In this document: in pieces, positions 1 through 64,000 of the stretch | How positions within the stretch are numbered: position 1 is the first letter of the stretch | Layout of the letters: each line of letters opens with the position of its first letter | Assembly (NCBI RefSeq): GCF_013149275.1 | Contig: NZ_JABGNA010000003.1 | Location: 248,001-312,000 of the forward strand | Origin: Mucilaginibacter sp. SG564 | GTDB taxonomy: Bacteria > Bacteroidota > Bacteroidia > Sphingobacteriales > Sphingobacteriaceae | Length of the DNA: 64,000 nucleotides | Reading direction: 5' to 3' | The notes under the pieces: generated by a model | Database searches by the model: none | Told to the model about the DNA's origin: nothing | The model's input: only the letters and a program-made list of their open reading frames with translations | Made by a program: the position numbers and the translations under genes

Positions 1-494
1 TTGAAAACCGCAACGGCACCGTACTTAATGATTGGGTGCTGGCGCATTTACCTGCTTATGATGTATCGGTACCTATTTTTGCCCTTATTTGGGGTATGGG
101 AATCCTGATGGCTGTAAGGGCTTTTTATAAACCCGCTGTTTGTACTACTTATATCTGGACGCTGATTTTTGTTTGTATAGCGCGTTTCATATCACTCACG
201 CTGGTCAAACTCGACCCACCTGCGGGGCTCGTTCCCCTGGTTGATCCGCTCACGAGTTATTTTTATGGTCATGCGGCTATCACCAAAGATCTTTTCTTTT
301 CGGGGCATACCTCAACTATGGTACTTATCTATCTTCACCTGGATAAAAAACGGGATAAAGCTATCGCGCTTATTGCCGCGCTTGTAGTGATGGCACTCCT
401 GCTTGTACAGCACATTCATTATACACTGGATGTACTGGCCGCCCCTGTTATTGTTTACTGTTGTTACCGGTTTGCCAAGGCTTTTAGCCTGTAA
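1..494 (+). CDS. PAP2-related membrane phosphatase, 5' truncated by window edge
   Basis: The frame is open from base 3 with no stop, so the gene begins outside the window; the internal GTG at 36 is not needed as a start. The visible product is about 163 residues with several hydrophobic segments. Two motifs near the C-terminus mark the sphingomyelin-synthase-like PAP2_C group: FFSGHTS, and HIHYTLDVL about 35 residues later, whose histidines and aspartate correspond to catalytic residues of the family. Members are integral membrane phosphatases or phosphotransferases acting on lipid phosphates; the substrate cannot be told from this fragment. The gene stops about 100 bp before the zinc GTPase gene, which has its own promoter, so the two are probably not one unit. 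Confidence 0.75.
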   Translation, partial: ENRNGTVLNDWVLAHLPAYDVSVPIFALIWGMGILMAVRAFYKPAVCTTYIWTLIFVCIARFISLTLVKLDPPAGLVPLVDPLTSYFYGHAAITKDLFFSGHTSTMVLIYLHLDKKRDKAIALIAALVVMALLLVQHIHYTLDVLAAPVIVYCCYRFAKAFSL

Positions 495-536
495 TATATA
501 AGCAACACAGCTCATTCGTAGACATTTATTTTTTCT

Positions 537-567
537 TTTTTAAATGCAACATAATTGCATTTAAAAA
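537..567. promoter_or_regulatory. Perfect 13-bp inverted repeat, candidate Zur operator
   Basis: Arms at 537-549 and 555-567 are exact reverse complements around a 5-bp spacer; the core reads AAATGCAA-N5-TTGCATTT. The right arm covers the presumed -33 TTG of the promoter, so a bound repressor would block transcription. The downstream gene is a ZigA-like COG0523 GTPase, a class often controlled by the zinc repressor Zur. The symmetry is seen directly; the identity of the repressor is inference. Confidence 0.6.
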
Positions 568-583
568 TTATCTCTTATGTTTG
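555..583 (+). promoter_or_regulatory. Bacteroidota-type promoter of the zinc GTPase gene
   Basis: TTG at 555-557 is followed after 18 bp by TATGTTTG at 576-583, an exact match to the TAnnTTTG -7 element. Transcription would start near 590, leaving a leader of about 10 nt before the ATG at 600. Confidence 0.6.
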
Positions 584-599
584 TATAAAATAATTACAG

Positions 600-1799
600 A
601 TGGAAAAGAGATTACCTGTAACCGTACTCAGCGGCTTTTTGGGCAGCGGCAAAACAACCTTGTTAAACCATATACTGCATAACAAGCAAAATTTGAAGGT
701 AGCGGTTATTGTGAACGACATGAGTGAGGTAAATATTGACGCTCAACTGGTAGCCAATCAAAAAACGTTGTCGCGCACCGAAGAAAAACTGGTAGAAATG
801 AGCAATGGCTGTATTTGCTGTACCCTGCGCGAGGATCTGATGATTGAGGTGGAAAAACTGGCCAAAGAAGGTCGTTTTGATTATTTGTTGATAGAAAGTA
901 CAGGAATTTCCGAACCTATACCCATCGCCCAGACATTTAATTTTGCAGATGAAGATGCAGGTATCGACCTGAGCAGGTTTGCGAAACTGGATACCATGGT
1001 TACCGTGGTGGATTGCTTTAACTTTTATAAGGATTTTGGGAGCTCGGAATTATTGCTGAACCGCGACCTCGTGGATGACCCCAACGACCGTCGCACCATA
1101 GTTAACCTGCTTACCGACCAGATTGAATTTGCCGATGTGATACTACTCAACAAAACCGACCTGGTATCGCTCAAAGAAGTAAAGATATTAGAAGCAGTGA
1201 TCACTAAATTAAATCCCGGCGCTAAAATATTACACACCCAATTTGGTAAGATCGACCCTAAGGAGATATTAAACACCGGGCTATTTGATTTCGACCAAGC
1301 TTCCCAGTCTGCCGGGTGGATCAAAGAACTGAATGGCGAACACACGCCAGAAACCGAGGAATATGGCATCAGCTCAACCGTTTTCCGGTCAAAGAAGCCC
1401 TTCCATCCCGAAAGATTTTACCATTACCTGCATCACGATTTTCCGCAGAACATTATCCGTTCCAAGGGTTTGTTCTGGATAGCTTCTGCCCCGGATGATG
1501 CCCTGAATTTTTCGCAGGCAGGTGGATCATCACGCCTGGAAAATGCGGGTGTTTGGTGGGCCAGCATGCCCTATCAGCAACGCGTTAAATTCCATGATTT
1601 TGTAGAGAATAAAGAAATGATCGAAAAAAACTGGTCGAAAGAATTTGGCGACCGCCACAACGAGCTGGTTTTTATTGGCGAGCACTTGAATAAGGAAGAA
1701 TTAACCAGAGAGCTCAACAGTTGCCTCATCACCGATGCCGAGTTCCTGGATCTGATAGCGGGAAAAGCCTTCGCCGATCCATTTAATAATCATTCATAG
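600..1799 (+). CDS. zigA: ZigA-like COG0523 zinc metallochaperone GTPase
   Basis: A 399-residue GTPase of the CobW/COG0523 family. Visible motifs are the Walker [10 protein letters not shown] at 12-20, the family metal site CICC at 71-74, the ESTGISE segment at 99-105 and the guanine-specificity motif NKTD at 184-187. Length and the [18 protein letters not shown] context match the roughly 400-residue ZigA subgroup, made under zinc starvation and thought to deliver zinc to client proteins in the cytoplasm. The start at 600 is supported by the promoter directly upstream. The gene is convergent with the FGGY kinase gene, with 11 bp between the stops. Zinc control is inferred from the upstream palindrome; the client protein is unknown. 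Confidence 0.85.
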
Positions 1800-1810
1800 C
1801 AGCCCCCTTT

Positions 1811-3307
1811 TTAAATATCTAATTCATGCAGTCGGTGCATCGAATCCATGAGGTCGCGGTACAGCTTTTTAAATATTGGAAACAATTTGCTGTACCGCTC
1901 ATGGTTTTGCGCATTGGGCTCAATAACCGTTTGGTTATCAACATGTGTAAGCTGATCATAACTTTCGGGATGCAGCACCTGCGCAGCCAGGTAAATGGCT
2001 CCAACCGCCGACGCGTCTTCGGGCTGCAGCACTACCAACCTTTTCCCGGTAATATCTGCCAGGATCTGCGTCCAGGTAGCAGAACTTACAAAACCGCCGC
2101 TAATGTTCACCTGAGTAATATTTACCGAGGCATCCTCTACGGTTTTCAATACATCATACAAAGCAAAACAAACCCCTTCCAGTGCCGCCCTTAAAAAATG
2201 GGCCCGGGTGTGGGCCGGTTTTATATTCAAAAACCCGCCGCTGGTTTGAGTATCCCAAAGCGGGGCACGCTCGCCGTATAAATAAGGCAAAAAGATGAGT
2301 CCGTCACTTGCTGCTGGGATGGTATCGATGGTCGCGAATAATTCGTCATAATCTGCCGGTGTCAGTTTTTCCTTTTGCAAGAAATTTTGCAGTAGCCAGT
2401 TTATAGCGATACCTCCGTTGTTTACCGCACCACCGCATACAAAAGTATCCTGGTTAACCAGGTAATTGAAAGTCATCCCATCAAAATTGTATACCGGTTT
2501 GGGACTGGTGATACGCACCGCTCCGCTGGTACCAATAGTAAGCGCCGCAATACCCGGCCCGGTAGTATGGCTGCCCAGATTGGCGCAGCAACCATCACTC
2601 GCGCCGATCACAAAATGAGTTTGTTGCGAGATATTCAGCAAGGCGGCTGTATCCGGGTTAAGGTTATTACGGTGATAAGTGGTGTTTCTGGGGATTGATA
2701 ATTTGGCAGCAGAAATACCGGCCAGCTTACAGGCTTCTACACTCCAATCCAGCTTCAAGATATCAAACAAGCCGGTAGCCGAGGCAATGGAATAATCGAT
2801 CTCAAAACTTCCAAACAGTTTAAACCAGATAAACTCCTTGATCGATATAAATTGAGCTGCCTGTATAAACAGCTCGGGCTTATTGGTACGCAGCCAGATG
2901 AGCTTACACAAGGGCGACATGGCATGTATTGGTGTACCCGTAATGCGATATATTTCTGCACCCTGCACTGAATGTCTTAGCTCCTGCGCGATATCCTCGC
3001 TCCGCGCATCGGCCCAGGTGATCATCGGCAACAGCGGCGTTCCTGTTTCATCTACCAGTATAATACTGTGCATGGCGCTGCTAAAACTCACGGTAACCGG
3101 TGCATAGCCCACCCGCGCGGTGATATCCTGCATACATTTTACAAAGGCATGCCATATCAACAGCGGATCCTGCTCACTGTAACCCGGCTCCGGATTGTTG
3201 ATAGGGTAATGATTTTGAACCACCCCCAATGCCTCGCCAGTCAGGGTGAGGGCCACAGCTTTGGTGCTACCCGTGCCTATATCGATACCTAAAATATATG
3301 GTTTCAT
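1811..3307 (-). CDS. FGGY-family carbohydrate kinase, gluconokinase-like
   Basis: A 498-residue kinase that would phosphorylate a free sugar or sugar acid with ATP in the cytoplasm. The N-terminus LGIDIGTGSTKAVAL is the first phosphate-binding motif of FGGY kinases, MHSIILVD and ITWADARS follow as in gluconokinases, and GTSGAVR and the GGF motif lie in the C-terminal half. I chose the ATG at 3307 because the family starts just before this motif; an upstream in-frame ATG at 3337 would add ten unrelated residues. No gluconate permease or dehydrogenase is adjacent, so the substrate (gluconate, xylulose or another) is uncertain. It is divergent from the rhamnose operon, separated by a repeat-rich gap. 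Confidence 0.8.
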   Translation of the reverse strand: MKPYILGIDIGTGSTKAVALTLTGEALGVVQNHYPINNPEPGYSEQDPLLIWHAFVKCMQDITARVGYAPVTVSFSSAMHSIILVDETGTPLLPMITWADARSEDIAQELRHSVQGAEIYRITGTPIHAMSPLCKLIWLRTNKPELFIQAAQFISIKEFIWFKLFGSFEIDYSIASATGLFDILKLDWSVEACKLAGISAAKLSIPRNTTYHRNNLNPDTAALLNISQQTHFVIGASDGCCANLGSHTTGPGIAALTIGTSGAVRITSPKPVYNFDGMTFNYLVNQDTFVCGGAVNNGGIAINWLLQNFLQKEKLTPADYDELFATIDTIPAASDGLIFLPYLYGERAPLWDTQTSGGFLNIKPAHTRAHFLRAALEGVCFALYDVLKTVEDASVNITQVNISGGFVSSATWTQILADITGKRLVVLQPEDASAVGAIYLAAQVLHPESYDQLTHVDNQTVIEPNAQNHERYSKLFPIFKKLYRDLMDSMHRLHELDI

Positions 3308-3907
3308 ATGTGTGCCTAATTTAGGATAAAAACACAAGGGACGAAAGGATAAAAGACAAACAGATTCCTACTTACGTTCCTATATTGGGAAGCTCAAATG
3401 CTAAAAAGTGGGTTTACACAATTCAGGCGATTTATCATTAAAAATCAATTCAAATTACTCATTATCAATAATATAATGCAATGTAAACCATAAAAAAATG
3501 TAAACCATGTAAACCCACTTTTTAACAGAAATAGTCCCCATAGCATGAAGTATAGTTTACTGACCCGATCATCGCTACGCTCGATCATGCTCTCTTCGCC
3601 TGCGGCGGAAAGAGGGGATTTAAAAATTAAAAGAATTGTCATCCTGAGGAACGAAGGATCTGTTATTGAATATGCTAGGAGCAGAATAGATGCTTCACTC
3701 CGTTCAGCATGACAAATGTTTTCTTTACCCTCTTTCCGCCGCAGGCGAAGAGAGGGTCGCCCAGCAAAGCGCAGGCGGGGTGAGTCGATATTCATCCTTA
3801 TACTCCCTCTCCTTTGGAGAGGGTTGGCTGAGGTTTCCATGACAGTACATGACAGTTTCGGCCTATTTATTCCCTAAATTAGCTTTACCAATATAACCTG
3901 ATAGTGT
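3308..3907. other. Intergenic gap with nested palindromic repeat
   Basis: This 600-bp divergent gap contains no convincing gene. Its centre (about 3577-3790) is a nested inverted repeat. The outer arms carry CTCTTCGCCTGCGGCGG near 3591 and its reverse complement near 3733. The inner arms are the dispersed GTCATCCTGAGGAACG and CGTTCAGCATGAC type hairpin found at many places in this window. The last 60 bp hold the upstream region of rhaT, with a weak TAGCTTTA resembling a -7 element. Confidence 0.6.
3577..3790. repeat. Nested dispersed palindromic repeat
   Basis: Two hairpin repeats are nested. The outer arms are GC-rich, and the inner one is the CATGCTGAAC/CCTGAGGAACG type that recurs elsewhere in the window. 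Reading frames crossing it give the low-complexity translations typical of such repeats, not protein. Confidence 0.65.
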
Positions 3908-4987
3908 ATGCAAATAATCTTTGGAGTCTTTTTCCATTTTGTCGGTGGCTTTGCCTCGGGGAGCTTTTATATCCCTTATAAAAAAATTAAGGGCTGGGCC
4001 TGGGAAAGCTACTGGATAGTGGGCGGCATTTTTTCCTGGTTTATTGTACCGCCGCTGGCCGCATGGTTAACCATTCCGGGTTTTGCAGATATCATTAGCC
4101 ATACCGAAGGTTCCGTTATCGGCTGGACATACCTCATGGGTTTACTCTGGGGAATTGGCGGACTCACCTATGGCCTTGGGGTGCGGTACCTGGGCGTATC
4201 GCTGGGTAGTACAATTATCCTGGGACTTTGCTCTGTTTTTGGGGCTTTGATACCATCGATTTATTATGATATTTTCCCAAAAGCAGGTAAGGATACTTTT
4301 AGCCTGATGTTGCATACTTCCTGGGGGCAAATGGTGCTGCTGGGTATTCTGCTATGCGTTGCTGGCATTGTGATATGCGGCAAAGCGGGTATGATGAAGG
4401 AAAAAGAATTATCGGCCAATGGGGCAATAGCACAAGAAAATAAAGACTATCGCTTTGGTCTGGGCATACTGGTGGCTATTGTATCGGGCGTACTAAGCGC
4501 TTGCTTTAATTTTGGTATAGAAGCCGGCAAAAGCATGGCCGATACCGCCAATCAACTGTGGCAAGCAGCTCATCCGGCGCAGTGTAATTTTCTGTTCCAG
4601 AACAACGTTACCTATATTATTATACTTTGGGGAGGCTTAACTACCAACTTTATATGGTGCATGATATTAAATGCCCGCAATAAAACTTTTGGTAATTACA
4701 CCGATAAAAAAACGCCACTGCTTAAAAACTACCTGTTCGCGGCGCTGGCCGGCACCACCTGGTTTTTGCAGTTCTTTTTTTACGGCATGGGCGAAAGCAA
4801 AATGGGTAATGGCGCCAGCTCCTGGATACTGCACATGGCCTTCATTATTCTGATAGCCAATATGTGGGGACTGATATTAAAAGAATGGAAAGGCGTAAGT
4901 AAAAGAGCTTTCGCCACCGTAATAACCGGTATAGCGGTCATAATACTATCGGTACTGGTAGTAGGCTATGGTAATTCACTCAAGTAA
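3908..4987 (+). CDS. rhaT: L-rhamnose/proton symporter RhaT
   Basis: A 359-residue inner-membrane protein with about ten hydrophobic helices. It matches the RhaT family from the first residues (FGVFFHFVGGFASGSFYIPY) to the end, close to the 344 residues of the Escherichia coli protein. It would import L-rhamnose with a proton. It is the first gene of a same-strand run with the aldolase/dehydrogenase, isomerase and kinase of rhamnose breakdown, which strongly supports the substrate. A 71-bp AT-rich gap with degenerate AATTCA repeats separates it from the next gene. No rhamnose regulator gene is adjacent. Confidence 0.92.
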   Translation: MQIIFGVFFHFVGGFASGSFYIPYKKIKGWAWESYWIVGGIFSWFIVPPLAAWLTIPGFADIISHTEGSVIGWTYLMGLLWGIGGLTYGLGVRYLGVSLGSTIILGLCSVFGALIPSIYYDIFPKAGKDTFSLMLHTSWGQMVLLGILLCVAGIVICGKAGMMKEKELSANGAIAQENKDYRFGLGILVAIVSGVLSACFNFGIEAGKSMADTANQLWQAAHPAQCNFLFQNNVTYIIILWGGLTTNFIWCMILNARNKTFGNYTDKKTPLLKNYLFAALAGTTWFLQFFFYGMGESKMGNGASSWILHMAFIILIANMWGLILKEWKGVSKRAFATVITGIAVIILSVLVVGYGNSLK

Positions 4988-5001
4988 AAAAATCATAAAA
5001 A

Positions 5002-5050
5002 CATTCAGTAATTCAAATCACTAATTCACCAACTCAATAATTCAATAATT
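5002..5050. repeat. Degenerate AATTCA short repeats
   Basis: The gap between rhaT and the aldolase gene is made of irregular copies of AATTCA spaced roughly 12-15 bp apart. It looks like simple-sequence drift; no hairpin or terminator is seen, so transcription could read through. Confidence 0.4.
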
Positions 5051-5058
5051 AAAAATAT

Positions 5059-7179
5059 ATGTCTATCAGAACAACACCATTCAAACATGTAAGCTATCTG
5101 TGGGATGATGCCGAAGCCGCCAAACTGGAAGGTGATGAAGTTGCCCTGTTAATATACCGCTCAAACCTGTTAGGCGCCGATCTGCGCCTCACCAATTATG
5201 GCGGAGGCAATACCTCATGCAAGGTGTTGTCGAAAGACCCGCTCACCGGCAGCGAAGTTGAGGTCATGTGGATCAAAGGCTCTGGAGGCGACATCGGCAC
5301 ACTCAAAAAGAGCGGATTGGCAGCATTATATGTCGATCGCCTGCGCAGCCTCAAAAACGTTTACCGGGGTGTGGCCTATGAGGACGAAATGGTAGAACTT
5401 TTTAACCATTGCATATATGACCTGGCTTCTAAAGCGCCATCTATAGATACCCCCCTGCATGGTTTTTTACCCTTTAAACATATCGACCACCTGCACCCCG
5501 ACGCGGCCATCGCTATCGCCGCGGCTAAGGATGGTAAAAAAATAACCCGGGAGCTGTTTGACGGCACCATTGGCTGGGTGGAGTGGAAAAAACCAGGTTT
5601 TGAGCTTGGCCTGCAACTCAAACAATGTCTTGACGAAAATCCAGGCATCAGGGGTATTATGCTGGGTTCGCACGGATTGTTTACCTGGGGCGATACCGCT
5701 TTTGAAAGCTATGTAAACACCTTGGAAGTTATAGAACGCTGTGCCGAATACCTGGAAGAAAACTATGGTAAAAAAGCCCCCGTATTTGGCGGGCAAAAGA
5801 TTCAAAGTCTCGACGAAGTTAGACGTAAAAAACAAGCAGCTGAAATTGCTCCTATCCTTCGGGGTTTTTGCTCGAGCGAAAAACATATGATAGGTCATTT
5901 TACCGATGATGCCCGTGTGCTGGAATTTATCAATTCCAATGATCTTGATCGTTTGGCGCCTTTAGGAACCAGTTGCCCGGATCACTTTTTGCGCACCAAG
6001 ATCAGTCCGCTGGTATTGGATCTGCAACCTAACGAGGACTTGAGCAATGTAAAAGCATTACAGGAACGTCTTGCACCGGCGTTTGCCGCTTATCGCCAGA
6101 TGTATACCGACTATTACAATACCTGCAAACATGATAACAGTCCGGCCATCAGGGATGCTAACCCGGTGATCATCCTGTACCCGGGCGTTGGTCTATTCTC
6201 GTTCTCTAAAGACAAACAAACCGCACGCGTTGCAGCTGAGTTTTATACCAATGCCATCAACGTGATGAAGGGCGCCGAAGCTATATCTGAGTATACCTCA
6301 TTGCCCCGTCAGGAGGCTTTTGACATTGAGTACTGGTTGCTGGAAGAAGCCAAATTACAGCGGATGCCAAAACCAAAGGCGTTGTCTGGTAAAATTGCCC
6401 TGATCACGGGCAGCGCCGGTGGCATAGGCAAAGCCATCGCCAAAAAATTTGTGGATGAGGGTGCTGTAGTGATCCTCAATGACATGAATACAGAACGGCT
6501 TGAAGCTGCCGCTGAAGAGTTTAAAAAACAATACGGTAAAGACTCCTACACTACCGCTGTACTGAATGTGACCAAAGCCGAACAGATCAACGCCGCCTTA
6601 GAAACCGCGGCCCTGGCTTTCGGTGGAGTTGATATTGTGGTGAATAACGCAGGTTTGTCCATATCTAAATCCATTGCCGACCATACCGAGCAAGATTGGG
6701 ATCTATTGTATGATGTACTGGTAAAAGGCCAGTTTTTTATAACCCAGGCCGCAGTTGCCGTGATGCAAAAACAAGATATTGGCGGTGATGTTATCAATAT
6801 AGTAAGCAAAAATGCCCTGGTAAGCGGACCTAATAACGCGGGCTATGGCTCGGCTAAGGCCGCACAATTGCATCTGAGCAGATTGAATGCTGCCGAGCTG
6901 GGCGCTGATGGCATCCGGGTAAACGTAGTAAACCCCGACGCGGTGATCAGCGACAGTAATATATGGGCCGGCGGATGGGCCGAAGGCAGGGCTAAAGCTT
7001 ATGGCATTACTGTGGAAGAGTTACCCGCATATTATGCCAAACGTACACTGCTAAACCAGATTATATTACCTGCCGATATTGCCGATGCCTGCTTCGCCTT
7101 TACCGGTGGCCTGCTCAGCAAATCAACAGGCAATGTTTTGAATGTAGATGGCGGCGTAGCCATGGCTTTTGTAAGGTAA
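5059..7179 (+). CDS. rhaEW: Bifunctional rhamnulose-1-phosphate aldolase / lactaldehyde dehydrogenase
   Basis: A 706-residue two-domain fusion. The N-terminal part (about 1-430) is a class II aldolase: GGGN at 48-51, histidines at 134, 141, 144 and 146 around the metal site, and GSHGLFTWG with H205. The C-terminal part (about 440-706) is a short-chain dehydrogenase with the nucleotide motif TGSAGGIG near 450-457, NNAG at 529-532, and catalytic Y596 and K600. In the known pathway it splits L-rhamnulose 1-phosphate to dihydroxyacetone phosphate and L-lactaldehyde, and the second domain oxidises lactaldehyde to lactate. It lies between the transporter and isomerase genes. A hairpin repeat follows it, which may lower expression of downstream genes. 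Confidence 0.88.
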   Translation: MSIRTTPFKHVSYLWDDAEAAKLEGDEVALLIYRSNLLGADLRLTNYGGGNTSCKVLSKDPLTGSEVEVMWIKGSGGDIGTLKKSGLAALYVDRLRSLKNVYRGVAYEDEMVELFNHCIYDLASKAPSIDTPLHGFLPFKHIDHLHPDAAIAIAAAKDGKKITRELFDGTIGWVEWKKPGFELGLQLKQCLDENPGIRGIMLGSHGLFTWGDTAFESYVNTLEVIERCAEYLEENYGKKAPVFGGQKIQSLDEVRRKKQAAEIAPILRGFCSSEKHMIGHFTDDARVLEFINSNDLDRLAPLGTSCPDHFLRTKISPLVLDLQPNEDLSNVKALQERLAPAFAAYRQMYTDYYNTCKHDNSPAIRDANPVIILYPGVGLFSFSKDKQTARVAAEFYTNAINVMKGAEAISEYTSLPRQEAFDIEYWLLEEAKLQRMPKPKALSGKIALITGSAGGIGKAIAKKFVDEGAVVILNDMNTERLEAAAEEFKKQYGKDSYTTAVLNVTKAEQINAALETAALAFGGVDIVVNNAGLSISKSIADHTEQDWDLLYDVLVKGQFFITQAAVAVMQKQDIGGDVINIVSKNALVSGPNNAGYGSAKAAQLHLSRLNAAELGADGIRVNVVNPDAVISDSNIWAGGWAEGRAKAYGITVEELPAYYAKRTLLNQIILPADIADACFAFTGGLLSKSTGNVLNVDGGVAMAFVR

Positions 7180-7182
7180 TTT

Positions 7183-7400
7183 TTGGAGCAAGGATTTGAA
7201 GATAAAGGATTTAGGGACAAAAAAAGCACATTAGAACCCACCGTGTCATTGCGAGCGAAGCGTGGCAATAAGCCCCCTCTAAATCTCCCCCGAAAGGGGA
7301 GACTTTTAGAAAGTATTTCAAAGCCCTCCCTTCCGGGGAGGGTTGGGTGGGGCTCATTACTTCGTCCTTCCTCCTCGCAATGACATGGTTTTAGTAATAT
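7183..7400. repeat. Dispersed hairpin repeat inside the rhamnose operon
   Basis: Outer arms GTCATTGCGAGCGAAG (about 7245) and TCGCAATGAC (about 7375) enclose inner arms built on CCCCTCTAAATCTCCCC and GGGGAGG segments. Frames that run through it are not protein-like. It sits between the aldolase/dehydrogenase and isomerase genes of a single operon, so it may act as a processing or attenuation point; that is inference. Confidence 0.65.
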
Positions 7401-7420
7401 ATCATCATAAACCAATAACC

Positions 7421-8695
7421 ATGCAATTAGAGAAGAGCATTATTGACGAAGCTAACCACAAACAACAAGCTGCGCACCAGCGTAAGTTTGATTTTGTGGC
7501 CGCCGATATAAAGGGACTGGATATCATCCTCCAAAAACTGACCGATTTTCAGGTGGCTATACCCAGTTGGGCATTAGGTACGGGGGGTACGCGCTTCGGT
7601 CGTTTCTCGGGCGGTGGCGAACCGCGCAGCCTGGAAGAAAAGATAGAGGATGTGGGTTTGATCCATGCCTTAAACAAAAGCAGCAACTCCATTTCCCTGC
7701 ATATTCCCTGGGATATTCCTGATAATGCCGCTTCCATCAAAGCATTAGCCGCCCAGCATAGTTTACATTTCGACGCGGTAAACTCTAATACCTTTCAGGA
7801 TCAGCCATCACAGCAGCATAGCTATAAACACGGCTCCTTGCACCATGTAGATAAAGCGGTGCGCAAACAGGCCGTTGAGCACAATATTGAGGTGATCAAT
7901 TATGGCGTCGAACTGAATTCTAAGGCACTGTCTCTCTGGCTATCCGACGGATCAAACTTCCCGGGTCAACTCAACATGCGCGGTGCTTTTGAACGTACAT
8001 TGGAGAGCCTTCAGGAAATTTATGCCGCACTGCCTGCCGACTGGAAGATCTGGATAGAATACAAGCCCTATGAGCCTAATTTTTACTCTACCACCATTGG
8101 TGATTGGGGGCAATCTTATTTACTGGCCTCCAAATTGGGCAACAAGGCGCAGACCCTGGTTGATCTGGGTCACCACTTACAAGGAGCCAATATCGAACAA
8201 ATAGTTTCCCTTTTACTGATGGAAGACAAACTGGCCGGTTTCCATTTCAATGATTCCAAGTATGGCGATGATGACCTTACCGTGGGTAGCATTAATCCTT
8301 ACCAATTGTTCCTGATATTTAATGAACTGGTAGAAGGTATGGACGCCCGCGGCATGAACCATGCTACCGGTATTGGCTGGATGATAGATGCATCCCACAA
8401 CATCAAAGACCCTGTGGAGGATTTGCTGCAATCGGTAGAAGCCATCAAAATAGCCTATACGCAGGCATTGTTAGTTGATCAGCAGGCATTGAAGCATGCC
8501 CAGCTACAAAATGATGTAGTATTGGCGCAGGAAATTTTACAGCATGCTTACCGTACTGATGTACGTCCGCTACTTGCCGAATCGCGCTTGAGGACTGGTG
8601 GAGCGCTACAACCTTTGGAGCTATACCGCCAACAAGCGGTACGCCAGCAATTGATCAATGAACGGGGCGCATTAGCCGTATCTACAGGTTTATAA
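7421..8695 (+). CDS. rhaI: L-rhamnose isomerase (RhaI type)
   Basis: A 424-residue TIM-barrel sugar isomerase of the RhaI type, as in rhizobia and Pseudomonas stutzeri, which converts L-rhamnose to L-rhamnulose. Visible signatures include GTGGTRFGRF near the N-terminus, WIEYKPYEP, the metal-site stretches DLGHHLQG and FHFNDSKYGDDD, and GIGWMIDASHN. The start at 7421 (MQLEKS) is preferred; an upstream in-frame ATG at 7343 lies inside the hairpin repeat and would add repeat-derived residues. The stop is followed after one base by the kinase ATG, so the two are almost certainly co-translated. Confidence 0.9.
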   Translation: MQLEKSIIDEANHKQQAAHQRKFDFVAADIKGLDIILQKLTDFQVAIPSWALGTGGTRFGRFSGGGEPRSLEEKIEDVGLIHALNKSSNSISLHIPWDIPDNAASIKALAAQHSLHFDAVNSNTFQDQPSQQHSYKHGSLHHVDKAVRKQAVEHNIEVINYGVELNSKALSLWLSDGSNFPGQLNMRGAFERTLESLQEIYAALPADWKIWIEYKPYEPNFYSTTIGDWGQSYLLASKLGNKAQTLVDLGHHLQGANIEQIVSLLLMEDKLAGFHFNDSKYGDDDLTVGSINPYQLFLIFNELVEGMDARGMNHATGIGWMIDASHNIKDPVEDLLQSVEAIKIAYTQALLVDQQALKHAQLQNDVVLAQEILQHAYRTDVRPLLAESRLRTGGALQPLELYRQQAVRQQLINERGALAVSTGL

Positions 8696-8696
8696 T

Positions 8697-10091
8697 ATGG
8701 CACCGATACCTGTTATAGCCATTTTTGACGTGGGTAAAACCAACAAAAAGCTGTTCCTTTTTGACGAGAACTATAAAATAGTTTTTGAAAGAACAGCCCG
8801 CTTTATCGAAACCCATGACGAGGATGGCGATGTTTGCGAAAACCTGGATAGTTTGCGTTTATCTGTATTCGACTCGCTGCGTGAGATCATATTTAAGCAC
8901 AAAGAGCTTGATATTAAAGCGATCAATTTTTCAACCTATGGGGCCAGCTTGGTATATGTTGATGAAGATGGAAGGCCACTTACCCCCTTGTATAATTATC
9001 TGAAACCTTATCCACCAGAACTGAGCAAACAGTTTTATGATGCGTATGGCGACGAAGCCGCATTTGCCCGCGAAACAGCTTCTCCGGTATTAGGCAACCT
9101 TAACTCCGGCCTGCAGCTTTACCGTTTAAAATATCAACAGCCCCATATATTTGAAAAGGTAAAATATGCATTGCATCTGCCGCAATATATGAGCTCGCTG
9201 CTTACCGGTCAAATGGTAAGCGACCTCACCAGTATCGGATGCCATACAGCTCTTTGGGATTTTGGCAAAAACAACTATCATGACTGGCTAAGTAAAGAAG
9301 GCATCTTACCCAAAATGGCACCGCTTAAACCTGCAGATGATGTGCTGCCCGCCATATTTCCGGGAAATAGCTATAGCATAGGTATTGGCTTACATGATAG
9401 TTCGGCAGCGCTCATCCCCTATCTGGTGAGTTTTAATATGCCTTTTGTGCTCATATCAACCGGCACCTGGTCTATCAGCCTAAACCCCTTTAACCAAATG
9501 CCGCTTACCGAAGATGAATTGAAACACGACTGTCTTAACTATCTGCAATACAAAGGCAGCCCGGTTAAGGCATCGCGATTATTTAGTGGTTATGATTATG
9601 AGCAGCAGGTAAAACGTATAGCCGCACATTTTAACCAGGATGTGATCAAGTACCGTAACATGAATTTTGAGCCGGGCGTTGTTGCACAGCTACAAACTCA
9701 AAAAGTATTAAAGGGCAAATTCAATGAGGGCGAATTACAAAGGTCAGTTTTTGAACATCGCGACCTGCATGATTTTAAAACAGATACCGAAGCTTACCAT
9801 CAACTAATGATGGATATTGTACAACAGCAAGTAACCTCAACCGGCTTTGTATTGCAGGGTTGTACAGTGCAAAGAATATTTGTAGATGGTGGCTTCAGTA
9901 AAAATGCCGTATTTATGCATCTGCTGGCTTTTGCTTTCCCACACTTGGAAGTGTACGCGGCCTCCATGGCACAGGCTACCGCTGTAGGTACAGCATTAGC
10001 CATTCACCAGGCCTGGAACAGCAAACCATTGCCGCATGACCTTATTGAGTTGAAATATTACTCGGGACAAAGTGAAACGCACCCCATTTAA
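8697..10091 (+). CDS. rhaB: Rhamnulokinase-type FGGY kinase
   Basis: A 464-residue FGGY kinase. The N-terminal phosphate motif is FDVGKTNKKLFLF, the central motif is STGTWSISLNPF and the C-terminal motif is VDGGFSKN. It would phosphorylate L-rhamnulose at C1 to feed the aldolase encoded two genes upstream. The assignment rests on operon context as well as family, because FGGY kinases for fuculose and rhamnulose look alike. The ATG begins one base after the isomerase stop. The operon appears to end here; a convergent hairpin repeat follows. Confidence 0.88.
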   Translation: MAPIPVIAIFDVGKTNKKLFLFDENYKIVFERTARFIETHDEDGDVCENLDSLRLSVFDSLREIIFKHKELDIKAINFSTYGASLVYVDEDGRPLTPLYNYLKPYPPELSKQFYDAYGDEAAFARETASPVLGNLNSGLQLYRLKYQQPHIFEKVKYALHLPQYMSSLLTGQMVSDLTSIGCHTALWDFGKNNYHDWLSKEGILPKMAPLKPADDVLPAIFPGNSYSIGIGLHDSSAALIPYLVSFNMPFVLISTGTWSISLNPFNQMPLTEDELKHDCLNYLQYKGSPVKASRLFSGYDYEQQVKRIAAHFNQDVIKYRNMNFEPGVVAQLQTQKVLKGKFNEGELQRSVFEHRDLHDFKTDTEAYHQLMMDIVQQQVTSTGFVLQGCTVQRIFVDGGFSKNAVFMHLLAFAFPHLEVYAASMAQATAVGTALAIHQAWNSKPLPHDLIELKYYSGQSETHPI

Positions 10092-10099
10092 AAAAATGC

Positions 10100-10180
10100 G
10101 GATGTCATGCTGAACCTGTCGAAGTATGGTGGACAAAGACCTCTCCACGCGAGTCTTCGACAGGCTCAGACTGATAGCTC
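10100..10180. repeat. Dispersed hairpin repeat (GTCATGCTGAAC type)
   Basis: Arms TGCTGAACCTGTCGAAG (about 10108) and CTTCGACAGGCTCAGAC (about 10153) form a long hairpin between the convergent rhaB and hydrolase genes. The same family recurs at 16764, 18122, 49080, 49660, 49760 and 60122. It could serve as a bidirectional transcription end. Confidence 0.65.
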
Positions 10181-10186
10181 TGCCCT

Positions 10187-11047
10187 TTATTGATTATTTC
10201 TCACCAATTCCAAAACATCCGCTATCAGCCTGGGATCTTTAATGATTCTTTCGTGCGTGGCATCGGGATATTCTTTCGACGTAATCATCGGATGTCTATT
10301 CAAAAGCTCCTGTGTGTAAGGAAAAGGCGTCATTTTATCATCCCGGTCATAGGCAAGCCAATGCTTTTGAGCGATATCCACGTTATATATATCGGCAAGA
10401 TTAAAATACGATGTAGGCACATCAAATATTTCATTAAAATTTTCAAAAAACCTGCCCTGGGCCGTCTTGGGAACATCGGCGCTGTTCATGGTAGCTATAA
10501 AATTTTCCCTTAAATTCACCATAGGTGTTACACTGATCAGTAACGAAGGTTTGATGCCGGTTTGCTGAATAGCTATGGTATTGGCCATCACCCCTAAGGA
10601 ATGCCCTATCATGATATCCGGCGCACCATAAGTACTGATGACGGCTTTCACCGCCTCTGCAAATAACAGCAGGTTGGATAATTCACCTTCGGAGCTGCCA
10701 TTACCCGGGGCATCAAAGGCGATGATCTGCAGGTCATCAATGGCTCTGAGTGCGGTGATCAGATCGATAAAATCGGCGCCTTTGGAGCTCCAGCCATGTG
10801 TCAATAATACCTTATGGCTACCATTGCCCCATATATAACCATTAAATTTTAATATGGACTGACTAAAATGCGGGTCGTCAACTTCCAATGTAAATGGTGA
10901 AGCTTCATTTAGTAACTGCTGTTGCGGTAATCTCAACGGAAATTTTGGCGAGTAGCAGATCAGTTGCCAAATCAATGGAGTTATATCTTCGTTATCAACG
11001 TGTTGTAATTCCTTTACCCGGGTAAAAATTTCTTTTATTTTCTTCAT
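10187..11047 (-). CDS. Alpha/beta hydrolase
   Basis: A 286-residue cytoplasmic alpha/beta hydrolase without a signal peptide. The oxyanion segment HGW is at 84-86, the nucleophile elbow GHSLG puts the serine at 150, the acid is probably D236 or D237 in AYDRDDKMTP, and the histidine is H265 in ATHERI. All three triad positions are therefore present. The substrate cannot be inferred; esterases and lipases of this type are diverse. It stands alone, convergent with the rhamnose operon and about 106 bp downstream of the ThuA gene on the same strand. Confidence 0.72.
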   Translation of the reverse strand: MKKIKEIFTRVKELQHVDNEDITPLIWQLICYSPKFPLRLPQQQLLNEASPFTLEVDDPHFSQSILKFNGYIWGNGSHKVLLTHGWSSKGADFIDLITALRAIDDLQIIAFDAPGNGSSEGELSNLLLFAEAVKAVISTYGAPDIMIGHSLGVMANTIAIQQTGIKPSLLISVTPMVNLRENFIATMNSADVPKTAQGRFFENFNEIFDVPTSYFNLADIYNVDIAQKHWLAYDRDDKMTPFPYTQELLNRHPMITSKEYPDATHERIIKDPRLIADVLELVRNNQ

Positions 11048-11153
11048 AGGTGCAGATTGGTAGCCTCAAAGGTATAAACCGACTGCAAAAAACTCGCTCT
11101 TTATCGGGCGACTTTCTAAAAAAATGACATCATTACGAAGAATTAAAGAACTT

Positions 11154-12005
11154 CTATTTCCTACCGCTTCCCAGCCACAGCAGGGTATTCAGGATCAGTT
11201 TGTTCTGGATGTCGTTATCAAAGGTTTGCGATTGCTCTTTGTTTGTTCCGCCATCATAATCAATAGCATTATGCCCCATATTAAAGTAAACCATGCGGTA
11301 GTTTTTATTTGTCCATACTACCGGGTAATAGCCGCTGTGCCATATTTCGTATGGTTTTGGCCCTGTACCCAGTGGGAAACTGGTAGAATCGATAGACAGC
11401 AATATCTTGATATCCGGGTTGGTGCGCAGATCCTTTTCCCAGCGGTACCACTCATTTGGCGATGCTTTGAAGGTGACGGGTAAGCCTTTGGTAACCGGGT
11501 GTTTGCTATCCTCCACCCTTAAAATAGCTGAGGTGGGATGCCAGGTATTGCTTTTGTACTGCCCCGATCCCAGGAACTCGTTGTGATACCAATCCCAGTT
11601 TTGAGGATAATCAGACGGCGTAAGCGCGAAGGCCGAAAAGTGAAAACCCATCCAGCCGCCACCCTTTTTCATATATTGCTCAAAAGCAGCCCTTTGTGCA
11701 GGATCATCGGCACGGGTATCTAAAAATATAACCACCTGGTATTTGGCCAGAAACTCCGGGTTCATATTGCTCCAATTGTTGGTGGAGTCATAGGCAAAAT
11801 TGTACTTTTTGGCCATGGCCGGGAACCACCGGTTAGCCTCGTGCATAAAGCTGATGTGCGCCTTATCATTACGCCCTGTATAAAAGGCTATTACCTTAAA
11901 TTTTGGTTTTGCACCCTGTGCATGGGCGCTATATAAACTAAAGCATACAGCACAAATGGCAATAGCCAGCACTGCAATTTTCCGGATACCTGTACGGCTG
12001 ATCAT
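11154..12005 (-). CDS. Secreted ThuA-domain protein
   Basis: A 283-residue protein with an N-terminal signal peptide (hydrophobic stretch ending SAHA). The rest matches the ThuA family, a class I glutamine-amidotransferase-like fold named from trehalose utilisation: FKVIAFYTGRNDKAHISF, VVIFLDTRADDPAQRAAFEQYMK (shortened here to the FLDTRADD stretch), GGWMGFHFSAF, and the C-terminal NMGHNAIDY. Family members occur with 3-keto-sugar metabolism and DUF1080 proteins, and such genes lie just upstream on the same strand. It is separated from them by 490 bp that hold copy A of the duplicated noncoding element. The exact reaction is not known. Confidence 0.8.
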   Translation of the reverse strand: MISRTGIRKIAVLAIAICAVCFSLYSAHAQGAKPKFKVIAFYTGRNDKAHISFMHEANRWFPAMAKKYNFAYDSTNNWSNMNPEFLAKYQVVIFLDTRADDPAQRAAFEQYMKKGGGWMGFHFSAFALTPSDYPQNWDWYHNEFLGSGQYKSNTWHPTSAILRVEDSKHPVTKGLPVTFKASPNEWYRWEKDLRTNPDIKILLSIDSTSFPLGTGPKPYEIWHSGYYPVVWTNKNYRMVYFNMGHNAIDYDGGTNKEQSQTFDNDIQNKLILNTLLWLGSGRK

Positions 12006-12168
12006 AGTTTAAAATGTGGTTTTGGTTAGAGCCATAAAACTAATTTATTTTTATAAACCCTGCACATCAAAACCGGGCATGAGAGGTGATGTAGGGGTGG
12101 TGCGAGAATCAAGAAGTTAGCGTCAAGAGATAAGACATTAACAATTGCCGGGGCTACCCGGCCCAAAA

Positions 12169-12425
12169 ACTTTTTAAACCTTAAATTTTAACATTTTTCT
12201 GCTCAAAAACGGGGTAAAAACAGCCGAAAAATGATCGAAAAACATCGATTTTAACACCTTTTAACAAATTCCAAGGCGGTTTTAGCCTGTTTTTGAAACT
12301 TTAAAAAGTGTTATTTTATTGACTATCAAATAACTTCATAAAAATAAGCCCATTTTCGGGCTATTTTCTCCTTTAACTAAACAGCCCGGTTCTCCTTTTT
12401 AATCAGGAAAACCGGGCTGTTTTTA
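12169..12425 (+). repeat. Duplicated curved-DNA / RNA-like element, copy A
   Basis: A 141-bp core (12169-12309) is bounded by the inverted repeat ACTTTTTAAA / TTTAAAAAGT. Inside are TTTTAACA boxes at 12186, 12249 and 12259, the last two 10 bp apart. Between the first and second boxes lie a T5 tract at 12194 and A5 tracts at 12205, 12216, 12227 and 12238, an exact 11-bp period. The core is followed by a hairpin at about 12341-12366 and a strong ACAGCCCGGTT hairpin ending in a T-run at 12421. Copy B at 46624 has the same order and the same 141-bp core length. The plus strand is given because of the T-run; direction is inference. Confidence 0.7.
12381..12425 (+). terminator. Intrinsic terminator of element A
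   Basis: ACAGCCCGGTT (12381-12391) pairs with AACCGGGCTGT (12410-12420), followed by five T. No plus-strand gene ends nearby, so it most simply terminates an RNA that begins inside the element. On the minus strand it could also end the cytochrome c transcript, though its T-tract there is poor. Confidence 0.65.
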
Positions 12426-12495
12426 TATACAAATATACGCATTTAAGTCCGAAGTTTTAAGCCTTAAAGTGCCGGTTAAGGGGCTAAAATTTAAT

Positions 12496-14466
12496 TTATT
12501 TAGCCATTGATTTGATCCACAGAGCAATCTTACGCGCTTCTTCTTTGGGTACTTGTGGCATCGGTGGCATTGGTGTCGAATAATCAGGCCAGTGCTCGGG
12601 TTTGGGGCTATGGATCAGCTGTATAAGTTCGGTTACACTATATTTCCGTTTCGCCACATCTACGTATGCCGGGCCAACCTGTCTTTTGGTGGTATTATGA
12701 CAAGATAGACAGGTATTTTTCAACAAAAGAGGCTGCACTTCGGCATAGGTAGGAATAGCATTTACCAACGCACCGGGTTTTAACGCCGTAGCCTTTTTAG
12801 TACCAATCCCTTTTTTAACGGCAGCCGAAGCCACTGCTTTGACCGAGTTTACCGTACTTACTTCGGTCATGGAAAGTTTTTGCCCTTCGGGGATATTATT
12901 CAAGGTGTAATAGGCTGTGGGATGCACCAGGTTAAAATAACTTTCCTTATCCCTGATGGCGGCAAGCGTAATGGTATGGATATAATACCTGCGTAAATTA
13001 TTAACGATCAACCTTGCTTTTAAGCCATCCTCAGATACTTTAACCCCTGCTATGGGGCATTTTTCGGTATTCACCGGCGGACTACCATATACGCCGTGAT
13101 ATTTATAAATAAAACTTTCTATGGAGTAGGATGCAATATCTGCCGCCACCTTTTTATCAACCGGTTTGGTAAATTCTATTTCAAAACCATCGGGCATGGC
13201 CCTGATGGCGCGCATTTCAAACGGAACCCGGTTATTCCATACCAAACGCTGCAGGCCCATGGTTGCCTCCCCTGCCGATCCCCAGCCACGGTTGGTTTCG
13301 CCGGTAGCCAATGAGCCGTCGGACAGCCAGGCCAACCTTACGATGCCCGATTGAAAACCGCTTCTGAAAGCCCATGCCGCGCCCTGGTATTCGCCGTTAA
13401 CTTTTTCCAGGAAGATCCGGTCGATCATGCTTTGTCCCTGATCGCAGATCAGTAGCTGCCCAGCAAACGGGCCAAATGCACCTTCGGGGATCTTCACAAT
13501 TTCTGAATTGGAAATACCTAAGATGCCATGAGGTAACCAAACCGCAGGCAGCTGTAATTCCGGAAATTCTTTTTTAGCCTCAAACTCGGTCTTAAACTTT
13601 TCATTAACTATATCCTGTGGTTTTACCGGCTGTCCGTTTTTATCAAACTCTACCCGCGGGTTGTTTTTGGCAAAAAACTGCTCGGGCGTAAGCTTTAGCG
13701 GCGAGTTAGGCAAGCCTGTCCAAACCAGGCTTGAAGGGTGCCCCATGAAAGCCCCTTTTTTGATGGGCATAATACTGCCCGATCCAACCCAATCGCCCTG
13801 GTTATCGGCATACCACAATTCGCCATCAATCATACTGATACCGCAGGGCGAACGAAATCCTGCTGCCCATGGGGTAACCGTACCATCCTCTTTAATATTC
13901 AGGGCCCAACCGCGCCATGGTACAAAACTTTTAGGATGCCACCAATCGGGCGGAAAACCCAGGTTCAGGGTCACAAAAAATGAACCATCCGGCGCAATTT
14001 TAGGCCCGAAACTATATTCATGATAGTTGCCCGATAAAGGCCAGGCATAAATAGTTTCAAAAACATCGGCTTTGCCATCCATATTGGTATCCACCAGTTT
14101 GGTCAATTCACCGCGCTGAACAACGTATAAAGCGCCATCTTTCCAGGCGGCGCCCAAAACCTCATGTAAACCCGAAGCAAACTTGCGAAAGAAAGGATGC
14201 TGCCCGGTAGGATTTTCGACCATAAAAATATCCCCGCGACGGGTGGTTACCGCCAAGGTACCATTTGGCAAGGTACACAAACCGCCAACCTCTAATATGG
14301 TACCTTCGGGCGCAGGCACTTTCATGATCTTAAAAAAATCATCTTCTTTAGGCGATTCGGCCTGGGCAAAGGTATTTCTGATATCGCCTACCAACGCGAT
14401 AATGACCAGCGTACATAAAAACGCGCCTCTTTTTATCATTTGTTTTAAAGTATTATCCATGATCAA
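12496..14466 (-). CDS. Secreted propeller dehydrogenase-like protein with C-terminal cytochrome c
   Basis: A 656-residue protein with an N-terminal signal peptide (RGAFLCTLVIIALVG region, cut near TFAQA). The body resembles the glucose/sorbosone dehydrogenase-like beta-propellers found in large periplasmic cytochromes: GGLCTLPNGTLAVTTRRGDI, GFRSPCGISM, YADNQGDWVGS. The last 75 residues are a class I cytochrome c domain with CLSCH at 586-590 and a methionine-rich MPPMPQVP stretch for the sixth ligand. This suggests periplasmic electron transfer from sugar oxidation. The gene begins 6 bp after the DUF1080 gene, so they are co-transcribed. The start may be the ATG at 14466 or the one at 14460. 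The substrate is unknown. Confidence 0.75.
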   Translation of the reverse strand: MIMDNTLKQMIKRGAFLCTLVIIALVGDIRNTFAQAESPKEDDFFKIMKVPAPEGTILEVGGLCTLPNGTLAVTTRRGDIFMVENPTGQHPFFRKFASGLHEVLGAAWKDGALYVVQRGELTKLVDTNMDGKADVFETIYAWPLSGNYHEYSFGPKIAPDGSFFVTLNLGFPPDWWHPKSFVPWRGWALNIKEDGTVTPWAAGFRSPCGISMIDGELWYADNQGDWVGSGSIMPIKKGAFMGHPSSLVWTGLPNSPLKLTPEQFFAKNNPRVEFDKNGQPVKPQDIVNEKFKTEFEAKKEFPELQLPAVWLPHGILGISNSEIVKIPEGAFGPFAGQLLICDQGQSMIDRIFLEKVNGEYQGAAWAFRSGFQSGIVRLAWLSDGSLATGETNRGWGSAGEATMGLQRLVWNNRVPFEMRAIRAMPDGFEIEFTKPVDKKVAADIASYSIESFIYKYHGVYGSPPVNTEKCPIAGVKVSEDGLKARLIVNNLRRYYIHTITLAAIRDKESYFNLVHPTAYYTLNNIPEGQKLSMTEVSTVNSVKAVASAAVKKGIGTKKATALKPGALVNAIPTYAEVQPLLLKNTCLSCHNTTKRQVGPAYVDVAKRKYSVTELIQLIHSPKPEHWPDYSTPMPPMPQVPKEEARKIALWIKSMAK

Positions 14467-14472
14467 GGCAGC

Positions 14473-16308
14473 TTAAAAAATGATAGAATAGGTTAACTTT
14501 TTTTGAATAGGGATGATGAGCTCCTGCTTCCCGTCTGCATCCCGAACAAGTGCTTTGGCCCCGCCAGCGTCATCAATACGGATGTAGTAAGATTTATCGT
14601 CAATAGCGTATAACCCGTTTCCAAGCGTTTCGACATTGCCTGTAGCCAGGTGGTAAAACAGGCCATCTACGGCATTGGCAAGCGTTATTTCCCGGTGGAT
14701 GCCTTGTCCCTTATCCATCAAAGTACTGGCATCGTTTACCGGCACACCATAAATTAGGTATTTAAAGGCAGGCACATCATCGGCATTTAATACATAGCCT
14801 TTAGGTTTATAACCGGTGCCCGCGGTATCCAAAACCCAGGCGGCATTGGCATCATGGAGCTTTTCGATAGCGGGTACAGGCTTACCCAAATATTGAACAG
14901 AACCGGCCGGGCGGGATGAGCCGTCGCCCCTGTCGTGCCACATCGGTGTAGCATCCAGAAAGCCACCTCGCCAGATAGCTACTATCATCCCCTTGTCCAG
15001 ATCATAAGTATAATTCAGCAATGCGGTACTGCCTACATTGACGCCATGCGTAACCCTGATGCCTCCCGGCAGATCTGAGAAACTGCGAACTATAGGACTG
15101 GAAGCAGCGTTGATCAAGATCGGATCAACCGGGTCATTGTTACTTACGTTGGCATCGCTTAGCAGATGCTCCCGCACGCCGGGGCCTGCTACGGTAAGTC
15201 CCAGGGCAGGTTTAGCCCAATCTATAGTTTTTGAATAGAACAATTCAAACGGATGATCGCCGGCTGGCAATTGTATTTTACCTTGCCCCGCGTTTTCGGT
15301 CAATGTCACAACATCTGTACCGTTAATACGAAATTTCCCCTTACCTCCCGGCACACTCAGCTTAAAAGCATACTCACCTGTTTCCTTAACCTGGATATTG
15401 CCGGTATACCGCATTAAAAAATCGTTATTCAGTTTACTCTGATTTGATGACAGCACAGGCGACGCTCCTTCCGACTCTGGCTTTAGCTTGTTATATGCAT
15501 CCCCGGCCATATCACCGCCTTTATAAACCCGATATTTCAGGTTTGAAAGCGTTGGCTGCGGCTTATCATAACTAATTATCCTGATATTGCGGAAAGCCAC
15601 CGCACCATGATCACCCTGTAAACGCAGCGGACCAGTTGCTGTTTCCACCTTATCAAAAGCACCCCGGGTTGGCCCGCTAAGCTCTACATTGTCCTGGATC
15701 AAAACACCATTTAACCAAATATAAAGCACTTTGGCATTGGCGATCTTTTGCCCCTTACCATCAAAGCGCGGTGCCTGGAACGAAATTTTTATATGCTGCC
15801 ACAAACCCGGCGCACGACTGGCATTTTGCCTTGGCGCATGGCCATCATAACCTTGCTGTCCATCTGGTTTGCTATCATCCCAACGCTCATAAATACCACC
15901 GTTATCGCCCGATTTAGGATTTACCGTTCCCCAGCTATCCAAAAGCTGAATTTCATAACGCCCCTGCAAATAGATGCCCGAGTTTGATCCTCTGGCCATC
16001 ATATAATCAAGCTCCAGATCGGCGTCGCCGTAAACAGTTTTGGTAAACAGGTCTTTTGCGCCTTTTTTGCCGGGCAGGTTTACCAAAATTCCGGTACCCT
16101 CTTTAAGGGTTAAAACTTCATCCTGCGCGATATCGGCCTGTACGCCGCCCGCTATTTTCCAGTTTGATGAAGGGTTATCGAAAAAAGAAAGGTCATGAAA
16201 AGATACCGCGTTTTGCGCCCTCACCTGCTGGTAACCCAACAGACAAAAACACGCTATCCAAAACTTTTTCCGGCCGGATAGTTTAGGAAATTGATTAAAA
16301 CAATCCAT
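14473..16308 (-). CDS. DUF1080 (3-keto-disaccharide hydrolase-like) multidomain protein
   Basis: A 611-residue secreted protein with a signal peptide ending near VRAQ. Residues about 35-250 match DUF1080, a jelly-roll domain now linked to hydrolysis of 3-keto-glycosides: DADLELDYMMARGSNSGIYLQGRYEIQ, quoted here only by its SNSGIYLQGRYEIQL core, and GDHGAVAFRNI. A PA14-like carbohydrate-binding module follows (about 265-385; TGEYAFKLSVPGGKGKFRI). The last 220 residues are a domain I do not recognise, though similar tails occur on cytochrome-linked sugar oxidation proteins. It is the first gene of a minus-strand unit with the propeller-cytochrome c gene and probably thuA. Confidence 0.78.
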   Translation of the reverse strand: MDCFNQFPKLSGRKKFWIACFCLLGYQQVRAQNAVSFHDLSFFDNPSSNWKIAGGVQADIAQDEVLTLKEGTGILVNLPGKKGAKDLFTKTVYGDADLELDYMMARGSNSGIYLQGRYEIQLLDSWGTVNPKSGDNGGIYERWDDSKPDGQQGYDGHAPRQNASRAPGLWQHIKISFQAPRFDGKGQKIANAKVLYIWLNGVLIQDNVELSGPTRGAFDKVETATGPLRLQGDHGAVAFRNIRIISYDKPQPTLSNLKYRVYKGGDMAGDAYNKLKPESEGASPVLSSNQSKLNNDFLMRYTGNIQVKETGEYAFKLSVPGGKGKFRINGTDVVTLTENAGQGKIQLPAGDHPFELFYSKTIDWAKPALGLTVAGPGVREHLLSDANVSNNDPVDPILINAASSPIVRSFSDLPGGIRVTHGVNVGSTALLNYTYDLDKGMIVAIWRGGFLDATPMWHDRGDGSSRPAGSVQYLGKPVPAIEKLHDANAAWVLDTAGTGYKPKGYVLNADDVPAFKYLIYGVPVNDASTLMDKGQGIHREITLANAVDGLFYHLATGNVETLGNGLYAIDDKSYYIRIDDAGGAKALVRDADGKQELIIPIQKKLTYSIIF

Positions 16309-16515
16309 CGATTTTTAATATAATATGGTTTATTGGTTATCGGGTATACTATAATACCTGATTTACACTGGCAATGCCAAGATAATTATTTTTAACAATC
16401 GATTGCGAGAAATTAAAAAATAGTTTTTTTTAATTCTCTAAGTTGCTGAATATTGAATAGGCGAAATGATTGATTTCTTTATTATACAGCGGCCGGAGAC
16501 CGGGTAATAACTGTC

Positions 16516-16733
16516 ACTCGGCTGGAGCCCTTAAGTGTTGGGAAGACATAAATTTATACCAAACATTGTCATTTCGATGAGCAGAAGCTGAGGTCTGGGC
16601 ACGAGGGCGAAGAGAAATTTTATACGATTTGCTTATCTCGACGTATAAGATTTCTCCTCGTACCTCGTTCGAAATGACAACTTTTTCTTCTTCCCAACAC
16701 TTGAGGGCCGGAGCCGCGCGACGGCGAGGAATA
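16516..16733. repeat. 215-bp palindromic mobile-like element, copy 1
   Basis: Ends are inverted: CTCGGCTGGAGCCC...AAGTGTTGGGAAG on the left and CTTCCCAACACTTGAGGGC...GGAGCCG on the right. An inner pair GTCATTTCGA / TCGAAATGAC flanks a further GAGAAAT...GATTTCTC pair. A nearly identical copy lies at 49966-50178. No coding capacity; it resembles a MITE-like or large REP-like element. Confidence 0.75.
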
Positions 16734-16759
16734 GTACCCATTACCCGGTAATAAGTTAA

Positions 16760-16895
16760 AAACCCTGCCAGTCTGAGCCTGTTGAAGACCCGCGCGCAGA
16801 GGCCTGCTCACCATGACAGCTTTTTTCTGCATGACACATAAACCCCTCCCTGCTTTTGCGCACATGTCAGCCGCGCCCCTCCCGTGGGGAGGGAA
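16760..16895. repeat. Two short dispersed hairpin repeats
   Basis: The first (about 16764-16820) is a degenerate member of the GTCATGCTGAAC family. The second (about 16846-16890) has arms on CCCCTCCC and GGGGAGGG. Both have relatives near 48950-49080. Confidence 0.5.
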
Positions 16896-16915
16896 TCGCA
16901 CCCAGGGCAGTGCTT

Positions 16916-16963
16916 TTAAAAAGAAAACCCGCTATCCAGCATCAGAGACTCGGAATAGCGGGG
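16916..16963 (-). terminator. Terminator of the astacin-like gene
   Basis: CCCGCTAT at 16928-16935 pairs with ATAGCGGG at 16955-16962. Read on the minus strand, the hairpin is followed by TTTTCTTTTT. It lies 25-70 bp downstream of the metalloprotease stop. Confidence 0.65.
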
Positions 16964-16988
16964 TAAAAGGTCGGTTATTTCAAAAAGA

Positions 16989-17789
16989 CTATCTGCCGGG
17001 GTAATACTTTTTCATATAGGCTGCATCGGTAGCCGTAATGGTGGTATTATTGGCAGCTATGGCTACATTGTTTGTTGTAAACCGGGCCGGAACGGGGTAG
17101 TGCATAATGGATGATTTGTCATAGGTGAGCAGGTTACTTCCGGTTCTTGGGCCAACCCATAGTACATTAAAATCTATCTGGTCTTTAGTCCAGAAGTTGG
17201 GGGCGCCCTCATAGTAAGCGTATACCGCGTCTTTGTTCCATGGGATGTTAGCATCAGGGTGTGCCTGTTCATGCTGTAAACCCAGCACGTGACCAAATTC
17301 ATGGGTGGTGGTTCTCCTGAATTCCTCGTCGGAAGTATTGTTGTCAAACCAGCCAAAGTTAACCGATTGACTCTGACCACGGCCATCTATCCCCACGTAG
17401 GCCCAGGAGCCCCCGTCGCCATTGTGTTTAAAGCCTACAGTAAGATCTGCAGCGGCATTATCGGCCACAAACTGAAAGGTTACATTGGCGCTGCTTTCCC
17501 AGCTTTTGGCATATTGCTGCACTTTTCCGCGTACAAATGAGGTTCCCTCGCCGCTAATAAAGCGTACCTTGATGGTGCGGCCGTTGGTCCATAATTTGTT
17601 GTTGGGTCCCCAGCTTTCGGTTACCGGGCCGCCTGTTATGGTTTTCATTTGGCAGCTAAAATCCGCGAAAAGCGTTTCTTTTGCCGCAGCGTCTTTTTGC
17701 GGTACATTTTCTTCGTTGTTGTTGTTTTTTTTGCAACCCGTGGCAGCCAGCAGCGCCAGGGAGATGAGCAGGAGATTGGTTGTTTTCAT
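16989..17789 (-). CDS. Astacin-like zinc metalloprotease lipoprotein
   Basis: A 266-residue lipoprotein: signal peptide with lipobox LAATGC, Cys19, then a Lys/Asn-rich linker. The catalytic domain has HEFGHVLGLQHE at 163-174, that is HExxHxxGxxHE with three zinc-binding histidines at 163, 167 and 173 and the extra glutamate typical of astacins (M12A). The Met-turn SIMHYP is at 227-232. It would sit on the outer membrane and cut proteins or peptides. The partner substrate is unknown. It has its own terminator and no operon partner; the 700-bp region upstream holds a separate small transcription unit. Confidence 0.8.
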   Translation of the reverse strand: MKTTNLLLISLALLAATGCKKNNNNEENVPQKDAAAKETLFADFSCQMKTITGGPVTESWGPNNKLWTNGRTIKVRFISGEGTSFVRGKVQQYAKSWESSANVTFQFVADNAAADLTVGFKHNGDGGSWAYVGIDGRGQSQSVNFGWFDNNTSDEEFRRTTTHEFGHVLGLQHEQAHPDANIPWNKDAVYAYYEGAPNFWTKDQIDFNVLWVGPRTGSNLLTYDKSSIMHYPVPARFTTNNVAIAANNTTITATDAAYMKKYYPGR

Positions 17790-18117
17790 CGGTAATAGTT
17801 AATTATGATTTATTATTTAAGATATTTCACATATTCATAAGATAAGGTTTATAAGAAAATTTGTGTATTGATCAACGGATCATCAATTTTCTGAGGAAAA
17901 TTGTGCACTACATGATCCATGGATGTATAAATTACCAGGCTGTAATTTTTAATATTACCAATAATCGGTATATAATCGGGGTTATAAATGCCAAATTAAT
18001 AAAATAATTATATGTTTTTATATTATTTAAAAAAATATACAATTATTTTATAAGAAAGCACAAACAATAGATATTGTATATGGTGAAGGTTTTGGAAGTC
18101 TATAAAATTAAAGATGT

Positions 18118-18195
18118 TATACTGAGATAGATCGAAGTATGGCGGGCAGGCCTGTGCAATCTACCCTTCGACGGGGCGCTCTGGGTGACACCCGT
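18118..18195. repeat. Dispersed hairpin repeat, degenerate copy
   Basis: Imperfect arms around TCGAAGTATGGCGGG and CTACCCTTCGACGGGG, related to the copy at 60122-60200. Confidence 0.5.
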
Positions 18196-18223
18196 CTCTC
18201 TTAATTAAAAGAAAAAACAGCTA

Positions 18224-18262
18224 TAAAAAAACAACAGCCGCTGCATTGCTGCAGGCGGCCGT
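18224..18262 (-). terminator. Strong terminator on the minus strand
   Basis: On the minus strand GGCCGCCTGCA pairs with TGCAGCGGC around a CAA loop and is followed by TGTTGTTTTTTT. It lies about 185 nt downstream of the promoter at 18416-18443 and closes that small unit. Confidence 0.65.
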
Positions 18263-18307
18263 CTCTAAGTTATTATCCCTAATTTATAACTTATTATCTT
18301 TATCCTG

Positions 18308-18391
18308 CTATTGCAGGTTCATGAACTTATTAATAACGTTTACCATCAATGAACTGTAGTGTAGTAGATTTAAGTAGTAATGTTTCTTCAT
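18308..18391 (-). CDS. Possible 27-residue peptide within a small transcription unit
   Basis: The ATG at 18391 opens a 27-codon frame starting MKKHYYLNLLHYSS and ending at a TAG at 18308. It is preceded by an exact -7 element and followed by a strong terminator, so an RNA of about 185 nt is likely. The peptide has no signal peptide and no motif I know. The RNA also carries a CCTGC/GCAGG hairpin overlapping the stop codon and the palindrome GTTCATGAAC. The unit could equally be a small noncoding RNA, and the peptide may not be translated. Confidence 0.3.
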   Translation of the reverse strand: MKKHYYLNLLHYSSLMVNVINKFMNLQ

Positions 18392-18415
18392 AAATATCTT
18401 TAGCTTTTGTATGGT

Positions 18416-18443
18416 CAAAGATATATAGCCCGTTTAAAAACAA
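18416..18443 (-). promoter_or_regulatory. Promoter of the small minus-strand unit
   Basis: On the minus strand TTG (18443-18441) is followed after 17 bp by TATCTTTG (18423-18416), an exact TAnnTTTG. The spacing is slightly short. Predicted start is near 18408. Confidence 0.5.
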
Positions 18444-18488
18444 CAGTAGTGATACTACGGTTTTACTATGCGGGTTTTACGCAAATTG

Positions 18489-18668
18489 CTACGTGTGCCT
18501 GCGAGCTATACCTTTTACCCCGGCAGCACCGGCAGGCCCAACCGCCCCAGTTAAGCCCTTATCGCCGGTATCACCTTTAGGCCCTGCAGCACCGTCCTTG
18601 CTGCAAGAGATCGTGAACAGCATAATGGCTGTTGTTAATATTAGTAATGCGTAATTAATTTTCTTCAT
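18489..18668 (-). pseudogene. Truncated collagen-like lipoprotein
   Basis: Starting at the ATG at 18668 the product is 59 residues: a signal peptide with lipobox ISC (Cys22), then GPKGDTGDKGLTGAVGP-type Gly-X-Y triplets, then an abrupt end in ARRHT and stop. Collagen-like lipoproteins of this family normally carry a longer collagen stretch and a C-terminal globular domain, which are absent here, and no continuation is visible in other frames downstream. The likely reading is a remnant. An alternative start two codons upstream (18674) is possible. The small transcription unit at 18224-18443 lies just downstream. Confidence 0.5.
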
Positions 18669-18947
18669 ATTCATAAATCTCAAAATCTGAAAAAGCAGCG
18701 CTCGAAAAATTGTCGTTAGTATTCCAGCAATATTTTCTTTTGCAATAATCCTCAAATCAAACAGGCCGGACAATCGCAGAAAACCATGATTTTTTGAAAT
18801 GGATCATGAGATATAAAAAATGCAGAATAGCTGTCGCCGAAAAGGGCCGACCGGCAGTAAAAAGCAAAAAAGAGACAAATGCCTCCCTTTTGCTCCCGTC
18901 CTGGTAAAGCGGAATGGTATCATATTTTGAATAATATTTACACCGGA

Positions 18948-19454
18948 TTAGTCTAAGGTATGGACTTTGGAGTTTTTAAAAAGATTGATCCACCCACTTT
19001 TACCGATCATGTAAGTAGTGAGTTTATTTTCATCGTTTTCTGCAGATGGATAGATATCAAATATGAGATTATTCATTCCGAATAAATTCTTTTTACGGGG
19101 TACTATCTTGCATTTATTTAGAGTTATCTCGTTGTCTTTGTAACTATCGTATAAACCTAATATGTATTTGTAAAAATCGGCCTCCTCTTTCAACGACGAA
19201 AAATTAATTATCGGTTCAAACGTAATTCCGGTTGTTTTCATGGTTGCGTAAGAAAGGTATTCGATCTCCTCCGCCTCTATGGAGTAAAGTCCAAAATCCA
19301 TTATTAATCCGGTACTTTTAGAGCCGATTAATTTAGGTGTCTTCTTTCCTTTTTCTATTTTAGCTTCTTCTTTGGTTTTGCCAACCTTAAATTGTGAGTA
19401 GCCAGCAATGGGCAGGAGCAAGGCAATACTCAACAGTGATAATAGTTTGTTCAT
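18948..19454 (-). CDS. Exported hypothetical protein
   Basis: A 168-residue protein from the ATG at 19454 (MNKLLSLLSIALLLPIAGYSQ is the signal peptide, cut after YSQ). I do not recognise the mature domain. It is Lys/Glu-rich near its start and mixed beta-like after that, with one cysteine (in NKCKIVP). An in-frame ATG 33 bp further upstream would add residues ahead of the signal peptide and is less likely. A -7-like CAAAAGTA on the plus strand at 19485-19492 reads as TACTTTTG for this gene, but no good -33 is seen. It stands alone between the collagen-like remnant and the GH105 gene. Confidence 0.6.
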   Translation of the reverse strand: MNKLLSLLSIALLLPIAGYSQFKVGKTKEEAKIEKGKKTPKLIGSKSTGLIMDFGLYSIEAEEIEYLSYATMKTTGITFEPIINFSSLKEEADFYKYILGLYDSYKDNEITLNKCKIVPRKKNLFGMNNLIFDIYPSAENDENKLTTYMIGKSGWINLFKNSKVHTLD

Positions 19455-19613
19455 TTTTTTATGTTTTTGATTTGCAGGTAACCACAAAAGTAACTCATAA
19501 ACAATGAATTACATATACCAGTTTCTGGGTATTTATTGATAGCGAATGATCTAATATCGAACGCCGGATGCCCAATATCGACTAATGAACAATCATTAGA
19601 TGCGCAAAAATGC

Positions 19614-20771
19614 TCAATTTTTTGCAGCGGCCGGATGGCTGCCCAAATACTGATATAGCTGGGTTCCAGTAAGCAGGAAAGCGCCTACACCATACACCTC
19701 GGTACTATCCTCCGTAACCGCATCGGGGCTGGCGCCTATACGTTGTACATACCCCAGCATCCCATCTGCATGAACCGAAGTGACCAATGCCGCCCAGGCT
19801 TTTTTTACTACGGGCCAGTAGGTTTTGTTATCCAGCATACCATGGTTAAGCCCCCAGAGCAAGGCATAGCAATAAAAACCAGTACCGCTTGTTTCTTTAA
19901 CCGGGTAGCTTTCCGGGTCGAGCAATGAGGCATGCCAGCTGCCATCCGGTTGTTGCAATGAAGCTATTTTAGAAGCCATATCGCGGTATAGTTTTTCAAA
20001 TTTCTTTTTATCGGGATTATTGGAGGGCATATTTTCCATCACCCTTACCAGGCCTGCCAATACCCAGCCATTGCCCCTTGCCCAAAAGATTTTCTTGCCG
20101 TTCTTTTCTTTTTTATCCAGGTAGCTGCCATCCCTAAAATACAGGTGTTCGGCAGGGTCATACAGGTAATCGGTTGTTTTCCACCAGAGTTTTGCGGCTG
20201 TATTGAGGTATTGCTGATTGCCGGTAGCTATACTCAAATAACTCAAAGCGGTGGGTCCCATAAACAAGGCATCGCACCAGGCCCATTCCCTGGAGGCTAT
20301 ATGGTTCTTCCACTCCAGCGACTCATCATGCGGCTTATTCACAATGCTATCGGCCAGCAAAATAAAGGGCGCAATCATTTTTTTATCCTTGTATTTGGTA
20401 TATAGCAAAGAATAGGTTTGGCCTATGCAATAATCATCGGCCATAAAACGATCGCGCCCGGTATTCCAACCCAGATCGTTGGCGATGTTCACCAGGGTGG
20501 TTAAATATTTTTCGTTGTTTTTGATAGATCCCAGCGCATAAATACCGGTATAACAGGCGGCATTTGTCCAATCAACCTTAGCATGTTTAAAACCATTCGT
20601 GTTCCAGTCGTTAATTTGCCAGTCGGCAACCCGGTGCATCATATTGAGGACATAGGCTTTTTGCAGCAGGGAATCAGGTTTAAGCATTGAATCTGCGGCA
20701 TAGGCTTTTATGCCCACGATGAGCAATAACAATAACGAACAAATACGTTTGAATTTTAGCGGGAAGATCAT
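19614..20771 (-). CDS. GH105 unsaturated rhamnogalacturonyl hydrolase
   Basis: A 385-residue secreted glycosidase with a signal peptide ending near AYAAD. It matches family GH105 (YteR/YesR): the ADDYCIGQTY segment with D112/D113, WAWCDALFMGP with the catalytic aspartate D167, FWARGNGWVLAGLVRV, and the C-terminal GTGAF-like YGVGAFLLTG. GH105 enzymes remove the unsaturated uronic acid left by pectin lyases, releasing rhamnose from rhamnogalacturonan, which links this gene to the rhamnose operon and kduI in the window. It is about 380 residues, the usual family length. It lies just downstream of the RidA gene on the same strand. Confidence 0.85.
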   Translation of the reverse strand: MIFPLKFKRICSLLLLLIVGIKAYAADSMLKPDSLLQKAYVLNMMHRVADWQINDWNTNGFKHAKVDWTNAACYTGIYALGSIKNNEKYLTTLVNIANDLGWNTGRDRFMADDYCIGQTYSLLYTKYKDKKMIAPFILLADSIVNKPHDESLEWKNHIASREWAWCDALFMGPTALSYLSIATGNQQYLNTAAKLWWKTTDYLYDPAEHLYFRDGSYLDKKEKNGKKIFWARGNGWVLAGLVRVMENMPSNNPDKKKFEKLYRDMASKIASLQQPDGSWHASLLDPESYPVKETSGTGFYCYALLWGLNHGMLDNKTYWPVVKKAWAALVTSVHADGMLGYVQRIGASPDAVTEDSTEVYGVGAFLLTGTQLYQYLGSHPAAAKN

Positions 20772-20824
20772 TTTGCGTGTTTTTAGGTTAGGCTTTAAAG
20801 ATAAAATATTTTACCTAAAATTGA

Positions 20825-21301
20825 TTACTTCACCACTGTAGCTTCCAGCTCAACTTTTAGTGTTTCAAAAAGGCTTTTCACTTCCAACAAAGTAAGCGAT
20901 TGTTTGATGCCATGTTTGGCTACCCAATCCTGGAAAATCTGGAAGTGCGGCCAAAGTTCCGCTGTAGAGGTTGTATAGATATTTAGCCTCACAATACCTT
21001 CAGGCTTGTATCCGGCCTCGGTTATCACGTGCTCCAAATTTTGCAGGGCTTTTATTAATTGGGTTTTCATATCCTCATTACTGGATATTCCGTCGGCACT
21101 GATGGCCGTTTGCCCAGAAATGTACAGGGTACTTTCTACGTGTTTTACTTCAACAGCCTGTACATAGCTGCGTTTATCCTGCCATTGCCAGGGATTAATG
21201 ATCCTTTTTTCCATCTTATTGTTTTTGGGGGTTTGCGCCCATGCGGGCATTGTAGTTATCAATAGTAATGCTAAAATTTTCGCTGTTTTTTTCATGCTCA
21301 T
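20825..21301 (-). CDS. Exported RidA-family protein
   Basis: A 158-residue protein with a clear signal peptide (KILALLLITTMPAWAQ) ahead of a RidA/YjgF domain: YVQAVEVKHVESTLYISGQTA is the family start, quoted here by its LYISGQTA core, and ALQNLEHVITEAGY and RLNIYTT follow. Cytoplasmic RidA proteins deaminate reactive enamine intermediates; the exported version is less studied and lacks an obvious equivalent of the RidA catalytic arginine in the expected position, where VRLNIY is seen. Function in the periplasm is unknown. It precedes the GH105 gene with a 53-bp gap. Confidence 0.75.
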   Translation of the reverse strand: MSMKKTAKILALLLITTMPAWAQTPKNNKMEKRIINPWQWQDKRSYVQAVEVKHVESTLYISGQTAISADGISSNEDMKTQLIKALQNLEHVITEAGYKPEGIVRLNIYTTSTAELWPHFQIFQDWVAKHGIKQSLTLLEVKSLFETLKVELEATVVK

Positions 21302-21388
21302 CGTTTAAAATTCACATGGCAAAACTGCTGATAACACCCGGAATGAGCTGTTGACAAACCTCACGATTATCATGTGAGGAATGTCACA

Positions 21389-21952
21389 CTAAGAAGATAG
21401 GCGGCTCAGGGTTTCGCGCGAAACACCCAGGTAGGCAGCCAGCAGGCTTTTGGGTACCCGCTGAATAAGGGAGGGAGATTGTTTAAGCAGCTGTTCGTAA
21501 CGCTCTCTGGAGCTTAAGGTTAGCCAGGAAATGATGCGCCGTTGTGATGCGATAAAACCAAAATTGGCTTTCTCCAGGAAAAAACGCACCATTTCAGGGA
21601 GATCGTCACAAAGTTTTTTGTACCCATCGAGCGAAAGGCAGAGTACTTCGGTATCTTCCAGACACTCTAACGACAGGGTTGCTTTGGTTTGCGTATAAAA
21701 GGCGTAGAAATCGCTCTCCCACCAGTCTTCCATGGCAAAAGAAACGATGTGTTCCTTCGCTGCTTCATCAGTATACACCAGTTTTAAAAGTCCGGAGAGC
21801 ACAAAATAATGATACTTTACCGCTTCGCCTTCCTGTATCAGAAATTGATGTTTTTTATACTTTTTAACTGTAAAATGCGACCATACGAAGGTGAACTCCT
21901 CATCCGTGAGCGATATTATTTTTTCTATATGTTTCCGTAATATCTCCTGCAT
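21389..21952 (-). CDS. Crp/Fnr-family transcriptional regulator
   Basis: A 187-residue regulator with an N-terminal cyclic-nucleotide-like beta-barrel (KKHQFLIQEGEAVKYHYFVLSG, cited here by IQEGEAVKYHYFVLSG) and a short C-terminal helix-turn-helix around LAAYLGVSRETLSRL. It has no cysteine cluster and no clear cAMP-binding Arg-Ser pair, as is typical for the many Bacteroidota Crp-like proteins with unknown ligands. It ends soon after the recognition helix. It is the last gene of the same-strand run that includes rpiA, 14 bp downstream of it, so it may be co-transcribed. Confidence 0.78.
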   Translation of the reverse strand: MQEILRKHIEKIISLTDEEFTFVWSHFTVKKYKKHQFLIQEGEAVKYHYFVLSGLLKLVYTDEAAKEHIVSFAMEDWWESDFYAFYTQTKATLSLECLEDTEVLCLSLDGYKKLCDDLPEMVRFFLEKANFGFIASQRRIISWLTLSSRERYEQLLKQSPSLIQRVPKSLLAAYLGVSRETLSRLSS

Positions 21953-21966
21953 GTATTAAGAGGCGG

Positions 21967-22659
21967 CTATCGTTCGGGCGTAATAATGCATATCCCACTT
22001 GCTCCTGCTATAATAGCTTGGGTTGCCATACCATAAAATAGGGAATGCTCTACCACGCCCGGGATCATTTTTAAATCGATGTTGAGTTGTTGCCACTTCG
22101 GCGCATGGGTAAAGCGGATATCGGCCAGCAGGTTACCGTTATCAGAAATAACGGCGCCATCTTTCTGATCGCCTGTGCGTAACTTGATCTCAGCGTCGGG
22201 ATAAGCGGCCGACCGGAGCCGGGCCAGCACAATCTGTAAAGCCTGGGGCAATATCTCAATCACCAGTGGATAGGTCGTATTCAATTGCGGTACAAATTTG
22301 GCATCATCGCCCATCAAAATAAATTCCGAAGCCATGGAGGCCAGTATCTTTTCGGTGGTATGGATACCGCCGCCACTTTTCAGGGCATTTAGTTGTTTGT
22401 CGAACTGGTCGCAGCCATCAAAATAAATATCCAGGTGATTTACCATGGCCGGTGTTTTTATCGTCAAGTTTTTTTCCTGCAGATAAACGTTTGTTTTAAA
22501 TGAGGAAGAAACCAATACCAGGGAAGTGGCCAACTCCGGATTACTGCTGATCATATCAACCAGGTGAAATACCGTTGTACCGGCTCCGAGGCCAATGGTT
22601 TGTCCTGCTTTAATCCATTCAAATGCGGCTTTGGCAGCCTCCTGTTTGTAATCGGCCAT
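21967..22659 (-). CDS. rpiA: Ribose-5-phosphate isomerase A
   Basis: A 230-residue RpiA, interconverting ribose 5-phosphate and ribulose 5-phosphate in the pentose phosphate pathway. The phosphate loop is GLGAGTT at 23-29. The active-site residues D81, D84, K94 and E103 fall at the same numbers as in the Escherichia coli enzyme, although the usual DGADE reads DGCDQ here. The rest, including GNLLADIRF, fits the family. Its position in a run of stress-type genes is unusual for a housekeeping enzyme and suggests this may be a second, condition-specific copy; that is inference. Confidence 0.85.
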   Translation of the reverse strand: MADYKQEAAKAAFEWIKAGQTIGLGAGTTVFHLVDMISSNPELATSLVLVSSSFKTNVYLQEKNLTIKTPAMVNHLDIYFDGCDQFDKQLNALKSGGGIHTTEKILASMASEFILMGDDAKFVPQLNTTYPLVIEILPQALQIVLARLRSAAYPDAEIKLRTGDQKDGAVISDNGNLLADIRFTHAPKWQQLNIDLKMIPGVVEHSLFYGMATQAIIAGASGICIITPER

Positions 22660-22688
22660 AACGTTTTACTTTATCGCCGCAAGATAGC

Positions 22689-23111
22689 TCATATCCCCTC
22701 AATAAAAAAAGCATTGATGCCGGCTACATCTGAAAGATAGGTGGCCATGCTGGTTATTTTACCACCAGCTACCTCAAACACTATGGCTACCTGTTCATCC
22801 AATAACAGATCGCCGCGACTGGCCGTGTTGTGTAAAGACAAGGTGAAACCATTCAACCCTATAAGGATATGTTTCAAGTCGAACTTAACACCGAAATATT
22901 TGAGGCCCTGTGCCCGTTTGATAATGGCCTCTGCCCCATTTGCCGGGCCGGATAGCAAACTGGTACCAGGCAAGGTCCAGCCTGCATCATCTGCCAGTAT
23001 GGAATGCATGGTTTCCCAGTCGTTGCTTTTTAATGCGTTGATAAAAGTTTGAGCAATGCTCAGTTTTTCGGCATCGGTTGGTTGGATATTGTTGGATTCT
23101 GAAGTTTTCAT
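22689..23111 (-). CDS. NTF2-like / SnoaL-like protein
   Basis: A 140-residue protein with the NTF2-like cone fold pattern: an N-terminal helix (AQTFINALKSNDWETMHSIL), ADDAGWTLPG, and alternating beta strands to the end. Such proteins include steroid isomerases, polyketide cyclases and many of unknown role. There is no signal peptide. Its ATG overlaps the stop of the DUF302 gene by 4 bp, so the two are translationally coupled. The function is unknown. Confidence 0.65.
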   Translation of the reverse strand: MKTSESNNIQPTDAEKLSIAQTFINALKSNDWETMHSILADDAGWTLPGTSLLSGPANGAEAIIKRAQGLKYFGVKFDLKHILIGLNGFTLSLHNTASRGDLLLDEQVAIVFEVAGGKITSMATYLSDVAGINAFFIEGI

Positions 23112-23614
23112 GATAGTATTTTTATTATTAAGGGATCGAGATTTAAAGGAGCGGATACGGTTGCTGATAAAGCGTACCTGTTTTTGATATAAGATGCATC
23201 GTTATAAGCCACATGCACGGTTTGTTCTTCATCCTGCCAGGTTACAATCTTTAGCGGCAGATCAAGCGCGGCTAATGGATTTTCGATCATCACCGGTCCG
23301 CCGGCTTTGGGGTTACCAAATAACAGAAACTCCAAAGGCGGGATAACCCGCCCCGCTTTTTGCAATTCCTGCTGCTGGTCTATCCGGGCGTAAACGGTTA
23401 CCTGATGCTGTTCCAAAGCAGCCTGCAAACGGTTGATGGTTTCTTTTACAGAATACGGACTTTTGCGGATGGTAACACCTGTAGGATTAGTCATGATAAT
23501 ATTTTTAAATGGTACAACGCTGTAAAAGCAGGTGGCAACGGCTTGCTTTATAAAACTCCGCCTGGTATAGCCGTTGGGACTTCCCAAGCCGTTGCGCTGC
23601 TCCTCAAACATCAC
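23108..23614 (-). CDS. DUF302 protein with twin-arginine-like leader
   Basis: A 168-residue protein. The N-terminus contains TRRSFIKQA followed by a short hydrophobic stretch, resembling a Tat signal. The rest matches DUF302: VKETINRLQAALEQHQVTVYARID, cited by its INRLQAALEQHQ core, then a beta-rich EFLLFGNPKAGGPVM segment. DUF302 proteins are small alpha/beta proteins of unknown function, often near redox or stress genes. The stop overlaps the start of the NTF2-like gene by 4 bp. A cytoplasmic start at the internal methionine before TNPTGV would give a DUF302 domain without the leader. Confidence 0.68.
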   Translation of the reverse strand: MMFEEQRNGLGSPNGYTRRSFIKQAVATCFYSVVPFKNIIMTNPTGVTIRKSPYSVKETINRLQAALEQHQVTVYARIDQQQELQKAGRVIPPLEFLLFGNPKAGGPVMIENPLAALDLPLKIVTWQDEEQTVHVAYNDASYIKNRYALSATVSAPLNLDPLIIKILS

Positions 23615-23626
23615 ACACTGAAAAAA

Positions 23627-24166
23627 TTAGTTTAATGGATCGGCCAACGGAAAATCAACAGGGATATCCGTTAAGGCAAATACATAATTGGTAAATATGC
23701 GTACGGTAACTAAACCTATCAGTTCCATTACAGCGGCTTCGTTATAACCAGCAGCGAAAAAGTTTTCCAACACCTGCGGATCGGCATGGCCTTTATTGAT
23801 GGTTATGGATTGGGCCAATTGCAATAAAGCATTCAGCTTTTCGTCGTTGGTTTTACCCCTTCTGATATCCAGGGTTTCTTCCTTAGTAAATCCATTTTTT
23901 ATAGCGGCCAAAGTATGCCCTGCCAAACAGTAGGCACAGCCGTTTATTTCGGATACGATGAGCGCGATGGCCTCCCTTTCTTTGGCGCGAAGTACGCCAT
24001 GGCTCAATTCGGCATCAAAGTCCACAAAACCTTTTAATGCGTGCTCTGAATAACCCATGGTAGCATACAGGTTGGGCATACGGCCTATACGTTTCTGAAA
24101 CTGATCAAATATAACTTGTGAGCCTTCGCTTACCTGGTCTCTGGTGGGCACTGGTATTGTTTTCAT
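23627..24166 (-). CDS. AhpD-like carboxymuconolactone decarboxylase-family protein
   Basis: A 179-residue protein of the peroxidase-related, AhpD-like class. The redox motif CAYC is at 77-80 with H84 four residues on and E74 just before, the layout of the alkylhydroperoxidase active site. The helical N-terminus (FQKRIGRMPNLYATMGYSE) is typical. It would reduce peroxides or pass electrons in the cytoplasm. It is 12 bp from the DUF302 gene and 26 bp from the DUF417 gene, in what looks like one operon under the AraC gene. Confidence 0.8.
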   Translation of the reverse strand: MKTIPVPTRDQVSEGSQVIFDQFQKRIGRMPNLYATMGYSEHALKGFVDFDAELSHGVLRAKEREAIALIVSEINGCAYCLAGHTLAAIKNGFTKEETLDIRRGKTNDEKLNALLQLAQSITINKGHADPQVLENFFAAGYNEAAVMELIGLVTVRIFTNYVFALTDIPVDFPLADPLN

Positions 24167-24191
24167 GATATTAAATTTACAGGTTGAATTA

Positions 24192-24758
24192 TTATTTAGA
24201 TTTTTGACGAAGATAAACTCTTGCCGATTCGCTCATGGTGATGATGGCGCCACCCAGGATAACCAGATCTTTAAGCACCAGACGGCCACGACCAGAAAGA
24301 TACGGAAATCCCCACTGCTCATCGGTAAGGTGTGGCACCCAGCTCTCGGGCGTGGTTATCAAAAAGGAAAGCGTGCCCAGCGTAAGTATGGCAATAAGCA
24401 GGCTGGCTACCATGCTGGGCAGCGGCGCTACTTTATATAAGGCTACCAATACCGCCAGTGTTACCAGGAAAACACCCAAACCTTTTGAAAAACCATAGGT
24501 GTTATTTTCGGTATTCCATTGATGATTAGCGATGATCAGTTCACCTTCCTTGTTTTGATGGTGTTTATATTCAGTTGGATGATTGTAGAAAAATGACATG
24601 AAGGGGCTGTTGGCCACAAAGGGTACGATCCCATCGGCTTCATAAGTAAAAAACTTGAGGCCGCCTATCCAAAGAAATACGACTATGATGCCAAAACGGA
24701 TAACCTTTTTACCGAATTGGTCGAGGTTGGCAATGTTGTTGATGATGGAAGTTTTCAT
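24192..24758 (-). CDS. DUF417 membrane protein (RclC-like)
   Basis: A 188-residue inner-membrane protein with about four helices; it matches DUF417 (YkgB/RclC): GIIVVFLWIGGLKFFTYEA and the C-terminal LGTLSFLITTPESWVP. In Escherichia coli RclC is part of the reactive-chlorine response under the AraC-type regulator RclR. Here an AraC-type gene also precedes it. I chose the ATG at 24758 (MKTSII), which matches family starts; an upstream in-frame ATG at 24779 adds seven residues. The molecular role of RclC is not established. Confidence 0.78.
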   Translation of the reverse strand: MKTSIINNIANLDQFGKKVIRFGIIVVFLWIGGLKFFTYEADGIVPFVANSPFMSFFYNHPTEYKHHQNKEGELIIANHQWNTENNTYGFSKGLGVFLVTLAVLVALYKVAPLPSMVASLLIAILTLGTLSFLITTPESWVPHLTDEQWGFPYLSGRGRLVLKDLVILGGAIITMSESARVYLRQKSK

Positions 24759-24820
24759 GATGTGATTTTGTTTAGTCAAAACTACATCAGTTAACCATCC
24801 TGCAACATGGACGAATGTGG

Positions 24821-25681
24821 CTATTGCTTGGACAAATCTGCCACTATGGAGATGCCGGTTTTATCGCGGAAGGTTTGGGGCGAAACTTTGGTCACTTTTT
24901 TAAAAACACGACTAAAATAAAACTCGTCCTGAAATTTTAAATTATAGGCAATTTCCTTGATGCTTTGCCGGGTAAGATGGAGTTGTTTTTTAGCTTCGAG
25001 GATCAAGCGCTCCTGTATCAGTTGCGAGGGTGTTTTTTTGAAATATCGCATACACCGCTTGCTGAAAGTATTGGGCGACATGGCCAGCAATTGCGCGTAA
25101 TCATTAGGCTTATGCAGCGTCAGAAAATGCTGATTCAACAGGCGGCTGAATTGCTCCATCTGCTCATCCTTTTCTTTACGGTCCTGATGATTGTCGATCA
25201 GTTTTATTTTAATGGAGCTTGACTTGGCCAGGAACAGCTGCAGGTAAGCCCTGAGTACGATCTCGGAAGGCGAATCCTGCCCAAATTCCTTATCCACTTC
25301 GGTTAACAATTGCTCGAATACACGGGCATCATCAAGGTTTAGCTTAACACAAGGCTGTATATAAACATTATTGAACAGCAGGCCGTTACAAGCCACTTCT
25401 TCGCGATGGTATTCGATACAATAAAAATCGCCGTGAAACTGCAGCATGGTTAGCGGCGCCAGCTTTTGATGTTTAAGGTAAATAACCTGCAGCGGGGTTG
25501 CAAACAGCAGTATAGGACCGGCATAGTTAAAAGAGCCAAAATCGGCATGGTAAACACCCTCACCTTCGGGGATAAAAAGGATGGTGTATTCCGAAAACTG
25601 AGCCGGAGAGCTCAACAGATCGGTATCCGCGTTTTTTAGTCCGATCAGGTACTCGCCCGATCTTGAAAATACTTCTTGCAT
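24821..25681 (-). CDS. AraC-family transcriptional regulator
   Basis: A 286-residue regulator with an N-terminal cupin-like sensing domain and two C-terminal helix-turn-helix motifs (PNDYAQLLAMSPNTFSKRCM; IKEIAYNLKFQDEFYFSRVF). It probably activates the genes downstream on the same strand (DUF417, AhpD-like, DUF302, NTF2-like, rpiA), the first of which begins 63 bp after its stop. CAAAAGTA at 25697-25704 reads as a -7 element TACTTTTG for this gene, without a good -33. The signal is unknown; the gene set suggests an oxidant. Confidence 0.78.
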   Translation of the reverse strand: MQEVFSRSGEYLIGLKNADTDLLSSPAQFSEYTILFIPEGEGVYHADFGSFNYAGPILLFATPLQVIYLKHQKLAPLTMLQFHGDFYCIEYHREEVACNGLLFNNVYIQPCVKLNLDDARVFEQLLTEVDKEFGQDSPSEIVLRAYLQLFLAKSSSIKIKLIDNHQDRKEKDEQMEQFSRLLNQHFLTLHKPNDYAQLLAMSPNTFSKRCMRYFKKTPSQLIQERLILEAKKQLHLTRQSIKEIAYNLKFQDEFYFSRVFKKVTKVSPQTFRDKTGISIVADLSKQ

Positions 25682-25740
25682 TAATTTATGTTACGCCAAA
25701 AGTAGCTATTGAGCGGCTCTTTTGGTGCATCTGCACCAAT

Positions 25741-25778
25741 AAAAAAGGGAGCAATTAATAACAACTGCTCCCCTTTTT
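25741..25778. terminator. Terminator downstream of the SusCD operon
   Basis: AAAAAGGGAGCA pairs with TGCTCCCCTTTTT with one bulge, giving a bidirectional hairpin with A and T tracts. It lies 12 bp beyond the last lipoprotein gene of the polysaccharide utilisation operon. Confidence 0.7.
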
Positions 25779-25789
25779 AAGATTACTGA

Positions 25790-27004
25790 CTATTTCAATT
25801 GTTTAGTGACCGATATTTCAATAGCGTGGAAATAATTGGTTCCACCCCATGTTTCCAGGATCTTGAACCTGATGTACCTTACCTCTGGACCATTTGCTGG
25901 GAAGTTGAACGGTTCGCCGGCGGCAGCAAATGCTTTATCCTCATCTGAATTTTGCCCGCGAGGTAGGCCCGAAGGTTTATAGGAAGTAAAGCTGGCCAAT
26001 TGGGTCCAGCCGTTAAAGCTGCCAGATGGGTCGGGCGTGCTGTTGGTTCCCCATATTTCAAAGCGTTTAGCATTTCCTACATCATACAAGGCCGACATCC
26101 TTTGCCATAGCTTTAACTGTGTGAGGGTTGCCGATTGCCCCAGATCAATAGTGAACCAGATCGGGAAGTCGGTACCCGGCGTGTGGAAGCCCGGCTCATT
26201 GGTGCTGTTATCCCACAAGAATGGAAGCACCCACCCATAGGCCGTGCCTACATCTGTTGGTAAATAAACAGCCTTAAATAGGCTCTTATCCATTTCAATA
26301 GTCCCGATAATCGTCGGGAATTTATCATAGCTCAGGGCATTAAATGTATCTACAGCATCTTTTACCGGTTTATATGACGACCGGTATGTTACATCTGTGC
26401 CATACTTATAATCAGACAGGGTTATGGAGTTGCTATCGGCCACAAAGGAGCGTTCCGTCGTGGTTCCTAATTTATTGGTATATCTTACCGTGGTAGCCAC
26501 ATTTCCCGTATCGGCCTTGTTAAAGTTGAGGGTAACAGAACCATCACTATGCGTAACATAGGGGTTGGCGGCATTATACGCCCTGTTTAAAAGTGTCGAC
26601 TGGTATGTGGGGCCATATACCCTTACATTATTGATGTCCTGACCGATGGATGGGTTATTATCCTTATCATACGCGATAATATGAAAGCTATATACATACT
26701 CCTGCAAGTTAGGTATATTCACTACAACGGAATCGCCCGGGTTATGACTGGTAGCGTTAAGCAGCAGGGAATCAAGACCATTATTCCACTTAACCACATA
26801 CCTCCTGATACTCGGATCGGGACTTGGGTGCCAGACCAGCACGGCACGCAGGTTACCGGAATGATAATTCAATCCGGCGGCTAATCCGGGATAGGTTACC
26901 TCATGATTATCTAAAAACGACTTATAATCCGTATCATATTTTTTGCAACCTGTAATGGCCAAACACATGAACAAGAAAACAGTAACGTTGAATGCTATTT
27001 TCAT
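25790..27004 (-). CDS. DUF4998 surface lipoprotein with F5/8-type C-terminal domain
   Basis: A 404-residue lipoprotein (lipobox AITGC, Cys20). The first half is a DUF4998 region with fibronectin-like strands (GLAAGLNYHSGNLRAVLVWH, cited in part) and the second half resembles DUF5000, a discoidin-like carbohydrate-binding domain: FTIDLGQSATLTQLKLWQR, KRFEIWG, EVRYIRFKILETWGG. Proteins of this kind act as surface glycan-binding proteins beside SusC/SusD. It is the last gene of the susC-susD unit, 23 bp after its paralogous neighbour, followed by a terminator. It would bind the target glycan at the cell surface. Confidence 0.78.
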   Translation of the reverse strand: MKIAFNVTVFLFMCLAITGCKKYDTDYKSFLDNHEVTYPGLAAGLNYHSGNLRAVLVWHPSPDPSIRRYVVKWNNGLDSLLLNATSHNPGDSVVVNIPNLQEYVYSFHIIAYDKDNNPSIGQDINNVRVYGPTYQSTLLNRAYNAANPYVTHSDGSVTLNFNKADTGNVATTVRYTNKLGTTTERSFVADSNSITLSDYKYGTDVTYRSSYKPVKDAVDTFNALSYDKFPTIIGTIEMDKSLFKAVYLPTDVGTAYGWVLPFLWDNSTNEPGFHTPGTDFPIWFTIDLGQSATLTQLKLWQRMSALYDVGNAKRFEIWGTNSTPDPSGSFNGWTQLASFTSYKPSGLPRGQNSDEDKAFAAAGEPFNFPANGPEVRYIRFKILETWGGTNYFHAIEISVTKQLK

Positions 27005-27027
27005 TTCTTTAAGTTTTAATTAACGAT

Positions 27028-28272
27028 TTACTGTACAGGTGCGCCAAACAGGGTGATCTCTTTGGCATTCACATAATCAAGTCCGGCCCAGGTTTGTGTA
27101 CACTGGAAACGTATGTATTTTACAGCCGGCATCTGGCTTACATTAGGCATATTAAAGCTAAAGCCGTTTGCACCTGCTGTAGCTTTATCGGCATCGGTAG
27201 CCTGGTTTGGTGGTGCGCCCGATGGTGGCAATGGTACCACAAAGTTGCCCAGGTTTACCCAATCGCCCATGACGGTACCTACAGCGGTAACGGTAGCCGG
27301 CCACGATGGATAATCGCCCGGATTATCTTTTGTTGAACCCCAAATAGTAAACTGGCGACTATTTTGATAACCCCATATATCGGGCAACCTGTTGTATAGT
27401 ACCACACGGCTTATTTTGGCCAGCGGGCCTATACCAAAACTGCATATTTTTAAAGGAGCACTGGTGGTGTGCCATCCCGGATCGCCAAGATTGTTATCAA
27501 AAAGGTATTTAAGTTCCCAGCCGTAACCTATCGGGCTGTCGGTGCCTAAATGAAACGTAAAGAATTTACTTTTGTCTAATTGTGTTTCAAACAATGGGGT
27601 AAGTTCTTTGGTAACCGTATCCGATACGTTGCCAAACCTGTCGGTTGTAAAAACGGCGAATTTGGTATTCTTTACCGAAAAGCCCCGAACCGATATATTC
27701 ACCGTATCATTACTCAGGTATTGCGGGTCTTGCTCATCATATACCTTAGTGCCTTCATTGTATGATAAAATGTGTATGGCTACCGGTGTTTTATTAGGGT
27801 TAAGACCATAAAAGTTGGCCCCGCCAAAATCAGGGGTAATCGCCAGGTTATCATTTATGAGCAGATAATTAGGTATCTTGGGATTAACCTTAACCGTTAT
27901 CGGGTCTGAAATGATATTGGCACGGCTTACCGCGTTCAGCGTTACCGTATACTCTTTAGCTTTGGCAAAACCATCAACCATTACCGTATCGGTATAATAG
28001 CTGGCTTTGGTTTGCCTTACCACTTTATCATTGATGTTATACGTTGCAAGAACATATAACAGGTTCTTTGAATCGGGCAGGGTGTAGGTTATGCGGGCCG
28101 AGCCATTCAGATTCTCTACTTTTACATTAGTAACCACACCCGGCTTGGTTTTGTCGTTAGATACGATCTCGATATTTGACTGCCCCTTTTTACAGGCGAT
28201 CAAAAGCACCACGAGCAGTACCGCTACATAAAGTATCGATACTATGGATCTGCCGTTATTAATCTTTTTCAT
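27028..28272 (-). CDS. DUF4959/DUF5000 surface lipoprotein
   Basis: A 414-residue lipoprotein (lipobox LLIAC, Cys27). The N-terminal third is a DUF4959-type fibronectin-like domain (TKPGVVTNVKVENLNGSARI), the middle a DUF5126-like region, and the C-terminal 150 residues a discoidin-like DUF5000 domain ending AVKYIRFQCTQTWAGLDYVN. It is related in layout to the next gene and probably is a second glycan-binding surface protein. It follows susD by 50 bp. Confidence 0.78.
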   Translation of the reverse strand: MKKINNGRSIVSILYVAVLLVVLLIACKKGQSNIEIVSNDKTKPGVVTNVKVENLNGSARITYTLPDSKNLLYVLATYNINDKVVRQTKASYYTDTVMVDGFAKAKEYTVTLNAVSRANIISDPITVKVNPKIPNYLLINDNLAITPDFGGANFYGLNPNKTPVAIHILSYNEGTKVYDEQDPQYLSNDTVNISVRGFSVKNTKFAVFTTDRFGNVSDTVTKELTPLFETQLDKSKFFTFHLGTDSPIGYGWELKYLFDNNLGDPGWHTTSAPLKICSFGIGPLAKISRVVLYNRLPDIWGYQNSRQFTIWGSTKDNPGDYPSWPATVTAVGTVMGDWVNLGNFVVPLPPSGAPPNQATDADKATAGANGFSFNMPNVSQMPAVKYIRFQCTQTWAGLDYVNAKEITLFGAPVQ

Positions 28273-28322
28273 AATTTATATTTTATATTAATTATTTATC
28301 AATAATGCCTTAGTCTCAACTA

Positions 28323-30230
28323 CTACCAGTAGGGGTTTTGGGTAAGGTTTTCGTTTACCACCAGGTCTGTTGAGCTGATAGGCCATAAATAATCACGTAA
28401 GCCAAAAAGCGGCGTGATCACGTTGGTTGGGCGATAATAATTTGCCGATGTAGCCTGATTAATATTCCAGCCTTGCACGGGGCGGCTTAGTACGTCCTGT
28501 AATTCTTTCCACCGACGCAGATCCCAACCTATCTGACCTTCAAAAGCCAACTCTATCCTTCGTTCCTGGTGTATGATCTGGCGCAGACCATCTTTTGAAC
28601 CCGGCTTGGATGGATTCTTCGAGAAACTGTTCCATGAATCCACCACGCCTTTTAGGCCTGCCCGCGCACGCACCTGATCAATGTAGGAATACACTTCGGC
28701 TGTGGGGCCTTGTACTTCATTTAAAGCTTCGGCATATAATAGGTACAAACCTGATAAGCGAATAAGCGGCAGGTGAAAATCAACCGTGGTAAAAGATTGA
28801 TCCATTACGGTTTGATAGTTACCTAATTTTTTGGGCCATATACCGGTTATATTGGTTGAGTTGAAGCTTTTTGGACCCGCCAAGCCAAAAATACCACGGG
28901 CCTGCACATAATAAGCTTTGCTTTGATCTGTAACCCCGTTACCAAACCAGATACCACCATCAAAACCTATCGAGGCGTAAAACCTCCTTTCGCGGTTAAA
29001 ATTCTCGCGGGCGGTTTCATATCCCTGTTCTATATAATCTTTGTTAGCATCATCACCAACCTGGGGTATAAAACGATTGGTATAATCAAAATTCTTATCC
29101 TCAACCAGCGGTACGCCATTGTTGGTATAAAACAGCTCCGACTCGGCCAATGGTACAGCCCAGTTTGAGGGGTATGTATTGGCCATACCTACTGCCGCAC
29201 TGGTTAATTTAGGGATAACATAACCCTGGTAACCAAAGGTGTAGTTGAGCGCCCATATCAGCTCCGGGTTTTGCTCCCACTTATCCGTAATGGTAAGCTG
29301 CAGCGTTAATACCTTCTTCAGTTCGTCAGATACGTTGATATTACCGGTTGGTGGTAAAGTATACAATTTAAGGCCCTGCGCCTCGCATTCGGTTATGGCA
29401 GCTTTGCAGGCATCTGCCGCTTTTTGCCATTTAGAGGCATCATACGAAGTAGAAAACAAGCTTTTACCTGCCTTATCCTTAAATCCCTGGTAATCTGGAT
29501 TGCCATTAAACAGCGGACTTGCAGCTGTGGTTAAAACCTCGGCCTTTACGCTCATGGCTATAAACTTGGTGATACGTCCAAATTCCTGAGCCTGATTTTG
29601 AATATTTGGCGGCAGATCGGGTATGGCCTGATCTAATAGGGATACTACGTAAGCAAATGATTCATCAACCGATGCCCTTTTGCGCTTCAAAGTATCGGGT
29701 GGGGCATCAATAGGATAACTATCCTTAATCAGCACCATGGGACCATACATCCTGATGAGGTAATAGTGGTAATAAGCTTTCAGGAATTTCACTTCAGCTA
29801 TCCAGCGTTTTTTTTCATCGGCCCCCAGGTCTATGGGCTTATCAATATTCTCCAGCATGATGTTACACCTCCTGATAGCCTGAAAGAGCGGAGCGCCGCC
29901 ATTGCTGTTTCCCCAGTAATTTAATGAGGGGCTGCCGGTGTTTTGTGTCCCCCGGATGAGGTCGAAGCCCCGCTGGTCAAAAAAGTTGGTCGTTAAATTG
30001 TTAGGATATACAATTTCGGCAGAAGTGGTAAAACCCGCGTTATAAATTACGTTTGAGGTTTGCTGCATAGTTGAATAACAGGCAAACAGATAATTTTCGG
30101 CTTCGTTACGGTTTCTGAAGGCATACTCCAATGTACCAACGTTACTCGGGGTAACATCCAGATATTTTTTGCAGGATACTCCTGTTGTACAAAGCGTTAT
30201 TGCCAGTAATAATTTATAATATGATCTCAT
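28323..30230 (-). CDS. SusD/RagB-family glycan-binding lipoprotein
   Basis: A 635-residue SusD-like outer-membrane lipoprotein (lipobox GVSC, then CKKYLDVTPS). The N-terminal half has the TPR-like helices of the family (EAENYLFACYSTMQ; AEVKFLKAYYHYYLIRMYGPM), and the C-terminus has the usual LIRLSGLYLLYAEALNEVQG and IHQERRIELAFEGQIGWDLRRW segments. It caps the SusC barrel and binds oligosaccharide for import. The gene follows susC by 28 bp. Confidence 0.92.
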   Translation of the reverse strand: MRSYYKLLLAITLCTTGVSCKKYLDVTPSNVGTLEYAFRNRNEAENYLFACYSTMQQTSNVIYNAGFTTSAEIVYPNNLTTNFFDQRGFDLIRGTQNTGSPSLNYWGNSNGGAPLFQAIRRCNIMLENIDKPIDLGADEKKRWIAEVKFLKAYYHYYLIRMYGPMVLIKDSYPIDAPPDTLKRKRASVDESFAYVVSLLDQAIPDLPPNIQNQAQEFGRITKFIAMSVKAEVLTTAASPLFNGNPDYQGFKDKAGKSLFSTSYDASKWQKAADACKAAITECEAQGLKLYTLPPTGNINVSDELKKVLTLQLTITDKWEQNPELIWALNYTFGYQGYVIPKLTSAAVGMANTYPSNWAVPLAESELFYTNNGVPLVEDKNFDYTNRFIPQVGDDANKDYIEQGYETARENFNRERRFYASIGFDGGIWFGNGVTDQSKAYYVQARGIFGLAGPKSFNSTNITGIWPKKLGNYQTVMDQSFTTVDFHLPLIRLSGLYLLYAEALNEVQGPTAEVYSYIDQVRARAGLKGVVDSWNSFSKNPSKPGSKDGLRQIIHQERRIELAFEGQIGWDLRRWKELQDVLSRPVQGWNINQATSANYYRPTNVITPLFGLRDYLWPISSTDLVVNENLTQNPYW

Positions 30231-30258
30231 ATCGTTCTCTTTTTAAATCGGTTTGTAA

Positions 30259-33200
30259 TTATAAATTCACATTCAGACCTACGTTAAACACCTTTTGAAT
30301 GGGGTAAGCAAACCCGTTGCCGCCCTGCTCCGGATCCCATAGTTTGAAGGGGCTCCAGGTAAACAGGTTCAATCCGTTAAAATAAATGCGGCAATTGGTC
30401 AGTTTCATGGCCTTTGCTATACGCGTTGGCAGGGTATAGCCGATCTCTAATGATTTCAACCGCAAAAAACTGGCATCGCGCAGCCACCAGGTGCTGGGTT
30501 GCAGGTTGTTGGCTATTACTGTTTGGTTGGTACCTAATCTTGGATACAAAGCGTATAAATTCTGGTTCTCTTCAGACCAATGATCATTGGCAAATGCTTT
30601 CAGAACCTGCGTGTTACCATAAATGTACTGGTCGGGACTTGGTATGAAAGGGCTTACCCTATTAGGATCAACAAAGAAGGAAACCCTGGCCTGCCCCTGG
30701 AAGAATGCAGAAAGGTCAAATCCTTTAAAGCCTGTTGAGAAACCAAAGCCGTAAACAATTTCGGGCGTTTGCGGATAGCCCAGGAAGGTAAGGTCGAGAT
30801 TGTCAATTTTACCGTCACCATTCAAATCACGGTATTTGATATCGCCCCCTTTTGGTGGTGCGGAAGAAAAATTCTGAGTTGGCGAGTTACGGGCTTCCTG
30901 ATCGTCAACAAATAACCTCTCGGCCACATAACCGTAACCGCGACTAATTGGCTGGCCAATAAAGTGGCGCCATGGCTCGGCATAGTTAGGCTCTTCTATG
31001 TAGGTGTATTTATTGGTTGAATAAGTAAAGTTACCCCTGAACGATGCCCATAAACCATTGCTAAAGCTTTGTTTATAATCGGCAGATAAGTCGATACCTT
31101 TTGAATCAACCTGGCCTAAGTTGGTGGCGATGGATGTTTCAAAACCCTCGGTAGCCGGCACCAACCTATCCCGCAGAATATTATAGCGGTGATTTTTGTA
31201 AAACTCAGCAATAATGTTCAGGTTTTTTAACACAGTCATCTCCACCGCAACGTTGGTTTGTCTTGAGGTTTCCCAGGTAATATTATTATTATCATAGCTT
31301 ACAATAGTTAAACCTTTACGCTCATAGGAATTGTTGAAACCAAACTGAGCATAGTTGTAACCCTCGTTAAAGTGCACATCAGACAGGTAGTAGAAACGTT
31401 GCGCGCCAATAGCATCATTACCCACCAAACCGTAACTTCCACGGATCTTTAACCGGTCAATAAATGATGGATTCCAGAACGACTCGTTGGATATTACCCA
31501 TGAAGCGCCGATAGTTGGGAAAAAGCCATAACGGTGATTGGCCGAAAATCGCTCAGAACCATTATACCCAAAGTTAAACTCGGCAAAATACTTGCTTTTG
31601 TACCCGTAGGTTGCCCGGCCTGCTAAACCCAGGTTACGGTATGGCAACGAGTACTGTAAGGATACAGCGTTGGTTTTGGGATCAATAGCGTTGGAGTTAA
31701 CAGTTTGCTGAGCTGTACCAATCAATGTGGCATTGATGTTATGGCTGCCCAGCTGTTTGTTATAATCAAGCGCGGTTTGCAGATAAAAGAAAGTATCGGC
31801 ATTAGGTGTACTGCGTGAATAAGACAGGTATTCCTGCGCTACGTTATTGCCTGTAGGCTGCGGATTGAGCCAGGTTAAGGTATAATTATTGCTTTGCTTA
31901 TCATAGGAACCTATGTTGTAATAAAATGGATTATAAGCCAACTGCGAATCAAAATAAGAGTGTCTGTTGGTACTGAATATACTCCGGAATTTTAAACCAT
32001 CAGTTACAAAACCCAGGTTCTGGTTTAGCTCCAGTTGTGCCTGCATGCGTGATTCTGACGAATTTTTGTGGCCGCGTAACAAAGCAGCGTATGGGTTATT
32101 ATATAAAATGCTGTTACTGCTGGTGCCATCAACACCGCCTACATTACCAAATAAAATATGCTGCGCGTTTGCATTAGCGGCATCTGGCTGATAATAGGCC
32201 GGGAATAATACAGGGCTGGTATGTATGGCCACATTGTACAGATCGGACGCAAAAGAACCATCGGAAGTAATTGGGCCGTTATATTCATTAAAGTTACCCC
32301 ATAACCTTACAATAACTTCGGTTGTTTTGGTGAGGTTGATGTTTACGTTTGACCGTAACTGGTAATTCCTGAACTTTACATTGTTATCATTATTATTACG
32401 GATATCGGTATTCAACACCCCATTATCCACGTTGTAAGTACCGGTGATATAATACTTCGCCAAACCCGAACCACCGCTAACGCTCATGTTGTTACGCATA
32501 GTGGTAGCATTCTTTTTAAACAACATCTTTAACCAGTCCACAGCGGGATACACATAAGGGTTACTGCCTGCGCCACCGTTAAGGGTGTTTTGAGTATTGT
32601 TAATTCTGGTTTGTGTAAAGGGTAATGGCAATGTGGGATCGCGGGTGAGGGTGGCCTCATTATACAGGTTCATGTACTCGATAGGATCAACCAGGTCAAG
32701 CGTTCTTGTTGATTGTGATAAGGAATACTCCGAGCGGAAGTTGATCTTGGCGGGCCCCTCTTTACCTTCTTTTGTACTTACCAGGATAACGCCATTGGCA
32801 CCCCTGGCTCCATAAAGCGCGGTGGCGCTGGCATCTTTTAATATCACAAAGCTGGCTATATCATCCACCTGCAAACGGGCAAGGTCGGTAGTGGTTAGCT
32901 CCACGTTATCGATCAATATCAGCGGATCCTGCTTATAACCGAAAGTGGTTACACCACGCACAAAGAAGGAGGCATTATCCTGCCCCGGCTGGCCGCTGCG
33001 CTGATAGGCGATAATACCGGCAGCCTGCCCGGCAAGCGCCGCGGTGAGGTTACTCGCCGGAATTTTCAATTCGCTGGGTTTAATACTGGTAACCGACCCA
33101 ACAAGGGCCTCCTTGCGTTCCTTTTTACCAAAGGCCGTAACCACAACCTCATCGGCAAGCAGCTTATCCTCTTTAAGCGCCACATTAAAGATCTTGTTTT

Positions 33201-33525
33201 GTGCCGATACGGTAAATGATTGGGCCTTGAAGCCTACAAAGGAAATCCTCAATACCGAGCCATCCTCTACATCAAGGATAAACCTACCGTTACCATCAGT
33301 TACCGTACCAACCTTGGAATTACCCACCACAGAGATAGTTACACCAGGTAGCTTCACATGTGCGGTATCAGATACAGTACCGGTAACAGTTATTTTCGTT
33401 TGTGCGTGGGCAATATTATAAAATAAGGCTAATGTTAAAAACACCAAGCAACATCTTATCAAAAACCGCCCGGGCTGCTCATACTTTTTAAAAAGTGCTT
33501 TACTAAAAATGTAAGATTGCTTCAT
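30259..33525 (-). CDS. SusC/RagA-family TonB-dependent outer-membrane transporter
   Basis: A 1088-residue TonB-dependent receptor. After a signal peptide (LVFLTLALFYNIAHAQ) comes a carboxypeptidase-like beta-sandwich (TVTGTVSDTAHVKLPGVTI), then the SusC signature VVVTAFGKKERKEALVGSV, the plug domain with NVELTTTDLARLQVDDI and the conserved YGARGANGVILVSTKEGK, then the 22-strand barrel to the C-terminal NVGLNVNL. It imports oligosaccharides across the outer membrane with TonB energy. Length is typical. It heads the operon susC-susD-two lipoproteins and is preceded by 520 bp of noncoding DNA that presumably carries control sites. Confidence 0.93.
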   Translation of the reverse strand: MKQSYIFSKALFKKYEQPGRFLIRCCLVFLTLALFYNIAHAQTKITVTGTVSDTAHVKLPGVTISVVGNSKVGTVTDGNGRFILDVEDGSVLRISFVGFKAQSFTVSAQNKIFNVALKEDKLLADEVVVTAFGKKERKEALVGSVTSIKPSELKIPASNLTAALAGQAAGIIAYQRSGQPGQDNASFFVRGVTTFGYKQDPLILIDNVELTTTDLARLQVDDIASFVILKDASATALYGARGANGVILVSTKEGKEGPAKINFRSEYSLSQSTRTLDLVDPIEYMNLYNEATLTRDPTLPLPFTQTRINNTQNTLNGGAGSNPYVYPAVDWLKMLFKKNATTMRNNMSVSGGSGLAKYYITGTYNVDNGVLNTDIRNNNDNNVKFRNYQLRSNVNINLTKTTEVIVRLWGNFNEYNGPITSDGSFASDLYNVAIHTSPVLFPAYYQPDAANANAQHILFGNVGGVDGTSSNSILYNNPYAALLRGHKNSSESRMQAQLELNQNLGFVTDGLKFRSIFSTNRHSYFDSQLAYNPFYYNIGSYDKQSNNYTLTWLNPQPTGNNVAQEYLSYSRSTPNADTFFYLQTALDYNKQLGSHNINATLIGTAQQTVNSNAIDPKTNAVSLQYSLPYRNLGLAGRATYGYKSKYFAEFNFGYNGSERFSANHRYGFFPTIGASWVISNESFWNPSFIDRLKIRGSYGLVGNDAIGAQRFYYLSDVHFNEGYNYAQFGFNNSYERKGLTIVSYDNNNITWETSRQTNVAVEMTVLKNLNIIAEFYKNHRYNILRDRLVPATEGFETSIATNLGQVDSKGIDLSADYKQSFSNGLWASFRGNFTYSTNKYTYIEEPNYAEPWRHFIGQPISRGYGYVAERLFVDDQEARNSPTQNFSSAPPKGGDIKYRDLNGDGKIDNLDLTFLGYPQTPEIVYGFGFSTGFKGFDLSAFFQGQARVSFFVDPNRVSPFIPSPDQYIYGNTQVLKAFANDHWSEENQNLYALYPRLGTNQTVIANNLQPSTWWLRDASFLRLKSLEIGYTLPTRIAKAMKLTNCRIYFNGLNLFTWSPFKLWDPEQGGNGFAYPIQKVFNVGLNVNL

Positions 33526-34046
33526 AAAATTGGGTTCATAAAAATTATTTTAATTAATCAAGGTTTAATCAAATAGGGATGTACTATCCACCGGATAGTG
33601 CAGGAAATTGGTGAATTACCGGTTGATTGTTTTTTGCATCCGGGTTATATTTTGACCGGATACAACTTCAGGCTTCCGTTTGATCATTATTGGTTTTACG
33701 ATGAACCCAACAGGCAATAGCAATCCTGTTAAGTCTTTTTTTTGTTTCAAAACTTTTAATAATAATTGCCTATTATTTAGACATATAGGCCCGATAGATT
33801 ACCTGAATAAAGGACAAGCCGGTGCTCGCTTTCCCGCTGGTGTGGTAGTCAGTTTTTTACATACTTAATTGGTTTAGTTTACAATTGGTTTTGTAAATGT
33901 AAGTGGAAGCATCACATTTAAAAATGGATAAACTTTCAAAAAAGATGGACAATTTTATGAATTTACAACCCAGGCGTGGTTTTGTCCATTATTTATTGAT
34001 TACCAAAAAGCAACTGTAAAAAATTGTGGGTGAGTCCCTTAAGAAG
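33526..34046. other. Upstream region of susC
   Basis: No gene is supported; a 62-codon frame at 33680 lacks a promoter and signal. The region must hold the susC promoter, but I find no exact TAnnTTTG on the minus strand. Two direct copies of AATTGGTT lie 16 bp apart at 33867-33874 and 33883-33890. A CCGGATA inverted pair occurs near 33588-33598 (CTATCCACCGGATAG) and again CCGGATA near 33655. Confidence 0.5.
33867..33890. promoter_or_regulatory. AATTGGTT direct repeat, possible AraC half-sites
   Basis: Two AATTGGTT copies 16 bp apart. Three copies of the same octamer, in both orientations, occur in the intergenic region of the AraC regulator at 42150, 42266 and 42414. The octamer also occurs elsewhere (about 25834, 34971, 57444), so specificity is doubtful. 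Confidence 0.3.
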
Positions 34047-35081
34047 TTATATTCCAAATTTATAAATGATACTTTCATGATAAGTATCGCCGGGATTTAA
34101 AACTGTTGCAGGAAAGCTGGAATGATTAGGACTATCCGGATAATACTGACACTCCAGGCATACACCGTCAAATGGACTATATGGCTGGTGATGATAACCT
34201 AAATGCTTGCTTTGTAAATAATCACCGGTATAAACCAGCATAGCCGGATAGGTGGTGAATATTTCCAACTTACGCCCTGATGTTTTTTCTGATAACTCTG
34301 CCGCCCGTTTATGATAGGCGCCAGGCTGCTCATCCAATATATAACAATCATTTAGTCCCGTAATATGGTCATCATTCACCATCATTTTATTTTTGATAGC
34401 GTTGTACGAAAATTTCTTGTAACCAACAGGTTCTATAACACCGGTGGGTATGTATTCCGCGTTGTTTTGCAGCAAACTATCGGCATGAATGGTGAGCGTA
34501 TGATCAAATATTTTAGCCCCATCGTTTGACAAATTGAAGTACGCGTGATTGGTAAAATTAGCCACCGTTCTTTTATCCGTCGACGCATAATAGCTGATGA
34601 TCAGTTCATTAAGCTCCGTCCACACGTAATGTACCGTAAGTTCAAGATTACCAGGATACCCTCCATCTCCGTCTGGACTTTGTATGGTAAAAAACAGCCC
34701 TTCGGCAGTAATTGCATATTTAAAAACCCGCCTGTTAAAGCCATTGTTACCGCCATGATTGGTATTTTCACCATCGTTGTTATCCAGATGCCAGGTAGTA
34801 TCATCAAGCTCAAAACGAGCCCTTCCTATCCTATTGGCATAACGGCCTATGGTTGAACCAATATAACAGTCATCATCCAGATAGGCCTGCAGGGATGGGA
34901 AACCCAAAACCACGTTACTATTAACGCCATGCCTATCGGGCACTACCACCGAAACCAGGGTAGCCCCGTAATTGGTTAATTCCACATAGGCTCCGTGAGT
35001 ATTCTCCATTTTAAAGAGACATACGGATTCACCGGCATGATCCCCCCATCCCTGCCAGGTTATTCGGGTAGTACTGTTCAC
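34047..35081 (-). CDS. galM: Aldose 1-epimerase
   Basis: A 344-residue galactose mutarotase. Visible family motifs are TNYGATLVSVVVPDR near the start, IGRYANRIGRARF with the substrate arginine, NHGGNNGFNRRVF, NFTNHAYFNLS with the catalytic histidine, and VCLECQYYPDSPN with the catalytic glutamate. It interconverts alpha and beta forms of galactose, glucose or other aldoses in the cytoplasm; there is no signal peptide. Its start overlaps the end of the DUF5107 gene by 4 bp, so they are translationally coupled. With a sugar porter and a GH36-like enzyme next door, galactose is a plausible substrate. Confidence 0.88.
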   Translation of the reverse strand: MNSTTRITWQGWGDHAGESVCLFKMENTHGAYVELTNYGATLVSVVVPDRHGVNSNVVLGFPSLQAYLDDDCYIGSTIGRYANRIGRARFELDDTTWHLDNNDGENTNHGGNNGFNRRVFKYAITAEGLFFTIQSPDGDGGYPGNLELTVHYVWTELNELIISYYASTDKRTVANFTNHAYFNLSNDGAKIFDHTLTIHADSLLQNNAEYIPTGVIEPVGYKKFSYNAIKNKMMVNDDHITGLNDCYILDEQPGAYHKRAAELSEKTSGRKLEIFTTYPAMLVYTGDYLQSKHLGYHHQPYSPFDGVCLECQYYPDSPNHSSFPATVLNPGDTYHESIIYKFGI

Positions 35082-38000
35082 TCCTGGATATTTAAAGTTT
35101 GTTTTGCCATATCCAGATGGATCTTGCTTCCGGCATGAGTGGCATCAAGCTCCAGCACGTTGCTTAACATTTTTTGTGCAGCATCCAGCTCGTTCAATCC
35201 TAATGCACCCAGGCCTTGCAAAAAGCTGGTGTGTATGCGGTTCCGCAAATTCAGATCGTCATCAAATATAAGCAGGTTTGGCAACGACACGGCAAAATAA
35301 TCGATCTTTACTTCATCATTCGCATGCAGAGCTCCATAATCGCTCAGCTTCTTAAATATGCTGTTAGCCCGCTCGGTTTTACCCAGCTTTTTCCAGGCTA
35401 ATCCCTGGTAAAAGATTTTATCAGGCTGCTGGTCGTTATAAAACACCGCTGCCGATGGCTCGTCTAAACCTATAGTGGCCTGCTCAAAGTATTTTTGGGC
35501 CTGTTCAGCATCTCCGGCAGCTTCATAGGCACAGCCCAACCAGTAGTCGATATCGTTTTCCTGGGTTCCGTACAATTTACCTTCGCCCAGGTTGTGCGGA
35601 TAGGTTTTGGCATTATTAAGATAAGTGATCACTTTTTCGTACTGGCCTTCCTCATCATATTGCTTAGCCAGCTCAACCAGGCTGAATATATACTGACCCG
35701 AAGCCTTACCTTCGCCACCCTCCCATGGATGAAACTGGCGCGTGTTCAACAGATTCAACGCGGTTTCATGATCACCTAAAAGGTTATACAGTGTTACCCT
35801 TTCCAGGTATACATCGTCACGCTGATCAGCCACTGCAAGATTATCTTCCAGGAATTTCAAACGATCTTCGGGCGATCTGTTCAATCTTTTATATAACTGA
35901 TCGAGCTCCATGAGTACACGGGCATCGGTTTTATCCAAGGCAAATGCTTTTTCAAAATATTCCAGGGCTTTTTGCTCATTGTTTTGTTTGTTGAAGTAGG
36001 CAATAGCCAGGTTACGGAAAACAGTGGGAAACTGATCGTCCAACTTAGCCGAACTTTCCCAGTAGCTTACCGCATCATCATATTGGCGTTTGTCATAAAA
36101 CAAGTTACCCAGGTAGTATGGCGCTTTAGCATCCGATGGGTTAAGCTCAATAGCTAATTTCAAGATTCCGATCTCATCCAAACGGTTAGGGAAACACAAA
36201 TATGGATCGGCTTTGGCGGCTTTAGTCAGCCACTCGGCAGCCTCAGCCTTACGGCCACTTTGGTGACTTAGCCAGCCTAAAGTATAATAAACAATAGGGT
36301 TTGATTCGGCAGGTTTTACAACCAGTTGCAGCAGTTGCGATGCTTCGTCATACAAACCAGCAGCGGCATAATCGAGAGCGTATTCAATAAAATTCTGATC
36401 ATCGTGACGTGAAAGCGTTAACAGCTGGTTCAGACTCTCCTCTATTTTATCTATATTATTGCTTATTCTGTAGGCCAGTACTTTTTCAAATAGTACACCC
36501 AGATTAAAGCCATCACGATCCAATGCGCTTTCAATAGTAGCCAGTGCTTTGTCTACCTGGTTCAGCTTGCGGTAAGCCGCCGCCTTGATCACGTATGATT
36601 TGCTGTTGCTGGCATTTCTGTCTAAGGATTGATTTATATGTTCCAGCGCCAAAGCATAATCACCACGGGCCATATCTATCTGTGCTACGCAGAAAAAGCC
36701 AGTATCTTTCCAGGCATTGCTCCAGGTAGCTTTGTAAAACACGGTATAAGCTTCATCGGCTTTGCCTAAATATTTCAAACAAAGACCCAGATTATAATAA
36801 GGCTCACTATCATATGGATTAGGGTTGCGTTGAATGCTGGTTTCAACCGCCTGGCGTAAATAAGGTTCGGCTTTAGCAAATTGTCCTTTGCGGATATACC
36901 ATTTGCCCAGGGCGTTATTGTTACGCACATCGGTAGGCTCACGGCGTAAAGCCTCCTCATAATATGGGATAGGGCTATAGGTTGCATGGCGATATTGCTC
37001 CAGGTGTTGCGCGGTTAAAAACAACTGCTCCACGCTTTCCACATCGGCCGGAGGCGATGCCGGTTTTGCCGGTAAAGGCATTTCGTTCTTTTTGTTTTTT
37101 GCCGGTTCGTAACGCAGCACTTCCTGTTTGCTGCTGTTGGTGATGATGAACAACAATTCGTTCTCATTCACATCACTTTTAACAGCTACTTCCTGTACAA
37201 ACACTTTCTCCGGGCTGATATCAGTCGTTTGGGCAAATAAGTATTCGCCTTTATAGCTCAGGCTGATATTCAGTCCGTTTTGTGCCGAGGTTACCTGTAC
37301 CTTGATGGTTACCTTATCGCCATCTTTACTGAGCGCGAGCAGGATATCTTTGGTAGCATTTTTCACCATACCCAGTTCGCGGTACGGTAAAAAGTATTGC
37401 GTAAAAGTTTTCTCTTCGTAAGGCATCAGCCAGCTAAAATCTGGCTGGTTATCGGTGAACACGCCGGTCATCAGTTCGATGTACGGGCCGTCTTCGTCGG
37501 TCAGGTTCCTGTCCCAGGCCTGGCCGAAATCGCTGTGGCCCCAGGTCCACTGTTTTTTACCGGGCGATACATGGTGATTGGCCACATGCAGCAAACCACC
37601 TTGTGAATCGTGCTCATACCCACCCACAAAATCATACTCAGAGTTGATAGCCATGTACGAGGTTGGCACCGGGATATTTTTATACATCGATATATCGGTA
37701 CCCGGCGAATAATCAACCTTGTAATAAGTACCGGTAGCGATAGGAAAATCAGACACATCGCGTTTGCCATGGTCAAATACCGCGTTCACATCAGGCGGGA
37801 ATACCGACTGGTAATAATCATTCACTTTTACTGCCGGGTTTGCCCACCACAGGAAAGTTTGCGGCAGCGCCGAGCGGTTAAACAGTTTGGCCTTGATCTC
37901 GATGTAAGCTGTATCCGGGCGAAGCGTAAAGCCAGCCATTCCCTTGGTATGGAACATGCGCTCCACCTCGTTCACCCAAACGGTTTTGCTGCCATCGGCA

Positions 38001-38419
38001 TGTTCTTCCAGGGTGTAATCAACCGGATCAAATGTACTTGGGCGGTGGTGCTGTGGCCAGTTAAACTCGATACCGCCCGAGATCCACGGACCGGTTAAAC
38101 CTACCAGCGCGGGTTTGATCACCTGGTTATAATAGATAAAATGACGTTGTTTGATCTTATCAAAAGCCATCTGGATACGACCGCCCAGCTCTGGCAGGAT
38201 CATCACCTTCAGGTATTTGTTTTCCAGGAATAAACCTATGTATTTTTTGTCTTCTTTCTCGTCGGCAATTTTTTCGATCACCGGGTTGGGATATACCACA
38301 CCGCTGCTGCCCTGGTAAACACGTTTTTCAAAAAACATCGGGTTTTTATCGGGCTTGCCCACACTATACGTAGGGATAACTACTTTCTCTTCCCAAACGG
38401 ATACATTAGAATGATGCAT
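35078..38419 (-). CDS. DUF5107-TPR protein
   Basis: A 1113-residue cytoplasmic protein. Residues 1 to about 420 match DUF5107, a beta-rich domain with mutarotase-like features (LKVMILPELGGRIQMAFDK; GPWISGGIEFNWPQHHRPS). The remaining 690 residues are tandem TPR repeats, for example AEPYLRQAVE, ALEYFEKAF and AQKYFEQA. DUF5107-TPR proteins are frequent in sugar-use loci, usually next to a sugar porter or mutarotase, but their role is not known; the mutarotase-like head suggests sugar handling or sensing. It lies between the sugar porter and galM genes in one unit. Confidence 0.8.
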   Translation of the reverse strand: MHHSNVSVWEEKVVIPTYSVGKPDKNPMFFEKRVYQGSSGVVYPNPVIEKIADEKEDKKYIGLFLENKYLKVMILPELGGRIQMAFDKIKQRHFIYYNQVIKPALVGLTGPWISGGIEFNWPQHHRPSTFDPVDYTLEEHADGSKTVWVNEVERMFHTKGMAGFTLRPDTAYIEIKAKLFNRSALPQTFLWWANPAVKVNDYYQSVFPPDVNAVFDHGKRDVSDFPIATGTYYKVDYSPGTDISMYKNIPVPTSYMAINSEYDFVGGYEHDSQGGLLHVANHHVSPGKKQWTWGHSDFGQAWDRNLTDEDGPYIELMTGVFTDNQPDFSWLMPYEEKTFTQYFLPYRELGMVKNATKDILLALSKDGDKVTIKVQVTSAQNGLNISLSYKGEYLFAQTTDISPEKVFVQEVAVKSDVNENELLFIITNSSKQEVLRYEPAKNKKNEMPLPAKPASPPADVESVEQLFLTAQHLEQYRHATYSPIPYYEEALRREPTDVRNNNALGKWYIRKGQFAKAEPYLRQAVETSIQRNPNPYDSEPYYNLGLCLKYLGKADEAYTVFYKATWSNAWKDTGFFCVAQIDMARGDYALALEHINQSLDRNASNSKSYVIKAAAYRKLNQVDKALATIESALDRDGFNLGVLFEKVLAYRISNNIDKIEESLNQLLTLSRHDDQNFIEYALDYAAAGLYDEASQLLQLVVKPAESNPIVYYTLGWLSHQSGRKAEAAEWLTKAAKADPYLCFPNRLDEIGILKLAIELNPSDAKAPYYLGNLFYDKRQYDDAVSYWESSAKLDDQFPTVFRNLAIAYFNKQNNEQKALEYFEKAFALDKTDARVLMELDQLYKRLNRSPEDRLKFLEDNLAVADQRDDVYLERVTLYNLLGDHETALNLLNTRQFHPWEGGEGKASGQYIFSLVELAKQYDEEGQYEKVITYLNNAKTYPHNLGEGKLYGTQENDIDYWLGCAYEAAGDAEQAQKYFEQATIGLDEPSAAVFYNDQQPDKIFYQGLAWKKLGKTERANSIFKKLSDYGALHANDEVKIDYFAVSLPNLLIFDDDLNLRNRIHTSFLQGLGALGLNELDAAQKMLSNVLELDATHAGSKIHLDMAKQTLNIQE

Positions 38420-38437
38420 AATATATTTTTCTTATGA

Positions 38438-39784
38438 TTAATGTCTGATTAAATTTTCTTCCAGTTCTTCAAGGGTTTGGCCTTTGGTTTCCTTAACGCG
38501 CGACTTCACAAACAGGAAGCCCAGGAAACAGATACCCGCGTACAAGTAAAACGGCCCGTAAGTGCCTAACTTTTTAGCCAGGATAGGGAATGTAAATACC
38601 AATATAAAGTAAGCGCCCCACAGCGATACGATAGCGACCGATGAGGCGACACCCCTGATCTTGTTCGGAAAAATTTCTGAAATAAGTACCCAGGTAACCG
38701 GGGCCAATGAAATGGCATAGGTACTGATAGCCAGCAGCACAAATATGGATACCAGCCCCGCCGGGAAGTGATTTTGCAATGCCACGGCCAGCACAATATA
38801 CAATATGGATAAACCCAAAGAACCTACCAGCATCAGCGGACGACGGCCTAATTTATCCACCTGCCATATGGCCAACAAGGTGAATACCAGGTTCACCACA
38901 CCTATGGAAACCGTTTCCAACAACTGACGATTGAGATTAGCCCCTACTGATTCGAATATGGTGGAGGTATAATTAAACACCACATTGATACCGCAAAACT
39001 GCTGAAACACGGCCAGCGTAATACCCACCACAACCGCCGGGCGCATCGCTTTTTCGAACACCATTTTGTACGATTGTTTTACCGCGCCGCCTGCCAATGA
39101 TTTTTCAATGGCTTTCATCGTGGTATTGGCAAAATCTGTTGTACCTATTTTGTTGAGTACTTGCTGGGCTTTGGCCACCTGACCCGATTTCATGAGCCAT
39201 CTCGGGCTCTCGGGCAACCAGGTTACACCAATGAGGAACACCGCCGAGGGTACAGCCCCCAGCCCAAACATCCAGCGCCAGGCATCATGACCGGCATCGG
39301 CCAAAAAGTAGTTAACCAGGTTGGTGATCAGTATACCGATAACTACGGTAAGCTGATTTATAGCCACATTACGTCCACGCACTTCGGCCGGCGAAACTTC
39401 GGCTATGTACATAGGGCAAAGCATAGAAGCCATACCTACCCCTATGCCCGCGGCAAAACGCAGTATGATAAAATAAGTCAAAGTTTGCGCAAACGCGATA
39501 CCAATGGATGATACCGCGAAAATTAAGGCGGCTACCATCAATCCGGGTTTGCGGCCATATTTATCGGCCAGGTTACCGGCAATCAAACAGCCTATGATAC
39601 ATCCTAAAGCTAAAGAGCCGGTCAAAAAACCTTCCCACACCGGGTCGAGCACGAATTGGGTACGCAGAAATGGTAAAGCGCCTGATATCACGGCAAAGTC
39701 GAATCCGAAAAGGTATCCGCCCAGGGCCGAAATAAAAGAGATCCCGATAATATAACTGCTGTTAAATGTTTTTGAACTGCTCAT
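38438..39784 (-). CDS. MFS sugar porter (XylE/GLUT-like)
   Basis: A 448-residue inner-membrane protein with twelve predicted helices. Sugar porter motifs are all present: DKYGRKPGLM after helix 2, LPESPRWLM before the central loop, DKLGRRPLM in the second half, and VKETKGQTLEELE at the end. It would import a hexose or pentose with protons, completing the path from SusCD through the periplasm. It sits 18 bp upstream of the DUF5107 gene and 50 bp downstream of the GH36-like gene. Confidence 0.9.
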   Translation of the reverse strand: MSSSKTFNSSYIIGISFISALGGYLFGFDFAVISGALPFLRTQFVLDPVWEGFLTGSLALGCIIGCLIAGNLADKYGRKPGLMVAALIFAVSSIGIAFAQTLTYFIILRFAAGIGVGMASMLCPMYIAEVSPAEVRGRNVAINQLTVVIGILITNLVNYFLADAGHDAWRWMFGLGAVPSAVFLIGVTWLPESPRWLMKSGQVAKAQQVLNKIGTTDFANTTMKAIEKSLAGGAVKQSYKMVFEKAMRPAVVVGITLAVFQQFCGINVVFNYTSTIFESVGANLNRQLLETVSIGVVNLVFTLLAIWQVDKLGRRPLMLVGSLGLSILYIVLAVALQNHFPAGLVSIFVLLAISTYAISLAPVTWVLISEIFPNKIRGVASSVAIVSLWGAYFILVFTFPILAKKLGTYGPFYLYAGICFLGFLFVKSRVKETKGQTLEELEENLIRH

Positions 39785-39834
39785 TTTTTAGGGTTGTGTT
39801 ACTGGTTTAAGTATAATATCGTTATTTGACCGGG

Positions 39835-42054
39835 CTATTGCTTCACCGGGACTAATTTTATCATTACCGCATCGACTGGTGCTGCATTCAGTTTAAATTC
39901 AGCATCGCCCTTTTTTAATTCGCCTACAACAGCATCCGTCAGCATATCCTTAAACTGATAAGCTTTGCCGGCATCCAGGTGCAGAGCCGAGCGGGTTAAA
40001 ACCTGGTCAAAATTCCTCTGTTTGTCGAAATTAAACAGGGCGAGCATAGTATTTTCACCCGGCAGGTAAAATGACATCTGCTGATCAAATGTTTCGCCAT
40101 CTGCAGCTTTCAATGGTGTAAATGCCTTAGGCTGACTAAAAAACGTCGCTATCTGTTTATTGTTTAAAAACGCCTGCGCACGGGCTGCCGCCAGTGGATG
40201 CCTGAAATCGGAGCCATCGCCCAGGATACTGCCCATCACCATCATGGCGTATAAGCGCACTTTGATCTCCTGCTCGTTCAGGTCGGGATTTTTCTGGAAG
40301 CTTTTCATAATGCTCACATCCAGGTTGGTGTATGGAAACAAGGTGCCTTGTACCCAGCCCATATGCGAACCCGTGGCCAGCGAAGCCTCGGTACTGCCAT
40401 AATGCGGAAAGCCCGGCTGGTCATCACGCAAGTGCGAATACACATCGGTTGATATAAAACGGGTGTGCGCGTACTGGTGCGGGAACATAGGCGATATGGC
40501 CTGGGTTATAAAAATATCTTTACCCAGGATAGAATCAACCAGGTGGCGCAGCGTTTTCATGCCATAATCATAAGCCTGCATCCCCGTACGGATATTTTTA
40601 TTATAGCGGGTTGTGCTTTCTAATGCCCCCCCGGTCAGGAAATCTATCTTCAGGAATTTGGCGTTGATGGCTTTGGCTTTTTTCAATTGCTGGATGATAT
40701 ACAGACGAACGGCCGGATGTGTAGGATCCATCGCGTAAGCGCCCCATTTACCATCTTTATACATGATGGGTTTGCCATCATTATCATGCAGCAATACGTC
40801 TTTTAAAGCATAGTTTGAGCCGGCGACCTTTTTCCCTTCGATATCGTCCTTCCAGTTCCACATGGCAAAAGGGATAAAATAAAAGCCCATTTGCTGGTTG
40901 TTTTTTGCGAAATATTTACTCAGGTTAGCCAAAACCTCGGTAGAGTAAATACCCTGATCGTAAGAGTCGATACTCATCACTGGTTTAGCGTAGCTGCTGA
41001 AATTAGTAAGCGTGTGCAGAAAATCGGAAATTTTTTCAACGGCAGGAGGCATCATCACTTTCTCGTAACCTAACACACCTTCAACGCCAAAGCTGTTCCA
41101 GTAAACCGGGGCATAACCATTCCAGGTTTGTTTACCATTGATGGCGGAATTTGCTTCGCCATATTGTTTAAAGGCCTGGTTCAGGTCGTCCTTGGCGCAT
41201 AAAAATATCGTAGGCGAACTTACCGACTGGCCTATTGCCGTACCGTGCGCCACCAGATCATGCGTGCCATCATTACCACCATAAGCAGGGGGTAATTTTG
41301 GATCATCCGGTGTAGATGCACCGCCAAAAACACGCAGGGAATCCACATAACCTAACTCGTTTGAAGTTTGATAGGCCAGGCCTGTTTTCCAGAAATCATG
41401 CTTTACACTGCCTATCACCAGTCCCGAGTTTTTCAGCATATCATAAATAGCGGCAAACTCATAGGTAATACCTGTAGCCTTGGGCGATCCCGCTTTGGGC
41501 CAGCTTCTTTCTACCGTGGGCGTCCAGTCGTCATTATCAAAGGGCATATCCAGTATACGGGGCTCTGTACCGGGAATAAACAACCTGCCTTTGTATTTGG
41601 GTAAAATGGCAATAGCACTAATATCACGGGTTTCCAAAGGCGCCGCTTTGGCATCCTTATTTTTGGCAGTCAGGCTGATCAGCGTATAATCATGCCCCTC
41701 ATAATTGGTAAAACGCTGCTCCAGTACAAATGGATGCTGATGATCGCTGTGCGTAATAATTACCTGCCTGCCTGTACCTATGTTATCATGAACTTCGGCA
41801 GTAGTATATTGATGATTGGTAAAATCAGCCGTTGAGGTAATCCCCGATTTTAAATCGTTAATGTAGCCTACCGTATTTTCCATCCGGATACCGTTGGGAA
41901 ATACATAATTCACCATACCGGTATGGGCATCCAGCTTAATGGTAATATGGCTGGTGGTAATCTCAAAGGCGTTAACTGTCTTTTGTGCAAATCCTGAATG
42001 GCCAGCTAACAATAAGACAATAACAGCGAACGGGTGGAGTAATTTTTTCATCAT
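39835..42054 (-). CDS. GH36-like alpha-galactosidase-type glycosidase, secreted
   Basis: A 739-residue protein with a signal peptide ending near HSGFAQ. The domain order is an N-terminal beta-sandwich (to about 300), a barrel, and a C-terminal beta domain. In the barrel FLKIDFL carries the likely nucleophile D471, in the K-x-D position of clan GH-D enzymes, and STDVYSHLRDDQ may provide the acid. The VYWNSFG and SIDSYDQGIY motifs agree with GH36-like enzymes. The linkage and substrate cannot be fixed; an alpha-galactoside is suggested by the family and by galM. It heads the unit that runs to galM and is divergent from the AraC gene. Confidence 0.7.
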   Translation of the reverse strand: MMKKLLHPFAVIVLLLAGHSGFAQKTVNAFEITTSHITIKLDAHTGMVNYVFPNGIRMENTVGYINDLKSGITSTADFTNHQYTTAEVHDNIGTGRQVIITHSDHQHPFVLEQRFTNYEGHDYTLISLTAKNKDAKAAPLETRDISAIAILPKYKGRLFIPGTEPRILDMPFDNDDWTPTVERSWPKAGSPKATGITYEFAAIYDMLKNSGLVIGSVKHDFWKTGLAYQTSNELGYVDSLRVFGGASTPDDPKLPPAYGGNDGTHDLVAHGTAIGQSVSSPTIFLCAKDDLNQAFKQYGEANSAINGKQTWNGYAPVYWNSFGVEGVLGYEKVMMPPAVEKISDFLHTLTNFSSYAKPVMSIDSYDQGIYSTEVLANLSKYFAKNNQQMGFYFIPFAMWNWKDDIEGKKVAGSNYALKDVLLHDNDGKPIMYKDGKWGAYAMDPTHPAVRLYIIQQLKKAKAINAKFLKIDFLTGGALESTTRYNKNIRTGMQAYDYGMKTLRHLVDSILGKDIFITQAISPMFPHQYAHTRFISTDVYSHLRDDQPGFPHYGSTEASLATGSHMGWVQGTLFPYTNLDVSIMKSFQKNPDLNEQEIKVRLYAMMVMGSILGDGSDFRHPLAAARAQAFLNNKQIATFFSQPKAFTPLKAADGETFDQQMSFYLPGENTMLALFNFDKQRNFDQVLTRSALHLDAGKAYQFKDMLTDAVVGELKKGDAEFKLNAAPVDAVMIKLVPVKQ

Positions 42055-42443
42055 AGTTTATACCGGTAAATCATATCATCTCTTATTAACAGGCATGCTG
42101 CTATCTATTATGCGACGGGGCGGGCGCTATAAATATGGATAATACGTTCAATTGGTTCGATGTAAAGCTCACTGATTATAGCAGATTAAAAAATAGTTAA
42201 TGTTACGATAATGATGGACTTTTTTACGACAATATCTGCATTTGTTGTTAAATAAACATTTAATCAACCAATTGGCATTTTTTGGCTTTGTACCATGTTC
42301 AGCAAGCACATAAGTCACGTGTTACTTTTTCAATCGATTTCATTGTCTATCAGAAAATGAAAAATTTTCTGATGATTTTATTTTTTTTACCTAATGTTGT
42401 AAACAGTATTCCCAACCAATTATAATACCCATATCCCCTAAAA
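42055..42443. other. Divergent control region between the GH36-like gene and its AraC regulator
   Basis: 389 bp without a gene. It contains the perfect 10-bp inverted repeat at 42349-42373 and AATTGGTT/AACCAATT octamers at 42150-42157, 42266-42273 and 42414-42421. No exact TAnnTTTG is visible in either direction, which fits promoters that need an activator. Confidence 0.55.
42349..42373. promoter_or_regulatory. Perfect 10-bp inverted repeat upstream of the AraC gene
   Basis: ATCAGAAAAT at 42349-42358 and ATTTTCTGAT at 42364-42373 are exact reverse complements around a 5-bp A-rich spacer. It lies about 70 bp ahead of the AraC start. Operator or weak hairpin; no gene ends here, so terminator use is unlikely. 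Confidence 0.45.
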
Positions 42444-43349
42444 ATGGCAAAAAGCATAGCGTTAAGACGGCGCGAAGGTTTTGAAGGACAGAAACTTATT
42501 GTACTGCCCAAAAAGATCATCGCCAACTTTTTAAGTAAAGACCCTGTTACCAAACAGATCTATATAACCGATATAGGGTATTACCCAAAGGCCAGTCATC
42601 ATTATGCCGAACGCCCAAATGGTATCAATCAGCATATTATCATTTATTGTACAGAGGGTTATGGGTGGTTGGAGATCAATAAGAAGAAAGTAGAGGTTTC
42701 GCCATCACAATTTATAGCTATACCGGCCAATACGCCGCATAAGTATGCCGCTAATATGGATAAACCATGGACCATTTACTGGATCCATTTTAAAGGCGAA
42801 ATATCGGCATTCATCATCGACCTGATACTCCAGAACTCCGAAAACTATAAACCTTATTTATCTTATAATGAAGACAGGATAAAGCTATTTGAGGATATTT
42901 GCTATAACCTGGAGAAGGGCTATAGTGGCGATACTTTACGCTACGTGAATATGATATTTTCGCATTTTTTGTCATCACTGATCTATGAAGATAAGTTCAA
43001 TCACCTGGAAGAAAATACCGACGATAATGTGGTGGAGAAAGCCATCGGTTTTATGCAGGATAATATCAGTAAAATACTCAGGCTTGATGATCTTTCGGCC
43101 TTTGCCAACCTATCAACTTCTCATTTTTCGGCGCTTTTCAGGGCTAAAACAGGCTATGCCCCTATCGAGTATTTCAACCAGCTCAAAGTGCAAAAGGCTT
43201 GCCAGTACATTTCATTTACAGCCATGTCTATCAAAAATATAGCGATCAGCCTTGGGATCGAAGATCAGTATTACTTTTCCAGAATGTTTACCAAACTGAT
43301 GGGAAGTTCGCCTAATGAGTATCGTAAAAAGATCAAATCAACACAATAA
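42444..43349 (+). CDS. AraC-family regulator of the polysaccharide locus
   Basis: A 301-residue AraC/XylS regulator. The N-terminal cupin sensing domain contains GYGWLEINKKKVEVSPSQFI and IPANTPHKYAAN, typical of sugar-sensing AraC proteins; the C-terminal part has two helix-turn-helix units (LRLDDLSAFANLSTSHFSAL; KNIAISLGIEDQYYFSRMF). It is divergent from the GH36-like, transporter and mutarotase genes and is the only regulator in the locus, so it most likely activates them in response to a released sugar. The assigned start leaves about 45 residues ahead of the cupin, and a later start is possible. Confidence 0.8.
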   Translation: MAKSIALRRREGFEGQKLIVLPKKIIANFLSKDPVTKQIYITDIGYYPKASHHYAERPNGINQHIIIYCTEGYGWLEINKKKVEVSPSQFIAIPANTPHKYAANMDKPWTIYWIHFKGEISAFIIDLILQNSENYKPYLSYNEDRIKLFEDICYNLEKGYSGDTLRYVNMIFSHFLSSLIYEDKFNHLEENTDDNVVEKAIGFMQDNISKILRLDDLSAFANLSTSHFSALFRAKTGYAPIEYFNQLKVQKACQYISFTAMSIKNIAISLGIEDQYYFSRMFTKLMGSSPNEYRKKIKSTQ

Positions 43350-43367
43350 CCTATAAGAGAAAAATAT

Positions 43368-43685
43368 TTAGGAAAGCAAAGCCGGAGACGCGTCATCCAT
43401 AGTCGTAAATAAACGTTTAAAAAAAGCGGCTACCTTATCCAGCCAGGTTTGTGTTTTTACAGGAGGAAATTGAAGGATTTCCTTTTGTTCCGGCTCATCC
43501 GGCGGATTATTTACAGCCTGCATTTCTTCCAGGATACTTTCGCGTATGTCGGGGTCACGGTTCACAATAGCGTCCAATTCTGTGAGCTCGTTAAAGGTGG
43601 CCACGCCTCTTTTTTGTCGTTTTATTAAAATATCAAAACGATCCTGATTAAACGTACGCCGCTCCAAATATTTGCGCTGTTTCAT
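43368..43685 (-). CDS. Small hypothetical protein
   Basis: A 105-residue basic-then-acidic protein with no signal peptide. The N-terminal half is charged (RKYLERRTFNQDRFDILIKR), the middle acidic and proline-rich, and the C-terminus holds an amphipathic stretch (WLDKVAAFFKRLF) that could touch a membrane or partner. I do not recognise it. It resembles the anti-sigma-like or FecR-adjacent small proteins of the group only in size, so no function is claimed. It is convergent with the AraC gene, 18 bp away. Confidence 0.5.
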   Translation of the reverse strand: MKQRKYLERRTFNQDRFDILIKRQKRGVATFNELTELDAIVNRDPDIRESILEEMQAVNNPPDEPEQKEILQFPPVKTQTWLDKVAAFFKRLFTTMDDASPALLS

Positions 43686-43945
43686 AATAATCTACCTGCC
43701 TGTAGCATTATCAACAAAGTAAATGCCATCGTTATATTTAATTGATTATCAATAAATTAAAATACATACATGTTTCAACATGTGCTATTTTGATACATCC
43801 CATTGTTCGTTTCCGGTCGGTTAATAATTATTGTAAATTTACTACAGCTATCAGCCGAGGTTTAGTTTGAGCAATCACCGCGCTGCTAAACAGCGCGGTG
43901 ATGAACTACTAAAACTTTCATTGATGTAGATCTGAAAATTTCCGA

Positions 43946-44887
43946 TTAAACAGCTACCACTACTTTACCGCGGGTGCGGCCACTGGCTATTTGCTGATGT
44001 GCGACTGACATTTGGTCAAACGGAAATACCTGTGATAAGTGCGATTTGAGGATACCTTGCTCCAGCCATTTGGCCAGCTGTTTCATATCATCGCCATTAG
44101 ATTCTACCAGGAAGAAGTATCCATTTATGCCTTTTGCTTTGGCCTTTTCAGTTATGGTTTCACTAATGCCCGAAGGTATACTGATCACCGTACCACCTTT
44201 TTTAGCTACTTCCAAAGAACGATCGATATTATCGCCACCAATGGCATCAAACACCAGGTCTACATCATGCACTACCTCTTCAAAACGCACAGCTTTATAG
44301 TCTATATGCTCATCGGTGCCCAGGCCCAATACAAAATCCTTATTGGCAGCAGATGAGGTGCCGATAACATAAGCACCCAGGTGTTTGGCTATCTGCACTA
44401 CATAATGCCCCACACCACCTGCTGCGGCATGTACCAATACTTTTTGACCGGCCCGCACATTAGCTTTATGGATTAAACCCTGCAAAGCGGTGAGGGCAGC
44501 AAGGGTTGCGGCAGCGGCTTCTTCGTGACTAATGTTGGCCGGTTTCAAGGCCAGGTGATTTGCCGGGGCGGCTACATATTCGGCATAAGCCTTACCATGA
44601 CCCGGGAAATTCACCATGCCAAATACAGCATCGCCAACTTCAAATTCCTTAACTGCGCTTCCTTTTTTGGTTACAATGCCCGATATATCCCAACCGAGAA
44701 TAAACGGGTCTTCACTTTTTAAACGGCCCGACAGGCCTTTGCCAATAGCCGTTTTTACATCAACAGGGTTTACGCTGATGGCTTTTACCTGTACCAATAC
44801 TTCGGTATCCCCTATTTCGGGAACCGGCAACTCAACTGTGTGTAAACTATCAGTTCCTTCAAATCCTTTTAATATGATCGCTTTCAT
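43946..44887 (-). CDS. NADP-dependent MDR oxidoreductase (quinone reductase-like)
   Basis: A 313-residue medium-chain dehydrogenase/reductase of the zinc-free quinone oxidoreductase type. Its Rossmann motif is AAAGGVGHYVVQIAKHLGA, the N-terminal GroES-like fold has LGWDISGIVTKKGSAVKEF, and there are no zinc-binding cysteines at the usual places. It would reduce quinones or enals with NADPH. It is divergent from an AraC-type gene across an 18-bp palindrome, which suggests this AraC controls it. TAATTTTG on the minus strand at 44919-44912 is an exact -7 element. Confidence 0.82.
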   Translation of the reverse strand: MKAIILKGFEGTDSLHTVELPVPEIGDTEVLVQVKAISVNPVDVKTAIGKGLSGRLKSEDPFILGWDISGIVTKKGSAVKEFEVGDAVFGMVNFPGHGKAYAEYVAAPANHLALKPANISHEEAAAATLAALTALQGLIHKANVRAGQKVLVHAAAGGVGHYVVQIAKHLGAYVIGTSSAANKDFVLGLGTDEHIDYKAVRFEEVVHDVDLVFDAIGGDNIDRSLEVAKKGGTVISIPSGISETITEKAKAKGINGYFFLVESNGDDMKQLAKWLEQGILKSHLSQVFPFDQMSVAHQQIASGRTRGKVVVAV

Positions 44888-44911
44888 GTTCTTTTTTTAA
44901 ATTTTATGGTA

Positions 44912-44919
44912 CAAAATTA
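44912..44919 (-). promoter_or_regulatory. -7 element of the MDR oxidoreductase gene
   Basis: TAATTTTG on the minus strand matches TAnnTTTG exactly, about 25 bp upstream of the ATG at 44887. The -33 match is poor, which suits activation from the palindrome at 44937-44954. Confidence 0.45.
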
Positions 44920-44936
44920 TACAGATTACTCAGCTC

Positions 44937-44954
44937 ATTATTTGTACAAATAAT
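44937..44954. promoter_or_regulatory. 18-bp perfect palindrome, divergent operator
   Basis: ATTATTTGTACAAATAAT is its own reverse complement. It lies midway between the two divergent start codons, and its TTG (44942-44944) also serves as the -33 of the AraC promoter. TGTACA-like cores recur at about 44910 and 44965. Confidence 0.6.
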
Positions 44955-44973
44955 ACCAAATGCTGTACATTTG
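44942..44973 (+). promoter_or_regulatory. Promoter of the AraC gene
   Basis: TTG at 44942-44944, 21 bp, then TACATTTG at 44966-44973, an exact TAnnTTTG. The start of transcription falls at or next to the ATG at 44979, so the message may be nearly leaderless. Confidence 0.55.
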
Positions 44974-44978
44974 TGCCT

Positions 44979-45857
44979 ATGTACCAGGAAAATTTACACC
45001 AGGAATTTGAGATAGTTTATAAAGAGCTCAACGAAAACCCTCAAAAAGCGCATCAGCATAGCTTTTTTGAGCTGATTTATATTGTAAACGGCACGGGTAC
45101 ACAATGCATCAATAAAAACTCCTTCGACTATCACGACGGTCATTTATTTCTGATAACTCCGCAGGACTGCCACTCCTTTGAAATCAAAACCACAACAAGC
45201 TTTTTCTTTATTCGCTTTAACGATATCTATATCCGTAACCAGCAGCAGGACCGTAAAGCCAAGAACGATTGGCTGCAGCAAATGGAATTTATCCTGCAAC
45301 ATGCCAGTCACCAACCTGGCTGTTTGCTATGCAACAATGGCGACAAACCGCTGGTAAAAATGCTGGTAGAAAGCATTATCCGTGAACAGGTGAACCGAGA
45401 GGCACATTATACCGAACTGATCAAACAACTGGTAAACACTATACTAACTATTGTGGCCCGCAACATGACCATGATGCCGGTGAGTGCTTGTCTAACAACC
45501 AATTTGAACAATGAGCCGGTTGTTGATATTATCCGGTACATACAGGAAAATATCTACGAGCCCGAAAAACTGCGTACCGAACTCATCAGTGATCATTTTG
45601 GGATAGCACAGGCTTACCTTGGTCGTTATTTCAAAAAACATACCGGCGAAAGCCTGCAACAGTATATCTCCAACTACAAACTTAAACTGGTTGAAACCCG
45701 CCTGCAGCACAGCGATATGCGCATCAACGAGATTGTTCGTGAATTGGGCTTTACCGACGAAAGCCACCTGAACCGCCTGTTCAAAAAGCATAAAGGCATC
45801 AACCCATCATCCTTCCGAAAACAGAACAACGCGGCTTATCAGCCTGTGCACCAGTAA
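44979..45857 (+). CDS. AraC-family transcriptional regulator
   Basis: A 292-residue AraC-type regulator. The N-terminal cupin half holds HQHSFFELIYIVNGTGTQCI and FLITPQDCHSFEI, and the C-terminal half has two helix-turn-helix units (LISDHFGIAQAYLGRYFKKH; EIVRELGFTDESHLNRLFKKH). I prefer the ATG at 44979 to a GTG two codons earlier. It is divergent from the MDR oxidoreductase gene and probably controls it and itself through the palindrome at 44937-44954. Its TAA abuts the stop of the convergent esterase gene with no base between. Confidence 0.8.
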   Translation: MYQENLHQEFEIVYKELNENPQKAHQHSFFELIYIVNGTGTQCINKNSFDYHDGHLFLITPQDCHSFEIKTTTSFFFIRFNDIYIRNQQQDRKAKNDWLQQMEFILQHASHQPGCLLCNNGDKPLVKMLVESIIREQVNREAHYTELIKQLVNTILTIVARNMTMMPVSACLTTNLNNEPVVDIIRYIQENIYEPEKLRTELISDHFGIAQAYLGRYFKKHTGESLQQYISNYKLKLVETRLQHSDMRINEIVRELGFTDESHLNRLFKKHKGINPSSFRKQNNAAYQPVHQ

Positions 45858-46598
45858 CTATTTCAGCGCTTTGGCAATAGCCTGCTCGGTAACCGTTGCC
45901 ATAACTTTATAACCTGCAGCATTGGGGTGTACGCCATCTGTAGTAAGCTCCGGCTTTTGCCCGTTGCGCTCATCAACCATGGGTGTAAAATAATCCAGCA
46001 GGGTCAGGTTATTTTCGGTGGCGTAGGCTTTGATGAGCTTGTTGAGTGCGATGATCTTGCCAGCCGGTTCAATGCCTTTACGCCATGGATAATCAAATAC
46101 AGGCAGGTAAGCGCATAGTATCACCTTGATATGGTGCAGTTTAGCCAGCTCGGTCATGGAGCGAATGTTGTTCATGATATACTCATTTGTCAGGTGGCCA
46201 TAGTTGGAGGCGATATCATTACTACCGGCAAGTATGATCACCGCTTTAGGCTTCAGACCGATCACATCCTGCTGAAAGCGCAGTAATAACTGTCCTGAGA
46301 TCTGTCCGCTCACACCCCTGTCCAGATAGGATTTTTCCTTAAAAAACTCAGGCACAGTGGTTTTCCACCGCTCAAATATGGAGCTCCCTAAAAATACCAC
46401 CCTATTTTCGCCGGGTTTGGGGGCGCCTACCTCTTTGTTTTCCCGGGCATAGCGAGACAACGCGGCCCAGTCATCCCGCAAATCCTCTTTGGCAACAGCC
46501 GGCTTATTTTTTCCAGTATCGGGGCTGCCTTGCTGCGCGTAACCGGCAGAGGCGATCAATAATCCGGCGAATAATAATAGGGTAAGTTTTGTATTCAT
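45858..46598 (-). CDS. SGNH/GDSL-family esterase, secreted
   Basis: A 246-residue hydrolase with a signal peptide (FAGLLIASAGYAQ). The GDSL block reads FLGSSIFERW, with GSS in place of GDS and the nucleophile at S73; block II glycine is in RGVSGQ near 98; block III GSND gives N127; and block V DGVHPNAAGY gives D221 and H224. It would remove acyl groups such as acetate from carbohydrate in the periplasm. Copy B of the duplicated element begins only 25 bp upstream of its start codon. Confidence 0.82.
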   Translation of the reverse strand: MNTKLTLLLFAGLLIASAGYAQQGSPDTGKNKPAVAKEDLRDDWAALSRYARENKEVGAPKPGENRVVFLGSSIFERWKTTVPEFFKEKSYLDRGVSGQISGQLLLRFQQDVIGLKPKAVIILAGSNDIASNYGHLTNEYIMNNIRSMTELAKLHHIKVILCAYLPVFDYPWRKGIEPAGKIIALNKLIKAYATENNLTLLDYFTPMVDERNGQKPELTTDGVHPNAAGYKVMATVTEQAIAKALK

Positions 46599-46623
46599 TT
46601 TGGATATATATATCGTAGCAAAA

Positions 46624-46878
46624 ACTTTTTAAAGGTTGAATTTTAACAATTTTCGACTCAAAATCGGGCAAAAACAGGTGAAAAACAGATCAAAAATCAC
46701 TCAAAATCATCGATTTTAACACTTTTTAACAAATTTTTTACACGTTTTGAAAACTTTAAAAAGTATTAATTTCCTATATATCAAATTACGACATACCAAA
46801 TGATCAGTTTTTGGATTGTTTTTTCTGTTAACCAAACAGCCCGGTTCTCTGCTAAAAAAGAGAACCGGGCTGTGGTTT
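46624..46878 (+). repeat. Duplicated curved-DNA / RNA-like element, copy B
   Basis: The core 46624-46764 is 141 bp, the same length as copy A, with the same bounding ACTTTTTAAA / TTTAAAAAGT. TTTTAACA boxes start at 46641, 46714 and 46724. A/T tracts start at 46650, 46660, 46670, 46681, 46692 and 46703, each separated from the next by exactly 6 bp. Copy B has one more tract than copy A, and the distance between the first and second TTTTAACA boxes is correspondingly 10 bp longer (73 against 63). A 15-bp perfect hairpin follows at 46836-46873. Confidence 0.7.
46836..46873 (+). terminator. 15-bp hairpin closing element B
   Basis: ACAGCCCGGTTCTCT at 46836-46850 pairs perfectly with AGAGAACCGGGCTGT at 46859-46873. 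The following bases GGTTTAT are only weakly T-rich. It matches the hairpin of copy A and lies between two divergent genes. Confidence 0.6.
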
Positions 46879-47052
46879 ATACAATATACGAAAAATTGTT
46901 GAATATGCCGGTGGCAAAATTCATTGAACGCAGGTAAGTAGTGTGCGATAAGAGATGCTTCACCTCATCCAATCAATTATTTTTAAATTAACAATTCCTT
47001 TACAGACCGGGGTTTACTTTGTGGCAACTTTATTATAAAAACCCTATTACCC

Positions 47053-48345
47053 ATGAAAAAAAATTTATTAACCCTTTTTACTTTTAGTGCTATAGCCCTT
47101 AGTGCCTGCAAAAAAGATCATAAGGTAAATATAGCTCCACCATACCCGGATATGGCCGAAGCAGCCGATCCTGCTGTTCTGATGACCACTGCCGATGGTG
47201 TAAAAGTATATAACGGTGGCTTTGGCTCGGCCATAGCTCCGGACCCTAAAGACGCTAATGTTTTTTACCTGCTTACCGATCGCGGACCTAATGCTGCGGG
47301 TTCAACAACCAACGCCATCATATTTGGCAAAGCCGATTTTACTCCCGAGATAGGCAAGTTCAGGCTAAAAGATGGTAAACTGGTATTGGAGCAAACCATT
47401 CAGCTTAAAAATGCTGCCGGCCAACCCCTGAACGGTTTACCCAACCCTATCGACCAGGGCGGCACCGGCGAAATCGCTTTTGATCTGAACGGAAACCAGA
47501 TTGCACCAAATGCCGACGGGATCGACTCAGAAGGCATGGTTTTAGCCTCCGACGGTACTTTCTGGATCAGTGATGAATACGGTCCTCACATTGTACATTT
47601 TGATGCCTCAGGTAAAACCATTGAGCGTATAAACCCATTCGGAACAGGTACCGGCGGTCGTAAAATTCCCCTGGTGTTTGCCAAACGTAAACCCAACCGT
47701 GGCATGGAAGGCCTCGCCATTACGCCCGATGGCAAAACATTGGTGGGCATGATGCAATCGCCGATGCTTAACCGCAATAAAACGGCGGTTGCCAATTCAA
47801 CCATCCTGCGTATCCTTACTTTTGATATCGCTTCGGGTGCTACCAAACAGTATGCCTATGTGATGGATAATGTATCCCTTACGGGCGTAAGCGATATAGT
47901 GGCGGTTAATGCCACTACCTTTTTAACCGTTGAGCGCGATGGCTTGTATGGCGGCGCGCCAAGTAATCCGGCTACATTTAAAAAAATATTCAAGATAAGC
48001 CTTACCGGCGCTACCGATATATCAGATGACGCCAATGGCGCTAATGGCAAACTTTACGGGGGCAAAACCGTAGAGGAGCTGAATGACCAGGCCGGTTTGC
48101 AGGGTGCAGGCATTACCCCGGTATCTAAAACCCTGGTGCTGGATCTGCTGAAAGATCTGCCAACCGTTTACCCGCATGATAAGGCCGAAGGTTTGGCCCT
48201 GCTACCGGGCAATATCCTGGCCATCTCCAACGATGACGACTTTGGTGTACTGGATAATGGCAAGGGCGGTTTCGCTGCTAAAATACTGCCCGCTACCAAC
48301 ACGGTTGATCATAACCGCATCTATTTTGTAAAGATAAAGCTATAA
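47053..48345 (+). CDS. Phytase-like esterase lipoprotein
   Basis: A 430-residue lipoprotein (lipobox LSAC, Cys19). The mature part matches the esterase-like activity of phytase domain (PF13449-type beta-propeller): LTDRGPNAAGSTTNAIIFG, DSEGMVLASDGTFWISDEYGP (cited by WISDEYGP), RGMEGLAITPDGKTLVGMMQS (cited by RGMEGLAITPDG), and DDDFGVLDNGKGG. It may release phosphate from organic phosphoesters at the cell surface; activity in this family is established for few members. A strong terminator follows at 48385-48417. Confidence 0.8.
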   Translation: MKKNLLTLFTFSAIALSACKKDHKVNIAPPYPDMAEAADPAVLMTTADGVKVYNGGFGSAIAPDPKDANVFYLLTDRGPNAAGSTTNAIIFGKADFTPEIGKFRLKDGKLVLEQTIQLKNAAGQPLNGLPNPIDQGGTGEIAFDLNGNQIAPNADGIDSEGMVLASDGTFWISDEYGPHIVHFDASGKTIERINPFGTGTGGRKIPLVFAKRKPNRGMEGLAITPDGKTLVGMMQSPMLNRNKTAVANSTILRILTFDIASGATKQYAYVMDNVSLTGVSDIVAVNATTFLTVERDGLYGGAPSNPATFKKIFKISLTGATDISDDANGANGKLYGGKTVEELNDQAGLQGAGITPVSKTLVLDLLKDLPTVYPHDKAEGLALLPGNILAISNDDDFGVLDNGKGGFAAKILPATNTVDHNRIYFVKIKL

Positions 48346-48384
48346 GAGAAGCAAGAGATAAGAATCAGGAATCAAGACAGAACA

Positions 48385-48417
48385 AAAAAGCCATCCCGTT
48401 ATTCGGGGTGGCTTTTT
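48385..48417 (+). terminator. Terminator of the phytase-like gene
   Basis: AAAAAGCCATCCCG at 48385-48398 pairs with CGGGGTGGCTTTTT at 48404-48417 with one G-T pair, 40 bp after the stop. Confidence 0.75.
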
Positions 48418-48490
48418 ATTTCGGCAAACAGATCTCAAACAAGCTAAAACAGCATTAATTATTTTTTTGAAAATACGGTGTTTTCACGGA

Positions 48491-48521
48491 TTGCGAAGAC
48501 TTGTAACTCTGTTTACATTTG
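48491..48521 (+). promoter_or_regulatory. Promoter of a small membrane-protein gene
   Basis: TTG at 48491-48493, 20 bp, TACATTTG at 48514-48521. Both elements and the spacing fit the Bacteroidota consensus. Confidence 0.6.
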
Positions 48522-48551
48522 TATCAATGGGTTTTACTAAAACCGCTGATA

Positions 48552-48746
48552 ATGAAATTAAGGTTAACTGATAAGGTACTTATTTTTTTTATCCTGATGA
48601 TAGCGATTATAGTGCAACGCCCGAGCTATCAATTGGTGAATGCCTTGATAGGCGGCTTACATCTCAATTTGGGATTGATACCACACCTGAGATCATTTGT
48701 CGCATTATTTACAAATATATCATACTTCCTTAGGGGAGTTTATTAA
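48552..48746 (+). CDS. Small membrane protein, hypothetical
   Basis: A 64-residue product from the ATG at 48552. A single strongly hydrophobic segment (VLIFFILMIAIIVQ) lies near the N-terminus after a short basic start (MKLRLTDK), and the C-terminal half has moderately hydrophobic stretches. The frame is also open upstream but overlaps the promoter, so this ATG is the better start, about 24 nt after the predicted transcription start. A hairpin terminator lies 100 bp downstream. I do not recognise a family. Confidence 0.45.
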   Translation: MKLRLTDKVLIFFILMIAIIVQRPSYQLVNALIGGLHLNLGLIPHLRSFVALFTNISYFLRGVY

Positions 48747-48844
48747 GAATAACACCTATGAAAAGCACCTTGAGAAAGTGCAAAAAAGATTAAGTATATT
48801 GTTGGTGATATGCTTAGTTAAATGGTCCTGACCGGCCTCAATAC

Positions 48845-48876
48845 AAGCATTACCTTTAACCAGGTAATGCTTTTTT
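48845..48876 (+). terminator. Intrinsic terminator after the small membrane-protein gene
   Basis: AAGCATTACCT at 48845-48855 pairs with AGGTAATGCTT at 48862-48872, followed by TTTT. Confidence 0.75.
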
Positions 48877-48924
48877 GTTGGTACGGGACTGTCATATTGA
48901 ACTCCACCGAAACACATCCTTCAT

Positions 48925-49170
48925 TAAAAGCCTCGGCCTGTGCGATTCCTTCCCTCGGGAAGGGGGAGGAAGGGGTTTATACATCATATCGGTTTACCGC
49001 ATGCATAAACCCCTCCCTGCCACAGCACAATCCAACCGCATCCTCCCGTGGGGAGGGAACTAAGAACCGGAGTCGGCCGTCATCCTGAACTTGTTTCAGT
49101 ATCCCTCAGGACGGGTTAATCGTCATACGATGCACCTTGCTTATGGGGTGCCGAAACAAGTTCGGCATGA
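48925..49170. repeat. Pair of dispersed hairpin repeats
   Basis: The first has arms CTTCCCTCGGGAAGGG and CCCGTGGGGAGGGAA around AACCCCTCCCTGCC. The second has GTCATCCTGAACTTGTTTC and GAAACAAGTTCGGCATGAC as an almost perfect inverted pair. Confidence 0.6.
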
Positions 49171-49182
49171 CGTGGAGGGTAA

Positions 49183-49213
49183 TTGTGGTCGCTGTAGAAA
49201 TAAGTTATATTTG
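49183..49213 (+). promoter_or_regulatory. Promoter of the 121-residue protein gene
   Basis: TTG at 49183-49185, 20 bp, TATATTTG at 49206-49213; ATG at 49228. A close consensus match. Confidence 0.65.
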
Positions 49214-49227
49214 AATCGCATTCCCGA

Positions 49228-49593
49228 ATGAAGAAACCGATGCCTTTTGATTTCCTGCTGGATTACTTACCCAGCGGCATCGTCGTTAAGCCGGCGATTG
49301 GTATGTTTTATATCTATTACGCGCAAAAGATCGTCATGATCTTCCGCAAAACCAGCAAGAACCCGCAGCATAACGGCATCTGGATATCGACCAGGCGGGA
49401 GCATCATGCCAGTTTAAAGGCCGAGATACCCGCCATAACCGATTTTGAATTAGAAGAAGGCTTTGATACCGCCTGGCTCCTGCTCAGCGACAGCCACGAT
49501 GACTTTGAATACGCCGCCATACAACTCTGCGAACTGGTTGCACAAAAGGATCAAAGGATAGGCAAAGTAACACCCAACAGCACAAGCATTTAG
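49228..49593 (+). CDS. Hypothetical protein, possibly TfoX/YjbR-like
   Basis: A 121-residue soluble protein with no signal peptide. The order of segments (VVKPAIGMFYIYYAQKIVMIFRK, quoted in part, then GIWISTRREHHASL, then a C-terminal WLLLSDSHDDFEYAAIQLCEL helix) recalls small alpha/beta proteins of the TfoX-N/YjbR type, but this is only a resemblance. The promoter is close to consensus, which supports it as a real gene. The repeat cluster begins right after its stop. Confidence 0.6.
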   Translation: MKKPMPFDFLLDYLPSGIVVKPAIGMFYIYYAQKIVMIFRKTSKNPQHNGIWISTRREHHASLKAEIPAITDFELEEGFDTAWLLLSDSHDDFEYAAIQLCELVAQKDQRIGKVTPNSTSI

Positions 49594-49649
49594 CATGTGA
49601 CTGGCATTATTACCGCAGTCGCTCGGCTCCGGCCGAGTGACTGCATGAG

Positions 49650-49965
49650 AGTGGTGGCCTGTCACCCTGAGCTTGTCGAAGGGTCGCGCGCAGAGGCCTG
49701 CACACCATGCTTCGACGGGTTCAGCATGACAGCCATTTTTGAAAATCACGAAAGTGGTGGCCTGTCACCCTGAGCTTGTCGAAGGGTCCGCTGCAGTCGC
49801 TCGGCTCCAGCCGAGTGACCGTTATTACCCGGCCTCCGGCCGTCGCAAAAGGCAAGGTTATTTATATTGGTTTCCCCCCTTCGCTGGCGCACGCGTGCGA
49901 CAGCAGAGGGCCGTCGCAAAGGGCAAGTATATTGGTTTCGCAGGCCAGAGGCCTGTAAATAATTG
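49650..49965. repeat. Clustered dispersed hairpin repeats
   Basis: At least two copies of GTCACCCTGAGCTTGTCGAAGGGTC (cited by its CTGAGCTTGTCGAAGGG core) plus repeated CGCTCGGCTCCGGCCGAGTG palindromes. The density suggests nested insertion. Confidence 0.6.
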
Positions 49966-50178
49966 TCGCTCGGCTGGAGCCCACAGGTGTTGGGAAGACA
50001 TAAATTTATACCAAACGTTCTCATTTCGATGAGCAGAAGCTGAGGCCTGGGCAGGGGGCGAAGAGAAATCTTGTACGATTTGCTTATCTCGACGTATAAG
50101 ATTTCTCCTCGTACCTCGTCGAAATGACAACTTTTTCTTCTTCCCAACACTTGAGGGCTGGAGCCGAGCGACTGCATG
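49966..50178. repeat. 215-bp palindromic mobile-like element, copy 2
   Basis: Matches copy 1 at 16516-16733 nearly base for base, including the inner GACGTATAAGATTTCTCCTC stretch. The ends are GCTCGGCTGGAGCCC on the left and GGGCTGGAGCCGAGC on the right. Confidence 0.75.
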
Positions 50179-50192
50179 AGATTTAGAGGGAC

Positions 50193-53000
50193 TTAAACTT
50201 TAATCAGCTTGCCACGGGTAAGTATTTTGCCTTTAAGCATGATCACATAAATATATACTCCCGGACTAAGGTTTATCTGAAATGTATTTTGCAGCTGGGT
50301 AATGGTTCGCTCCATGCGTACATACCCAACCGCGTCATACAGCTTAAAATCGTACGTATTGTCTATATCGCCGCTCAGGATATTGAGTTGTGTGCTTACC
50401 GGGTTGGGGTAAAGCGTAAACTGACTGGGTTGTAAATAGGTAGCATTAGCCAGGTCGGAGTAGATGATCTTACCATCATTAGTTTGAAGTTCTACCCGGT
50501 AATATTGTATCCCCTTTTTAGGATTGGCATCTGTAAACTGGTAGGCTAATGATGAGCCTACCTGGGTTGTGCCCAGGTTGGCGAAAGCATTGTATCCGGT
50601 TTGTTTTTGCCAGGTGATGGATTTGAGGTTCACCACACTGCCTATCTGCAGATCGAGCACAATGGTGTTATTCACTACATTGGCCAGCAGGGTTTTAACA
50701 TAACAGCCTACCCCCTGGTTCTTAGCATCAATGGTTAAGCTTTTCAGGCCCTCAAAACCATCGCCCTGCGCGCTCACCGCGAAATAGGATGAGGTTTGCT
50801 GGGCGGCAGGTATAAGAATGGTAGTATCAGCAACGGTGGTTAATTTTTGCAGTACGTTATCTTTAATAGTATAAACTACGTACCCTTTACTGCCAGGCTG
50901 GGCCCTCCAATGCAACAGCGTGCCGTCGGTACAGTTATACCCTACCTCCAGTTTAAGGGGTTGAGAAAGTACAAATTCCTTGCTGATAAACGCCTGGCTG
51001 CCGATATCCATTTTGAGCATGGCGGTGGTAAATACGTCGGGAGTTGTCCAGTCGTAATACCTGTTTTTGAGGGTAACGCTGCTGATGGCTTTCCAGGTAT
51101 TGCCATGATCATAGCTTACGCTAAGCTGTCCCGATGTGGCGCTGAACGAACTTTGCCAGCGCAGGTAGTTTTCACCAGCTGCGAAAAGATGGTTCTGCCC
51201 CGAGGGATAGGTCCACTCAAAACGGTTGGCCGCTGTAGCCCCGTGCGCTATATAAAAAGTTTGAGTTCCGGATGCTATTTTACTTCCTTTTACATGGATG
51301 ATATAATTACCGGCCACGGGATTTTGCAGGCTCACCTGTTCGGTATTGTTGATGGTATCCCGGCGGCGTACGGCAGGTTTTGTTAGGGAATCTGTGGCCG
51401 GATAGGTGCTTAAGCTCCAGGGCAGCAGCGTTTGCCCATCGGGTGTGGTAACAGACAGGTCAAGATCATTGATCAGCGCCTTGGGGGCGTTGAGCGCCGC
51501 AGGCAGATCGTTCCAGGCCAGCGACACCTTAAACAGACTGCTGCCTGCCGGAACGCTGATGGTATAATCTACCTGTTGCTGGTTGCTAACCGCTCCTTTT
51601 TTAAAACGGTTATCTGTAAGGGAGCGTAAAGCTTCCAGGGCGTTTAGCTGCCCGTAACCTGTTTTATGATCCACATTAGGCAAACCAATGTCATCTGCCG
51701 AATTGATGAGCACACTTTTGATGAGGGCAGCCGAGGGCAACTGGGCAAATTGTTTTTTGTAGGCCTGCTGCAACAGGGCTACAGTTCCCGTAACCAGGGC
51801 CGCGGCTCCGGAGGTACCATCTTCGCCATTGGATACCAGCTCGGGCTTTATCCTGCCGTCATAAGCAGGCCCGGCGGAGCTCAGATCTGCCGGCACCCCG
51901 TTTTGATCGGTACCGCCAATAACCAGCACATTTTTGGCCTGTTTAAAAGTTCCCGAAAGGTTGGCTACATTCGGGATGCCGTTATATAGGCCGGTAGTAG
52001 ATGGCATAGTGCCGATATTACCAGATGAAAACACATGAATGATGGAATCATTTGCCATCACCTGTTGGTCGTAAGCTACTGCCTCTACCCCGTAATAGTT
52101 TTCGATGCCCGTACCATAGGAGTGATTTTCAACGCCGATGTCAAAGGTTTTAAAAAGGGCGGTACTATCGGGCAGTAAACGGGCAAAATCTGATGAGGTG
52201 AACCGCACTTTAGGAGCGGAGCCCAATCCCCTGATAAATGAATTACCGTTGCCACCTATTAAAGTAGCCATAATGGTAGCATGCCCCGAGGTAATAGCCG
52301 CCGCCGGGAACGAAGTAAAGGAACGGCCAAGCAGATCGATATCATCGTCATAGCGTTCTTCCTTAATAGCTACATTGATGCCGGTTCCGTCAATCCCCGG
52401 AAAATTATCGGCAATGGCCGAGATCTGGTTAATACCCAGGTCGATATCATTGATCACCAGTTCGGCGTGGGCCTTCCGGGTAACATTGGCAAAGGTTACG
52501 TAGGGTTGCTGCAACAGATCAATAAGCCGTTGCAAGGAAATATTGAGGGTAACTGTGTTTGGGCTTTGAGCGGTTATTTCACCGTATCTTTTGATATCGC
52601 TGATCACTGAATCGCTTTGTGAAGTGACAGACAGATCGATAGATTGTTTAGAGGATGGATGTTTTTGCAAAAGCTGCACTAAATTATCGGTAGCTTTCCA
52701 TAGGGAGTTGGCTGGTGTAACCTCCTGTATATTGTCGTTGGTTGATATATCGGCGGTAGTGGCCACCACATAAAAATTATAGGATACCCGTTTTACGGCA
52801 CGAAGCTTTTTCACATCGGCCTTATCTGGTTCTTTAAATTTAACCAGGTAATATTTAAGCCCGTTATTTCCATTCAATGGCTGCACAGCAGGCGCTGCCT
52901 TATAAAGCACGGTCATAGCTTTATCGCCTGTTGTTTTTTGCGCCCACGAGCATTTAAAACATAAAAATCCCAGTATAAAACAGAGTAATTTTTTAACCAT
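50193..53000 (-). CDS. S8-like secreted serine peptidase with T9SS sorting domain
   Basis: A 935-residue exported protein (signal peptide ending SWAQ). An S8 (subtilisin-like) domain spans about 190-460: GHATIMATLIGG carries H240, SSGNIG carries the oxyanion N328 and GTSGAAA carries the nucleophile S397. The Asp motif is unusual: where VAVxDTG is expected the sequence is INVAIKEERYDDD, so the catalytic acid would be a glutamate near 214 or a displaced aspartate. Beta-sandwich modules follow, and the C-terminal 75 residues (FTLYPNPVSTQLNIL...GKLIKV) form a type A sorting domain for the type IX system. It may be a weak or inactive protease. It follows the M57 cluster terminator on the same strand. 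Confidence 0.82.
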   Translation of the reverse strand: MVKKLLCFILGFLCFKCSWAQKTTGDKAMTVLYKAAPAVQPLNGNNGLKYYLVKFKEPDKADVKKLRAVKRVSYNFYVVATTADISTNDNIQEVTPANSLWKATDNLVQLLQKHPSSKQSIDLSVTSQSDSVISDIKRYGEITAQSPNTVTLNISLQRLIDLLQQPYVTFANVTRKAHAELVINDIDLGINQISAIADNFPGIDGTGINVAIKEERYDDDIDLLGRSFTSFPAAAITSGHATIMATLIGGNGNSFIRGLGSAPKVRFTSSDFARLLPDSTALFKTFDIGVENHSYGTGIENYYGVEAVAYDQQVMANDSIIHVFSSGNIGTMPSTTGLYNGIPNVANLSGTFKQAKNVLVIGGTDQNGVPADLSSAGPAYDGRIKPELVSNGEDGTSGAAALVTGTVALLQQAYKKQFAQLPSAALIKSVLINSADDIGLPNVDHKTGYGQLNALEALRSLTDNRFKKGAVSNQQQVDYTISVPAGSSLFKVSLAWNDLPAALNAPKALINDLDLSVTTPDGQTLLPWSLSTYPATDSLTKPAVRRRDTINNTEQVSLQNPVAGNYIIHVKGSKIASGTQTFYIAHGATAANRFEWTYPSGQNHLFAAGENYLRWQSSFSATSGQLSVSYDHGNTWKAISSVTLKNRYYDWTTPDVFTTAMLKMDIGSQAFISKEFVLSQPLKLEVGYNCTDGTLLHWRAQPGSKGYVVYTIKDNVLQKLTTVADTTILIPAAQQTSSYFAVSAQGDGFEGLKSLTIDAKNQGVGCYVKTLLANVVNNTIVLDLQIGSVVNLKSITWQKQTGYNAFANLGTTQVGSSLAYQFTDANPKKGIQYYRVELQTNDGKIIYSDLANATYLQPSQFTLYPNPVSTQLNILSGDIDNTYDFKLYDAVGYVRMERTITQLQNTFQINLSPGVYIYVIMLKGKILTRGKLIKV

Positions 53001-53015
53001 ACTGAATATTAAAAA

Positions 53016-53044
53016 AATAAAGGGGAGTTTTGCTCCCCTTTATT
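53016..53044. terminator. Terminator below the M57 gene cluster
   Basis: AATAAAGGGGAG at 53016-53027 pairs perfectly with CTCCCCTTTATT at 53033-53044. It lies 48 bp past the stop of the last M57 gene and 16 bp before the S8 start codon. Confidence 0.75.
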
Positions 53045-53056
53045 TGTAAAACTACT

Positions 53057-53070
53057 TTATTGATCAATAA
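53057..53070. repeat. TTGATCAATAA flank repeated after each M57 gene
   Basis: TTATTGATCAATAA is a perfect 14-bp palindrome here. Related copies lie at about 54053-54064 and 54956-54967, in each case 20-40 bp past an M57 stop codon, so the tandem duplication unit includes this flank. Confidence 0.6.
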
Positions 53071-53091
53071 GAAGCAATACGATAAGGTTTT

Positions 53092-53952
53092 TTAGTACAA
53101 ATAGTTCAACGCTATTTTATCATTCGCGTTGAAGGTACGGTCAGACCCATTTGAACAGGCCAGCATCCATGAAGCCGCATCAGCAGCAGAAGGTGTACCC
53201 GGAATAAGAATAGCTCCAGGATAGTTTTGAGGATCGCTGCTGCTATAAGTATTACCTTCATTTACCGCTGTACCACCGCAGCTGAAAGAGCGGTTAAAGT
53301 AATCGGTATGGCGCATACCAATACAATGACCCAACTCATGCTGGATAACAGAAGTAAGGTAACCCAAATTTGGATTACTTCCGTATGCCTGTGGATTGGT
53401 GTTCATACCGATAGCGTTGTAAGGATTACCCGCCGCGGTTGGGAAACCAGAATAGCCTAAAGTGATGTAACCACCGCTTGGCCCCTGGTTAAAGCCAGTA
53501 ACCACGATGTTACCACCGCTGCTAACCACCTGAAACTGCAGCGAAAGATTTAACGCGTTATAACGAGCTATAGCATTAGCTGTAGCTGTAGCGTAAACAG
53601 TTGGCAGGTTTGAAACCGAAACAGTGATAGTTCTTGGTAAATTTTTCACCAGGTTGTGTGTCTGATACTGTTCTGTTTCGGCAATTCTAACAATAGGGCC
53701 TGCAACAGCGGCTTCTTTTAAATTCTCCGGAGTAAGTAAAATATCATCTTCTACCAGGTAATTGTCACCTATTTTGCGCACGTTGTCGGTACTGAAACCT
53801 AAAGCCGCGATTTGTTTTGAAGCATCGGCCGAGATTTGCGGAGTTTGATTGGCTTTTTTGTCGACGCTTTGATTGTTTTTAGTACATGCAGTTAGTAATG
53901 AAGATGCACATATAATGCATAGCCCCATTTTTAGTAAGAGTTGTTTTTTCAT
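53092..53952 (-). CDS. M57-type (HEIGH) metalloprotease lipoprotein, paralogue 1
   Basis: A 286-residue lipoprotein (lipobox LLTAC, Cys23). The metzincin-like domain ends in HELGHCIGMRHTDY at 205-218, matching the HExGHxxGxxHTD of M57 peptidases, with zinc histidines at 205, 209 and 215. The C-terminus KIALNYLY and the ACSNGSDRTFNANDKIALNY segment are shared with the two neighbours. It is the last of three tandem same-strand copies, each carrying about 30 bp of the same leader (AGTACCGACAAAATG). It would act on proteins at the cell surface. Confidence 0.85.
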   Translation of the reverse strand: MKKQLLLKMGLCIICASSLLTACTKNNQSVDKKANQTPQISADASKQIAALGFSTDNVRKIGDNYLVEDDILLTPENLKEAAVAGPIVRIAETEQYQTHNLVKNLPRTITVSVSNLPTVYATATANAIARYNALNLSLQFQVVSSGGNIVVTGFNQGPSGGYITLGYSGFPTAAGNPYNAIGMNTNPQAYGSNPNLGYLTSVIQHELGHCIGMRHTDYFNRSFSCGGTAVNEGNTYSSSDPQNYPGAILIPGTPSAADAASWMLACSNGSDRTFNANDKIALNYLY

Positions 53953-54077
53953 TTTGTCGGTACTCTAATTTTGTTAGTTAGTTAATACTTTTAAAATAAT
54001 ATCCGGGACAACTAAGGCCTCCCTTTTATTATTTAATAATAATTGCCTGCTTGATTGATCAATAAGCAGCAATATTT

Positions 54078-54920
54078 TTAGTACAGGTAGTTCAATGCTA
54101 TCTTATCATTCGCGTTGAAGGTGCGGTCAGACCCATTTGAACAGGCCAGCATCCATGAACCGGCATCAAATGTTTTGGTTGGTGTACCCGGAATGTGAAC
54201 AGCACCAATGCCTGCTGTACCTTCATTACCACCGCCGCCTGTACCGCAGCTCAGGTTACGGTTAAAATAATCGGTATGGCGCATACCTATACAGTGCCCC
54301 ATTTCATGCTGGATAACAGAAGTAAGGTACCCCAGATCCGGATTAGTGCCATAAGCGGCAGGGTTAGTGTTCATCTTGATCTGGTTGTAAGGGTTTCCTG
54401 ATGAAGTTGGGAAGCCAGAAGAACCCAAGGTGATGAAACCACCGCTTGGGCCTTCGTTGAAACCAATGATCTGAATAGCACCACCGCTGCTTACCACCTG
54501 AAATTTAAGGGTAAGATTTAACGCGTTGTAACGTGACACGGCATTAGCTGTAGCCGTAGCATAAACAGTTGGCAGGTTTGAAACTGAAACGGTAACTGTT
54601 CTTGGCAAATTTTTAACCAGGTTAGTTGTCCGGTATTGCTCTACTTCGGCAATTCTAAGTGTTGGACTGGTGCTGGTTTCAGATAAATTAGCCGGGGTTA
54701 GCAGGATATCACCTTCTACCAGGTAATTATCCCCTACCTTACGCATGTTATCGGTGCTGAAACCCAAAGCAGTGATCTTGCTGCTTACATCTGCAGAGAT
54801 CTGTGTAGCCGGATCATCCTTTTTTTCGGCGCCAGGATTGTTGTTTTTGGTACATGCGATTAGTAATGAAGATGCACAAGCTATGCACACCCCAATTTTT
54901 AGCAAGAGTTGTTTTTTCAT
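54078..54920 (-). CDS. M57-type metalloprotease lipoprotein, paralogue 2
   Basis: A 280-residue paralogue. The lipobox is LLIAC with Cys23, and the zinc motif is HEMGHCIGMRHTDY. The segment between the zinc motif and the C-terminal ACSNGSD is shorter than in its neighbours: the SSDPQ-type insert present in paralogues 1 and 3 is missing (after NEGTAG). The identical C-terminal stretch and leader show recent duplication. It lies 125 bp from paralogue 1. Confidence 0.85.
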   Translation of the reverse strand: MKKQLLLKIGVCIACASSLLIACTKNNNPGAEKKDDPATQISADVSSKITALGFSTDNMRKVGDNYLVEGDILLTPANLSETSTSPTLRIAEVEQYRTTNLVKNLPRTVTVSVSNLPTVYATATANAVSRYNALNLTLKFQVVSSGGAIQIIGFNEGPSGGFITLGSSGFPTSSGNPYNQIKMNTNPAAYGTNPDLGYLTSVIQHEMGHCIGMRHTDYFNRNLSCGTGGGGNEGTAGIGAVHIPGTPTKTFDAGSWMLACSNGSDRTFNANDKIALNYLY

Positions 54921-54986
54921 TTTGTCGGTACTTTAATTTTGTTAATAATTATCCGATTGATCAATAAAAAGTAATACTGTATAGTT

Positions 54987-55856
54987 TTAGTACAGATAGT
55001 TCAATGCTATTTTATCATTCGCGTTAAACGTGCGGTCGGTGCCGCTTGAGCAGGCCAGCATCCATGAACCGGCATCAAATGTTTTGGTTGGGGTACCAGG
55101 GATGTGAACAGCGCCTGGATAATCCTGCGGATCGCTGCTGCTATAAGTGCTGCCTTCATTGCCACCACCATTTACGCCGCAGCTTAGGTTACGGTTAAAA
55201 TAATCAGTATGGCGCATACCTATGCAATGGCCCATTTCATGCTGGATAACAGAGGTTAGGTATCCTACATCAGGATTGCTTCCGTAGGCATCAACATTGG
55301 TGTTCATACCAATAGCGTTAAAAGCATCACCAGAGGCGGTTGGGAAACCCGAATAACCTAAAGTAATAAAACCATCAGAATCAACACCTTCGTCAAAACC
55401 GGTAATCACCATATCACCGCCACTGCTTACCACCTGAAATTTAAGTGTCAGGTTTAACGCGTTGTAGCGTGCTACCGCGTTGGTTGTAGCTGTAGCGTAA
55501 ACCGTCGGTAAATTGGAAACGGATACGGTAATGGTTCTTGGTAAATTTTTAACCAGGTTGTGTGTCTGGTACTGCTCTGTTTCGGCTACTCTAAGAACAG
55601 GGCTCGCAGGGTTAGCCTCATTTAAATTGGCCGGGGTTAACATGATATCGCCCTCTACAATGTAATTGTTACCCATTTTACGAACATTATCCGCGCTAAA
55701 ACCCAGATTTTTGATCTTTTGGGCTACATCAGCAGAAATGGCGGTTTTGGGAGAAGCCGCCTTATCGGCGCCTTGGTTGTTTTTAGTACAAGCAGTTAGT
55801 AACGAAGATGCACAAGCGATGCACACCCCCATCTTAAACAAGAGTTGTTTTTTCAT
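54987..55856 (-). CDS. M57-type metalloprotease lipoprotein, paralogue 3
   Basis: A 289-residue paralogue, first in transcription order. Lipobox LLTAC, Cys23; zinc motif HEMGHCIGMRHTDY; SSDPQDYPGAVHIPG insert retained. A TTGATCAATAA sequence follows each of the three stops, showing that the duplicated unit includes flanking DNA. The 750-bp region upstream may carry its promoter; no exact -7 element is visible. Confidence 0.85.
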   Translation of the reverse strand: MKKQLLFKMGVCIACASSLLTACTKNNQGADKAASPKTAISADVAQKIKNLGFSADNVRKMGNNYIVEGDIMLTPANLNEANPASPVLRVAETEQYQTHNLVKNLPRTITVSVSNLPTVYATATTNAVARYNALNLTLKFQVVSSGGDMVITGFDEGVDSDGFITLGYSGFPTASGDAFNAIGMNTNVDAYGSNPDVGYLTSVIQHEMGHCIGMRHTDYFNRNLSCGVNGGGNEGSTYSSSDPQDYPGAVHIPGTPTKTFDAGSWMLACSSGTDRTFNANDKIALNYLY

Positions 55857-56211
55857 TTGTCGGTACTCTAATTTTGTTAATAGTTAAAAAATCACAAACA
55901 ATCATGATAATAGCCGGCCAGCTTGTTGTTTATGATTATAAATATATTAAAATACAACGACATTTATTTTTCATTTGATAAATATAAAGACCATTATTGT
56001 CTTTAAAATTAAAAAATAGTAAAAACTATACCCCGTATAATAACTAGTAAAAATTAGCGTTATAGTTGATTTAAATTATCCCAAGACACTTTTCGGGGAA
56101 AATAGAGCCCGGCCCACAATAGGTGTAAACACCTACCGCGTAACCGGGTAAAATACGGGTAAAATAAAAATTGACAAGCGCCGAAATTTACCCGACTTTA
56201 TCCATTTTAAG

Positions 56212-56282
56212 TTTTCCTACAAGGGCTCGAACCTCAATCTTCAGAGCCAGAATCTGACGTGTTACCATTACACCATAGGAAA
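56212..56282 (-). tRNA. tRNA-Gln (CTG)
   Basis: A 71-nt cloverleaf on the minus strand. Acceptor TTTCCTA pairs with TAGGAAA (discriminator A), the D arm is GTG-TAATGGTAA-CAC, the anticodon arm is TCAGA-TTCTGGC-TCTGA with anticodon CTG, and the T arm has GG-TTCGAGC-CC. The U1-A72 pair is the usual glutamine identity feature. No CCA is encoded. Confidence 0.9.
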
Positions 56283-56519
56283 ATTTGAACACTACAGAAG
56301 GTACCTTCTGTTTATCAATACAAATATACCAGCTAAGCTTTTACGCTGCAAAAAAATGTGCCCAACATCGGTACTGCTCTTTATAAATTTACAGTTTTCA
56401 GATCTTAAGGATAAATCATCCATATTTTATTCATTTTTTCGACATAATTTAATTAACAACCATTAATTAAATCAATTTTTCATTTTCTTTTATTAAATTT
56501 TATAAAAAAGTTACAAAGT

Positions 56520-56533
56520 GTGATATTTATCAT
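56520..56533. promoter_or_regulatory. TGAT-N4-ATCA box upstream of the Fnr-like gene
   Basis: TGATATTTATCA fits the core of Crp/Fnr sites (TTGAT-N4-ATCAA) with the outer bases lost. It lies 82 bp ahead of the start codon and may allow autoregulation. Confidence 0.45.
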
Positions 56534-56613
56534 ACTATTAACATACATAATTTATGAAAATTATTAATTAGACTTGCACATAATGCCATTTAACTAAAAT
56601 AAAAAACGTGTAA

Positions 56614-57312
56614 ATGAAAAAAAGTCAAAATATTTGCGATTTAGAGAGTTGTTTTTTATGCAAAAACTGTTTAGATGAGTGGAAAACGGCCATTGCTACT
56701 CATAAAATAAACTATAAGGTAAAAAAAGGTGAAGTTATTTTCAAAGAGGGTGATCCGGTAACGGGTATTTATTTTGTTAACTCCGGCAGTGTAAAGGTTT
56801 ATAAAAAATGGGACAAGGATAAGGAGCTGATTGTTCGTTTTGCAAGGGAAGGTTCTCTTTTTGGCCACCGGGGTTTAGGTAAAGGAGGGTTTTATCCCAT
56901 ATCAGCAGCAGCGCTGCAGCCAACAGTTGTATGTTATGTGGACATCGCTTTTTTTGAAGCCACGTTAAAAGTAAACGCCAATTTTACCTATCAATTACTC
57001 ATGTTTTTGACTGAGGAGCTAAAACAGTCTGAAAGAAAAATGCGCAATCTGGCGCACATGCCCGTTAAAGGACGCGTTGCCGAGGCCTTAATATCCCTGC
57101 AAAACCAATTTGGCACTACCGCGGAGGGTTTTATCAATATCGACCTGAGCCGGCAGGACCTGGCCTCCTACGCCGGGGCAACTTACGAAACCGTGTTCCG
57201 GATGATGAATGAACTGGTAAATGAAAAGCTTATCGGTCTTTCGGGCAAAAGTATCCGGCTTATTAATCACCAGGAGCTTTTAAAACTGGCACAGGATGTT
57301 GTTTTTATTTAA
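56614..57312 (+). CDS. Fnr-like Crp-family regulator with N-terminal cysteine cluster
   Basis: A 232-residue regulator. Four cysteines at 8, 13, 16 and 19 (CDLESCFLCKNC) precede a cyclic-nucleotide-type barrel (VKKGEVIFKEGDPVTGIYFV) and a C-terminal helix-turn-helix (DLSRQDLASYAGATYETVFR). Spacing C-x4-C-x2-C-x2-C differs from Escherichia coli Fnr, which uses three N-terminal cysteines and one distal, but an Fe-S sensor of oxygen or nitric oxide is likely. It sits 150 bp ahead of cobA, needed for siroheme, which points to anaerobic or nitrogen-oxide control. Confidence 0.82.
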   Translation: MKKSQNICDLESCFLCKNCLDEWKTAIATHKINYKVKKGEVIFKEGDPVTGIYFVNSGSVKVYKKWDKDKELIVRFAREGSLFGHRGLGKGGFYPISAAALQPTVVCYVDIAFFEATLKVNANFTYQLLMFLTEELKQSERKMRNLAHMPVKGRVAEALISLQNQFGTTAEGFINIDLSRQDLASYAGATYETVFRMMNELVNEKLIGLSGKSIRLINHQELLKLAQDVVFI

Positions 57313-57464
57313 CCAGAAGAATGCCCAAGTACCTTAAAGCGGGAGACGCAATTATGCGTCTCTACGTTTAAATTTAAACACCCTCTTATAACTACCCTGT
57401 TAATCCAGTAAAATTTTTCATTATTTTACACCTGGGTATCAATCAACCAATTTCTGCATTGCAC

Positions 57465-58193
57465 ATGTCACACAGCACTCCTATTCCAGAGTTATTTATA
57501 TTGGGCGCAGGTCCCGGCGATCCGGAACTGATTACCGTAAAGGGATATAAAATTTTACAGCAGGCCGATGTGATATTATATGACAACCTGGCCAACAAAG
57601 CATTATTGGATATAGCCAAACCCGGCTGCGAAAAAATTTACGTCGGCAAAAACCCTTATGGTAGCTATACCCCGCAGGAAACCATTCTGGAGATGATCAA
57701 ACATTATGCCTTTACCAAAGGGAGTGTTGTACGCCTGAAAGGCGGCGACCCCTTTATATTTGGCCGTGGATTTGAAGAGATCATATATGCCCGTGAACAG
57801 GGCATCAAGACCCACTATATACCCGGTATTACCAGCATACAGGCTTCGGGATTTTTAGATATACCATTAACCCACCGGGCCATGAGCGAGGGCGTGTGGA
57901 TCATCACCGGAACTAAAAAAGACGGATCGCTATCGGCCGATCTGAAACTGGCCATGCAAAGCAACGCTACCGTGGCCATTTATATGGGCATGAAACAGGT
58001 TGACGCCATTGCCGATACTTATATATCCGAAGGCAAGGGCAATACGCCCGCGGCCATTATCCAGCATGCATCGTTACCACAGCAAAAAGTAGCCCGTGGC
58101 CAGGTTAAGGATTTGCGACAGATGACCGACACGCACCAACTAACTCATCCGGCAATTATTATTATAGGCGAAGTTGCCGGTCTGGGTGCTTAG
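57465..58193 (+). CDS. cobA: Uroporphyrinogen-III C-methyltransferase
   Basis: A 242-residue SUMT, methylating uroporphyrinogen III twice with S-adenosylmethionine to precorrin-2, the branch point to siroheme and cobalamin. Motifs: LGAGPGDPELITVKG at the start, VVRLKGGDPFIFGRG in the middle, and PGITSIQASG and THRAMSEGV after it. I chose the ATG at 57465; a TTG two codons earlier is less likely. The DUF6000 gene begins 47 bp after the stop. Context with the Fnr-like regulator suggests siroheme for nitrite or sulphite reductase. Confidence 0.9.
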   Translation: MSHSTPIPELFILGAGPGDPELITVKGYKILQQADVILYDNLANKALLDIAKPGCEKIYVGKNPYGSYTPQETILEMIKHYAFTKGSVVRLKGGDPFIFGRGFEEIIYAREQGIKTHYIPGITSIQASGFLDIPLTHRAMSEGVWIITGTKKDGSLSADLKLAMQSNATVAIYMGMKQVDAIADTYISEGKGNTPAAIIQHASLPQQKVARGQVKDLRQMTDTHQLTHPAIIIIGEVAGLGA

Positions 58194-58239
58194 CATCTGT
58201 AATCATACAGATATTTTATACAATCAGTTGAGCTACAAA

Positions 58240-58920
58240 ATGAGCGGAAAAAAACTTTGGACCAAGCTTTTTTCGAAAAAAACAGAGAAAGAAGCAATTG
58301 AATTGCATGTAGCAGGAGCAATGGTAAGACACCATAATCCGTTTGAAGATTTGACGGGGCCAAGAAATGAAGAAGAATTCTCAGACGATATTATAGATCA
58401 ATATGTGCTACCGTTTTACATGACCAGTATTGCTAATCTTGATCAATCCAAACTTCAGGAATTTGCCATGACATCGCACACTATAAATACTAAGATCGTG
58501 GCGTTATTATTAGGGGATTTTAATTGGCGAACAAGGTTATGCGGCGCTTTTTTTGCAGCCATAAATAATTACGTTGAGTTTGAAGAAATTATTGGTAATC
58601 ATTTACTAAAAAGCGAAGTATGCTATGCCGGTGACGCGTATTGCCTGGCGCTTGCTCAGTTTGATACCGATAGCGCTAAAAACTATTTGATAACCTATCT
58701 TAATTATTATCTCGACAGGAAAGATCTGTGGTTTGATCAGGACGATGCCTATTGTGCTTTGACCTATCTGGATAAAAATGCTGCTGATGCCTTTAATGAT
58801 AAATGGCAATCATTTATATCAGACAAGCCTAATTGGAGTTTAGAAAAACACCAAAATCATTTTAACGCCCAAATGGCTACCATTGAGAAAATCAGGGCAC
58901 TGGCCAATAAAGACAGCTAA
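58240..58920 (+). CDS. DUF6000-family protein
   Basis: A 226-residue soluble protein from the ATG at 58240. It resembles the DUF6000 family, alpha-helical proteins of unknown function often linked to immunity or toxin neighbourhoods. Visible stretches are DDIIDQYVLPFYM, LLLGDFNWRTRLCGAFFAAI and CYAGDAYCLALAQFDT, and there is no signal peptide. No toxin gene is adjacent. An open frame reaches back into cobA, but this ATG fits the family better. Confidence 0.65.
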   Translation: MSGKKLWTKLFSKKTEKEAIELHVAGAMVRHHNPFEDLTGPRNEEEFSDDIIDQYVLPFYMTSIANLDQSKLQEFAMTSHTINTKIVALLLGDFNWRTRLCGAFFAAINNYVEFEEIIGNHLLKSEVCYAGDAYCLALAQFDTDSAKNYLITYLNYYLDRKDLWFDQDDAYCALTYLDKNAADAFNDKWQSFISDKPNWSLEKHQNHFNAQMATIEKIRALANKDS

Positions 58921-59104
58921 ATAAACCCTAATCCGGCTTACACATTCGCTATATTTCGCCACAGTTTAATAAACCTAACGGGCTTACAGTCTCCTTTGGA
59001 TCTCTCGCAGAGGACCCTGAGGCATTGGATTGAGGCAAGAATAAACTCAGGGTCCCTTTCAGAAGACCCTGAGGAGACCCAAGCGCTTAGCATCAGGATC
59101 ACCC

Positions 59105-59155
59105 AACAAAACAAAAAAGATCTTAGCAAATTGCTAAGATCTTTTTTGTTTTGTT
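59105..59155 (-). terminator. 25-bp perfect hairpin at the 3' end of tRNA-Gln
   Basis: 59105-59129 and 59131-59155 are exact reverse complements around one base; the centre is TTAGCAA-A-TTGCTAA and the outer part is AACAAAACAAAAAAGATC. It overlaps the last base of the tRNA gene and works as a bidirectional terminator, with long A and T tracts on either strand. Confidence 0.75.
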
Positions 59156-59224
59156 TTCCCGCATGGGCTCGAACCACGATCGTCTGAACCAGAATCAGAA
59201 GTGCTACCATTACACCACAGGAAA
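59154..59224 (-). tRNA. tRNA-Gln (CTG), second copy
   Basis: A 71-nt cloverleaf on the minus strand. Acceptor TTTCCTG pairs with CGGGAAA (one G-U), the D arm is GTG-TAATGGTAG-CAC, the anticodon arm is TCTGA-TTCTGGT-TCAGA with anticodon CTG, and the T arm is CGTGG-TTCGAGC-CCATG. No CCA is encoded. It differs from the first copy at several stem positions but has the same anticodon. Confidence 0.9.
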
Positions 59225-59296
59225 ATATAGGCAAATGTACTACTTATCCAACAGACTCCTGTCAGCCGCGCGTTATATCTCTTACTGCCTGTTAAT

Positions 59297-60079
59297 CTAT
59301 TTACCTATTGCCAACTGTAGCAGCCAATGCACCAGGTCATTTGCGGCTTTATCGTTTTCGAAACCAGCCGGTAGCCTGCCATTTACATATTCGTTATATA
59401 ACCAGGGGTCGCCCACCGCAACAACCGTTCCTTTGCCATATTTGGCGCTGGCAATAATGGTAGCGCCGTTACTATTTTTAAGAACAGATTTTGCAGCGCC
59501 GGTAAGATCGATAGAACATACATCCTTCATAAATATCTTATTGGCGGTTTCAAATACCGGATTGCCTGTAGTTTTTACCGCGCCATCTTCAAAATGCGCA
59601 TCATCAATCACGTGATTTTGCAAGTCATCATTAAAATGCATCCCAAATTTGGCGGCCAGGGTGTTAAAGTGCGGCAACTCCACGTTGGCGCTGTCATTAG
59701 CCATCATTAATAGCACACCACCTTTTTTCACCCATTTGCTAATCTCTTCCACATCCTTGGGCTGGATATAGTTGGGGTTCGGACTTTCCTTTTTGGTATC
59801 CGGATCAACAATGATATAAATAGCCGTGTTTTTTAGATTCTCTGCCGTAGGCGCCTGATCGAGCGAATCCAGTTTGGCACCGGCAGTGGTAAAAGTAGCA
59901 CCGAATATAGAAAAGCCTGAATTTTGCTTTTCGCCCCAGAGGTAATGGAAACGCTCCTGCTGCCCGGCCTTATTTTTATGCACTTCGTGGTTAAAATAAT
60001 AATCGAGCGTTACGGTTTGAGCACTGGCGGCTGCACCGGCACCCATCAACAGGGTTATTATGGTTAATTTCAGTTTCAT
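59297..60079 (-). CDS. Exported DUF4350-like protein
   Basis: A 260-residue protein with a signal peptide (LLMGAGAAASAQ). The fold resembles the DUF4350/GldG-like domain related to ThuA: VTLDYYFNHEVHKN, YIIVDPDTKKESPNPNYI, KWVKKGGVLLMMANDSAN and KGTVVAVGDPWLYNEYV. In related bacteria this domain is often fused or adjacent to unsaturated rhamnogalacturonyl hydrolases, which fits the pectin genes downstream on the same strand, although a hairpin repeat separates them. The role is not established. Confidence 0.65.
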   Translation of the reverse strand: MKLKLTIITLLMGAGAAASAQTVTLDYYFNHEVHKNKAGQQERFHYLWGEKQNSGFSIFGATFTTAGAKLDSLDQAPTAENLKNTAIYIIVDPDTKKESPNPNYIQPKDVEEISKWVKKGGVLLMMANDSANVELPHFNTLAAKFGMHFNDDLQNHVIDDAHFEDGAVKTTGNPVFETANKIFMKDVCSIDLTGAAKSVLKNSNGATIIASAKYGKGTVVAVGDPWLYNEYVNGRLPAGFENDKAANDLVHWLLQLAIGK

Positions 60080-60119
60080 AAAAATGGGTTTATAGTCAGT
60101 AACATATAATATCCATAGG

Positions 60120-60202
60120 GTGTCATGCTGAGCTCCGTCGAAGCATGGTGGGTAGGCCTCTGCGCTCCACCCTTCGACGGAGTTCAGGGTGACAGCCCCT
60201 TT
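60120..60202. repeat. Dispersed hairpin repeat, clear copy
   Basis: GTCATGCTGAGCTCCGTCGA and CCTTCGACGGAGTTCAGGG form a nearly perfect inverted pair between the SDR and DUF4350-like genes. Confidence 0.65.
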
Positions 60203-60244
60203 TTGGTATTACTTTTCTTTAACAGAGCAGCTAATTCTTTGTTC

Positions 60245-61063
60245 TTACACCCCGCCAAATATCGAGAACCCGCCATCAACGCAGATCATCGATCCGGTTA
60301 CAAATGCCGATGCATCACTCAGCAACCAGGTCAGCGCCCCTTTCAGTTCATCCGCATGCCCGAAACGTTTAAACGGTGTTTGTTTGATCACCAATTCGCC
60401 GCGTTGGGTATAGCCGCCTCCGGGTTTGGTAAGCAGGTTACGGTTTTGCTCGGTGAGGAAAAATCCTGGCGCAAGCGCATTCATCCTGATCTTATCGCCA
60501 TAACGGTTAGCCAGTTCCACAGCGAACCATTGATTATAACAATCAACAGCCGCCTTACCAATATTATAGCCCAACACCTTGGTGATGGCACGTTTAGAGT
60601 TCATGGATGAGATGTTTACGATACTACCTTTGCCAGCAGTTTTGGCGATAGCTTCGCCAAATATCTGGGTTGGAATGATAGTTCCCCAAGTGTTCAGGTC
60701 CATCACCTTTTTCATACCGGCGATGTTCATTTTAAAAATATCTTCTTCGGGGGCTAAAACACCTTCGGGCATGTTGCCACCTGCGCCATTCACTAGGCCA
60801 TCAACCCGACCAAAAGCGGCCACAATTTTATCTTTGGCGGCTATCAACTCTTCTTCGTTCAGCACGTCGGCAACTAAAGCTATAGCTTTGCCGCCATTTT
60901 TGTTGATGGCTTCGGCACGTTCTTCGGCCACTTCTTTTTTCCGACCAAGGATACCTACCGCACCACCGGCTTCTACAATAGCGTTTACAAAGGCGTCGCC
61001 CAGGATGCCGGTACCGCCGGTTACTACGATAACTTTACCGGCTAATGAAAATGAATTTTCCAA
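60245..61063 (-). CDS. SDR oxidoreductase, UxuB/KduD-like
   Basis: A 272-residue short-chain dehydrogenase: TGGTGILG at 15-22 binds the nucleotide, NGAG is at 92-95, and the catalytic set is S152, Y166 and K170. It looks more like the D-mannonate oxidoreductase (fructuronate reductase) branch of SDRs than like classical KduD, which is nearer 255 residues. Because kduI lies directly upstream on the same strand (34 bp between the genes), it probably acts on the next keto-uronate in pectin breakdown, taking the KduD place. Which substrate it uses is open. Confidence 0.75.
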   Translation of the reverse strand: MENSFSLAGKVIVVTGGTGILGDAFVNAIVEAGGAVGILGRKKEVAEERAEAINKNGGKAIALVADVLNEEELIAAKDKIVAAFGRVDGLVNGAGGNMPEGVLAPEEDIFKMNIAGMKKVMDLNTWGTIIPTQIFGEAIAKTAGKGSIVNISSMNSKRAITKVLGYNIGKAAVDCYNQWFAVELANRYGDKIRMNALAPGFFLTEQNRNLLTKPGGGYTQRGELVIKQTPFKRFGHADELKGALTWLLSDASAFVTGSMICVDGGFSIFGGV

Positions 61064-61097
61064 TGTCTTTTTATGTTTTATGAATCAATTGATCTTT

Positions 61098-61928
61098 TTA
61101 TCTGATATCAGGAATGGCAATAGCATCCATGTCGGTATAGTCGAGGTTTTCGCCGGCCATGCCCCATATAAAGCTATAGCTGGCCGTGCCACTGCCCGAG
61201 TGGATGCTCCATGGTGGTGAAACGATGGCATCATAGTTATCCATCAGCACATGGCGGGTTTCCTGCCCCTCGCCCATGTAATGGAACACGCGTTGTCCTT
61301 CCGGCACGTCAAAATAAAAATAGGCTTCCATACGGCGATCATGCACGTGTGCTGGCATGGTATTCCAAACGCTGCCACCATGCAATATGGTAAGGCCCAT
61401 CACCAGCTGGCAGCTTTTGATACCTTCCAGGTGGATGTATTTATTGATAGTACGTTTATTAGCTGTTTCGATAGAGCCGGTATGTACTTTGGCAGCATCC
61501 TCATTGGTCATTAATGTGGTAGGATATACCGCGTGTGCCGGGGCCGAAAGCAGGTAGAATACCGCTGGCTCCGCGCTGTTTTTACTGGCAAATTTTACAC
61601 TTTTAACACCTTTACCTATATACAGGCAATCCAGCTTATTTACCTGGAAGGTTTGGCCATCGGCGGTAACTTCGCCATCACCGGCTACGTTGATGATGCC
61701 GATTTCGCGGCGCTCTAAAAAATAACCGGCACGCAGGTTAGGATAGTTTTCCAGCTCTACCGATTTGGTTACCGGGTGAGCTGCTCCTACAATCATGCGG
61801 TCGTAATGGGTGTAAGTACAATTAATTTGATCTGTTTGAACTAGTTGGTCAATTAAAAAACGTTCTCTTATCTGGGCTGTCTGATAGCTTTTAAAATCTT
61901 CGGGGTGTACGCTATGTATTACTTTCAA
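61098..61928 (-). CDS. kduI: 5-dehydro-4-deoxy-D-glucuronate isomerase
   Basis: A 276-residue KduI, isomerising the unsaturated uronate product (DKI) to 2,5-diketo-3-deoxygluconate in pectin degradation. The cupin zinc ligands H194, H196, E201 and H243 (PAHVHDRRMEAYFYF, WSIHSG) correspond to H196, H198, E203 and H245 of the Escherichia coli enzyme. The promoter at 61975-62004 on the minus strand is close to consensus, giving a leader of about 40 nt. It is transcribed ahead of the SDR gene. Confidence 0.92.
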   Translation of the reverse strand: MKVIHSVHPEDFKSYQTAQIRERFLIDQLVQTDQINCTYTHYDRMIVGAAHPVTKSVELENYPNLRAGYFLERREIGIINVAGDGEVTADGQTFQVNKLDCLYIGKGVKSVKFASKNSAEPAVFYLLSAPAHAVYPTTLMTNEDAAKVHTGSIETANKRTINKYIHLEGIKSCQLVMGLTILHGGSVWNTMPAHVHDRRMEAYFYFDVPEGQRVFHYMGEGQETRHVLMDNYDAIVSPPWSIHSGSGTASYSFIWGMAGENLDYTDMDAIAIPDIR

Positions 61929-61974
61929 GGCTTTATGTTTTGGTAGGCAATTCTACAACGTATCTTTTTTAAAT

Positions 61975-62004
61975 CAAAAGTATTCGGCCCATTATTCTAC
62001 TCAA
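61975..62004 (-). promoter_or_regulatory. Promoter of kduI
   Basis: On the minus strand TTG (62004-62002), 19 bp, TACTTTTG (61982-61975), an exact TAnnTTTG. Confidence 0.6.
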
Positions 62005-62042
62005 ACGTTTGCGCTGAGGTGCCTTATTAACATAAAAGCAAC

Positions 62043-62077
62043 AAAAAAGCCACTGAAGTAAAACATCAGCGGCTTTA
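62043..62077 (-). terminator. Terminator of dps
   Basis: AAAGCCACTGA pairs with TCAGCGGCTTT with one mismatch; on the minus strand it is followed by TTTTTTG. It lies 26 bp past the dps stop. Confidence 0.75.
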
Positions 62078-62102
62078 TAAAATGATACTTGACCGGTGTT
62101 TC

Positions 62103-62582
62103 TTAGTCCTCGTTCACAAATGAACGTAGCATCCAGGTATTTTTTTCGTTAAACTGCATAAAGCGGTTCACCATATCGTTTGAGCCATCGTCACCTGCTT
62201 CGGCGGTAATGTCCAGGATCTCTCTTTCTTTGGCAATTAAAACAGCCAGGTCATCAATAACGGCTTTTACCATTTTGGTATCTTTTAAGCCAATGGTTTG
62301 GATTTCTTTGATGGCCGATTTTGTAATATAATCATTAAATGTGCTGTATGGCGATTTGCCCAGGGTTAATATCCTCTCGGCAAGTTCGTCAATGGTGGTC
62401 AGCGCTGCAGTATACAGTTCTTCGAACTTTAAATGCAGCGTAAAAAAGTTTTGTCCTTTGATGTTCCAGTGGCAGCCGCGTACTTTTTGGTAGTAGATAT
62501 GATAGTTGGCCAAAAGGTCATTTAAGTGGTCAACAACAGGTTTTACTTTACCTTCTTCCAGACTAATTTCTTTAGCGTTCAT
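62103..62582 (-). CDS. dps: Dps-family DNA-protection ferritin
   Basis: A 159-residue Dps/ferritin-like protein. The inter-subunit ferroxidase residues H38, H50, D65 and E69 are all present (GCHWNIKGQNFFTLHLKFEEL and TIDELAER stretches). It oxidises ferrous iron with hydrogen peroxide, stores iron and shields DNA in stationary phase. It stands alone with its own terminator; the upstream 95 bp are shared with a divergent DUF4905 gene. Confidence 0.9.
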   Translation of the reverse strand: MNAKEISLEEGKVKPVVDHLNDLLANYHIYYQKVRGCHWNIKGQNFFTLHLKFEELYTAALTTIDELAERILTLGKSPYSTFNDYITKSAIKEIQTIGLKDTKMVKAVIDDLAVLIAKEREILDITAEAGDDGSNDMVNRFMQFNEKNTWMLRSFVNED

Positions 62583-62677
62583 ATATAAATAGTGATTTTT
62601 ATGTTTAACATTAGCTTGGCAGCAATGTTTGGTAAATATAAGCAGATTTGAATTTATTACCCATATTTACACACTTT

Positions 62678-63442
62678 ATGACACAGATGCTACCTTTTAT
62701 TAACCAACAATTTGACTGGCCCATCTGGCGTATGGAAATTGACGTTATCAGCTCCACATTGTTTGTTGAACTGCGTAACAGCGAAGATAAAAAAGTAGCT
62801 TTTGGCGCCATAAATCTGCTCAGCGGCGATGTTTACTTTAAGGATATCACCACCCCCGAGCGATGGCTTACCGGTATTGAAACGGCTTACGATGGTACGC
62901 TCCTCGTACACAATTATCAATCAGAGAAAGGCCCTGTACATAAAGGCCTGATAGCCATTGATGGCACAAGCGGAGAAACGCTGTGGAGCAATTATACCCT
63001 GGCCTTTGATCACCTGTGTGTAAACGGCCCCATAGTTTATAACGCCCAGGTACAGCCCTCGAAATTATTTTTGGCCGATATAAAAACAGGCGGACTTTTA
63101 CGAACCCATCAACCGGCAATAGATACACCATTACATAATGATATTGTTGTACCCCAGATGCTCCCGGCATCTCTTTTAAAAGAATTACCCTTACCTGCCG
63201 AACCTTATTTAAATAGCCTTCATTATTTGGAGCACAATAGCTACAGAATTGTATCTTTGCACACGTTTTTTCAGGAAAAAATAAAGCAGCATTTATATAT
63301 TATTGATAGCGAAGGCGTAATTGTTTACCATGATTTGTTAAACAGCAACATACAAAAATTGCAGCCCGAGGCGTTTGTAGTACATAAGAATAACCTGATC
63401 TATTTAAAAGAACGGTCAGCATTAATAGTTTTAAACTTATAA
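62678..63442 (+). CDS. DUF4905 protein
   Basis: A 254-residue protein from the ATG at 62678 (MTQMLPFINQQ). It resembles DUF4905, a family seen in Bacteroidota with no known function, and carries PQQ-like repeat features (LIAIDGTSGETLWSNYTL; HLYIIDSEGVIVYHDLL) that suggest a beta-propeller half. There is no signal peptide, so it is probably cytoplasmic. A TTG ten codons upstream would also be in frame. It is followed 21 bp later by the LysM gene. Confidence 0.72.
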   Translation: MTQMLPFINQQFDWPIWRMEIDVISSTLFVELRNSEDKKVAFGAINLLSGDVYFKDITTPERWLTGIETAYDGTLLVHNYQSEKGPVHKGLIAIDGTSGETLWSNYTLAFDHLCVNGPIVYNAQVQPSKLFLADIKTGGLLRTHQPAIDTPLHNDIVVPQMLPASLLKELPLPAEPYLNSLHYLEHNSYRIVSLHTFFQEKIKQHLYIIDSEGVIVYHDLLNSNIQKLQPEAFVVHKNNLIYLKERSALIVLNL

Positions 63443-63463
63443 GTTACTGTATTATAATTTATT

Positions 63464-64000
63464 ATGAAATTAAAGATTTTATTAGTCATCGCTCCCCTAC
63501 TTACCCTGTCCATATCCATTTTTGCAAACCCGGTTGTAGACTCTGTTGGAGTTGAAAACCTGAACGGAAAAAAAGTTGTACTACACAAACTTGATCCTAA
63601 AGATAATTATTACTCTATCGGTCGCCGTTATAATGTAAGCCCTAAGGCTATCATGCAATTCAATAACAACGCGCCGCTTAAAATTGGCGGCATTGTTAAA
63701 GTACCTACCGAACAATCATTTACACAAACCGCTGCCACAACACCTGCGCCGGTTCAGCAAACCAGGCCACAAGTGCAACAGCCTGTTCAGCAGCCAAAGC
63801 CACAACAGCCGGTAGCTCAACAACCAAAACCACAAACACAACAGCCGGTAGTACAGCAACAAGCCCCGGCTACAACCGTAACAACTACAACACCAGCTGC
63901 CGATACCACCCCTGCCAAGCCGGTAAATATGGATAATGTGCAGCAGTACAAAGTGTCTGCTGGCGAAACGCTTTATTCTATAGCCAAACGTTTCGGCACT
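63464..64000 (+). CDS. LysM-domain exported protein, 3' truncated by window edge
   Basis: 179 codons are visible and the frame is open at the window end. After a signal peptide (LKILLVIAPLLTLSISIFA) comes a first LysM domain (about 43-85; HKLDPKDNYYSIGRRYNVSP), then a Gln/Pro-rich linker with repeated QQPKPQ units, and the start of a second LysM domain (QYKVSAGETLYSIAKRFGT). Such proteins bind peptidoglycan; the unseen C-terminus may carry a hydrolase or further LysM domains. It begins 21 bp after the DUF4905 stop and may be co-transcribed. Confidence 0.85.
   Translation, partial: MKLKILLVIAPLLTLSISIFANPVVDSVGVENLNGKKVVLHKLDPKDNYYSIGRRYNVSPKAIMQFNNNAPLKIGGIVKVPTEQSFTQTAATTPAPVQQTRPQVQQPVQQPKPQQPVAQQPKPQTQQPVVQQQAPATTVTTTTPAADTTPAKPVNMDNVQQYKVSAGETLYSIAKRFGT

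Follow-up and report, generated by a model that had tools for sequence, protein, structure and literature searches.

We analysed a window of 64,000 nucleotides from Mucilaginibacter sp. SG564, in which two copies of the same intergenic unit were found. Copy A (12166..12441, plus strand; matched to profile positions 2-272 with 179 bits) lies between a minus-strand ThuA-like gene (11154..12005; PF06283, E 4e-34), the start codon of which is 163 bp from the core of the unit, and a second minus-strand gene (12496..14466) that has no Pfam match but contains a CLSCH haem-type motif, and whose 3' end faces the hairpin of the unit. Copy B (46621..46894, plus strand; profile hit G000:C3:294620-294896, 161.5 bits) lies between a minus-strand GDSL lipase gene (45861..46598; PF13472, E 5e-24) and a plus-strand gene for a phytase-like esterase (47053..48342; PF13449, E 2e-56). 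From left to right, copy A is made up of a core with the ends ACTTTTTAAA and TTTAAAAAGT (12169..12309, 141 bp, plus strand), in which A/T tracts are phased at ~10.7 bp and for which a bend of 155 degrees is modelled; a spacer with a partly conserved ATTGAnnATCAAATAA (12310..12380, 70-71 bp, plus strand), the length of which is fixed in the family; a hairpin ACAGCCCGGTTCTC/GAAAACCGGGCTGT (12381..12420), a possible bidirectional terminator with compensatory changes in its stem; and a promoter-like -7 box TATATTTG (12430..12437) on the minus strand, which reads left into the hairpin and has an imperfect -33 position. The core of copy B (46624..46764, plus strand) has a modelled bend of 160 degrees, and its hairpin was located at 46836..46873. 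Apparent 10-bp indels between the two copies proved to be an alignment artefact, as both cores are 141 bp long.

The tract starts that the first-pass annotation of this DNA had listed for copy A (12194, 12205, 12216, 12227 and 12238), the TTTTAACA boxes at 12249 and 12259, and the extent and ends of the 141-bp core were all exact on recheck, and the hairpin with its T-run is present. The five A-tracts had been described as spaced at 11 bp; their positions hold, but the phasing spans the whole core, with 13 A/T-tract slots running from the left end to TTTAAAAAGT at a best period of 10.7-10.8 bp. It had also been remarked that no plus-strand gene ends at the hairpin, which is correct; on the minus strand, however, a gene ends 76 bp to the right (12496), and the hairpin of copy A may serve this gene.

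Copy number and range of the repeat family

Copy A is a member of a dispersed intergenic repeat family with a unit of ~277 bp and ~90-110 copies per genome in four related Mucilaginibacter. Using a 26-bp left-end pattern with at most 3 mismatches, we counted 91 matches in the genome that contains the window (G000, 6.83 Mb), 103 in G086 (inferred to be Mucilaginibacter lappiensis), 111 in G156 (inferred to be Mucilaginibacter sp. OK268) and 90 in G082, against 0 for the reversed control pattern in G000 and 0-1 across the four copy-rich genomes; five other genomes gave 0-4 matches each. Among the matches listed when copy A was compared with its own genome by BLAST, there are 40, with identities of 77-100%. 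These copy numbers exclude a chance local similarity as the origin of the resemblance. The element had been called duplicated, and it is indeed a real repeat, but with ~91 copies in the window genome it is not a two-copy duplication. We then used a sequence profile (R1, 277 model positions) built from 30 diverse copies, which has matches with E < 1e-15 in 10 of 150 genomes of the genus; copy counts derive from both kinds of search, by pattern and by profile, and from ~2.7 Mb of retrieved sequence. Further copies, for which the first-pass annotation had proposed a search in related genomes, are thus present in G082, G086 and G156 and, in diverged form and in smaller numbers per genome, in six genomes beyond the four close species. 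The profile matches outside the close four include 26 in G061, 16 in G098, 8 in G116 and 3 in G072, a few of which are opposite-strand echoes of one element.

Weak profile matches (20-30 bits) in other members of the genus could reflect A-rich DNA matched by chance, and the family is absent from most species of the genus; therefore, whatever the element does is not essential to the genus. No strong profile match was obtained outside the genus among 151 sampled genomes of the order, and plasmids and phages gave no match to the family. Searching Rfam 15, we obtained no gathering-score match to the element: the matches in the window were tRNAs only, and over copy A all hits were below threshold. 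A description of the element was not found in the open-access literature, a scope that excludes most subscription journals. No open reading frame is shared within the unit, which rules out a coding role.

The left edge of the unit, at (A)AAACTTTTTAAA, is sharp, with conservation dropping from ~1.8 to 0.1 bits within two positions, whereas the right edge is gradual. The core is 141 bp long in 103 of 160 copies, 139-142 bp in 155 and 131-132 bp in the other 5, and the spacer between core and hairpin measures 71 bp in 99 and 70 bp in 22 of the 132 copies scored. The base of the hairpin is of the CAGCCCGG type, with compensatory changes up the stem, and to its right stands ATAAATATACGAAAATTT, which is TATATTT(A/G) on the minus strand. 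The letters best kept across species are the inverted core ends CTTTTTAAAG/CTTTAAAAAG and the ATTTTAACA box.

Comparison of sites between genomes shows both filled and empty states. At the site of copy B, the same lipase and phytase-like genes are present in G061 and G098 but are separated by a short gap that contains no element, a clean empty site bordered by the lipase gene; the site is filled in G156, and in G082 and G086 it has been rearranged so that only a decayed remnant is left. These remnants (L225 and L227, from G082 and G086), upstream of the lipase gene, retain ~60 bp of the left end, the right side having been replaced by the rearrangement, and offer a natural comparison with intact copies, which are constrained. 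Another site is filled in G086 and G156 but empty in G000, which has a short native terminator in the position of the hairpin. Gains and losses of the element have therefore both occurred; the mechanism leaves no duplicated target behind, as no target-site duplication signal was detected in the family. The clean empty site of copy B and the high copy number in one clade would suit a non-autonomous transposon (MITE) family with no host function; however, the outer ends of the unit, AAAACTTTTTAAA and ATACnAAAATTT, are not inverted repeats of each other, a target-site duplication signal is absent, and the tracts are constrained at orthologous sites long after insertion, so that we regard this explanation as very improbable.

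The window also contains other repeated sequences. A second dispersed intergenic repeat lies at 16491-16725 and 49943-50175 (87-97% identical in pieces that cover ~235 bp). Related 40-60-bp TGTCACCCTGAGC...TCGAAGGG repeats occur at 18115, 49644, 49747 and 60121, together with inverted pieces; sequences like this repeat flank some of the bent elements at other loci. Three tandem paralogous segments, ~940-970 bp apart and 60-89% identical, occupy 53086-55880, and two tRNA-Gln genes, both with a CTG anticodon (56211-56282 and 59153-59224), are 2.9 kb apart and 84% identical.

Inheritance, selection and modelled curvature of the core

Among the 160 distinct copies sampled, 115 fall in 41 ortholog groups with flanking genes common between species, indicating that the copies are mostly old and vertically inherited; two groups extend to the more distant G061, G098 or G149. 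One group, number 13 (L154, L106, L085, L124, L172, L064 and L073), contains several copies per genome with common flanks. To compare orthologs between G082, G086 and G156, we chose conserved columns from the G000 copies; the divergence is 3.6-4.4% in these columns and 32-34% in variable ones. Since many copies had been fetched by their left end, we repeated the comparison without the first 40 columns, whereupon tract columns differ by 5.3-8.3% and variable columns by 33-35%. In the same ortholog pairs, the core is 86-89% identical compared with 53-80% for flanking intergenic DNA. Spacer columns are ~61-64% identical between orthologous copies and 43% identical between non-orthologous ones, a difference that speaks against homogenisation among the copies. 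The comparisons that involve G000 show more divergence and have few equal-length pairs behind them. The hairpin is missing or no longer recognisable in ~10 of the 43 copies from the window genome, and the core of such copies is still constrained, with a deviation of 9.3% at conserved columns compared with 7.6% in cores that have a hairpin. Accordingly, the main work of the element seems to fall to the core. The G000 cores without the usual hairpin are L107, L116, L119, L120, L122, L123, L129, L130 and L135, several of which are orthologous to full elements in other species.

We modelled the curvature of the core as a vector sum with 18 degrees per tract. The mean bend is 152 degrees, compared with 29 degrees for genome windows (99.9th percentile, 107 degrees), 40 degrees for A+T-rich windows and 53 degrees for tract-preserving shuffles, and 99% of copies exceed the genome's 99.9th percentile. 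A wedge model agrees, giving an end-to-contour ratio of 0.61 for cores vs 0.91. The modelling supports a core that is strongly curved in one plane. In the diverged species, the letters of the core have largely changed and the helical slots stay: for 15 of 16 scored diverged cores (the exception is L181), phasing as good as that observed arises in no more than 2.2% of tract-preserving shuffles. Within fixed slots, A-runs and T-runs replace each other; for example, slot 82.5 holds T in 92 copies and A in 10. A parallel lineage-specific T5-to-T4 change was looked for in the window genome, and the change was not uniform.

These observations suggest that what selection preserves is not the exact sequence but the tract spacing by which DNA is bent. 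An RNA structure or a cruciform in the core was ruled out, as there is no long-range covariation between distant core columns, dyad pairs of the core show no excess covariation, and in the consensus fold the core is unpaired and only the hairpin folds. Since covariation supports the hairpin and not a folded core, we think it best to regard the core as an element of DNA shape. We tentatively propose, as plausible if short of probable, an element class selected for a planar curve of ~140 bp, in which slots are kept while letters and the strand of A-runs drift, and which would provide ~100 wrapping or loop sites per genome at transcription-unit boundaries.

Placement among genes and the right-end box

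With the element read on the plus strand, the left and right neighbours at 81 independent loci are oriented -- at 43, +- at 19, -+ at 10 and ++ at 9. Divergent pairs account for 10 of the 81 loci (12%) as against 170 of 544 long gaps in the same genomes (31%), a depletion that is approximate because the baseline uses simple ORF calls and includes gaps lengthened by the element itself; a gene 3' end lies on at least one side at 71 of the 81 loci, compared with 374 of the 544 long gaps. Tandem loci are oriented 43 to 9. In the family as a whole, copies are located at gene boundaries, and the hairpin usually faces the stop codon of an upstream gene. The left gene runs leftward at 53 loci and toward the element at 28, and at 26 of these 28 it ends no more than ~33 bp from the core; of the genes on the right that run toward the element, half have their stop codon 16-70 bp past the hairpin. 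No protein family is enriched among 96 neighbour proteins, whose functions are unrelated, which rules out a regulon of related genes, and even spacing of the elements along the chromosome was not seen. This placement fits a terminator combined with a supercoil-handling site at transcription-unit ends and is unfit for a promoter of one neighbour.

The stop-codon distances on both sides are also what a transcription-boundary module would give, in which the hairpin would terminate transcription both ways and the curve would aid termination or insulate the neighbours. The maintenance of the hairpin by compensatory change points the same way, as does a report that in E. coli curved DNA is present downstream of coding regions (PMC516772). 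We nevertheless think such a module unlikely, given the window-genome copies in which the core remains constrained without a recognisable hairpin.

At the right end, a TAnnTTTN box is present at 77 of the 81 loci, compared with 18% in shuffles, and TTG stands exactly 20 bp from the box in 24 of the 77, with few at other distances, so that the family pattern is TTG-N20-TATATTT(A/G). This resembles the Bacteroidetes sigma-A promoter consensus TTTG/TAHHTTTG with a separation of ~19-21 bp (PMC6847099). However, the final G of an exact TAnnTTTG occurs at only 31 of the 81 loci, and both window copies have imperfect versions; therefore, we term the right end only promoter-like. A small RNA gene had also been suggested for copy A; the core, which lacks long-range covariation and does not fold, lends this no support, but a short leftward transcript from this box is possible, judging from the motif. 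The box might accordingly drive a small RNA or a leader, the core being either a transcribed curve or an upstream curve for the promoter of the left gene, and the 53 left genes that run leftward would be in keeping with this. Yet 28 left genes run toward the element, presenting an end and not a start, the distance to the left-hand start codon is broad (25-423 bp), the exact box is in the minority, and the core has no structure or covariation, all of which make a leftward promoter quite unlikely as the element's function. The same two findings on left-hand genes, together with the unrelated functions of the adjoining genes, tell against the regulatory module upstream of thuA that had been suggested for copy A, whereas the curved DNA suggested with it is strongly supported by the modelling and by selection on tract phase.

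A proposed gene-boundary element acting through DNA shape

We favour, with a probability of about one half, a BIME-like dispersed gene-boundary element that acts through DNA shape, in which a terminator is joined to a site where gyrase or a nucleoid protein would wrap the DNA. The hairpin would end transcription of the neighbouring gene; the curved core would be wrapped or held by a protein, with DNA gyrase as the first candidate and an HU-type nucleoid protein as the second; and the wrapped core would take up the supercoils that transcription generates, or would keep a bend or loop in place between transcription units, as proposed by analogy with BIMEs in E. coli. The leftward promoter-like box is left unexplained by this model. 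BIMEs sit at gene 3' ends, and the present family is, like BIME and REP sequences, many-copied, extragenic and near gene 3' ends. The BIME-2 and REP elements of enterobacteria show further likenesses, namely at least ~100 intergenic copies per genome, a hairpin-forming part and a proposed role in topology (PMC6379681; PMC2817692). In contrast to BIME and REP sequences, the family has no REP palindrome mosaics or 20-40-bp alternating palindromes but one terminator-like hairpin per unit in a fixed orientation to the core, and its conserved feature is the 141-bp phased-tract core.

The nearest published counterpart is the gyrase motif of E. coli, which is symmetric, spans ~130 bp and has arms with a period of 10.75 bp, interpreted as DNA wrapped around the GyrA C-terminal domain; BIME-2 repeats are among the sites of gyrase (PMC6379681). 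Our elements agree with this picture in length, period and placement. The Mu strong gyrase site and the E. coli motif likewise have A+T-rich segments phased at ~10.7 bp over ~130-140 bp (PMC6379681), but unlike the Mu site the elements form a repeated family with true A/T tracts through the centre, and gyrase binding is here putative. Against gyrase, the tracts pass uninterrupted through the core centre, where the gyrase motif has a distinct middle of 36 bp. A test for 10.75-bp periodicity in G+C neither confirms nor denies gyrase, since the Mu strong gyrase site itself, used as a control, reached only the 85th percentile and was not singled out.

A serious rival to gyrase is an unknown or HU-type nucleoid protein that would fix the bend or close a small loop, with the inverted CTTTTTAAAG/CTTTAAAAAG ends as anchors. 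That these ends and the ATTTTAACA box are the best-kept letters across species would agree with such anchoring, and A-tract clusters of ~100 bp have been proposed at loop apexes in E. coli (PMC4761138); such a protein is a candidate only, inseparable from gyrase by sequence, and we hold a version without gyrase to be doubtful.

The boundary element with a wrapped core that we prefer can further be set beside several known kinds of DNA. It shares with intrinsically curved DNA in general A/T tracts in helix phase over several turns, and with the nucleoid A-tract clusters of Tolstorukov, Zhurkin and others phased A-tracts over ~100 bp (PMC4761138); A-tract periodicity in E. coli is concentrated in intergenic DNA (PMC516772). 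However, those clusters are statistical and have no shared sequence, whereas the present elements are a homologous dispersed family with site-by-site constraint. Like MITEs and ERIC-like repeats, they are short, noncoding, high in copy number and clade-limited, but they differ in that outer inverted repeats and target duplication were not found and in being constrained after insertion. The bent repeat is a real, constrained, multi-copy element of an ordinary kind, a dispersed intergenic repeat, but with an unusual conserved feature, the helical slots. The function of phased A-tracts in bacteria has so far been argued mainly from genome-wide statistics. With ~100 homologous sites per genome, sibling species, empty sites, and hairpin-less or decayed copies, this family makes A-tract function directly testable.

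Follow-up and report, generated by a model that had tools for sequence, protein, structure and literature searches.

Two similar stretches of non-coding DNA, copies A and B, raise the question of what a run of helix-phased A/T tracts with a hairpin beside it does between genes. Both lie in the window, the whole 64,000-nucleotide stretch of a Mucilaginibacter genome that we analyzed. Copy B sits between a GDSL-type acylhydrolase gene (45858-46598, minus strand) and a divergent phytase-like gene (47053-48345, plus strand). The whole element (46622-46893, plus strand, approximately 272 bp) matched positions 2 to 263 of 264 of the family profile, and its conserved columns extend approximately 20 bp further to the right than this match. 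Its core of phased A/T tracts (46624-46764, plus strand, 141 bp) starts with the end box ACTTTTTAAA (46624-46633, plus strand) and ends with TTTAAAAAGT, the reverse complement of ACTTTTTAAA (46755-46764, minus strand). Within the core, TTTTAACA boxes start at 46641, 46714, and 46724, with spacings of 73 and 10 bp, giving a single first box (46641-46648, plus strand) and a double box, TTTTAACACTTTTTAACA (46714-46731, plus strand). A hairpin with a 15-bp stem (46836-46873, plus strand) begins approximately 80 bp past the right box, and further on there is an imperfect promoter-like -7 region on the minus strand with one A missing (46882-46889).

Consistent with the original prediction, copy A (12167-12441, plus strand, by family profile match) was found to share the 141-bp core length (12169-12309, plus strand), the ends, the boxes, and the hairpin (12381-12420, plus strand). 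Its TTTTAACA boxes start at 12186, 12249, and 12259, with the double box at 12249-12266, and the predicted difference in the distance from the first to the second box, 63 bp here (followed by 10 bp) against 73 bp in copy B, was confirmed. A promoter-like -7 box, TATATTTG, lies on the minus strand of copy A at 12430-12437, its TTG partner at 20 bp being unmatched. The end boxes and the hairpin of copy B were recovered independently as inverted repeats, and the window has 13 instances of TTTTAACA, compared with 6.67 ± 2.71 in shuffles. The window also holds two tRNA genes (56212-56282 and 59154-59224, minus strand), which alone reached the Rfam threshold in it; nothing at the element came near that threshold.

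Copies A and B belong to a family of approximately 100 dispersed intergenic copies in this genome (6.83 Mb; G000 below). The unit is non-coding and approximately 290 bases long, the 141-base run of helix-phased A/T tracts being followed by the hairpin. A blastn search with copy B, in which the best 40 of 155 candidates were scored, returned at least 40 places with E values of 1.1e-26 or better, the query itself included; the others were 70 to 81% identical to it. The double box with up to three mismatches was found at 96 places in the genome, 58 of them exact, compared with 2 for the reversed control. The end-box pair with a free gap of 106 to 126 bp was found at 97 and 96 places on the two strands, compared with 0 for the reversed pattern.

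Across 149 genomes of the genus, four had the double box (up to two mismatches) at 83, 104, 114, and 128 places, and the rest at 0 to 7. The end-box pair with the same gap range gave, on the two strands, 97/96 matches in G000, 97/93 in G066, 91/94 in G070, 112/110 in G144, and 15/16 in G042, with 1 to 3 on both strands in G053, G060, G085, G103, G104, G145, and G020. Six more genomes had one single-strand match each, which we took as chance, the reversed control giving 0 or 1 per genome. A covariance model also detected full-length copies in G042, G085, G103, and G053, the counts there being lower bounds because only 13 candidates per genome were scored. Three close species therefore carry approximately 90 to 110 copies each, and at least four more distant species carry fewer; the carriers include M. 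lappiensis ATCC BAA-1855 and Mucilaginibacter sp. OK268 (G144). Since the carriers are a minority of the species among these genomes, chromosomes of this type can do without the element. No match to the element was found by blastn in phage and plasmid collections. The end-box pattern did match 120 stretches of viral contigs, but with zero profile matches among them, so we rejected these as copies and took them as chance matches in AT-rich DNA. A literature search, judged mainly from search listings, found no description of this element.

To describe the core, we read 137 elements in full, 76 in G000 and 61 in G144, leaving out three G000 loci that had no profile match. The core was 140 to 142 bp long in 129 of them, 131 to 132 bp in 7, and 143 bp in 1. 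With lengths from 126 to 146 bp admitted, 81 of the 88 end-box pairs among the matches listed for five genomes fell at 139 to 142 bp, compared with 29 of the 120 viral-contig matches. Over 129 cores, A4/T4 maxima appeared at approximately 18, 27.5, 37.5, 48.5, 59, 70, 80.5, 90.5, 101, 111.5, and 122.5 bp from the left end, i.e., 11 A/T tracts per core at a mean step of 10.45 bp, with end boxes on both sides. The 6-bp gap between tracts that had been called exact is thus an approximate one. The first TTTTAACA box lies 17 bp from the left end in 124 of the 137 elements. A wedge model predicted strong intrinsic curvature of the core, with an end-to-end to contour ratio of 0.626 compared with 0.861 ± 0.077 in dinucleotide shuffles; 46% of the elements fell below the first percentile of the shuffles and none below their minimum. 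A subfamily (L022, L038, L039, L103, L105, L184, and others) has extra TTTAAC-type boxes before the double box, in the left half, replacing A-tracts.

The double box could be placed, with up to two mismatches, in 135 of the 137 elements. Its register, counted from the left end, was 70 in 1 element, 79 to 80 in 75, and 89 to 91 in 59, with no values in between, and the distance to the right end mostly compensated for this (about 51 or 41 bp). Box distances thus cluster by helical turn, as the original prediction required, and since only whole-turn registers occur, it is well supported that helical phase is under selection, as it would be if a protein spanned the element. What did not stand is the idea that the length of the element as a rule changes in whole turns: the box shifts instead within a constant 141-bp frame, cores of 131 to 132 bp making up only 7 of the 137. 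Likewise, copy B does have one more A-tract to the left of its double box, which sits one turn further to the right (register 90, against 80 in copy A), but it has no overall gain of 10 bp.

The same shift was seen between orthologs. Two cross-assigned pairs, with flanks 68 to 70% identical, were removed before the comparison of G000 with G144, and one G144 locus, L185, is the partner of two neighboring G000 copies. Among 40 orthologous pairs, 38 were readable, of which 31 held the register within 1 bp and 7 differed by 10 to 12 bp. Core lengths agreed within 2 bp in five of the shifted pairs and were 132 and 141 bp in the other two. Copy B belongs to the shifted pairs, its ortholog having register 80. 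Such one-turn shifts indicate that the phase argument is borne out in evolution, mainly through movement of the box within a frame of fixed length.

Single copies are also conserved in place. Over 42 orthologous pairs, two doubtful ones included, identity was 98.9% in the most conserved columns, 94.3% in the next class, and 53 to 60% in the two most variable classes, while random paralogs within one genome showed 98.5%, 90%, and 33 to 45% in the corresponding classes. The variable columns have diverged far, retaining a trace of common descent, while the conserved ones have not. This difference between column classes indicates that single copies are under purifying selection and are not neutral relics. 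Loss of the element seems possible, with the boxes decaying afterwards. By eye, the copy-B site in G066 (L188) and G070 (L189) has a decayed left end of the element beside an extra gene that reads like a glycosyltransferase, and in G085 and G042 the site is a short gap with no element.

The hairpin starts 79 to 81 bp from the right box in 109 of 122 elements. It had been argued that the hairpin of copy B, lying between divergent genes, can belong to neither of them. The genes are indeed divergent, but the hairpin is not peculiar to this site: it is part of the element in every context, with a strong fold in 86 to 94% of the copies per gene context (87% of the 31 divergent copies). T-runs after it did not differ by gene context. 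In 39 aligned elements the hairpin co-varies: 10 of its 14 pairs had changes on both sides, with 48 such cells compared with 14.1 in shuffles. RNAalifold found no RNA structure besides this hairpin and the never-varying end boxes.

With the element (E) read left to right, the 137 copies fell into the contexts -E- (65), -E+ (31), +E+ (22), and +E- (19). The excess of -E- over +E+ copies is significant (p 4e-6) and stays so when only one member of each orthologous pair is counted (47:19, p 8e-4). All four contexts are occupied, convergent included, and we rejected the operator of a single regulon as a candidate, since the copies are not confined to positions upstream of gene starts and 19 of the 137 lie between convergent genes. 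A recurrent gene family beside the copies was also rejected, the neighboring open reading frames of 40 tested copies forming groups of four loci at most; the neighbors of copies A and B and the other proteins read by eye had no common theme. In 38 of the 41 "+E" copies, the left end of the element lies 0 to 31 bp past a stop codon.

Along the chromosome, close pairs are scarcer than random in two of three genomes. Gaps below 20 kb numbered 7 in G066 (22.4 expected; 0 of 2,000 random sets as low) and 13 in G144 (22.8 expected, p 0.004); G000 had 9 (12.8 expected), which was not significant (p 0.097). Overall spacing in G066 and G144 was not more even than expected by chance, the CV not being below random. 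Contrary to the general scarcity of close pairs, L156 in G144 has two elements (2908-3183 and 3622-3893) in opposite orientation approximately 700 bp apart. On contig 1 of G066, 14 of 18 elements counted by hand are on the minus strand, and then 23 of 34 on the plus strand, the change being near the sign change of the sampled GC skew at about 1.1 to 1.4 Mb; this change may be a consequence of the bias in gene orientation. A gap at the replication terminus was considered and rejected, as the largest gap on this contig, approximately 383 kb, is unremarkable by a rough hand estimate. To the right of many copies lie repeats of other families: a dispersed intergenic repeat of approximately 270 bp in either orientation (e.g., at L010, L023, L039, and L157) and another of approximately 90 bp with two small palindromes (at L126, L140, L153, L181, and others), both at varying distances.

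The rigid length, phase, and ends, together with the presence in every gene context and the copy-by-copy selection, are best explained if the element is a site that a protein complex wraps or bends. We tentatively favor the view, which could quite possibly be right, that the element is a dispersed chromosomal protein-wrapping site whose copies act as architectural or topological nodes, with the hairpin setting it apart from transcription. A dyad-symmetric or filament-forming DNA-binding complex would recognize the inverted end boxes and touch the DNA at every helical turn, so that all 141 bp are wrapped or bent, and the hairpin would block passage of RNA polymerase through the wrapped core. 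The copies would then be fixed nodes, averaging one per 60 to 80 kb, and not the operators of one regulon. A bolder form of this proposal seems rather doubtful, namely, that the element is the bacterial counterpart of a positioned nucleosome, with a clade-specific protein wrapping exactly 141 bp, or a turn less, at approximately 100 intergenic stations, the contact word being exchanged between lineages and the hairpin insulating the site from transcription. Plasmid parC/ParR iteron-like sites and LrpC-type proteins offer precedents for contact words once per turn and the wrapping of phased A-tracts. The element has repeated contact words at each helical turn as well, but it occurs in approximately 100 chromosomal copies, with end boxes and a hairpin, and no such gene is linked to it. 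To our knowledge, the known dispersed chromosomal sites are mostly short words or short palindromes. Here, approximately 100 copies keep the same strict length, with a helical ladder between inverted ends, across species-level divergence while an inner box moves only by whole turns, and the old question of defined DNA-wrapping stations in bacteria becomes directly testable.

Wrapping alone leaves the orientation bias (65 versus 22) and the promoter-like sequence at the right end unaccounted for, and these two features keep alive a reading of the element as a dispersed regulatory or RNA cassette. Past the hairpin there is a conserved [CT]AAANNTA, and 35 of 123 elements have CAA at a distance of exactly 20 bp from it; in minus-strand reading, the two make up TTG-N20-TANNTTTR, which we take to be the Bacteroidota promoter pattern. 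Its strict form was found in 41 of 137 elements and is most frequent where the flanking genes diverge (16 of 31). Copies A and B match the sequence only in part. Such a promoter would fire inward, giving a transcript that starts with the hairpin and then either ends there (approximately 50 nt) or continues across the core to the gene on the left; the core would be the operator or enhancer for a regulator. This direction is opposite to that of the plus-strand transcript ending at 46875 suggested by the original prediction, for which no promoter of the Bacteroidota pattern was seen on the plus strand by eye. In 96 of 137 copies, the left gene reads outward from the element, as a cassette would have it, but the other 41 have no left gene to drive. 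Moreover, left genes have a promoter-like box of their own between the element and the start at about the control rate (23% of 77 versus 16% of 106 control genes), the neighbors of copies A and B and the other proteins read by eye lack a shared theme, the RNA structure is limited to the hairpin and invariant end boxes, and a 141-bp ladder at 10.45 bp is unnecessary for an RNA. We therefore regard the cassette as somewhat unlikely. An origin as a non-autonomous, MITE-like mobile element, the copies being its relics, would account for dispersed copies with inverted boxes and for the high copy number in few species only; the scarcity of close pairs could reflect target immunity, and the position of "+E" copies just past stop codons would also fit. 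Yet orthologs that have diverged at variable columns are still 94 to 99% identical at conserved ones, at odds with neutral drift, and the right box is not terminal but is followed by a conserved unit of approximately 130 bp, so that terminal inverted repeats do not stand at the ends of the element itself. The lack of profile matches in viral contigs and of blastn matches in phage and plasmid collections, and the finding that neighboring open reading frames of the 40 tested copies form groups of four loci at most, also speak against it. For target-site duplications and empty sites, the copy-B site was the one compared, and its flanks are too diverged to read. A mobile element thus covers the dispersal, and perhaps the origin, but not the present conservation, and we find it quite improbable as an account of the family.

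The remaining alternative is a strong DNA gyrase site or a BIME-2-like gyrase-binding repeat, with gyrase wrapping the 141-bp core. According to the available text of PMC6379681, the E. coli gyrase motif from Topo-Seq is symmetric and 130 bp long, a 36-bp central part for cleavage being enclosed by two 47-bp flanks with a period of 10.75 bp, and it resembles nucleosome patterns; well-phased sequences bind gyrase best, and E. coli BIME-2, proposed to bind gyrase, carry gyrase sites. The element is alike in its length of 141 bp, its inverted ends and overall symmetry, and the helical period of its A/T-rich stretches (10.45 to 10.8 bp). However, its tracts continue unbroken through the center (59, 70, and 80.5), where the motif, as given in that portion of PMC6379681, has its cleavage part. 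The gyrase motif is also degenerate and the enzyme general, whereas the element has specific, nearly invariant end boxes, a fixed length, and a hairpin at 80 bp, and occurs in some species only, which makes gyrase an improbable partner. REP and BIME elements resemble the element in having many dispersed intergenic copies with a palindrome, but they are defined in the accessible part of PMC3733652 as 20- to 40-bp palindromes tagged GTAG or CGTC; the main part of the element is a 141-bp helical ladder, and neither tag is in its consensus. A-tract clusters of bacterial nucleoids, thought to aid nucleoid packing, are likewise in phase with the helix, but, in the text available from PMC3940949, they form a diffuse genome-wide signal, unlike a defined, sequence-bounded unit of fixed length in approximately 100 copies.

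The wrapping-site reading gains a point of comparison from other lineages. Copies in G085 and G042 are mostly 139 to 141 bp long, with a few shorter ones, and those in G103 are 140 to 141 bp long with phased tracts, mostly without TTTTAACA. In G053, three copies with clear end boxes have cores of 133 to 134 bp, in which ACC/CCT words recur with an 11.0-bp period (power 4.47 versus a shuffle mean maximum of 1.33, 0 of 300 as high), in a test that took in a poor fourth match. Length and phase, as judged from this comparison of sequences, outlast the interior words. If the contact word was indeed swapped between A/T tracts with TTTTAACA and ACC/CCT, with length and phase kept, this would point to co-evolution of a protein and its word. 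With its different repeated word in a comparable frame, the G053 lineage is a natural control that could help to identify the binding protein by comparison. At the loci L396 (G060) and L404 (G104), which have paired end boxes 132 to 133 bp apart with phased tracts, no hairpin was found to follow the right box in the orientation that was examined.
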